Part shown: positions 1 to 27,207 of the stretch, one piece after another | Layout of the letters: each line of letters begins with the position of its first letter | Numbering within the stretch: position 1 is the stretch's first letter | Made by a program: the position numbers and the translations under genes | Source of the DNA: a virus | Virus record (IMG/VR): IMGVR_UViG_3300035703_000369 | Location: 1 to 27,207 of that record | Reading direction: 5' to 3' (one strand) | DNA: 27,207 nt | The notes under the pieces: model-generated | The model's input: the letters and a program-made list of their open reading frames with translations, nothing else | The model's database searches: none | What the model was told of the DNA's origin: nothing

Positions 1-547
1 CCTCAAAGTCGATCGTTGCTGTATCGAGTACAGACCCGCTCGATGCGAGCCGAATTTCTACTGCAAGGGATCGCGACACAAAGTTATTTGTCACCGTCAG
101 CGTCCAGTCGCGAGTCGTTGACAAGTTAACCCACGATCCCGTCGTTCCGCCGACCGTGCCGCCTGAACCCGACCACGTTGCATAAACCTCGAACAGCGAC
201 GCCGACCCCGAGACAAGCCACTCGCCGGTGATTGACACCAGCGTTCCGTTCGTGTTCGTCCGGCGAGCCGCTCCGTCGTTTGCCAAGCGATACGTCGCGG
301 TCGCTGTGCCACCGAGTCCAGCGCGAGAAAAGTTGAACGCGGTCTGATTCGAGATCGCGACGCTGGCGTTCGACTTTCCGTAAAAGCTTGAGAGCGAGAT
401 CGCGCCGCTCGCGACTCCGGCCAGCGTTCGCAGCGCCGACTCGTTAAGACTCGAGGTTGCCGTCGCCGACCGTCCGAGCTCGAGGTTGATCGAGCGGTCG
501 GTTGTCGATCCGCCGATCGAGATCTCGCCGGAGGAGACGAGAGGCAT
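1..547 (-). CDS. Tail structural protein, N-terminal part (cut by window edge)
   Basis: The reading frame opens with ATG at 547 and stays open to base 1, giving 182 residues; the C-terminus lies outside the window. Its ATG shares a TAATG junction with the stop of the upstream gene, so the two are translationally coupled. The start (MPLVSSGEISIGG) and the later S-L-S-S-F-Y-G-K motif are typical of proteins found next to tail fibres in siphophages. The rest is rich in Ser, Thr and Gly with alternating hydrophobic residues, as expected of a beta-sandwich virion protein. No catalytic motif is visible. I infer a tail or fibre-associated structural role from composition and position; the exact part of the tail is unknown. 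Confidence 0.7.
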   Translation of the reverse strand, partial: MPLVSSGEISIGGSTTDRSINLELGRSATATSSLNESALRTLAGVASGAISLSSFYGKSNASVAISNQTAFNFSRAGLGGTATATYRLANDGAARRTNTNGTLVSITGEWLVSGSASLFEVYATWSGSGGTVGGTTGSWVNLSTTRDWTLTVTNNFVSRSLAVEIRLASSGSVLDTATIDFE

Positions 548-909
548 TAGGCCGCGACGTCAGCCGGTGCTGCGGGAGCTTCGGGAGCCGGAGCCCAGGG
601 AAGAGGCTTCTGCTCGAGCGCGGCCTTCTCGACTTCCTTCGCGACGACGTAGGCGATGTGCGCCTTGTACGGCGAGAGCTGATCCTCCTGGGCCCACACC
701 CAGGCCTCAACCTCTGCGGGAGTGAGCTGCGAGAAGTCGACGAAATTCTCGGGAGCCGGATCGCCGACTTTGACCGAGAACGGAAGCTCGAAGCTGCACC
801 CGCTGTCGGTGCCCGTCATCGTGACGTCGACTTCTTTGACGACGTTTTGCAATTCGCCGACGTTGTGAACTCGGACCGCGTTGATCTTCAGCGTGTATTC
901 GATAGCCAT
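547..909 (-). CDS. DUF7936-like phage tail-associated protein
   Basis: 120 residues. The ATG at 909 is preceded by a good AGGAG ribosome site eight bases away. The N-terminus (MAIEYTLKINAVR) followed by N-V-V-K-E-V-D-V-T-M-T-G-T-D resembles a small phage family (DUF7936) often found among fibre genes of tailed phages. The C-terminal quarter is Ala/Pro-rich (roughly residues 100-120) and probably disordered. It sits 12 bases after the S74 tail fibre gene and overlaps the next tail gene by one base. The family assignment is from memory of the N-terminal pattern. The function is not known; a small virion or fibre accessory protein is the likeliest role. Confidence 0.7.
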   Translation of the reverse strand: MAIEYTLKINAVRVHNVGELQNVVKEVDVTMTGTDSGCSFELPFSVKVGDPAPENFVDFSQLTPAEVEAWVWAQEDQLSPYKAHIAYVVAKEVEKAALEQKPLPWAPAPEAPAAPADVAA

Positions 910-921
910 GACAAATATCTC

Positions 922-3900
922 CTAGTGAATGCGAGCCTCAAGGGCCGCGAATTTATTTCGTAGCGCGACCAGTTCCTTTGCAAGCTCGACCGCCGACACC
1001 ATTGCGGCGTTGCCGTAGGCAAGCGCGAGCGTCCCTTCGTTGTCCTCGCTGACAACCTCTGGCAGTAGTTCGCGCATTGCTTGTGCGGACACACCCGCCT
1101 GACGCTCGCCGCTGTCGATGCGCGTGTAAGTGCCTGCGCGAATGACTGCAAGGCGATCGACAAAGCCGTCGTATATCGGCGACCAGTCTTTCTTTAGCCG
1201 CTCGTCCGAGTACGCTGTGACGTTACCGGCGTATGTGCCGTTGCCGGACATATCAAGCTGCCATCGGTTTGCGGACGCTGACCAGCCTCCGATACGCATC
1301 ACGTTATCGGAGTCGAGACCGAAGTTGACGGCGTAGTAGCCGCCACGATGGAACGACATGATCGCGCCGCTGGCGTTGCTTGAGTACGCCTGCAAAGCCG
1401 GGCTGTCTGACGTCGTGTTGCGGTTAGCGACGAAATAGTTTTGACCGCTCCAGTTGTTCGTAGAACTCAACCCGCCTGTGTAGCTGGTGTAGTTGCTCGC
1501 ATCAAGTACGGCACGCCACGACTGCCACGATCCGCTGTTCTTGCCGCGAATTGCGATCTGCCCAGTACGGAAGTCGCCATAAATTTGGTGAATCCAAGCC
1601 GAGCTATACGCGGACGAGTACAGACCGCCGTCCGACTGACCGAACAGGCTGACGCTTGTGTTGTAGCCGATCTGGTTCTGCGTGACGTTATCTGGATTGA
1701 TAGGCGCTGACGAGCTGTTAAGCGTTAAACCAGAAACGCTACCGGCAGTTGTCGCGCTGGAGGCGCTGCCCGCGCTACCAGCGCTGTCAGCGTATCCAGC
1801 GTTTATCTTTGACCATCCGCCCCATGTACCGCGTTCTCTGTTTCGTATGGATAAGTAACGGTCACCGCTACCGTTGTATGCGTATCTCGGAATAGCGATC
1901 TGGCACGCATAGCTGCTGTAGGCGTAATCATTTCCAAGTCCAAGTGTAAACCCGTAAAACTGTCCTGCTCCTGTGCCGGGGCCATTGCCAGTGCCTTGAA
2001 CGTAGTACGCGCCAAAGTCCGGTACGCTGTTGAAGTCTGTGTAGGCGGAGTGGTTCTGCCCCATGTTGTTGAAAATCTGGTGGACACTGCGACCATTAAC
2101 GGCGCTAGAGTTTGCCGCAGTACCGGATATTGAGATACCCCACGTACCAGACGCGCCACCTCCTGTGAGCGTTGGCGCGTATGAGCTGTAGTTACCAGCG
2201 TGAAGGATTGCGTTGTTCTTGTAGTTAAAAGAATTTATCCCGGCATTGAAAATGACAATGCTCCACGCATTATCGACAACCTCGAATGTGCGGTCAGCAC
2301 TATTCCCAAGCTGTACGGTCATCGTTCCAGTAGATCGGTCTGCGGCACGGCCAATCCACGCTTCGCCGGTATTGTTTTGGCTTTGCGCGAACGTACCCAT
2401 ACGGATACGGCCCGTCATGTCTCCGCCGCTTAACGGAAGAGCGTAGCTGCTGTAGTTTCCAGCGTGTAGAACAATGTTTCCGAGAACATAGGAATTTACC
2501 CCGCTTGCCGAAAACGCTGCGCCTGACGCCGTCGTGTTGCCGTTCGGGTGTAAAGAGATCGTATCTGTGCCACCTACTCCTGCGGAGCCTTGGTAGTAAC
2601 TAATTCCGTATGTAGATGCGTTACCAAAGCTCCAGATCGGGTTTCGAGCGCCGACGTAGTAAGTCGCATTTGCAAAGCCGTTGTTTCCGCTTGAAGAGAC
2701 AAGCCCGGTAAACGTCGAATAGCCGCTGTAGTTACCAGTGTTTAGCACAAGGTTTTGGCTGGTGGTCGCGTAGATCTGTCCGCGTGTGTAGAAGTTGCCG
2801 CTATCTGGGGACAGCGACGCTACGCATTGATTGAGATCGTTTTCCCAAATAAACGCGCGGATTGCATCGCTACCGTAAGCTCTGAAACGCACGGCATGAG
2901 CGGTTCTTCCGTCTATGCTTGCTGGTGCGGTGCCGCCAGAGAGAGATCTCCCGGCGCCCGACTGGGCCATGTAAATGCCCCAGTTTGAGTCGGTATCGCT
3001 CCACAACATGATTCCGCGACTGGTTCCGCCGTCGACCTGATTCTGGACGGTGATCTTTGATCCGCCAGTAGCGCCGAGGAATCCGGTTACTGTGCCGCCG
3101 CTTAACGGAAGAGCGTAGCTGCTGTAGTTACCGGCGTGGAGTACCGCATTACCGTTGTAGCTAAAGCTATTACCATTGACGAGCTGAATGTCGCCAGCCG
3201 TTGTGACCTTGATTCGCTCCGTCGATGTCGTGCCGGACATGATCCGGACACCTTTTCCGGCTGTATCGCGCTGCGCGAGCGTCAGCCAACCTTTATCAGC
3301 TACCAGGGTAATTCCTTCAGCCGTGTATACGTCTGTATCTGAAGTGCCGCGAATTAAAAACCACCCAGCCCCAGAGCCGCCGCTGTCAAGAAACTGTATT
3401 CCAGCGTAGCTGCTCGCTGGGGGTTGAAAGCGAAGATCGCCGTGACCCGTCCTTGTTCCGGCAGTAATGTTTGCCCAGCCCACAGATTCGGCGCTGCCGG
3501 TGATCGAGATACCCCACGTCCCGCTAGCGCCGCTGCCAGTAAGTGACGGTGAGTAGCTGGTGTAGTTACCGGCGTGTATCGACTGGTTTCCGCCGACATA
3601 TAGGTTGTTTACGACGTACACTGAACCGCTCGGCGTCGAGAGGTTCATGTTCGTGTCGTCTATAGGCTGTATGGTGTTCTTCCAGGTTCCAGCGCCGACC
3701 TGAATGTTTCCGAATCGCGATGCGCCAGAAGACGCCGTGATCGCTCCGCTTAAAGTGCCGCCACTTAACGGCAGCGCATAGCTGTTGTAGTTACCGGCGT
3801 GGAGAGCAGCGTTACCGTGTATCGCGATATTGCCGCCGCCGGAGACGATAGAGAGGTTTGTCTGCCAATAGTTACCGCCGCCGGTATATATCCAGCGCCA

Positions 3901-4920
3901 TTGATTCTGGCTGGTAAAAAGAAGCGCTGGCGATGTATCACTGCGGGTTAGCTGTAGGTCTGTTGTTAGGTACAGCGTCCCAAAAGTTGGCGTACTTGAA
4001 GTGTTTAAGTTTTGATTCGCGCTGTAACCGGCGCCAGCCATAGCGTAGCTGTTGTAGTTACCAGCGTGAATTACCGCGTGCTGCGAAGGTCCGACAGTTA
4101 CGCTGCCACCGCCGTATCCCAAGGTGACCGGACCGGCGTGGCTGTACTGGAGCCAAAGTGTGTCGGATGCAGATGAGGTCTGTAGCGTGTTGTAGTAGCC
4201 GCTATAGCCAACCCACAAGTTTCCAAATACGGCACCAACCCCGGTGTTTGCAGCGACGATGTTTCCCGTGATTGTCCCGCCGCTCAACGGGAGATAACTC
4301 GACAGAGAAGTGCTGTTTGCAGGCGTGTAGCCGAGGGCGGTCGTTACGTTGCCCGAGGTGATCTCACCGCGAATGGTCGCGGAGCTTTTGTTCTCGACGT
4401 TGCCGAGACCCACGTCGCTCGATGTGAGCGTGACAGCGCCGGTACGTCCTGCGACAGACGTGACCGCGTCGGTGAATGACATCACGCCCGTCGAGCTGTT
4501 ATAGCTCAACGAACCCGAGGCGGAGATCGAGGCGCGAGCTCGAGCCTGGGTGAAGTAGAGATTCGTCGATCCTTCAGCGAGCGAGTCGGTCGAACCTGGC
4601 GACGCGCTGATCTCGATGTAGGTCGAGCCAGTCCATCGGTAGGTCTTGTTCGCGTCGATCGTGACGTAGATCTTGCCCGTCTCGCCCGTACCAGGGAGCG
4701 ACGCAAAGTTCGCGACCTCGACAACATCGTCCACATAGGACGGAAGCTGCGCGGACGGAACCTTCCCGGCGGCATCGAGGGAGGCGTAGCCATTGGCGAC
4801 GCCCTTGTTCGATGCGACCTCCTTCTGCCCGAGCTCGGTGTTGAGCCCGGTGAAGTTAGCGTCGACTTCCTGGTGAGTAAGAGCGGCGCCCTTACCCGCG
4901 CGAGTGACGATCGTTGCCAC
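922..4920 (-). CDS. Tail fibre with C-terminal S74 intramolecular chaperone
   Basis: 1332 residues starting with GTG at 4920, with a GAGGA sequence ten bases upstream that overlaps the previous stop. Residues 1-130 look like a fibre N-terminus that docks to the tail. The middle holds at least eight H-A-G-N-Y-x-S-Y repeats, often followed by L-P-L-S-G-G-T, separated by variable beta-rich segments; this is typical of trimeric fibre shafts and receptor-binding domains. The last 95 residues, from S1238, form a peptidase S74 (endosialidase-type) chaperone: S-D-E-R-L-K gives the Ser1238/Lys1243 dyad for self-cleavage after trimer folding. The middle of the gene is visibly poorer in GC than its 5' end and its neighbours, suggesting modular acquisition. 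Role: host receptor recognition. Confidence 0.93.
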   Translation of the reverse strand: MATIVTRAGKGAALTHQEVDANFTGLNTELGQKEVASNKGVANGYASLDAAGKVPSAQLPSYVDDVVEVANFASLPGTGETGKIYVTIDANKTYRWTGSTYIEISASPGSTDSLAEGSTNLYFTQARARASISASGSLSYNSSTGVMSFTDAVTSVAGRTGAVTLTSSDVGLGNVENKSSATIRGEITSGNVTTALGYTPANSTSLSSYLPLSGGTITGNIVAANTGVGAVFGNLWVGYSGYYNTLQTSSASDTLWLQYSHAGPVTLGYGGGSVTVGPSQHAVIHAGNYNSYAMAGAGYSANQNLNTSSTPTFGTLYLTTDLQLTRSDTSPALLFTSQNQWRWIYTGGGNYWQTNLSIVSGGGNIAIHGNAALHAGNYNSYALPLSGGTLSGAITASSGASRFGNIQVGAGTWKNTIQPIDDTNMNLSTPSGSVYVVNNLYVGGNQSIHAGNYTSYSPSLTGSGASGTWGISITGSAESVGWANITAGTRTGHGDLRFQPPASSYAGIQFLDSGGSGAGWFLIRGTSDTDVYTAEGITLVADKGWLTLAQRDTAGKGVRIMSGTTSTERIKVTTAGDIQLVNGNSFSYNGNAVLHAGNYSSYALPLSGGTVTGFLGATGGSKITVQNQVDGGTSRGIMLWSDTDSNWGIYMAQSGAGRSLSGGTAPASIDGRTAHAVRFRAYGSDAIRAFIWENDLNQCVASLSPDSGNFYTRGQIYATTSQNLVLNTGNYSGYSTFTGLVSSSGNNGFANATYYVGARNPIWSFGNASTYGISYYQGSAGVGGTDTISLHPNGNTTASGAAFSASGVNSYVLGNIVLHAGNYSSYALPLSGGDMTGRIRMGTFAQSQNNTGEAWIGRAADRSTGTMTVQLGNSADRTFEVVDNAWSIVIFNAGINSFNYKNNAILHAGNYSSYAPTLTGGGASGTWGISISGTAANSSAVNGRSVHQIFNNMGQNHSAYTDFNSVPDFGAYYVQGTGNGPGTGAGQFYGFTLGLGNDYAYSSYACQIAIPRYAYNGSGDRYLSIRNRERGTWGGWSKINAGYADSAGSAGSASSATTAGSVSGLTLNSSSAPINPDNVTQNQIGYNTSVSLFGQSDGGLYSSAYSSAWIHQIYGDFRTGQIAIRGKNSGSWQSWRAVLDASNYTSYTGGLSSTNNWSGQNYFVANRNTTSDSPALQAYSSNASGAIMSFHRGGYYAVNFGLDSDNVMRIGGWSASANRWQLDMSGNGTYAGNVTAYSDERLKKDWSPIYDGFVDRLAVIRAGTYTRIDSGERQAGVSAQAMRELLPEVVSEDNEGTLALAYGNAAMVSAVELAKELVALRNKFAALEARIH
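1479..4070 (-). repeat. HAGNY-type repeats inside tail fibre gene
   Basis: The motif encoding (L/I)HAGNYxSY recurs eight times at irregular spacing (for example at 4041-4068, 3113-3137, 2442-2465, 2180-2203), with degenerate copies near 2727 and 1479. Several copies continue into L-P-L-S-G-G-(T/D) and others into G-A-S-G-T-W-G-I-S-I. The repeats are protein-coding and can mediate recombination between fibre alleles. Confidence 0.85.
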
Positions 4921-4926
4921 GTTCGA

Positions 4927-5358
4927 TTATTCCTCGGAGATCGTGAGGGTGCTCGAGGCGAATTCCGGGATGATCAAGTTCGACACAGCGAGCGACGCGG
5001 TGAGCGCGCCCTTGTAGAGAATCTTCCCTGCGCCGCTCGAGGCCGTGCCGACCGCAAAATGGGAGATGGTGTTCGAGCCCCCGGTGCATTGCGGGAAGGT
5101 GATCGCTGCGGCGTTCGTGACGGAATTGTTCGTCACGGTCCAGCCGCCCGAGGTGCGCGCGACGGCGACTCGAGCGTAGCCTGTGTAGCTTGCCTCGCTC
5201 GTCGTCTGGTCGCCTGCCTCGCCAGGATCGGCGGTGTGGAGCGAGACGTAGAGGTTCGTGTTCGGCGAGCTCGCCGCGTTGTCTGCCAGGTTGGCGATCG
5301 CCGTTCCCTGGAAGAACAGTTTCATCAGGTCATTCTCGAATGTATTGCCCTTGGACAT
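4927..5358 (-). CDS. Small phage tail fibre-type structural protein
   Basis: 143 residues, ATG at 5358 with a strong AGGAG site seven bases upstream. It follows a pattern I recognise from many proteobacterial phages: N-terminus M-S-K-x-x-x-F-E-x-x-L, then L-Y-V-S-L-H-T-A-D-P-G-E-A-G-D-Q-T-T-S-E, Y-T-G-Y-A-R-V-A-V-A-R, T-N-A-A-A-I-T-F-P and a closing F-A-S-S-T-L-T-I-S-E. These proteins are usually annotated as tail fibre proteins and are virion components. Six bases separate it from the long fibre gene downstream, so both are probably made from one message and may assemble together. No enzymatic motif is seen. Confidence 0.85.
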   Translation of the reverse strand: MSKGNTFENDLMKLFFQGTAIANLADNAASSPNTNLYVSLHTADPGEAGDQTTSEASYTGYARVAVARTSGGWTVTNNSVTNAAAITFPQCTGGSNTISHFAVGTASSGAGKILYKGALTASLAVSNLIIPEFASSTLTISEE

Positions 5359-5371
5359 TTTTTCTCTCCTG

Positions 5372-6034
5372 TTAGATCACGTCTCGGAGTGCTGCCCGCG
5401 GGAAGCATTCAAGCGCCGAGTCGCGTGTTGCGTTGTAAATCTCGAACTCTGGATGACGTTGCGCCGCCTCGTTGAAGGCGGACGCGAAGACCTGATACGG
5501 CGAGCCCTTATTGAGCGCGCCTGGATGGTCACCGAACCAATGCCGCCTCGAGCCCGACATCTTCATGTCGAAGCCGAGCAGGACGATCGGCGAGCAGCTC
5601 GAGAGGACGGCAATGTTCAATGCCTGGAATCCCGAGTTGTCGCCGCGATGTATGTGAACAGGCTCGAGCGAGAAGCCCTGCCGGTCGATGCTCTCGATGT
5701 AATGCAGGCGCCACCGTCGAGCGGCTCCGGCGTCCTGTGTTACTCGTAATCCTTTGAAGCTCGGCGCGCCCTGGTGGAGATCCCACCATTCCGGGTCCGC
5801 GGCGTAGAGCACGTCGGCCCAGGGTGCGAGCTTGTAGTTGTCGTTGACGACGATCACCGCCGCGCGTTCGCGACAGTAGTCGACGTCTTCTGCGGTAAGA
5901 CTAGGTCCGCTCGCGACGACGACGCAGGGACGGCCCCGCAGTCTCGCGAAAGGGTTCCGGCGCACCGCCGAGCGCCTGGTGTTCTTTTGGTCCTGGGAGC
6001 TCCGGGATCTTTCCCTCTCGAGCTGCCCACCCAT
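5372..6034 (-). CDS. DUF115-like protein with A-S-G-P-S-L motif
   Basis: 220 residues from ATG at 6034. The core begins with V-V-V-A-S-G-P-S-L (residues 38-46), then V-I-V-V-N-D-N-Y, L-Y-A-A-D-P-E-W-W and a later I-V-L-L-G-F-D-M-K. This order (G-P-S-L, a nucleotide-fold strand, D-P-x-W-W, G-F-D) is that of the DUF115 / MptE-like group, which includes predicted sugar- or nucleotide-handling enzymes and phage proteins labelled 'norphogenetic'. The start is uncertain: ATG 6034 and GTG 5965 both lie inside the upstream gene and neither has a strong ribosome site; a TTG at 6055 is also in frame. It sits between the head and tail-fibre genes. Substrate and role are unknown; modification of virion or host surface glycans is possible. 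Confidence 0.72.
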   Translation of the reverse strand: MGGQLERERSRSSQDQKNTRRSAVRRNPFARLRGRPCVVVASGPSLTAEDVDYCRERAAVIVVNDNYKLAPWADVLYAADPEWWDLHQGAPSFKGLRVTQDAGAARRWRLHYIESIDRQGFSLEPVHIHRGDNSGFQALNIAVLSSCSPIVLLGFDMKMSGSRRHWFGDHPGALNKGSPYQVFASAFNEAAQRHPEFEIYNATRDSALECFPRAALRDVI

Positions 6035-6149
6035 TAAGAAGCGCGACGTCGGCAAGCTCGCCCTTGAGCTCGTCGCCGACAGCGTAGTCGCGCGCGTGAT
6101 GTTCGCCGTCCGGGACGCCCCGGAAGCGATGCGTGACGATTATCTTCAT
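5901..6149 (-). CDS. Small protein of the head-tail region, unknown function
   Basis: 82 residues, ATG at 6149, first gene after the major capsid gene. The N-terminal half (M-K-I-I-V-T-H-R-F-R-G-V-P-D-G then A-R-D-Y-A-V-G-D-E-L-K-G-E-L-A-D-V-A-L) resembles small proteins often encoded right after capsid genes in HK97-type phages, where short beta-rich proteins occupy the connector region. The C-terminal third is Arg/Pro-rich, and its coding stretch overlaps the start of the DUF115-like gene in another frame by about 130 bases. That makes the true C-terminus or the downstream start uncertain. No domain is recognised with certainty. Confidence 0.6.
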   Translation of the reverse strand: MKIIVTHRFRGVPDGEHHARDYAVGDELKGELADVALLNGWAAREGKIPELPGPKEHQALGGAPEPFRETAGPSLRRRRERT

Positions 6150-6162
6150 GCGGAAACCAGGA

Positions 6163-6180
6163 CGGGAGGTCGCCCTCCCG
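6163..6180 (-). terminator. GC-rich hairpin with GNRA tetraloop after capsid gene
   Basis: On the minus-strand transcript a perfect 7-bp stem CGGGAGG/CCTCCCG closes a GCGA tetraloop, a GNRA-class loop. It lies 20 bases past the capsid stop and 13 bases before the next ATG. No T-tract follows, so it is unlikely to be a classical terminator. A role as an mRNA 3'-end stabiliser or attenuator that favours high capsid expression is more plausible. Confidence 0.5.
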
Positions 6181-6200
6181 CCCTGGGTGCTCCTAGCTTA

Positions 6201-7418
6201 TTAGGCCGCAGCGATCTTCAAGACCTTGACCGCCTGGTTGTCGGTGACCTTGCCACCGACGCGCTTGCGGAAGATCCACTTCACCTGACCCGGCGAGGTG
6301 ACTTCGTCCATCGTCACGCGAAGGCCGACGAGGTCGACGATCGTGTAACCCGCACGGAAGTCTCCGAAGGCGATCGGGAACGCATTCGCGGCCACATCGG
6401 CCATGTCCTCGTTCTCGACAACCGCGTAACCGAGCAGGGTGCTCGGCATTCCAGCCGCAAGGCCCGGCGCCCAGAGGTAGTTCCCCTCCGAGTCCTTGAA
6501 CTTGCGAACCGACGCGAGGACGCCCTTGTTCATCATAAACCGAGCGTTCGCGCGGTAGCCCGCCTTCAGCTTGTGGATCAGGGTGATCAAAGCGTCCGAC
6601 GGGTTGGAGGCCGCAAAGTCCGCAGCCGCGCCCGAGAGCACGAACTGGTGCGAACCAAACGCCAGGCTCGCATCGTCGTTCGCGCTCTTCGTGGCGACCA
6701 TCAAGCCGGTCGGCTTGTTGGTGCCGTTGCCAGAGGTGAATGCAGTCCCTTCAGCCGCAGCGAACGCCACCGACACCGAGTTCGTCAGCCATCCGGCGAC
6801 ATCGAAGAAGATGTCGTTGAGCGACTCTTCCGAGGCCTTCGGGTAGGCGTAGAGGGTGCCGAACGTCGGAGCCACTTCGCCGAGCTGCGGCGTGTTGCTC
6901 TCCGAGCGGGCGCCGTTCTCACCGGCCCAGGAGGTGCCCGTACCGAGCGTGTCGACCAGGATCTTGTAATCCGGGCTCGACGCGGTCACTACGTTTGCGA
7001 CCTGGCGCATCGGCGAGACGTTGGTGAGCTGCGTCACGATCGCGCGGGAGATCTCCTCGGGAACGGCATAGCCGCCCGCCGCAGAGCCACCCGAGCCGGT
7101 CGTGTAGACGGCCTTGCGCTCGGCGTCCTGGAGAGCAGCGATCGCCTTCTGGTCGCGCGGGCTGCGGATGTAGTTCACGAAGGCCGACTTGTGCTCGTCG
7201 TCCTTCTTGCCCTCGCCAGCGCCAGCGATCGTGATGCGACCGAGCTTGACGTTCACTTCCTCGAGCGACTTCTGAACCTTGGCGAACTCTGCGTCAGCCT
7301 TGGCCTCGAACTCGCGGCGCTCGCTGTCCGAACGCTTCTCGAACACCTCACGAGCTGAACGCTCGTCGGTGACTACTTTTGCGAGCGCATCGACGGCGCT
7401 CTTCACTTCGATTGACAT
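6201..7418 (-). CDS. Major capsid protein, HK97 fold
   Basis: 405 residues, ATG at 7418, GAGG nine bases upstream. Residues 1-70 are charged and helical (a coiled coil), matching the delta scaffold domain of HK97 gp5-type capsids. K102-A103 in A-E-R-K-A-V-Y-T-T lies where the HK97 prohead protease cuts (after residue 103 in HK97), so removal of the delta domain there is an inference. The remainder shows the usual HK97 series: G-G-Y-A-V-P-E-E, S-P-M-R-Q-V-A-N-V, A-Y-P-K-A-S-E-E-S-L-N-D-I, G-N-G-T-N-K-P-T-G and the C-terminal F-G-D-F-R-A-G-Y-x-I-V-D. It follows protease and portal in the standard order. It forms the icosahedral shell. Confidence 0.96.
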   Translation of the reverse strand: MSIEVKSAVDALAKVVTDERSAREVFEKRSDSERREFEAKADAEFAKVQKSLEEVNVKLGRITIAGAGEGKKDDEHKSAFVNYIRSPRDQKAIAALQDAERKAVYTTGSGGSAAGGYAVPEEISRAIVTQLTNVSPMRQVANVVTASSPDYKILVDTLGTGTSWAGENGARSESNTPQLGEVAPTFGTLYAYPKASEESLNDIFFDVAGWLTNSVSVAFAAAEGTAFTSGNGTNKPTGLMVATKSANDDASLAFGSHQFVLSGAAADFAASNPSDALITLIHKLKAGYRANARFMMNKGVLASVRKFKDSEGNYLWAPGLAAGMPSTLLGYAVVENEDMADVAANAFPIAFGDFRAGYTIVDLVGLRVTMDEVTSPGQVKWIFRKRVGGKVTDNQAVKVLKIAAA

Positions 7419-7458
7419 TTTTGTTTACCTCAAAGAATGAATGACTAAATGGTTCCGT

Positions 7459-8115
7459 TCACTTTGACGTGAGCTCCTCGACCGTTCGCTTGATGTGATC
7501 GGCGAGGTCGTTCTCTGCTGTGTCCTCGATCTCTGCGTCACACAGAGCCGAGTCACCAAAGCCATGCGCTGTTATTTGCTTGGCTTCTTTGCGAGAGAAT
7601 CCGGCGTCACGCAGGAACCTCTCGAAATCTTTGGGCGAGCTAATGTCGCTCGCTTTGACGCCCGTGATCCGGGCCTCGGAATTAGCCGGGAATGTCACCG
7701 GCGAAACTTCCCAGAGCTGAACGTCCGTCAGGATTCGCGAGTCCTGCTCGCGGTCGACCTGGTATGACCGAGTCGTGTATCCGATCGAGAGCCCGGTCAG
7801 AGCGCCGAGCTTGATCAGCTCGCGCGCCTCGTTGCCGCGCTGCGTGTCGGCGAGCTTGCCCTTCACAAAGAGACCGCGATCGTCCTCGCGCATTTCGGTC
7901 CAGACACCGATCGGCTCTTCTGGGTTGTGCTGCCAGAGCATCGCAGGCATCCGGCCGGAGGCCTTCGCCTCCTCGAGCGACTTCGAGAACGCGCCAGGCG
8001 CGACGACGTCGCTGTAGCTGTCGAGGTTGCCGAAGACCGAGCCGTAGCCCTCGATCACTCCAGAGTCGTCGACCGCTTTGATCTCGGCGACGACCTTCAA
8101 TCGTTTCGTTTCCAT
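7459..8115 (-). CDS. Prohead protease, HK97 gp4 type (S78)
   Basis: 218 residues. ATG 8115 is chosen because a GAGGA ribosome site lies eight bases upstream. An in-frame ATG at 8130 forms an ATGA overlap with the portal stop but lacks such a site. The fold signature is clear: E-G-Y-G-S-V-F-G-N-L-D then V-x-P-G-A-F, the catalytic His63 in L-W-Q-H-N, Ser110 in T-G-L-S-I-G-Y, and E136 in L-W-E-V-S-P-V-T-F-P-A-N. These match the His/Ser/Glu triad of the HK97 protease. It cleaves the capsid delta domain and itself during head maturation. The C-terminal part (from about 165) has an acidic, helical tail that could serve in assembly before self-cleavage. Confidence 0.94.
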   Translation of the reverse strand: METKRLKVVAEIKAVDDSGVIEGYGSVFGNLDSYSDVVAPGAFSKSLEEAKASGRMPAMLWQHNPEEPIGVWTEMREDDRGLFVKGKLADTQRGNEARELIKLGALTGLSIGYTTRSYQVDREQDSRILTDVQLWEVSPVTFPANSEARITGVKASDISSPKDFERFLRDAGFSRKEAKQITAHGFGDSALCDAEIEDTAENDLADHIKRTVEELTSK

Positions 8116-8126
8116 TGTCGTTGTCC

Positions 8127-9350
8127 TCATGCCGCGCCGTTCGGCGCGACGTCTGAATTCGGCGGCATTCCTGCCGCGGTCATGTTGAGCGGTTGCAGAT
8201 ACACCTCGCCCGCGTCGATCGGGTTCATATCCTCGAGACGGCGGACGTCGTTCACCGAGAGCCATCCCCAGTTCCGCCCGATCGCGTAGGCGTCGTAGCG
8301 CGACTTCAGATCGCCGCGCAGGAGCGCCTCGGGTGAGAGCTTCGAGAAGTAGGTGTTCGGCGCCGTGATCAGATCGCGCGAGATCGACTGCTCCCAGCGC
8401 GCCATCCAGGGACCGATGCAATGTCCCAGGAAGTCGAGCGACTGGTGCTCGATGTTCGAGAACGTCGCGCGCGACAGATCGCCGATCAGGTGCGGCGGAA
8501 CGCGGAACAAGCCCGCAATCTCCGAGCGTTGAAACTCGCGCGTCTGTAGGAACTGCGAGTCGTCATTTGAGAGCGAGAGCCGCTCGATTGACATCCCCTC
8601 CTCGAGGAGCGCCGTCCGTCGAGCGTTACCGCTTCCGGCGTAGGCGGAGTTCCAGGTCTCCTTCAGTCGCCCGGCCGCTTCTGCGGAGAGCTTCTGCGGA
8701 TGCTTTAAGACGACGCCAGGCGTCGCGTCGTTTCGGTAGAACCGGCCCGCGTATTCCTGGGTCGCGTAGGCGACACCGATCGAGTCGCGTCCAGACTCAA
8801 TGACACCGACCGGCTGCACACCGTCGCGCGTTCGATAGCGAAGCGTGAACACTTCGTCGGCGCGCAAGGCGATCCGGTCGCCGTCCTCACGTTGAAGCTC
8901 GTAGACGAGCTGCATATCCGGGAGCTGCTTGATAGTGATGCGATCCGGGTGAATCGGAATCAGCTCGTCTACGATGTTCGAGGCGCGCGAGCGCCAGTTG
9001 ATATACGCAAACCCGGCCCCGCGAAGGAGCGCGTGTTCGGTTAACATTTCGCGAAACTCCTGCGAGGTCTGCCAGGAGTTCGGTCGGTCGTGAAGAAGGA
9101 TCTGGAGCGGATGATCGGCGGCGCGCTCGCGACCACCATCTGCTCGGCGCCGGTACATATTGAGCGGCATCGAGCCGATCGTCTCGGCGATGACGCGGAC
9201 GCAGGCGTAGACCGCAGCGACGCGCATCGCGGTCTGTTCGTTTACATGGACACCCGAGGCGGAATTCGTGCCCTCGAGGCGCATGATCAAACGGTCGAGC
9301 GCGGTCTGTCCTGCGCTCTTCCGTCGCATGATTCGATCTATCCAGGACAC
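8127..9350 (-). CDS. Portal protein, HK97 gp3 family
   Basis: 407 residues from GTG at 9350, with GAGG six bases upstream and ten bases after the terminase stop. Recognisable features include the N-terminal V-x-A-C-V-R-V-I-A-E-T-I-G-S-M-P segment, R-P-N-x-W-Q-T-S-Q-E-F-R-E-M-L, then Q-R-S-E-I-A-G-L-F-R-V-P-P-H-L-I-G and the stem/crown part F-S-N-I-E-H-Q-S-L-D-F. These are hallmarks of the HK97-type portal (Phage_portal). The protein forms the dodecameric DNA channel at the capsid vertex, docks terminase during packaging and later the connector. The Pro-rich, Asn-containing C-terminus is short. It is translationally close to the protease downstream. Confidence 0.95.
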   Translation of the reverse strand: MSWIDRIMRRKSAGQTALDRLIMRLEGTNSASGVHVNEQTAMRVAAVYACVRVIAETIGSMPLNMYRRRADGGRERAADHPLQILLHDRPNSWQTSQEFREMLTEHALLRGAGFAYINWRSRASNIVDELIPIHPDRITIKQLPDMQLVYELQREDGDRIALRADEVFTLRYRTRDGVQPVGVIESGRDSIGVAYATQEYAGRFYRNDATPGVVLKHPQKLSAEAAGRLKETWNSAYAGSGNARRTALLEEGMSIERLSLSNDDSQFLQTREFQRSEIAGLFRVPPHLIGDLSRATFSNIEHQSLDFLGHCIGPWMARWEQSISRDLITAPNTYFSKLSPEALLRGDLKSRYDAYAIGRNWGWLSVNDVRRLEDMNPIDAGEVYLQPLNMTAAGMPPNSDVAPNGAA

Positions 9351-9360
9351 AGAAACCTCG

Positions 9361-10893
9361 TTATATGGTCAGGATGCCGCGCTCTTCGTAGACACTTGGC
9401 CCGTCGAGCTTGGGTGCGGCCTTCGCGTAGGCGCCGATCGCCATTGCGAGAGCGACCATTCCGTCAATGCGGCCGGTCGCCTTTGCTTTGTCGAGTTTGC
9501 GATTCCCGGCGGCGTCTCGAGTTGCGACTGCGTTCGCAGCGCACCAGGTCAAGACGGGGTGTCCGCCGTGATGGATGCGCTCGGCCATCAGTTCGCCCTC
9601 GAGCGCATCGAGCGCCGGAGCCATGTCGCGGTAGCCCTGGCCGAACTCCACCAGGGGAAGCTCGCGACCGAGCCGCGACAGCTCGGTCTTGAACACATCC
9701 ATCCGCCACCGATCGAAGGCGATCGCGGCGACGTCGTAATCGTCGCAAAGCTGACAGAGCTGCTCGGCGACGACGGCGTAGTCGATTGACGCGCCCGGCG
9801 TTGCGACCAGGTATCCGCGATCACGCCATACGTCATACGGTGCCCGGTCCCTCGAGGCCCGGTCCGTCAGTCCCAGGCTCGGCGCGAAGAATGTCGGCTT
9901 CGTGTGCCAGTCGCCGCGGCCGTCCCTGGTGACAGCGACGAGCGCCGTCAGGTCGTTACGCGCCGAAAGGTCGAGCCCGATATAGACCGGGTTCTCGTAG
10001 AACGCGGCCTCGTCCGGCTCGGCGCCGTTGCGTAACCAGACCGCTCGAGGGACGAACGGCGAGGTCTGATCGACGCGCTGATTCAAGACGAGGTTCCGAT
10101 AGGAGCTCTCGCGCGACGGCATTCGCTTCGCCGCTGCGGCCTGCTCTCGGACCTCCGTCGGATTTAGAAAATCACCGAAGGCGGGATTCGCCGCCCTCAT
10201 CGCGTCATCGGAGAACGGGTCCATCGACTCGTCCGCCGAAAACATGAAGAGCTTCGTCTTCGGATCGGCGCCGCTCTTCGCGTCGTCGATCAGCACCGAG
10301 AGCAGATCCGCGTCGGTCGGTGCCTGCGTCGAGATCACAATCGAGAGCGGCTCCGCCTGGGCGCCACTCGCAGTCTCGAGCGCTTCGTACAATTCGCTGC
10401 GCGGTCCCTTTACCTGGCCGAGCTCGTCGTGCACGGTGAACACCGGCGAGAGGCCGTAGGCCGTCGAGGCTTCGGCAGAGAGCGCCCGGTAGAGCGTCCC
10501 GAGCTCCTGGCAGTAGAGCTGCTTCGCCGTGTCGCGTATTGCGACGACTGCGTTCAGATCCGGCGACATCCGCACGATCTTCGCGGCAAGCGCGAAGAGT
10601 ATCGCCGCCTGGTCTCTCGACTGTGCCGCGGAGAAGAGCTGCGAGTTCGCTCGAGCTTCTGGTCCGCAGAGGTGCAGTAGTAGCAGGAACGCGGAGATCG
10701 AGGTCTTGCCGTTCTTGCGGCCGAAGCTGACGATCGCTCGTCGCGTCGGCGAGTCGTAGATTCCGCGGATGATGTCTCGCTGCCATTCGCGGAGCTTCAC
10801 CGGCTGACCTACCAGGGCGCCTTCAGGCACCCGACAGGTCGCCTCAATCCAGGCGACGTTCCGATCGCCTCGAGCTAGGCTCCGAACTCCCAC
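9361..10893 (-). CDS. terL: Terminase large subunit
   Basis: 510 residues if translation begins at GTG 10893, which overlaps the small-subunit gene by 19 bases; the frame extends further upstream, but only as a shadow of that gene. The ATPase domain has a Walker A-type loop G-R-K-N-G-K-T (58-64), Walker B V-H-D-E (D156, E157) and the coupling motif S-T-Q-A-P (188-192). The nuclease domain begins with Y-I-G-L-D-L-S (D308) and includes A-F-D-R-W-R-M-D and D-G-M-V-A-L-A-M-A. This is the HK97/P27-associated Terminase_1 type. It powers DNA packaging and cuts concatemers. With the HNH protein and P27-type small subunit it points to a cos-type packaging scheme, though that is inference. Confidence 0.95.
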   Translation of the reverse strand: MGVRSLARGDRNVAWIEATCRVPEGALVGQPVKLREWQRDIIRGIYDSPTRRAIVSFGRKNGKTSISAFLLLLHLCGPEARANSQLFSAAQSRDQAAILFALAAKIVRMSPDLNAVVAIRDTAKQLYCQELGTLYRALSAEASTAYGLSPVFTVHDELGQVKGPRSELYEALETASGAQAEPLSIVISTQAPTDADLLSVLIDDAKSGADPKTKLFMFSADESMDPFSDDAMRAANPAFGDFLNPTEVREQAAAAKRMPSRESSYRNLVLNQRVDQTSPFVPRAVWLRNGAEPDEAAFYENPVYIGLDLSARNDLTALVAVTRDGRGDWHTKPTFFAPSLGLTDRASRDRAPYDVWRDRGYLVATPGASIDYAVVAEQLCQLCDDYDVAAIAFDRWRMDVFKTELSRLGRELPLVEFGQGYRDMAPALDALEGELMAERIHHGGHPVLTWCAANAVATRDAAGNRKLDKAKATGRIDGMVALAMAIGAYAKAAPKLDGPSVYEERGILTI

Positions 10894-11285
10894 GGCTTCT
10901 TCGGCGCCGCGCGATCGCTTGCGGTCGCTGCGGCTCGAGCGCCGTATCGGCTCTGCTGCGTGAGTCGCATCTTCGTCGCCAGGCTCGCCAGTTGTCCGCC
11001 GATCTTCGTCTGTAGGTTGATCAGGCGGTCGTAGTCGTCGAGGCATTCCGGGCTCACCTCGCGCAGCTTGCGCGCGACGCGCCGGGATTCTGCGGCCATC
11101 GAGCAGTAGTGCTCGAGGAGCGGAAGGTTGTCGGGACCGAACCAGTCCGCAGGCTTTGACGAAACGATCTCTCGCCAAATCGCGCTCTCGTCGTCTCCCA
11201 GGCGATCAGGAGGTGCGACCCTTTCGTGGGGTGCGACTCTGACGACAGAGAGCCCCTCGGAGCTTTTACGGCCGCGCTGTAGCAT
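10875..11285 (-). CDS. terS: Terminase small subunit, P27 family
   Basis: 136 residues, ATG at 11285 with AAGGA eight bases upstream. The protein has the P27-family layout: A-I-W-R-E-I-V near residue 35, then W-F-G-P-D-N-L-P-L-L-E-H-Y-C-S-M, a long charged helix (E-S-R-R-V-A-R-K-L-R-E-V) and L-A-T-K-M-R-L-T-Q-Q-S-R-Y. Small terminases recognise the packaging site and hand the DNA to the large subunit. It lies directly upstream of the large subunit with which it overlaps, and downstream of an 85-base non-coding gap. Confidence 0.9.
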   Translation of the reverse strand: MLQRGRKSSEGLSVVRVAPHERVAPPDRLGDDESAIWREIVSSKPADWFGPDNLPLLEHYCSMAAESRRVARKLREVSPECLDDYDRLINLQTKIGGQLASLATKMRLTQQSRYGARAAATASDRAAPKKPWEFGA

Positions 11286-11370
11286 TCCTGGAATCCTTGC
11301 CGATTAGCACATAACAGGCTTGCGCTCGGTGTCCAAGCGTCGAGCTGTAGAGATTCGACCCTCCCCTCCC
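11286..11370. other. Non-coding gap between HNH and small terminase (candidate cos region)
   Basis: 85 bases, one of the few gaps in the late operon. Read on the minus strand it starts with a purine run GGGAGGGGAGGG, continues through a stem-loop (11323-11339, 7-bp stem with one G-T pair and loop ACA), and ends with the small-terminase ribosome site AAGGA. Cos sites of HNH-containing phages often lie next to the small terminase gene, so this is a reasonable candidate. No cohesive-end sequence can be read from the bases alone. Confidence 0.35.
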
Positions 11371-11712
11371 TCATCGCGAAAAATTCCAGGGATGGCCGGG
11401 ATCTAGTGGCGAGCCCGAGGTGTCACATCCTCGAAGCGTTCCGGTCTGCTCGAGCTCGGCCTTCGCGCCGTTGTGGCACGGCTCGCAGAGCGGTTGCCAA
11501 TTCGTCGCGTCCCAGAAGAGCTTCTCGTCGCCTCGATGTGGCGTGATGTGATCGACAACCGATGCCGCCGTCACTCTCTCGAGATCCGCGCAGTACACAC
11601 AGAGCGGATGCGCTGCCAGGTATGCCTGGCGCGCTGCTTTCCACTTTCGACCGTAGAGACGATCGCGCTGCGCTTCCCTCGACCACAGTCGAGGTTTCGA
11701 TAGTTTCGTCAT
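11371..11712 (-). CDS. HNH homing-type endonuclease of the packaging module
   Basis: 113 residues from ATG at 11712, 13 bases after the upstream stop; an in-frame ATG at 11772 lies inside the upstream gene and is less likely. Zinc and catalytic residues are all present: C38-x2-C41, D54-H55 in V-V-D-H-I-T-P-H, N71, and C76-x2-C79-H80. This is the HNH type in which the ββα-metal finger is held by two CxxC knuckles. In HK97-like phages an HNH protein beside the terminase stimulates terminase cutting at cos. The position upstream of the small subunit supports that role rather than a parasitic homing role. Confidence 0.9.
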   Translation of the reverse strand: MTKLSKPRLWSREAQRDRLYGRKWKAARQAYLAAHPLCVYCADLERVTAASVVDHITPHRGDEKLFWDATNWQPLCEPCHNGAKAELEQTGTLRGCDTSGSPLDPGHPWNFSR

Positions 11713-11725
11713 GCAAATGTGCACA

Positions 11726-12175
11726 TCAAGCGATTTTCTGTGACCAGGTATCCGCCACACAAAGCGCGCCATACATCGCCGTCCGAAAGCGACGAAGGAG
11801 CGTCTGGTACTGACCTGGGCTCATTCGCAGGCGCCGTGCTCGAGCTTCGTTTGGTTCGTCTCTCGGCGTGAGGTAGGTGACCTCGACAAGCTGCGCCCAG
11901 TTATGACGTCCGCGGCATAGGTCGGTGACGCACCGCTCGACGACGACCACGTCTCGCGGCCATGACTGGTCCGGGGTGTAGCCGCCTGGTGAGTTGATGC
12001 CGAGCACAATCTCTCGCAGGAGCTTGGTGCTGATCGACTCGCGCGGATAGCCAAGCTCTCCCAGGCGATCTCGAGCGAACCTCGCCCATTGATACATTCG
12101 CCAATCGACGAAGGCGGTCACGTCGGTCGCGTTCCTGGGTTTTCTCTCGTATGCGTCGGCTGCGGCGGTGCTCAC
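11726..12175 (-). CDS. Q-like late gene regulator (sigma-region-4-like HTH)
   Basis: 149 residues from GTG at 12175, which forms a GTGA overlap with the RusA stop and has GGGGA upstream. The N-terminal part contains W-R-M-Y-Q-W-A-R-F-A-R-D-R-L; the middle D-V-V-V-V-E-R-C-V-T-D-L; the C-terminal part A-R-A-R-R-L-R-M-S-P-G-Q-Y-Q-T-L-L-R-R-F-R-T-A. This follows the antitermination Q (phage_antitermQ) style: a paired invariant-aspartate helix, then a helix-turn-helix resembling sigma-70 region 4. Its place, right after rusA and before HNH and terminase, is the place of Q in lambdoid phages. It probably licenses late transcription leftward. The assignment rests on motif style and synteny, not strong identity. 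Confidence 0.65.
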   Translation of the reverse strand: MSTAAADAYERKPRNATDVTAFVDWRMYQWARFARDRLGELGYPRESISTKLLREIVLGINSPGGYTPDQSWPRDVVVVERCVTDLCRGRHNWAQLVEVTYLTPRDEPNEARARRLRMSPGQYQTLLRRFRTAMYGALCVADTWSQKIA

Positions 12176-12570
12176 GGTTCCGATCCCCTGCGTGTCGTGA
12201 ATGTGGTCTCCGAGGTGTACGGTCGGATGACGACCTCGACCTTCCCGCCAGGGAAGACCGGACCGCGGATCACGCGGAGGTCGTCGATATTGCTGTCGTC
12301 CTCGATCACGCCTGCGGCGACGACGGCATCGAGGAGCGCCTTCTGTAGGTTGTCGAGATCACGTCGACGTCGGTCCGGCGGATGTGCCAGGAGCTCGACC
12401 TTTAGCGGTCCGCCAATTCCCTCGAGCGGAACGCCCTGGTCGCCGATCGCCTCGATCGCTGCCTTTCGGTAGGCGCGACCTCGAGCACCGATGACCATGC
12501 GCCCGCGAAAGTTGCGCCAGTAGTGATTCACCGAGGGAGGGAAAGGAAGCGTGAACTCCAAGGGGATCAC
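12172..12570 (-). CDS. rusA: Holliday junction resolvase RusA
   Basis: 132 residues from GTG at 12570, giving a GTGA overlap with the upstream stop. The frame stays open further upstream, but there it only shadows that gene. The RusA motif is complete: L-P-F-P-P-S-V-N-H-Y-W near the start, then R-R-D-L-D-N-L-Q-K-A-L-L-D-A and G-V-I-E-D-D. D71, D73 and D92 correspond to the catalytic aspartates D70, D72 and D91 of the E. coli (DLP12) enzyme. It cuts four-way junctions to resolve recombination and replication intermediates before packaging. It is coupled to the PD-(D/E)XK-like gene before it and the Q-like gene after it. Confidence 0.95.
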   Translation of the reverse strand: MIPLEFTLPFPPSVNHYWRNFRGRMVIGARGRAYRKAAIEAIGDQGVPLEGIGGPLKVELLAHPPDRRRRDLDNLQKALLDAVVAAGVIEDDSNIDDLRVIRGPVFPGGKVEVVIRPYTSETTFTTRRGSEP

Positions 12571-13154
12571 CTCGTTCCCGTCCTGCGCGTTAGTTGTCGG
12601 AATTGCGCGTAGGTTGAAATCTGCACGAACAGCTCCGGCCACGAAGTCGCCGTGCTGTAGAGCGCCGCGTTCGGGATCTCGAAGGTGTCCGCTTTCATCT
12701 CGAACGATGTGCCGTCGTTGCGATGCCTGGTCTGCCCTGCTGCGTACAGCTTCGCTCGAGCGAGGAAGTCGTCCTTCGGTAGCCATCCGCAAACGGTGAT
12801 CCGATTGCTCGCTCGATTGAACGAGAGGAAAAGGTAAGCGTCGACGTCGAAGGCGACCTGGCTCGCGATCAAGTTGTTGACGTACTCGAGCTTCGGATCG
12901 GCCGCGCGCGTCATTGTCTTGACGTCGAACGTCAGGCCGAAAAGCTCGAAGTCGACGCCGCCGTCGTGTCGGCTGCTCGGTCGCATGAACTTCCGACCGA
13001 TCGCGAAGTTGATCGTGTTTTGACCCAGAATCCCGACGAGCTGCTGCTCGGGTGTTCCGTCGCTTCCGTCTCCGCGGCGCCCGAGGTTCACGCTCGACGC
13101 TAACGTCTGCGACTCCTCGATCACACTCGGATGAACGTCGACGGTAAATGCCAT
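12567..13154 (-). CDS. Predicted PD-(D/E)XK-type nuclease, unknown family
   Basis: 195 residues, ATG at 13154, four bases after the small membrane gene. E36 lies in a helix (P-E-Q-Q-L-V-G-I-L-G-Q-N-T-I-N-F), followed by G-G-V-D68-F-E-L-F-G-L-T-F-D77-V-K79. This helix-Glu, strand-Asp, D-x-K order fits a PD-(D/E)XK nuclease core, as in restriction enzymes and resolvases. A later hydrophobic strand pair (V-D-A-Y-L-F-L-S-F, I-T-V-C-G-W-L) is in keeping with that fold. I do not recognise a named family. Overlap with rusA suggests a joint role in DNA processing. The fold is an inference from motif spacing. Confidence 0.6.
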   Translation of the reverse strand: MAFTVDVHPSVIEESQTLASSVNLGRRGDGSDGTPEQQLVGILGQNTINFAIGRKFMRPSSRHDGGVDFELFGLTFDVKTMTRAADPKLEYVNNLIASQVAFDVDAYLFLSFNRASNRITVCGWLPKDDFLARAKLYAAGQTRHRNDGTSFEMKADTFEIPNAALYSTATSWPELFVQISTYAQFRQLTRRTGTR

Positions 13155-13157
13155 GCG

Positions 13158-13283
13158 TCAAGTCAGCGCCCGCACGATCCAAGTCGCGACGACCGCGATC
13201 GTCCCTACACCGACACCCAAGATCGCGCCGACGATAACGACTGACGAAAGCCCTGCGATGATTGCCGTTGCTGTTTTGCTCAT
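13158..13283 (-). CDS. 41-residue single-pass membrane protein
   Basis: ATG at 13283 forms an ATGA overlap with the stop of the gene upstream; the stop (TGA) ends at 13158, three bases before the next gene's ATG. Residues 7-37 are almost wholly hydrophobic with Gly, giving one or two short membrane helices, and the C-terminus has W-I-V-R-A-L-T. The tight coupling on both sides argues that it is a real gene. Function is unknown; small phage membrane proteins of early operons often affect host membrane or superinfection. Confidence 0.65.
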   Translation of the reverse strand: MSKTATAIIAGLSSVVIVGAILGVGVGTIAVVATWIVRALT

Positions 13284-13417
13284 GCCGCCGCCCGTCCTGG
13301 TCGCGTCGAGATCAGTCTCGCGAAGCGCTCGAGCTGCTCGATCGTGAAGGTAAACTCGCCGTCGATCTCGATCGCGCCGACCCAGCGCGCCAGGCGCACG
13401 ATCCTCTCGGTTGTCAT
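13280..13417 (-). CDS. 45-residue protein, unknown function
   Basis: ATG at 13417 overlaps the upstream stop as ATGA, and its stop overlaps the next ATG in the same way. The sequence is one basic helix (T-E-R-I-V-R-L-A-R-W-V), a short strand pair (I-E-I-D-G-E-F-T-F-T), then a helix (I-E-Q-L-E-R-F-A-R-L-I) and an Arg/Ala tail. No family is recognised. Coupling in a chain of small early genes supports expression. Confidence 0.55.
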   Translation of the reverse strand: MTTERIVRLARWVGAIEIDGEFTFTIEQLERFARLISTRPGRAAA

Positions 13418-13692
13418 ACCTCCGCCTCGTTGGCTGCGTAGCCGGTAAGCGACACCACCTTCTCGGTCGCGAGTACGTCTGCGAGCAGTCGAGCAGATTG
13501 CTCGGTCCGTTCGGATCGGTAGACGCGCCAGTTCCACCACCAGCGCGATTTCCCTGCGGGTAAATACTCGACGTTCCAATGAAAGTCGTCGCCCTGGGAA
13601 ATTCGGACGCGCTGAATCGGGACGATCGTCTGCTGCGTTGTCGAGAACGGTCTGTCTCGAAGCGTCGTTTTTCCGTTTGTCGATTCGCTCAT
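13414..13692 (-). CDS. 92-residue protein, unknown function
   Basis: ATG at 13692 with AGGGA nine bases upstream. The middle of the protein has alternating hydrophobic and aromatic residues (D-D-F-H-W-N-V-E-Y-L, S-R-W-W-W-N-W-R-V-Y-R-S) that suggest antiparallel beta strands with an unusual tryptophan cluster at about residues 49-54. This is followed by a helix (R-T-E-Q-S-A-R-L-L-A-D-V-L-A-T-E). No named domain is recognised. It lies between the SSB-tip protein and the two small coupled genes, in the replication and recombination part of the early operon. Confidence 0.6.
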   Translation of the reverse strand: MSESTNGKTTLRDRPFSTTQQTIVPIQRVRISQGDDFHWNVEYLPAGKSRWWWNWRVYRSERTEQSARLLADVLATEKVVSLTGYAANEAEV

Positions 13693-13725
13693 GGCCTGGT
13701 TCCCTGGAAGAAGTTCCCGATCGGA

Positions 13726-14001
13726 TCAAAACGGGATGTCGTCGTTGAACTCATCGCGCGGAGGCGGTGACGGTGCTGGAGCGGGAGCCGCTGCGCGTTG
13801 TTCATCTTTCGGTCGAACGGAGAGCGAGAAAAACTTTTCCCCTGCGAGCTTCGATCCCTCCTTGCCAGTCTTCAGCCATCCCGAGAGCCAATACTCGACG
13901 CCGCCGACGTTGATCGAGCCGGAGTAGTCCGGGTGCGTGTCCTTCTCCTTGCGTTTGTTTTTCGCGAGCAGTCCGCTGTTTGTGTTGTCGTATTGAGGCA
14001 T
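13726..14001 (-). CDS. Small DNA-metabolism protein with SSB-like acidic C-terminal tip
   Basis: 91 residues, ATG at 14001, GGAG ten bases upstream. The N-terminal 65 residues (N-S-G-L-L-A-K-N, H-P-D-Y-S-G-S-I-N-V-G-G-V-E-Y-W-L-S-G-W, K-F-F-S-L-S-V) read as a short beta barrel-like domain seen in phage proteins of unknown function. A Pro/Ala linker follows, and the protein ends in D-E-F-N-D-D-I-P-F. This end is the same type of tip as in bacterial single-strand binding proteins, which recruits exonuclease I, RecO, primase and others. I infer that it binds DNA or mimics SSB to recruit host replication and repair proteins. The gene neighbours replication genes. Confidence 0.65.
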   Translation of the reverse strand: MPQYDNTNSGLLAKNKRKEKDTHPDYSGSINVGGVEYWLSGWLKTGKEGSKLAGEKFFSLSVRPKDEQRAAAPAPAPSPPPRDEFNDDIPF

Positions 14002-14004
14002 CGT

Positions 14005-14241
14005 CTAGGTCTCCGGTGGGTTTAACGGTGTGCGATATAGACGCTGGAAGAGCGACTGCCAGGTCTCGGCGGGTTTTCCTTTGCGCTTGCCTGCGATCGA
14101 GAGCGCGCGCTGCTGCTCCAGGATCGCGGTGCGAATCTTTTCGCGGCGCTGCTCGGCGGTTGTGACGCCGGAGTCCCAATCGAGCGACATCCCAAGACGT
14201 CGCGCCATCCAGGCTTCGGTGATCAGATCCGCGAGTCTCAC
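14005..14241 (-). CDS. 78-residue basic protein, unknown function
   Basis: GTG at 14241 forms a GTGA overlap with the stop of the putative helicase loader. The protein is mostly helical and basic: R-L-A-D-L-I-T-E-A-W-M-A-R-R-L, then E-Q-R-R-E-K-I-R-T-A-I-L-E-Q-Q-R, then a Lys/Arg stretch, W-Q-S-L-F-Q-R-L-Y and a proline-rich end. No family is recognised. The tight coupling suggests it acts with the replication proteins. Confidence 0.55.
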   Translation of the reverse strand: MRLADLITEAWMARRLGMSLDWDSGVTTAEQRREKIRTAILEQQRALSIAGKRKGKPAETWQSLFQRLYRTPLNPPET

Positions 14242-14732
14242 TTGCCGATCGCTTCGATCAGTCCGCGGACCGGGTTGTCCTGCGCGAGCTGCGGGAGTTC
14301 CTGGCGCGTCTCGGCGACGTCGGCGAGTTGGTCGTAGTGCGACGCGAATCGCTTCTCGAGAAACGGGAGCGCATCGACGCTCGACCAGGCGATGATCTTC
14401 CATCCGCCGAGCGCCTGGACGGCGCGCTCGACTTCGGGAACGGCGGGCCCGGCGTGATAGGCGCCCGAGCGAACGTGCTGTAGCGCGATGGCCCACGCCT
14501 CGCCTGGTGTCATGCGCTGCGCTTTGCGGAGCTGCTGAAAATGCCAGGGGTTCGGGAAGTATTCCTCGTGGAGCATCAGGTGTTGTGCTGCCGCGCGAAA
14601 CTCCTCGATCGACCAGGTGCTCATCGCCGCGTACCAGAGCTCGAGCGCCTCCGGCGTGATCTTTCCGCCGGGTTTCATCTCGGCGAGCGAGACCAGGATG
14701 CGCGCCATTTCGGCCCGATCACCCGGCTGCAC
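14238..14732 (-). CDS. Putative replicative helicase loader (lambda P position, G39P-like)
   Basis: 164 residues from GTG at 14732, preceded by GGAGAAGG and overlapping the DUF1376 gene by 14 bases; an internal ATG at 14708 is possible but has no ribosome site. The N-terminal half has a helix-rich pattern: A-R-I-L-V-S-L-A-E-M-K-P, L-E-L-W-Y-A-A-M-S-T-W-S-I-E-E-F-R-A-A-A-Q-H-L, E-Y-F-P-N-P-W-H-F-Q-Q-L. The Trp, the paired Ala helix and the later Pro resemble the N-terminal domain of helicase loader/inhibitor proteins such as SPP1 G39P. It directly follows a DUF1376 replication gene, the position of P in lambda. The function is inferred from this pattern and place. Confidence 0.6.
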   Translation of the reverse strand: MQPGDRAEMARILVSLAEMKPGGKITPEALELWYAAMSTWSIEEFRAAAQHLMLHEEYFPNPWHFQQLRKAQRMTPGEAWAIALQHVRSGAYHAGPAVPEVERAVQALGGWKIIAWSSVDALPFLEKRFASHYDQLADVAETRQELPQLAQDNPVRGLIEAIGK

Positions 14733-15537
14733 TTGCCTTCTCCAGCCACGCCTGGGCTGCTGCGAGATTCGTGTCCTGGGCGCGCTTCGCCTTCGTCGGC
14801 GGGATCGGCCAGGGTTGCGACCAGGGACGATCGGAATCGCCGAAGAATCTCGCCGGGTTCAAGACCATCCGGTTCGTCGCCTGGACGTGAGCAGCGTATC
14901 GCTCGACGCCTTCGCGCAGATTCTCCCAGGACGCCCCGAGCTCGAGGTGCCTGCGGATGTGGTGCTCTGCCGTGATCCAGTCCGTGCGGCCTGCGTGTGG
15001 CGGGTATGCGCTCTTGATCGCGTCGAGGTGCTGCCGTTCTTCGCCTTCGGCGCGCGCGATTTTTGCCACCTCAAGCGAAGAGATTACGCATGAGGAGTTA
15101 GATGTCGTTGGAGATATAGTCTGGTGTCTGGAGTCTGGAGTCTGGATAGGTTGATCGTTCGTTGAACGATTCGTAGCACGAGTCGTGCTCGGCTCGTTGC
15201 CCTGTCGGTCCGCTCTTCGTCGCGCTTCTCGTTGCTCGGCGATGCGTCGATTCGTCTCTCGCTGCTCGTCCGCCTTCGCGATTTCGCGCTGGGCTCTCGA
15301 GTTAGTCCACCCACCCTCGCCCTGCTCCCAGAATTCCTCGAGGACGCGCTTCACGGCGTCTCGGTCGAGCTTCGAGACTGCGCCGACGATGCGACAGAGC
15401 TGCGTCATGTCGGACGGGAGCGGGCGCTCGGTCGCGTAGTGATGATCGAGGAGCGACCTGTATGCGCCGCGCTCGGTCAGCGAGAGGTGCCCGGTGTCAC
15501 GTTGAAAGTCGCCGATGTAGTGCTTGTAGAAGTTCAC
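14719..15537 (-). CDS. Replication protein with DUF1376 (YdaU-like) domain
   Basis: 272 residues from GTG at 15537, forming a GTGA overlap with the stop of the Cro-like gene. The N-terminal 85 residues (F-Y-K-H-Y-I-G-D-F-Q-R-D-T, L-T-E-R-G-A-Y-R-S-L-L-D-H-H-Y) are a clear DUF1376 winged-helix domain, found in lambdoid replication initiators. A charged, Arg/Gln-rich linker (about 85-155) is probably disordered. The C-terminal part (W-I-T-A-E-H-H-I-R-R-H-L, V-L-N-P-A-R-F-F) resembles domains that contact helicase or loader. It would bind the phage origin and recruit the loader encoded next. In lambda the origin lies inside O; the linker-coding region here (15050-15300) is the obvious place to look, but I see no clear set of iterons. 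Confidence 0.85.
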   Translation of the reverse strand: MNFYKHYIGDFQRDTGHLSLTERGAYRSLLDHHYATERPLPSDMTQLCRIVGAVSKLDRDAVKRVLEEFWEQGEGGWTNSRAQREIAKADEQRETNRRIAEQREARRRADRQGNEPSTTRATNRSTNDQPIQTPDSRHQTISPTTSNSSCVISSLEVAKIARAEGEERQHLDAIKSAYPPHAGRTDWITAEHHIRRHLELGASWENLREGVERYAAHVQATNRMVLNPARFFGDSDRPWSQPWPIPPTKAKRAQDTNLAAAQAWLEKASAAG

Positions 15538-15791
15538 GCCGCCTCCCCGACCTGGTTGACGCGGCGTCTGACTCTCGAGTCGCGGATCACGCGCCAGTCG
15601 ACATCCGGTCGGAGTTCCTCGACCGTGACGATCCCGTGGCTCTCCCGCTCGATGTTGATCGCCAGCGATTCCGCGGCCTTTTTGTAGCCGTAGCTCACAT
15701 TCCGCAGATGGCCTCCCGTCGTTCCGACGCGCTCTGCGAAACGGTCGCGCTGCCGGAGGGTCATGGTTTGAAGGAACTCTTTGAGTGTCAT
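15534..15791 (-). CDS. YdaS-family Cro-like regulator
   Basis: 85 residues, ATG at 15791. It fits the YdaS family: M-T-L-K-E-F-L-Q-T-M-T-L-R-Q-R-D-R-F-A-E-R-V-G-T, then H-L-R-N-V-S-Y-G-Y-K-K and I-V-T-V-E-E-L-R-P-D-V-D-W. The helix-turn-helix spans about residues 16-45. It is the first gene of the leftward early operon and diverges from the repressor gene, the position of cro. The start codon lacks a ribosome site, and the promoter-like -10 is only about ten bases away, so the message may be nearly leaderless. It probably represses the repressor promoter and tunes early transcription. Confidence 0.85.
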   Translation of the reverse strand: MTLKEFLQTMTLRQRDRFAERVGTTGGHLRNVSYGYKKAAESLAINIERESHGIVTVEELRPDVDWRVIRDSRVRRRVNQVGEAA

Positions 15792-15801
15792 GGCGCCGGA
15801 A

Positions 15802-15829
15802 GTATTACCAAAATGGAACTATTGTTCAA
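15802..15829 (-). promoter_or_regulatory. Leftward early promoter (PR equivalent)
   Basis: On the minus strand TTGAAC (plus 15824-15829) and TAATAC (plus 15802-15807) are separated by 16 bases. The -10 is part of a GGTAATACT element also present in the rightward promoter. Predicted start near 15795, only about four bases before the Cro-like ATG. Operators overlap both elements. Confidence 0.6.
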
Positions 15830-15859
15830 TACCACACGGTAATTCACCTCGAGGTGAAT
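15804..15859. promoter_or_regulatory. Right-side operator cluster (OR equivalent, three sites)
   Basis: Three 16-bp elements share ACC-N4-GGT: 15804-15819 (ATTACC-AAAA-TGGAAC, weak right half), 15828-15843 (AATACC-ACAC-GGTAAT) and 15843-15858 (TTCACC-TCGA-GGTGAA). The last lies within a perfect 18-bp palindrome, ATTCACCTCGAGGTGAAT (15842-15859). Centre spacings are 24 and 15 bases. The same core recurs at 16561-16619. Probable binding sites for the repressor and Cro-like protein. Confidence 0.65.
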
Positions 15860-15864
15860 ATAAT
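15836..15864 (+). promoter_or_regulatory. Repressor promoter (PRM equivalent), probably leaderless
   Basis: A perfect TATAAT (15859-15864) ends six bases before the repressor ATG at 15871, so the expected transcription start falls at or next to the ATG. The -35 place (about 15836-15841, ACGGTA) is weak, as in lambda PRM. Two operator-like sites overlap the -35 place and the spacer. Confidence 0.6.
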
Positions 15865-15870
15865 GGGACA

Positions 15871-16539
15871 ATGGAGACCGTGGACATCCAGGAAACTAGA
15901 CGCGAGCGACTCCGTCGGCTCATCGAGGATGAGTACCGCGGAAATGTGTCTCGCTTTGGACAGCTCATCCAGAAGTCGCAGAGCCAACTATCGAGCACCC
16001 TGCTCGGTCGTAAGGGATTCGGCGAACGCCTGGCTCGACAGATCGAGACCGCGCTCGGTTTGTCTCCGGGTTGGTTAGATCGGCCGCTCGATGACGCGCC
16101 ATCCGACACAGATGCGCCGGAAGGCTTCGTCGCCGTGCGTCGAGTGCGGATGAAACTCTCCGCGGGCGTTATCGGCTGGGCGATCGAATGTCACGCAGAC
16201 GACGCGCCGCCCTTGTTTTTCCGGCGTGAATGGTTCGAGAGACGCGGATTCCGACCCGATCAGCTCGTTGCGTTGAAGGTTGAGGGTTCCTCGATGGAGC
16301 CCGGCCTCTACGCGGGCGACACGATAGTCGTCAACCGATCCGATACGCAGCTTGTCGACGGCGAGGTCTTCGCTGTGAGCTATGAAGGCGAGCTCGTGAT
16401 TAAGCGCCTGCGGCGCGATGCCGGTGAGTGGTTCCTAGCGTCCGATAACCCAGACAAGCGTCGCTACGGCGACAAACGATGCGCGGACGGGGTCGAGATC
16501 ATCGGCCGCGTCGTGTACAAAAACTCCGAGCACATCTAG
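15871..16539 (+). CDS. CI-type phage repressor with S24 (LexA-like) autoprotease domain
   Basis: 222 residues from ATG 15871; an upstream in-frame ATG at 15781 would run through the operators and is rejected. The N-terminal helix-turn-helix lies at about 24-70 (V-S-R-F-G-Q-L-I-Q-K-S-Q-S-Q-L-S-S-T-L-L-G). The linker is Asp/Pro-rich. The C-terminal S24 domain has a cleavable A98-G99 bond (K-L-S-A-G-V), Ser141 (V-E-G-S-S-M-E-P-G-L) and Lys178 (E-L-V-I-K-R-L). The Ser-Lys distance of 37 equals that of LexA. This predicts RecA-stimulated self-cleavage and SOS induction. It maintains lysogeny by binding the operator clusters on either side of its gene. Confidence 0.93.
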   Translation: METVDIQETRRERLRRLIEDEYRGNVSRFGQLIQKSQSQLSSTLLGRKGFGERLARQIETALGLSPGWLDRPLDDAPSDTDAPEGFVAVRRVRMKLSAGVIGWAIECHADDAPPLFFRREWFERRGFRPDQLVALKVEGSSMEPGLYAGDTIVVNRSDTQLVDGEVFAVSYEGELVIKRLRRDAGEWFLASDNPDKRRYGDKRCADGVEIIGRVVYKNSEHI

Positions 16540-16560
16540 CCAGGCTGTCCGGGCTCGGTA

Positions 16561-16619
16561 ATAACCTCCCGGTCAAGTATTACCTCGAGTTGTTGACGTA
16601 ATAAGTACCAGTCGGTAAT
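16561..16619. promoter_or_regulatory. Left-side operator cluster (OL equivalent, three sites)
   Basis: Three 16-bp elements match the cluster near 15804: 16561-16576 (ATAACC-TCCC-GGTCAA), 16579-16594 (ATTACC-TCGA-GTTGTT, weak right half) and 16604-16619 (AGTACC-AGTC-GGTAAT). Centre spacings are 18 and 25 bases. The last site covers the -10 of the rightward promoter, and the second touches its -35, so bound repressor would block transcription. Confidence 0.65.
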
Positions 16620-16621
16620 AC
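16593..16621 (+). promoter_or_regulatory. Rightward early promoter (PL equivalent)
   Basis: TTGACG (16593-16598) and TAATAC (16616-16621) are 17 bases apart, a near-consensus sigma-70 promoter. Predicted start near 16628. It would drive the recombination operon from 16666 to the recombinase gene. Its -10 sits in the same GGTAATACT word as the leftward early promoter. Confidence 0.75.
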
Positions 16622-16631
16622 TCCCCAGGAA

Positions 16632-16646
16632 GCCGCAGTTCGCGGC
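16632..16646 (+). promoter_or_regulatory. Leader hairpin of the rightward operon (boxB-sized)
   Basis: GCCGC (16632-16636), loop AGTTC, GCGGC (16642-16646): a perfect 5-bp stem with a 5-base loop about five bases after the predicted transcription start. The geometry equals a lambda-type boxB, but the loop is not GAAAA and no boxA is seen. It may simply be a 5' UTR stem. Confidence 0.4.
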
Positions 16647-16665
16647 CCCTGACTTGGGAGGTTAC

Positions 16666-16866
16666 ATGGACACAGCAATCGACGGGATCATCGCGTTTTC
16701 GGCCATTTTGGTCGTCTTCGGCGTCTTCGCCGTGTTCGGCGGGATCGTCGAGTATCTCCTCAATCTGATCGAGACGCGCCGACGTAACCGTCGCCGCCGG
16801 GAGCTTCTGCCTGGCCCGAACGTCCGCTCGCAGCGCCGCGGCCGTCAATGGCAGGTGCCGCTGTGA
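16666..16866 (+). CDS. Small membrane protein with Arg-rich C-terminal tail
   Basis: 66 residues from ATG 16666, with GGGAGG six bases upstream; first gene after the rightward promoter. Residues 6-35 form a long hydrophobic stretch (one membrane helix), followed by E-T-R-R-R-N-R-R-R-R-E-L-L and further Arg residues, so the tail would lie in the cytoplasm by the positive-inside rule. No family is recognised. Its position suggests an early host-takeover or superinfection-exclusion role. The Arg-rich stretch resembles an RNA-binding arginine-rich motif, but charge alone can explain it as a membrane anchor flank. Confidence 0.65.
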   Translation: MDTAIDGIIAFSAILVVFGVFAVFGGIVEYLLNLIETRRRNRRRRELLPGPNVRSQRRGRQWQVPL

Positions 16867-17084
16867 GCTCGGTCGAGTACATCGACCCGCGCGATACGAG
16901 AGCGGTGGCCGAGTTTGTCCGAGGGATCGAGCGTGACGCCCCGCCTCCTGTTGTCCGCATGGAGCTCGACCCGGAGGTTCCGCTCGGTGAGCTTATCCGC
17001 GCATTGAGCGCATCTGGCCTCGCGCTCTCGACGTTGCACGGCGGACGGCAGCTCATCCATCGAGCGCCGAAGGAGGCCGCATGA
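16863..17084 (+). CDS. 73-residue protein, unknown function
   Basis: GTG 16863 forms a GTGA overlap with the stop upstream and has GCAGG seven bases before it; ATG 16848 in the same frame is an alternative. The sequence is acidic then amphipathic: S-V-E-Y-I-D-P-R-D-T-R-A-V-A-E-F-V-R-G-I, P-P-V-V-R-M-E-L-D, V-P-L-G-E-L-I-R-A-L-S-A-S-G-L-A. It overlaps the YqaJ exonuclease gene by ATGA. No family recognised. Confidence 0.6.
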   Translation: MSSVEYIDPRDTRAVAEFVRGIERDAPPPVVRMELDPEVPLGELIRALSASGLALSTLHGGRQLIHRAPKEAA

Positions 17085-17692
17085 TGGAGCAGCGATCGGC
17101 GGAATGGTTTGCGGCTCGCCTCGGATGCGCGACTGCGTCGAAGTTTCGCGCGGTCGTCTCGAAGCTGAAGAGCGGCAAGCCCGCCCAGGCTCGCGTCGAC
17201 TACGCAATCGAGCTCGTGACCGAGCGCTTGAGCGGACAGCCGACTCCGCATTTCACCACCGCGGCCATGCAGCGCGGCGTCGACCTCGAGCCCGCAGCGC
17301 GTATCGAGTACGAATTTAAGAAACGAATCGAGGTGCTCGAGACGGGGTTCTTGCGTCATCCGTCGTTGATGACTGGTGCATCGCCCGACGGTCTTGTCGG
17401 TGCCGATGGTCTCATCGAGATCAAATGCCCCTCGAGCACCGTTCACGTCGAGACGTGGCTCAACGGTATGCCGGACGACCACATCGCCCAGGTGCAAGGT
17501 CAGCTCTGGATCACCGGCCGCGCCTGGTGCGACTTCGTCTCATTCGATGACCGCCTACCGAAAGAGCTCCAGCTCTACGTTCAGCGCGTCGAGCGCGACG
17601 ACGTTTTCATCGCGAACCTGGACCTCGAGGTCCGACAGTTTCTCGCCGAGGTCGACGATCTCGAGCGCCAATTAAGGGAGAAGGCTGCATGA
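17081..17692 (+). CDS. YqaJ-family viral exonuclease (lambda Exo-like)
   Basis: 203 residues, ATG at 17081 in an ATGA overlap, AGGAGG five bases upstream. Family motifs: S-A-E-W-F-A-A-R-L-G-C-A-T-A-S near the start, R-G-V-D-L-E70-P-A-A-R, T-G-A-S-P-D103-G-L-V and L-I-E113-I-K115-C-P, then Q-V-Q-G-Q-L-W-I-T-G-R. E70, D103 and E113-x-K115 form the PD-(D/E)XK site that binds two metal ions. It digests 5' strands of double-stranded ends to leave 3' tails, which the annealing protein encoded two genes downstream would pair. Together they form a Red-like recombination system. Confidence 0.92.
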   Translation: MMEQRSAEWFAARLGCATASKFRAVVSKLKSGKPAQARVDYAIELVTERLSGQPTPHFTTAAMQRGVDLEPAARIEYEFKKRIEVLETGFLRHPSLMTGASPDGLVGADGLIEIKCPSSTVHVETWLNGMPDDHIAQVQGQLWITGRAWCDFVSFDDRLPKELQLYVQRVERDDVFIANLDLEVRQFLAEVDDLERQLREKAA

Positions 17693-17907
17693 CAAGCAAA
17701 TATATGACCGTCCTCGACATCGCGACGCGCTACGGAATCAGTCAATCGACGGTGTGGCGATGGACTAACTCTGGTCGATTCCCAGCTCCGATAAAGCTCG
17801 GCGAAAAAACGACCCGTTGGTATGTCCCAGACGTGCTCGATTATGAGCGGAACATTCAAAAGGCTACTCAAAGCGATGATTCTGTTTTGCAGGAGAACGC
17901 AGCATGA
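17689..17907 (+). CDS. AlpA/Xis-like DNA-binding protein
   Basis: 72 residues in ATGA overlap with the exonuclease gene and with the next gene. It has a MerR-type winged helix: T-V-L-D-I-A-T-R-Y-G-I-S-Q-S-T-V-W-R-W-T-N-S-G-R-F-P followed by I-K-L-G and R-W-Y-V-P-D-V-L-D-Y. This is the AlpA / excisionase pattern. With a serine recombinase at the end of the same operon, it is a candidate recombination directionality factor, though large serine recombinases often use unrelated factors. It could instead be a transcription regulator. Confidence 0.8.
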   Translation: MTSKYMTVLDIATRYGISQSTVWRWTNSGRFPAPIKLGEKTTRWYVPDVLDYERNIQKATQSDDSVLQENAA

Positions 17908-18617
17908 CGAACGCAATCCAGACCGTCAGCGTGACGGACATCGAGAAGATGGCCACGGCGGTCGCGAAGTCTGGGCTCTTCGGAGTCCGTACACCCGACC
18001 AGGCAATGTCTCTGATGCTGATCGCCCAGGCCGAAGGCCTGCACCCAGCAATCGCCGCGCGCGACTATCACATCATCCAGGGTCGGCCTTCGCTGAAGAG
18101 CGACGCCCTGCTCGCTCGCTTCCAGGCGAACGGCGGGAAGATCGAGTGGATCGAATACACCGACCAGGCGGTCGCCGCCAAGGTGTCGCACCCGCAAGGC
18201 GGGACCGTCGAAATCCGCTGGACGTTCCAGATGGCCGAACGCGCCGGGCTCACGAAGAACCCGACCTGGCGTCAGTACCCGCGCCAAATGCTCCGCGCTC
18301 GCGTGATCTCCGAAGGCGTTCGCGCCGTGTTCCCTGGTGTCGCCGTCGGCGTCTACACCTCCGAAGAGGTCCAGGACATGACGATCTCGAGCTCGAGCGC
18401 GACAGTCGTCGCCCAGGAGCCGCAGCTCGCCGATCCGGTTCACCTGGTACGCGAGGCACCGGATCTCGAGACGCTGAAGACTCGCTTCCGCGATTCGGTA
18501 GTGCTCGCCAGGAAGTCAAAGGATCGCGAGCTCGAGGAGTCGCTGAACTACGCGAAGGACGCGCGCAAGGCGGAGCTCGAGGCGATCGTCGTCGAGCCGC
18601 AGGAGGTCGCAGCATGA
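17904..18617 (+). CDS. Putative single-strand annealing protein (RecT/Red-beta-like)
   Basis: 237 residues, ATG at 17904 (ATGA overlap), AGGAG eight bases upstream. The conserved core (about 20-155) reads S-G-L-F-G-V-R-T-P-D-Q-A-M-S-L-M-L-I-A-Q-A-E-G-L-H-P, D-Y-H-I-I-Q-G-R-P-S-L-K-S-D-A-L-L-A-R-F, E-R-A-G-L-T, Y-P-R-Q-M-L-R-A-R-V-I-S-E-G-V-R and Y-T-S-E-E-V-Q-D. It is a widespread phage family found beside YqaJ-type exonucleases and is often left as hypothetical. The core resembles distant RecT/Red-beta annealing proteins. The C-terminal third is acidic and helical, a likely partner-binding region. The role is inferred from synteny with the exonuclease. Confidence 0.72.
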   Translation: MTNAIQTVSVTDIEKMATAVAKSGLFGVRTPDQAMSLMLIAQAEGLHPAIAARDYHIIQGRPSLKSDALLARFQANGGKIEWIEYTDQAVAAKVSHPQGGTVEIRWTFQMAERAGLTKNPTWRQYPRQMLRARVISEGVRAVFPGVAVGVYTSEEVQDMTISSSSATVVAQEPQLADPVHLVREAPDLETLKTRFRDSVVLARKSKDRELEESLNYAKDARKAELEAIVVEPQEVAA

Positions 18618-18796
18618 ACACCGCCCTCGAGAACCTTGTCGCGATGGCCGACCAGGCGAGCTCGCGTCAGCTTGTCGCCGAGGTCGTTCGCACCGCCTAC
18701 GCCCTCGGCAAGTTCGACGCGGTCATCGAGTCGACGCTGACCGAGTTGAACGCGCGCCGCAGAGAACTCGAGATGAATCGGGAGGTGTTGTCGTGA
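18614..18796 (+). CDS. 60-residue helical protein, unknown function
   Basis: ATG at 18614 in an ATGA overlap, with AGGAGG seven bases upstream. The protein is nearly all helix: A-L-E-N-L-V-A-M-A-D-Q-A, Q-L-V-A-E-V-V-R-T-A-Y-A-L-G, T-L-T-E-L-N-A-R-R-R-E-L-E-M. It is coupled to the annealing protein and to the HTH protein that follows. A small partner of the recombination system is possible. Confidence 0.6.
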   Translation: MNTALENLVAMADQASSRQLVAEVVRTAYALGKFDAVIESTLTELNARRRELEMNREVLS

Positions 18797-19017
18797 CCCA
18801 AACGGAACAGATCCGCGCCGCGCTGCTTTCAGGAATTGAGCTTACGCCGCTCACAGCGCTCGATCAGTTCGGTTGCTTTCGCCTGGCTGCTCGAGTTGCA
18901 GAGCTGCGCGCCGAAGGCATGGACATCGAGACCGTCACCGAGACGAGGAACGGGAAAAAGTTCGCGCGGTATCGCGTCGCACAGCCGGTGCTCCCTGGAT
19001 TCGAGCTCGTCATGTAG
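18793..19017 (+). CDS. Small helix-turn-helix protein (HTH_39-like)
   Basis: 74 residues from GTG 18793, GTGA overlap. The pattern T-E-Q-I-R-A-A-L-L-S-G-I-E-L-T-P-L-T-A-L-D-Q-F-G-C-F-R-L-A-A-R-V-A-E-L-R-A-E-G-M-D-I matches the HTH_39 group of phage proteins, in which the turn lies around the F-G-C. A second part (R-N-G-K-K-F-A-R-Y-R-V) forms the wing. It probably binds DNA and regulates early genes. A 67-base gap with no gene follows. Confidence 0.75.
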   Translation: MTQTEQIRAALLSGIELTPLTALDQFGCFRLAARVAELRAEGMDIETVTETRNGKKFARYRVAQPVLPGFELVM

Positions 19018-19084
19018 TCATCGACGATGCGCGCGTCCCTCCATGCGGAGCCCGGCCCCGTCGCGCAAGCCGGAGAGGTTGCAA
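19018..19084 (+). other. 67-base gap, no feature beyond a ribosome site
   Basis: Only the GGAGAGG ribosome site of the next gene (about 19071-19077) is seen. An open frame from ATG 19027 crosses the gap but reads through three coupled genes in another frame and is rejected. Confidence 0.5.
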
Positions 19085-19270
19085 ATGACCATCGAACTCG
19101 ACGAGTGGGACAAAGAGTGGGATCGGACATCTCACACCGTCAGCGAATACCAGAGGGAAATTCGCGAAATGCGCGAGCGGCTGATTTGGTATGTCGCGCG
19201 GATCAGCGCGCTCGAGTCGGAAATTCGCGAGATTCGGAAGAGCGACGCGCGATGGGTGCAGGAGCCATGA
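19085..19270 (+). CDS. 61-residue coiled-coil protein, unknown function
   Basis: ATG at 19085 with GGAGAGG about seven bases upstream. The protein is acidic at its start (D-E-W-D-K-E-W-D) and then forms one long charged helix (Y-Q-R-E-I-R-E-M-R-E-R-L, A-R-I-S-A-L-E-S-E-I-R-E-I-R) typical of a two-stranded coiled coil. It is coupled to the next gene by ATGA. No family recognised. Confidence 0.65.
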   Translation: MTIELDEWDKEWDRTSHTVSEYQREIREMRERLIWYVARISALESEIREIRKSDARWVQEP

Positions 19271-19515
19271 CAAAAACAGAGAGCTCATTCTACGCACAAA
19301 TGTCTGACCTTGAGATTGTCGGCCATGTCGTAGTTATCCCAGACGCGAGCGAGTTGTCGCAGGCGCTTGCGCTTCGCGTATGTCGTCTTGTTGAAGAGCG
19401 CGACAAGGCGCAAAGGATAGCCGCCGATCTTCAGCGAAAGCTGCTCTCGTTACAGCTTGGGATCGCCGAGGACAAGCTCGACGCTTATGTCGAGATCGTG
19501 GAGCGCGCGGCGTGA
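19267..19515 (+). CDS. 82-residue helical protein, unknown function
   Basis: ATG at 19267 in an ATGA overlap, with AGGAG just upstream. The protein has an N-terminal beta-like part (I-V-G-H-V-V-V-I-P-D-A) and a C-terminal charged helix (L-V-E-E-R-D-K-A-Q-R-I-A-A-D-L-Q-R-K-L). It overlaps the next short gene by GTGA. No family recognised. Confidence 0.6.
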   Translation: MTKTESSFYAQMSDLEIVGHVVVIPDASELSQALALRVCRLVEERDKAQRIAADLQRKLLSLQLGIAEDKLDAYVEIVERAA

Positions 19516-19634
19516 GCCCGGCCCTTCGCGAGCTTGTCGAGCTGCTTGCTCGAGCTGCTTACGAACAAATGAAAAGCAATGTTCAAGGCGTCGAAAAAAC
19601 GCCAAAGATTCAAGTTTCTTCTGCTGTTCGTTGA
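19512..19634 (+). CDS. 40-residue protein, unknown function
   Basis: GTG 19512 forms a GTGA overlap with the previous stop, and the frame ends at TGA 19632-19634, two bases before the GIY-YIG start. The first half is an amphipathic helix (A-L-R-E-L-V-E-L-L-A-R-A-A-Y-E-Q-M); the second half is AT-richer. The junction in composition, from the GC-rich to the AT-richer sequence, falls within this gene at about 19560. It may be a real small gene or a remnant cut by insertion of the next one. Confidence 0.5.
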   Translation: MSPALRELVELLARAAYEQMKSNVQGVEKTPKIQVSSAVR

Positions 19635-19636
19635 TC

Positions 19637-20332
19637 ATGTCTGGACCGACTAATCTGTACAGACATTTCGCCGGTGACGGATGTCTGCTGTATGTAGGGA
19701 TCAGCTTGAGCGCGATCAATCGACTCGCGCAGCACAGAGAGCACTCGGAATGGTTCCAACAAATCAGAAAAGTTACGATCAATACTTTCCCAAACAGAGA
19801 AGCCGCAAGAATTGCGGAGTCGTATGCAATAAAGACAGAGAATCCGATCTTTAATCTTCAAAAACGTCAAAAGCGAAAGACTCGGCCGTCTCGCTCAATG
19901 TTTGTTCGCTATGTCGCATTTCACCCGCTAAACCCCTGGTGCTGGTGCGACGATGCGGAGGAATCTGTCGACGAGGACAGCGGAGACTGGGACCATTGCG
20001 AACAGGTTGTAGCCGCCTGCTATAACGAGGACTACATTGCGATGATGGGAATCTGCGATTTTTGCGGCGCTGAAGAATTACTGAATGTGGCGGATTTTAA
20101 TTTCGACGGGTTGACCTGGTGTGGAGATATGTCCGCTAGTGCGTTTGGCGAGCACGATACCGAGGAGCTTTCTGACTACTGGCATTTTTTGAGGTCTGTT
20201 CCGCCGCACGGAAAAGCATCCGATTACCATTTTTCTTTGAGCGATTACACGGCATGGCCGAAGGACGAGCTTGCTATAGAGCCGATGAATGGAAAGCGGC
20301 AAAATTTGCATTTTGGGATCGCTGCACCATAA
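19637..20332 (+). CDS. GIY-YIG nuclease-domain protein with Cys-rich C-terminal extension
   Basis: 231 residues, ATG at 19637. The N-terminal 85 residues are a GIY-YIG domain: L-Y-R-H-F then L-L-Y-V-G-I-S, R-L-A-Q-H-R, W-F, a Glu in A-E-S-Y-A-I-K-T-E-N-P-I-F-N and the closing Asn. The first motif is the L-Y-R variant seen in phage and prophage copies. Residues 90-231 form an extension with paired cysteines (W-C-W-C; C-D-F-C; W-C-G-D) and many acidic residues, which I cannot assign. The gene is clearly poorer in GC than its neighbours and lacks the CTCGAG word common elsewhere, so it looks like a recent insertion. It could be a mobile nuclease or an accessory (defence or counter-defence) gene. 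Confidence 0.8.
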   Translation: MSGPTNLYRHFAGDGCLLYVGISLSAINRLAQHREHSEWFQQIRKVTINTFPNREAARIAESYAIKTENPIFNLQKRQKRKTRPSRSMFVRYVAFHPLNPWCWCDDAEESVDEDSGDWDHCEQVVAACYNEDYIAMMGICDFCGAEELLNVADFNFDGLTWCGDMSASAFGEHDTEELSDYWHFLRSVPPHGKASDYHFSLSDYTAWPKDELAIEPMNGKRQNLHFGIAAP

Positions 20333-20341
20333 GGTGACAGG

Positions 20342-21937
20342 ATGAAAGCCATCGTATACGCCCGGTATTCGACCGAACATCAGACGGAATCGACGATCCT
20401 CGATCAGCTCCGTCGGTGTCGCGACTACGCGAAAAATCACGGATTAAAGATCGCCGCCGAGTACACCGACGAGGGCATCTCCGGCGCTGCGATCGGGAAT
20501 CGACCAGGCGTCCAGAAGGCGCTCGCCGAGCTCGAGCGAGGCGATGTTCTCCTAGTCGTCGACACTACGCGCCTGTCGCGTTCCCAGGATCTTGCGCCGT
20601 TGCTCACCAGGCTGCGGCATCGAGGCATCCGCGTCGTCGGCGTCCTAGACGGGTTCGACTCCGACAGTCGCACCGCCAGAATGCAGGCGGGTCTCTCCGG
20701 GATTATGTCCGAAGAGTTCCGCGCGCAGATTGCCTCGAGAACTCACTCGGCGCTCGATATGAGAGCGCGCCAGGGAAGAGCGACCGGCGGAAAGTGTTAC
20801 GGGTACTCGAAGGCGGGAGAGATCATCGAGGCGGAGGCCGCGATCGTGCGCGAAGTGTTTGAGCGCGCCGCTCGAGGTGAGGCGATGAAGGCAATCGTCT
20901 GCGATCTGAATCGACGCGGAGTGCCATCACCGGGCTCGACCTGGGAGCGAAAGGCTCGACGATCGGACGGGATGTGGCTGGTGTCCGGCCTTCACGGGAT
21001 GCTCGGGAACGATCGCTACATCGGCCGGGTCGTCTGGAATCGCTCGATCTGGAAGCGAGACCCGGACACCGGCAAGCGTCAGCGCGTCGAGCGACCAGAG
21101 TCAGAATGGATCGTCAGCGAAGGTCCGGCGATCGTTGAGCTCGAGACCTGGGAGAAGGTGCGCGCCCTGGCGACGCCGAGAAAGTTCCATAACGGAACGA
21201 AAGGTCGCGGCCCGAAGTACATCCTCTCGGGGATCTTGGTCTGCGGGGAATGTGGCGGGAAGTTAGTCGCGACCGGCGCGAACGGTTCCTGGTACTACTG
21301 CGGCACCCGGCACCAGGGAGGCGACTCGGCCTGCTCGATGGCGATCGGCGCCAGGCGGGACGTCGCCGAGGAGAAGTTGCTCGAGCCGATTACGAAACAG
21401 CTCCTCTCGAGCGACGCGGTCGAGCTGGCGGTCGCAATGATCCGCCAATGGCGGCGGGATGAACGCACCGAGTCGACGCGCCCAGCGGAGCTCGAGGAGC
21501 TCGATCGCCGGATCGCGAAGCTCGAGGCGCAAGTATCCCAAGGGATACTCGACCGGGAGGACATCGCGCCCTCGGTAGCCGCGCTCCTGGAGCGCCGTCG
21601 AGCCCTGCTGGCGAAGTCCTGGCGGAAGGCGAACTCGAGGTCGAACGTCGACCAGGCGGTCGCCGAGGAGGCCTATCGGCAGGCGGTCGCGAATATGCGA
21701 GAGGCTTTGCAGGGACCGGCGGCTCGAGCTCGAGCGGCGGTTCACGAGCTGCTCGGGGACGTTGTGTGCCGTCCCGAGGCTGGAGTCCTGGTCGCTGCTG
21801 TCGCTGTGAATACCGCGCCGCTCATGCGAGCGGCGGGTGTTTCACAGAATGGTAGCGGGGGCTCGCTTCCTTATTATGAAATGGTACCACTTGTTCGAGG
21901 CGGTCCGCCCTTATTTTCGAAGCTGCTCGCGGCCTAG
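20342..21937 (+). CDS. Large serine recombinase, likely integrase
   Basis: 531 residues, ATG at 20342, nine bases after the previous stop. The N-terminal resolvase domain has Y-A-R8-Y-S10-T-E (catalytic Ser10), and D-T-T-R77-L-S-R80, matching the essential arginines of resolvases. A recombinase domain follows (G-G-K-C-Y-G-Y, R-G-V-P-S-P-G). A zinc ribbon (L-V-C-G-E-C-G-G-K, later Y-Y-C-G...C) and a coiled coil (E-L-E-E-L-D-R-R-I-A-K-L-E) complete the large serine integrase pattern. It would insert the phage at an attB site. Its 3' end overlaps the converging Rz1-like gene by 27 bases, so there is no non-coding room for attP on that side. Confidence 0.92.
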   Translation: MKAIVYARYSTEHQTESTILDQLRRCRDYAKNHGLKIAAEYTDEGISGAAIGNRPGVQKALAELERGDVLLVVDTTRLSRSQDLAPLLTRLRHRGIRVVGVLDGFDSDSRTARMQAGLSGIMSEEFRAQIASRTHSALDMRARQGRATGGKCYGYSKAGEIIEAEAAIVREVFERAARGEAMKAIVCDLNRRGVPSPGSTWERKARRSDGMWLVSGLHGMLGNDRYIGRVVWNRSIWKRDPDTGKRQRVERPESEWIVSEGPAIVELETWEKVRALATPRKFHNGTKGRGPKYILSGILVCGECGGKLVATGANGSWYYCGTRHQGGDSACSMAIGARRDVAEEKLLEPITKQLLSSDAVELAVAMIRQWRRDERTESTRPAELEELDRRIAKLEAQVSQGILDREDIAPSVAALLERRRALLAKSWRKANSRSNVDQAVAEEAYRQAVANMREALQGPAARARAAVHELLGDVVCRPEAGVLVAAVAVNTAPLMRAAGVSQNGSGGSLPYYEMVPLVRGGPPLFSKLLAA

Positions 21938-22186
21938 CCTACAGCTCGCCAGGGAGCGCACAGAGCGGAGCTTGAGGTTCGCCTCGTCGAGGCATTCGGT
22001 CGCATCGAGGTACGCCCTGGCGAGGTCTCCGTTCGTCTGGAGCGATCGTTCCGGGACGACACATTCGGACGTCAGGTAGTCAGGGATCGGCGGGCACGTC
22101 TCGACGATCACCGAGCGACCAGCGCACCCGGTCAGGGATAGGATCGAGAGCCCAATCGCGGCTCTCCGGGTCGGTCGTCGTGGCAT
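21911..22186 (-). CDS. Rz1-like outer membrane spanin lipoprotein
   Basis: 91 residues from ATG 22186, with GAGGA nine bases upstream. A signal peptide (R-R-P-T-R-R-A-A-I-G-L-S-I-L-S-L) leads to the lipobox L-T-G-C, then a short region with Pro and Cys. The gene starts inside the Rz-like gene in another frame (overlap 22080-22186), the usual nested or overlapping layout of spanins. It would be lipidated, placed in the outer membrane and pair with Rz to fuse the membranes at lysis. At 91 residues it is longer than lambda Rz1. Its last 27 bases overlap the recombinase gene on the other strand. Confidence 0.85.
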   Translation of the reverse strand: MPRRPTRRAAIGLSILSLTGCAGRSVIVETCPPIPDYLTSECVVPERSLQTNGDLARAYLDATECLDEANLKLRSVRSLASCRLGREQLRK

Positions 22187-22445
22187 TGGATAGATCCTCG
22201 CGTTTCCTATTTGCAAAGCGACGTATCGCTACCAAATCACGCTCGAGGCTGGTCAGGACGAGCTGCTGCTCGGCGAGTGCCTCGGCGAATCGTTCGCCCG
22301 CCTCCGCCGTCGCGGCCTCCCATCGAGCCCGCTCCGTCTCGACGCCGTTCCCGTAGGCCCATCGGTAAGCCCCGACCAGGAGCGCCAGGGACGCCAGGAC
22401 TGCCACCAGGTACGGGAGGTAGCGTAGGAGCCAGGGAGGAGTCAT
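22080..22445 (-). CDS. Rz-like inner membrane spanin
   Basis: 121 residues from ATG 22445 in an ATGA overlap with the DUF3310 gene. A signal anchor covers about residues 8-28 (L-P-Y-L-V-A-V-L-A-S-L-A-L-L-V-G-A-Y), then a charged coiled-coil periplasmic part (E-R-A-R-W-E-A-A-T-A-E-A-G-E-R-F-A-E-A-L). This is the Rz topology. Overlap with an Rz1-like lipoprotein gene in another frame supports the assignment. It acts as the last step of lysis after holin and amidase. Confidence 0.85.
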   Translation of the reverse strand: MTPPWLLRYLPYLVAVLASLALLVGAYRWAYGNGVETERARWEAATAEAGERFAEALAEQQLVLTSLERDLVAIRRFANRKREDLSNATTTDPESRDWALDPIPDRVRWSLGDRRDVPADP

Positions 22446-22657
22446 TCGCGCGGGTCTCGTCCGGTGAGCCAGGTGATGTACCAGATCGCCTTCCCGGCCT
22501 CCTGCTGCGGCGCGTCCTTTTTGCCCAGGCGCCAGAGGTAAGCCATCGCGGAGCCCTTGACGTAGCCCTGGAACTCCTCCGGCGTCAGAGCGGCGCGCAG
22601 CGCGTCAATACACTCGATGTCGCCCTGGTAGTGGCTCGGGTTGATCGCGTCCTTCAT
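22442..22657 (-). CDS. DUF3310 small phage protein
   Basis: 71 residues from ATG 22657, an ATGA overlap with the upstream gene and GAGGG just before. The family signature is plain: N-P-S-H-Y-Q near the start, then E-C-I-D-A, G-Y-V-K-G-S-A-M-A-Y-L-W-R-L-G-K-K and a final W-Y-I-T-W-L. DUF3310 proteins are widespread in tailed phages and are sometimes labelled nucleotide kinase-like, but I see no P-loop here. Here it sits among lysis genes. Confidence 0.85.
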   Translation of the reverse strand: MKDAINPSHYQGDIECIDALRAALTPEEFQGYVKGSAMAYLWRLGKKDAPQQEAGKAIWYITWLTGRDPRE

Positions 22658-23850
22658 GCCGCCCTCGGGATGGTGATCCATTCGGTCTTCGATGTGGTCG
22701 TGCCGCGTTGCACATAGACCGGCATTCGGAACGTGATGCCGTGTTGCGGGTGCGTGATCCAGAGCGCCTGCTGCGCCGGTTCGACGTCGAAGTTGTTCGC
22801 GTCGGCGTACTCGTCGTAGCCCTTCAGGGTCCCGTTCACGATGAAGCGATTCATGTGAATGTACTGATGCCAATGCCCGAGCAGCATGACGTCGAAGCTC
22901 TTGTCGGTCTGGACGTTGCGCGCGCGTTTCTTTTTGTCGCCGCGAGCGATCGGACCGAGCGCGCCGATCATGCCGTCGCCGCCTCGGAACTGGTCGCCGT
23001 GCGTGAGGAGGTATCGCGTCCCGAAGATCTTGTAGTAGGCGTCCGGCCCTTCCGGGATCAGGAACGTCACGCGGCGATCGGCCTCGAACACCTTCGCGAG
23101 CATCTGATACAGAAGCCAGTCGAAGTTCGTGTGGTTGCGTCGCTTCGCTCGAGGCTTGCGACTGGTGCGGCCGTGGTTGCCGGTGACGCAGGGAATGAAC
23201 ACGGCGCCGAACTCATCCGCCAGGGTGCGAACGCACCAGGAGAGGACACCGACGAGCTCGATCAGAGCTGGCATCGTCGGCATCTCGTTCGTCTCCGAGA
23301 GCTCCTCGTGAATGTCGCCCGAGAGCATATCGCCGCCCAGGATGAAGACACAGCCGGGATACTTGCCGCCCTGGATGTGCTTCCGCAGGAGCTCGATCGC
23401 GACCGTGATGAAGGTGCGCGCTCGATCCTTGGCGATCTCGACGTTGTACTCGTTCACGCCTCCGATCTCTGCGGGACGAACGACCTCACCGAAGTGCCAG
23501 TCGCTCGCGAACAGCGTCGGGACGCCTGCAAACTCCGACACCGGCCGCGACGGTTTCGTCAGCCAGGCAGGCGGAGCCACCGATGCGCGCGAGAGCTTGA
23601 AGATCTCATCGCGAACGACCGCGTCGTTCAGCATCTTGCTCTCGAGATCTTTAATGTGAGCTCGAGCCGCGCGTAGCTGCTCCTCGAGGGTGTGCGGACG
23701 TTGCTCCGCTCCTTCGATTTTGTCGACGTGCAGACGGATCGTGCCGGAGTTCACTCCGAGAGCGAGTGCCGTCTGTCGCAAGTTGCGACCGTTTTTTAGC
23801 CAGGCTGCGTGAACAGCCACCGAGTCGAGGTTCTTCTTTGCTGTTGTCAT
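22654..23850 (-). CDS. Calcineurin-like metallophosphoesterase with N-terminal HTH
   Basis: 398 residues from ATG 23850 (ATGA overlap); the frame stays open upstream but only shadows the metallopeptidase gene. Residues 20-45 read as a helix-turn-helix (R-Q-T-A-L-A-L-G-V-N-S-G-T-I-R-L-H-V), followed by a coiled coil (55-75). The phosphoesterase core has all metal-ligand motifs: D117-W-H119, G-G-D174, G-N225-H226-G, T-H284-G-D and G-H326-W-H328. Phage proteins of this kind are thought to act on DNA ends or nucleotides. Its location between lysis genes is unusual but common for this module in some phages. The substrate is unknown. Confidence 0.9.
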   Translation of the reverse strand: MTTAKKNLDSVAVHAAWLKNGRNLRQTALALGVNSGTIRLHVDKIEGAEQRPHTLEEQLRAARAHIKDLESKMLNDAVVRDEIFKLSRASVAPPAWLTKPSRPVSEFAGVPTLFASDWHFGEVVRPAEIGGVNEYNVEIAKDRARTFITVAIELLRKHIQGGKYPGCVFILGGDMLSGDIHEELSETNEMPTMPALIELVGVLSWCVRTLADEFGAVFIPCVTGNHGRTSRKPRAKRRNHTNFDWLLYQMLAKVFEADRRVTFLIPEGPDAYYKIFGTRYLLTHGDQFRGGDGMIGALGPIARGDKKKRARNVQTDKSFDVMLLGHWHQYIHMNRFIVNGTLKGYDEYADANNFDVEPAQQALWITHPQHGITFRMPVYVQRGTTTSKTEWITIPRAA

Positions 23851-24143
23851 TCTGTTTTGAAAGTCGTCAGCGCTTGTTGTAAGAGCGCGCCCAAGTTGTC
23901 GACGAACGCCTCGTCGTGAGAGAGATCGTGGTTCATCATGTCTAGGAGTGCGTGACACAGCTCGTGACAGAAGGTCGCCTGGAGCTGCGTCTCGATCGGA
24001 TCTGCTAGGAGGTCGATGCGGAGCTTGTCGGGCATCCAGATTCCGACGTTGCCCTTGCCGTGACGCCATTTCGAGCGCGGAATGACGCGGACCTTGATCG
24101 TGTGACCGAGGAGCTGGAACTCCTTCGGGATGCCGGTCGCCAC
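23847..24143 (-). CDS. Small zinc metallopeptidase (HExxH)
   Basis: 98 residues if started at GTG 24143; the frame runs to a TTG at 24200, inside the upstream gene. The active site H-E-L-C-H-A-L-L-D lies at about 65-75, with a third-ligand candidate in S-H-D-E-A-F-V-D. An N-terminal beta part (F-Q-L-L-G-H-T-I-K-V-R-V-I) and I-W-M-P-D-K-L-R-I-D-L precede it. This is the small ImmA/IrrE-like phage peptidase arrangement. Those relatives cleave repressors or host regulators; here it might act in lysis or against a host factor. ATGA-coupled to the phosphoesterase. Start is uncertain. Confidence 0.75.
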   Translation of the reverse strand: MATGIPKEFQLLGHTIKVRVIPRSKWRHGKGNVGIWMPDKLRIDLLADPIETQLQATFCHELCHALLDMMNHDLSHDEAFVDNLGALLQQALTTFKTE

Positions 24144-24147
24144 CAGG

Positions 24148-24375
24148 TCACCGATGCGGGAGCGGTGTCGTCGTAATCGCCCGGAGCGCCAGGTTTGCAA
24201 TCGACCCGACGAGCAGAATGGCCGCGGCGACCTGGGCGCCGAATAGCGTCGTCAGGTGAGCGCCGGAGAGCTCGAGGCCTCCCAGGACGGCGAGCGCGAC
24301 ATTGATCCAGACCGTCCGTGAGCGAATCGCCCCGCGGAGCCAGTCAAGCGACGTGATCTGCGACTCTTCGGTCAT
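24148..24375 (-). CDS. Holin-like membrane protein
   Basis: 75 residues, ATG at 24375, overlapping the end of the amidase gene by 32 bases. Two hydrophobic segments are seen (about 22-38 and 42-66) with a short loop, a charged N-terminus (T-E-E-S-Q-I-T-S-L-D-W-L-R) and a basic tail. The pattern R-S-R-T-V-W-I-N-V-A and G-S-I-A-N-L-A-L-R is like small phage membrane proteins next to endolysins. Position beside an amidase that lacks a signal peptide supports a holin role. Not proven by sequence. Confidence 0.7.
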   Translation of the reverse strand: MTEESQITSLDWLRGAIRSRTVWINVALAVLGGLELSGAHLTTLFGAQVAAAILLVGSIANLALRAITTTPLPHR

Positions 24376-24886
24376 TGGCGAATCTCCGTAGTAGGTTGGA
24401 AAGACCGACGCAGCACGTCGGACGAAGAGTCCTGATGCGGTCGGCGTGATAGATGAACTCCGGCTCGAGAATCAGCGACGCGCATCGAGTCGCGCGTAGG
24501 AAGTAGAGCGGCCCCTTCGACTTGTCTGCCTGGTAGAAGCCAGGCTTGAGGCCTCGGTCCGGCGCGAAGTAATGCGCGAGCATTGCCTGGACCTCGCGCC
24601 CAAGCAGGAGCCCGCTCGAGCTGCCCGGCATATAGAGCGTCTCGCTGCCCTGCCCTGCGTTGTTCGGGCTCGCGTTGAAATGGATTTCGATCGCGAGGTC
24701 GCTCGAGGTCGCCCTGGCATTGATCCATCGGACCTTCGCGCCGAGCTCACCAGGCGGGACGACGATCGCGTTCGGCATAAGCCGAGAGAGCTCCGTCACC
24801 CAGGCCTGCGCTTCGGTGTGCTCCACAAAGCCGCGCCAGGCCGCGCCAGGTGCGCGCGGATGGTGTCCGGCGGATAGGAAAAGCAT
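24344..24886 (-). CDS. N-acetylmuramoyl-L-alanine amidase (endolysin, Amidase_3)
   Basis: 180 residues, ATG at 24886, sharing a TGATG junction with the upstream gene. Zinc and catalytic residues follow the Amidase_3 family: S-A-G-H8-H in place of the usual D-x-G-H-G, then E22, H69 in I-E-I-H-F-N-A-S and E141 in S-L-I-L-E-P-E-F. It cuts the amide bond between muramic acid and the peptide stem. It has no signal peptide or cell-wall binding domain, as in Gram-negative phage endolysins released by a holin. The GHH variant of the first motif is slightly unusual. Confidence 0.88.
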   Translation of the reverse strand: MLFLSAGHHPRAPGAAWRGFVEHTEAQAWVTELSRLMPNAIVVPPGELGAKVRWINARATSSDLAIEIHFNASPNNAGQGSETLYMPGSSSGLLLGREVQAMLAHYFAPDRGLKPGFYQADKSKGPLYFLRATRCASLILEPEFIYHADRIRTLRPTCCVGLSNLLRRFANDRRVADHVA

Positions 24887-25146
24887 CAGCGACGAACGAG
24901 AGCTCGGTCGAGCTTGTCTTCGATCGACTTCAGACGCTCCGTCTGGTTCGCAAGCTGCGCCTCGATGACGGCAATCCGCCGATCGGCCTCCGGCTGGATC
25001 TTCACTTGCTCGACGACGTCTATGCGTTTGGAGATGTTCTCCAGACGCTCCGTCATCTGACCGCCCCAGTACACGAGCGCGATCACGAGGGAAATATCGA
25101 CCAGGAGAGATCCCGGCGGCACCTTGAGCTTTGCTGCATCAAACAT
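24886..25146 (-). CDS. Membrane protein with C-terminal coiled coil (holin-associated?)
   Basis: 86 residues from ATG 25146, five bases after the stop of the tail gene. A hydrophobic segment at about 13-30 (S-L-L-V-D-I-S-L-V-I-A-L-V-Y-W-G) is followed by a long heptad-like helix (M-T-E-R-L-E-N-I-S-K-R-I-D-V-V-E, I-A-V-I-E-A-Q-L-A-N-Q-T-E-R-L-K-S-I-E). This topology resembles small accessory lysis proteins such as XhlA, or a second holin. It sits directly before the amidase. Function inferred from location and topology. Confidence 0.7.
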   Translation of the reverse strand: MFDAAKLKVPPGSLLVDISLVIALVYWGGQMTERLENISKRIDVVEQVKIQPEADRRIAVIEAQLANQTERLKSIEDKLDRALVRR

Positions 25147-25150
25147 TGAA

Positions 25151-27207
25151 CTATTCCTCGACACTCACAATGGACACCCTCTGGCTGTTGTTGCCAGTAC
25201 CGAAAGCAATGGAGCGCGCGGTAACCGCGGCGCGATAGGTTCGATCCGAGAGGCTCGCGTCGCTGTCGGTGTAACTCGCCGAGCCGCTCATGTTTTGAGT
25301 CCAGATTCGCGCGTAGAGATTGTTCGGATACGGCTCCGAATCCGTCTCGTATGACCAGCTCCCGCTGACGTTAAGAGTTGCGACTTCGGTCTCTGCCCCG
25401 CTGCCGATCTTTCGGTAGAGCTTGACCGTGGCCGAGATCGAGCCGCTGTCAGTACCCGTCGATGAGCCCTGCATTTGCGTCCAGTTCCCGCTGTACGCAT
25501 AGCTGACCGTGACGACCTTCGGGTCGCCGTTGGTGCCGAACGGACCGACGGTGATCTGTGCGGTCGCCGAAAGGTCGCTCGTCTCCCCGCGGTTTGTAAG
25601 CGTTCCCGCCGAAAGCGTTCCGCCGAAATAGGCGGAGCCGTTGGTCTTGAGGTAGTAGGTCGCGTTCGCTTCGGTGCAGCTCGAGAGGCTTGCAAAGTAA
25701 GGCCCGTACCATTCGATGAACTGCGAGGTGCTGCCGAACGGAGCCCCGGTAACCTTCATGTAGGAGCCGGTCGTCGTAATCGTGCGGCCGTTGGTGACGT
25801 CTACGCGGAAGCTGTCCGCGGAGTTGCGGATCGTTCCTGCGGTGAGCGTTCCGATGTTTGCCGTGATGCTCGAGAGGTCGGTGACCGAGATCTTCGCGGC
25901 CGTAATCGAACCCGCGGAAATCTTGTCGGCGGTGACAGCATTCGCAGCGATGTTCGTCGCTGTGATTGCGTTCGCGGCGATCTTGTCGCCGGTAATTGTC
26001 GAGGCGGTGATCTTGTCCGCGGTCACCGCTCCGGCGGCGAGCTTTGCCGTCTCGACCGCTCCAGCGGAAATCTTCGCGGCGGTGATAGCGTTGGCCGCGA
26101 TCGTGTCGGCTGTGACTGCCCCGGCTGCGATCTTTGCGGTCTCAATCGCTCCGGCGGAGATCTTTACTGCTGTGATCGCGTTCGCGCCGATCTCGTTCGC
26201 GGTTACTGCTCCGGCGGCGATCTTTGATGTCTCAATCGCCCCGGCTGAAATCTTCCCCGCGGTGATTGCATTGGCGGCGATCTCATTCGCGGTGACTGCG
26301 CCTGCTGCGAGCTTTGCAGTCGTGACCGCACCCGCCGAGATCTCCGAGGCCGTAACGGCGCCCGCTGCGATATTCGCTGCGGTGATCGTATCGGCTGCGA
26401 TCTCGTTGGCGGTAATTGCACCCGCGGCAATTTTCGCGGTGCTTATTGCGCCGTCTGTGATCTGCGTTCCGACGATCTGCCCGGTGAGCTTTGCCGCTGT
26501 GATGGATTCGATCTGCGAGTTTGTAAGCTGGCCGGTAATTTTCGTCGACGCGATCGCTTCGAGCTGTGCGTTTGTAAGCTGGCCGGTGATCTTTGTCGCG
26601 GCGATTGCCTCGAGCTGCGCGTTCGTTAATTGCCCGCTGATCTTTGTGGCCGCAACCGCTTCGATCTGCGCGTTTGTGAGCTGTCCTGTGATCTTGGAGG
26701 CGGCGAGCGCGGAGACTTGCGCGTCCTGGAGCTGCCCGGAAATATCGACCGACGGGACCGCAGTCGTCCACCCGGAGGCGGTGTAGCGGTAGAGCTTTGA
26801 GTCCGTCGTCAGGAATGCCATCCGGCCGACGAAGAGGTTCGTCGATGGGAGCGAGCTGACAATCTCGTAGCCGATTTTATTCTTCGAGACAGCGAAGGTC
26901 GCGGTGTAGGTGACGCCGTTATAGACCGCCGACAGAGTCAGAGTCCCGACATCGACCGAGAGCGCCGTGATGCGATAGTAGCCCTTCGGCTGACCGCTGA
27001 CCGGCGAGTTCGTTGCAGTATTGATCGAGCCGGTGACGCCCGAGCCCGCGGTGGCGGAAAGCGTCGCCGAGGCTGTGACATCGGTCGCTCCCTGGTAGAC
27101 CTTCAGCGTACCGTCAGCGCCCGAGAAGTCTGGAACGGTGCCGTCGGCGTAGGCGTTGAGCTGGAAGGAGCTCTTCGAGAGCTGAATGTTGACGGCATCG
27201 ACACCGT
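25151..27207 (-). CDS. Large tail tip/fibre protein, C-terminal part (cut by window edge)
   Basis: The frame is open from 27207 to the TAG at 25151 (685 codons). An internal ATG at 26821 is not the start, because the coding sequence continues upstream without a stop (for example V-Y-N-G-V-T-Y-T-A-T-F-A-V-S-K-N-K and L-P-S-T-N-L-F-V-G-R). The N-terminus is outside the window. The segment L-T-T-D-x-K-L-Y-R-Y-x-x-x-x-W is typical of the C-terminal part of lambda J-like tip proteins. It is followed by 17-residue and 10-residue repeat arrays and a beta-rich end. It would form the distal tail tip or central fibre that contacts the host. Lysis genes follow at once. Confidence 0.88.
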   Translation of the reverse strand, partial: GVDAVNIQLSKSSFQLNAYADGTVPDFSGADGTLKVYQGATDVTASATLSATAGSGVTGSINTATNSPVSGQPKGYYRITALSVDVGTLTLSAVYNGVTYTATFAVSKNKIGYEIVSSLPSTNLFVGRMAFLTTDSKLYRYTASGWTTAVPSVDISGQLQDAQVSALAASKITGQLTNAQIEAVAATKISGQLTNAQLEAIAATKITGQLTNAQLEAIASTKITGQLTNSQIESITAAKLTGQIVGTQITDGAISTAKIAAGAITANEIAADTITAANIAAGAVTASEISAGAVTTAKLAAGAVTANEIAANAITAGKISAGAIETSKIAAGAVTANEIGANAITAVKISAGAIETAKIAAGAVTADTIAANAITAAKISAGAVETAKLAAGAVTADKITASTITGDKIAANAITATNIAANAVTADKISAGSITAAKISVTDLSSITANIGTLTAGTIRNSADSFRVDVTNGRTITTTGSYMKVTGAPFGSTSQFIEWYGPYFASLSSCTEANATYYLKTNGSAYFGGTLSAGTLTNRGETSDLSATAQITVGPFGTNGDPKVVTVSYAYSGNWTQMQGSSTGTDSGSISATVKLYRKIGSGAETEVATLNVSGSWSYETDSEPYPNNLYARIWTQNMSGSASYTDSDASLSDRTYRAAVTARSIAFGTGNNSQRVSIVSVEE
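25895..26434 (-). repeat. Ten-residue repeats (about 18 units) in tail protein
   Basis: The encoded decapeptide follows (K/E/N)I-(A/S)-A-(G/N)-A-(I/V)-T-A-x, repeated without gaps (30-bp period at DNA level). Triplets also form a 30-residue higher-order unit (K-I-S-A-G-A-I-E-T-S, K-I-A-A-G-A-V-T-A-N, E-I-G-A-N-A-I-T-A-V). A regular beta-solenoid or triple-stranded fibre is likely. Confidence 0.9.
26441..26746 (-). repeat. 17-residue repeats (six units) in tail protein
   Basis: Six consecutive units of K-I-(T/S)-G-Q-L-T-N-A-Q-(I/L)-E-A-(I/V)-A-(A/S)-T (51-bp period), the first and last diverged. They join directly to the ten-residue array. They are coding repeats, likely an elongated fibre stalk. 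Confidence 0.9.

Follow-up and report, generated by a model that had tools for sequence, protein, structure and literature searches.

A predicted temperate-phage genetic switch with three-plus-three operators around a cI-type repressor gene

The window analysed here, a whole virus record of 27,207 bases, carries a compact immunity region of the lambda/CP-933P type, in which a cI gene, whose product has an S24 domain, stands divergent to a YdaS-like cro gene (Table 1). A megablast search with the window up to base 25,000 returned no match among annotated phages. The repressor belongs to PHROG 4 (repressor, 2e-38), and its S24 domain was recognized by Pfam at 1.1e-20. The AlphaFold model of the protein (mean pLDDT 83) has HTH helices at residues 26-33 and 37-45, and its C-terminal domain gave fold matches to the C-terminal domains of lambda CI and LexA. 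Among the S24 features, Ser141 and Lys178 are invariant in the relatives compared and Ala98-Gly99 is kept in group A (groups are defined below), and thus damage-induced self-cleavage would be expected. The repressors of group B (L014, L015 and L017) have Gly-Gly at the positions of Ala98-Gly99, the predicted self-cleavage site, and their induction may differ from that of the window phage. The cro product matches Pfam YdaS (PF15943) at 1.1e-6, with 28.8 bits just under the curated cut-off of 30, and matches the solved phage Cro 8co2/8c7k at 4-5e-6 by phmmer; a text search for the PDB codes 7NKV, 8C3K, 8C7K and 8CO2 gave nothing relevant. Directly after cro lies a gene of the DUF1376/primosomal type, and to the right of cI follow genes for a YqaJ exonuclease (17081), RecT (17904) and a serine integrase (20342). 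The first gene of the PL operon (16654-16866) encodes a well-conserved product of ∼66 aa, hydrophobic in its N-terminal half and very rich in arginine in its tail. Just past PL there is a hairpin, GCCGC-AGTTC-GCGGC (16632-16646), which is kept in relatives with a variable loop, and its version in L015 has a compensated stem pair (CCCGC...GCGGG).

Table 1. Genes, promoters and predicted operator sites of the immunity region, in window positions
Feature	Position	Strand	Placement	Basis or state
cro-like (YdaS-type) repressor gene, 85 aa	15534..15791	-		Pfam YdaS, phmmer
PR, leftward early promoter	15802..15829	-		read from sequence
S1	15804..15819		over PR -10	left arm TACC good, right arm TGGA; matrix rank 8
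S2, AATACCACACGGTAAT	15828..15843		touches PR -35	exact core; matrix rank 1
S3, TTCACCTCGAGGTGAA	15843..15858		abuts cI -10	exact core; matrix rank 3
PRM -10 TATAAT (putative)	15859..15864	+		read from sequence
cI-type repressor gene (HTH and S24), 222 aa	15871..16539	+		Pfam, PHROG, model and fold matches
S4, ATAACCTCCCGGTCAA	16561..16576		accessory (putative), nearest cI end	exact core; matrix rank 6
S5	16579..16594		touches PL -35	matrix rank 4
PL, rightward early promoter	16593..16621	+		read from sequence; conserved in relatives
S6, AGTACCAGTCGGTAAT	16604..16619		over PL -10	exact core; matrix rank 2

PR consists of TTGAAC (15829-15824) and TAATAC (15807-15802) separated by a 16-nt spacer, and PL of TTGACG and TAATAC with a spacer of 17 nt. 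A strict consensus promoter scan returned PL only, placed one base off, and PR was absent from its output; relatives have a -35/-10-like pair at the place that matches PR. The -10 elements of both promoters are covered by GGTAATACT, as the preliminary description of this DNA had noticed, and, counting both orientations, the window contains this word three times (15801, 16576 and 16614) where 0.03 occurrences are expected. Because the TATAAT of PRM is only 6 nt ahead of the cI start codon, the cI mRNA is probably leaderless; leaderless mRNA has been reported for lambda cI and paaR2 (PMC8630535). The cro ATG lies 10 nt past the PR -10 in the window and 6-7 nt past it in L208 and L209, so near that the cro mRNA, too, seems to have little or no leader. 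In that case neither of the divergent transcripts, cI and cro, would have one.

The preliminary description had proposed a core of ACC-N4-GGT at six sites, three on each side of cI. This core is exact at S2, S3, S4 and S6, whereas S1 (ATTACC-AAAA-TGGAAC, that is ACC-AAAA-TGG) and S5 (ATTACC-TCGA-GTTGTT, that is ACC-TCGA-GTT) have one good arm each. What it had said of the geometry was reproduced: the spacings are exactly 24 and 15 bp in the upstream cluster and 18 and 25 bp in the downstream one, S3 lies inside a perfect 18-bp palindrome (ATTCACCTCGAGGTGAAT, 15842-15859), and the early promoters have S1 and S6 over their -10 elements and S2 and S5 touching their -35 elements. The lambda counterpart of the 15-bp spacing between S2 and S3 is wider. 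The sites at the promoters thus form pairs of a -10 and a -35 site 24-25 bp apart, S1/S2 at PR and S6/S5 at PL, and the third site of each cluster (S3 and S4) sits cI-ward of the promoter pair. Since more distant relatives have arrays of 3+2 or 2+2 sites, this third site appears to be accessory.

For comparison, relatives with repressors 67-88% identical were taken from viral contigs, and nine of them, some nearly identical to each other, were compared in detail. CI relatives under ∼50% identity mostly share the S24 domain only and have other operators, and were therefore left out of motif building. In all nine further records the six positions occur in the same order, with spacings from S1 to S6 of 24, 15, 717-754, 18 and 25 bp; in group B the first of these is 25 bp and the fourth 19-20 bp. 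The sequences fall into group A, comprising the window, L005, L006, L009, L010, L012 and L016, and group B, comprising L014, L015 and L017. S1 is complete in L009 and in all of group B, S5 has one good arm in group A and is a full site in group B, and the left arm of S2 is degenerate in L009 only. The AACC arm of S4 is invariant in group A, and the site itself is weak in the window. Group A has TACC/GGTA at the left arm of S1, at S2, at the left arm of S5 and at S6, with exceptions in L009 (left arm of S2) and L012 (left arm of S5); group B has CACC at the left arm of S1 and CACC/GGTG at S2, S3, S5 and S6. The change from TACC in one group to CACC in the other thus spans four sites (S1, S2, S5 and S6), and the arms of S3 are CACC/GGTG in 10 of 10 sequences of both groups. 

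The two proteins differ between the groups as well. The CI recognition helix, whose predicted position follows from the modelled helices, reads SQSQLS[SG]TL in group A and SQPQIADM[LV] in group B, and the likely start of the Cro recognition helix, placed from homologues, reads TTGGHLRN and TSAGHLRN, respectively. Between the window and L015, DNA identity is 60% in the N-terminal part of cI and 63-66% in cro, compared with 78% in the C-terminal part of cI and 89% in YqaJ/RecT; the divergence of A and B is concentrated in the DNA-reading parts. The preliminary description had expected a distinct immunity specificity, and the comparison argues for it, with sites and recognition helices switching together. 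Within group A, L010 is 95-100% identical to the window (14722-18617) in the neighbouring sequence and only 64% (N-terminal) and 77% (C-terminal) identical in cI, and it retains most operator arms; this suggests that cI was replaced by exchange inside a single operator class.

Searching with the aligned Cro sequences led to phages with Cro proteins 31-75% identical, and in several of these phages the repressor is short and lacks an S24 domain. A matrix trained on the three group-B loci found 49 matches of at least 10 bits in 12 further loci, ten from viral contigs and two from cultured phages; shuffled sequence gave ∼0.23 per locus. A pair or triplet ∼20-65 bp upstream of cro, together with a second pair at the other promoter whose members are 23-26 bp apart, accounts for most of the matches, and the arrays are of the 3+2 type in L208-L210 and of the 2+2 type in L212 and L214. 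The three-plus-three operator system of the preliminary description was thus upheld, since its positions and spacings are kept in relatives and the matrix transfers to loci outside the training set. In L208 (PQSQIADML) and L210 (SQPQIADTL) the CI helices resemble those of group B, and the sites of these two phages are mostly CACC/GGTG. Judging by these distant phages, which represent few lineages, the code was probably CACC first, with TACC derived from it. Burkholderia phage BgVeeders33 (L222), L211 and L215 have sites at both promoters and no cI between them, and a cI profile gave no match in the records of L211 and L215; possibly these three are derived phages that lost the repressor. Prophages that share the S24 domain have palindromes of other kinds, with TAGC-N4-GCTA-like triplets beside cI in L024, L037, L038 and L052 and TTGAACC-N2-GGTTCAA-like sites flanking cI on both sides in L035, and these could form the basis for a catalogue of repressor/operator codes.

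We consider 15534-16625 to be a temperate-phage genetic switch, or immunity region, in which CI and a competing Cro would act on two-fold symmetric 16-bp operators, and put the probability of this reading, made from sequence, at about 0.88. CI dimers and competing Cro dimers would bind the 16-bp operator, which in group A is mainly NNTACC-N4-GGTANN. CI on S1/S2 at PR and on S6/S5 at PL would shut both lytic operons. The pair with 24-25 bp spacing persists in distant phages and is likely a cooperative unit. S3 abuts the cI -10, and its occupation by Cro or by CI in excess would switch cI off; the YdaS-type Cro of CP-933P goes to PRM first (PMC8630535). S4 would add to the strength of the PL cluster, and DNA damage would lead through S24 self-cleavage to induction of the phage. 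A loop between the clusters may form, S1 being 800 bp from S6 in the window; the S1-S6 distances are 799/800, 811 and 836-839 bp, with no common helical register, and thus no claim is made for loop phasing. Activation of cI by CI at S2 in the manner of lambda is doubtful, because S2 is near the -35 of the cI promoter and only 15 bp from S3.

The sites could instead be chiefly Cro operators, with CI binding only some of them or binding elsewhere. The motif tracks Cro even where the repressor has no S24 domain, it persists in L211, L215 and BgVeeders33 with no cI between the promoters, and most arms are kept in L010, where Cro is nearly identical to that of the window and cI is strongly diverged. 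However, the TACC and CACC groups are set apart by the CI recognition helix too, which in the latter resembles the helix of other CACC phages, and in the related switch of CP-933P overlapping sites are covered by PaaR2 as well as by YdaS (PMC8630535). We thus regard a mainly Cro-directed array as improbable and retain the switch read by both proteins.

It is more improbable still that S1 and S6 resemble each other only through a shared good -10 word, and that S4 and S5 are chance matches. GGTAATACT indeed contains the -10 at both PR and PL, and neither S4 nor S5 is a perfect site in the window. But site arms are conserved outside the promoter hexamers too: in non-promoter columns of group A, mean identity was 0.90 for site arms, 0.62 for N4 centres and 0.67 between sites, and none of 20,000 column permutations was as extreme. 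The script masked the hexamers of the PR -35, the PL -10 and the PRM -10 one base off, with small effect. Moreover, relatives have full sites at S1 and S5, and in group B the arms of S1, S5 and S6 also become CACC/GGTG, so that the -10-word reading is already disfavoured.

The bare ACC-N4-GGT core occurs 13 times in the window against 3.6 ± 1.9 expected. Because it is over-represented window-wide, the bare core cannot carry the operator claim, and scoring by it was rejected as unspecific. We therefore used a symmetric matrix of 16 positions built from four group-A relatives with the window left out; the same anchors served to place the sites in the relatives, and thus the test is independent of the bases of the window and not of the chosen positions. 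The six sites took ranks 1, 2, 3, 4, 6 and 8 of all positions in the window, and at the score of the weakest one 0.57 matches are expected per 27 kb of shuffled sequence. The preliminary description had also asked how dense such sites are elsewhere in the genome: the relatives' matrix puts all six sites within its first eight positions, and 9 of the 13 bare cores lie outside the array. In the viral collection the combined pattern of PL and S6 occurs in 11 contigs only, all of which also have this repressor; a broader pattern, GGTRATTCACCNNNNGGTG, searched in viral contigs, was set aside as evidence. That the array is a functionless chance cluster of a common short core, as the excess of bare cores might suggest, is refuted in practice by the extended matrix, the positional conservation and the transfer to unused loci.

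Returning to the switch read by CI and Cro, we propose that the base next to ACC, T in the window and C in the sister group, would set which repressor alleles fit, and groups A and B are therefore predicted to be heteroimmune. The phage thus probably has its own private immunity, in which the type of switch is known and the address code is new. As there are only two close groups, the joint change of sites and helices may have been one evolutionary event. A further reading, which we hold tentatively and rate a little short of evens, is that the immunity code moved by one bp per half-site (CACC to TACC) at four operators with matched CI and Cro helices, leaving S3 at the older code and Paraburkholderia phage IPK mixed, and that this is a stepwise record of a new specificity arising where two competing repressors read one switch. 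The idea that S3 is the Cro site because it is the sole non-switching site was rejected as a general rule, since the odd site of IPK is S2. The repressor-operator pair is new, and the switches of the sister groups differ at one operator bp and at a few residues in the helices. It has long been asked how a new immunity group can come about while a switch of two proteins and six sites keeps working, and these natural variants make the question testable.

No description of this operator class was found in the literature searched, coverage of which was incomplete. Betaproteobacterial prophages (for example L024, L035, L037 and L052) share the S24 domain family and palindromes beside cI, but their HTH is unrelated or diverged and their operators are others, such as TAGC-N4-GCTA. 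Burkholderia phage BgVeeders33 (OK665841) has a related Cro and arrays of the same operator class at both promoters, but no cI between them and mixed AACC/CACC arms, and its annotation names no repressor in that stretch. IPK (PV588664) also has a related Cro and arrays of the same class at both promoters, with TACC sites at S1, S3, S5 and S6 and CACC at S2, but its repressor is longer (up to 368 aa when translated from the first ATG); the IPK paper makes no mention of operators or repressor. As cultured Burkholderia-group phages carry related arrays, a laboratory system exists. Lambda OR/OL shares the 3+3 operators at two early promoters and a CI with an HTH and a self-cleaving S24-type domain, and differs in its operator sequence and in its Cro, which here is of the YdaS type. 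The lambda clusters are ∼2.3 kb apart (PMC5880393), compared with 0.8 kb here with cI alone between them. Because of the YdaS-type Cro, CP-933P (PaaR2/YdaS/YdaT) appears closer than lambda in layout. In CP-933P, as here, genes for a CI analogue and a YdaS-type Cro diverge from a stretch that contains operators, and three more operators lie at PL beyond the repressor operon; its repressor mRNA is leaderless (PMC8630535), and that of the window phage probably is too. It differs in its operator half-site consensus, GTTTAGTAA (PMC8630535), in the toxin-antitoxin pair that follows its repressor, where here cI stands alone between the clusters, and in the YdaT/CII analogue that follows YdaS, where here the DUF1376 primosomal-type gene follows cro. 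From lambda and CP-933P the present switch differs in its operator sequence, in the cI gene alone between clusters within 0.8 kb and in the 15-bp spacing of S2 and S3.
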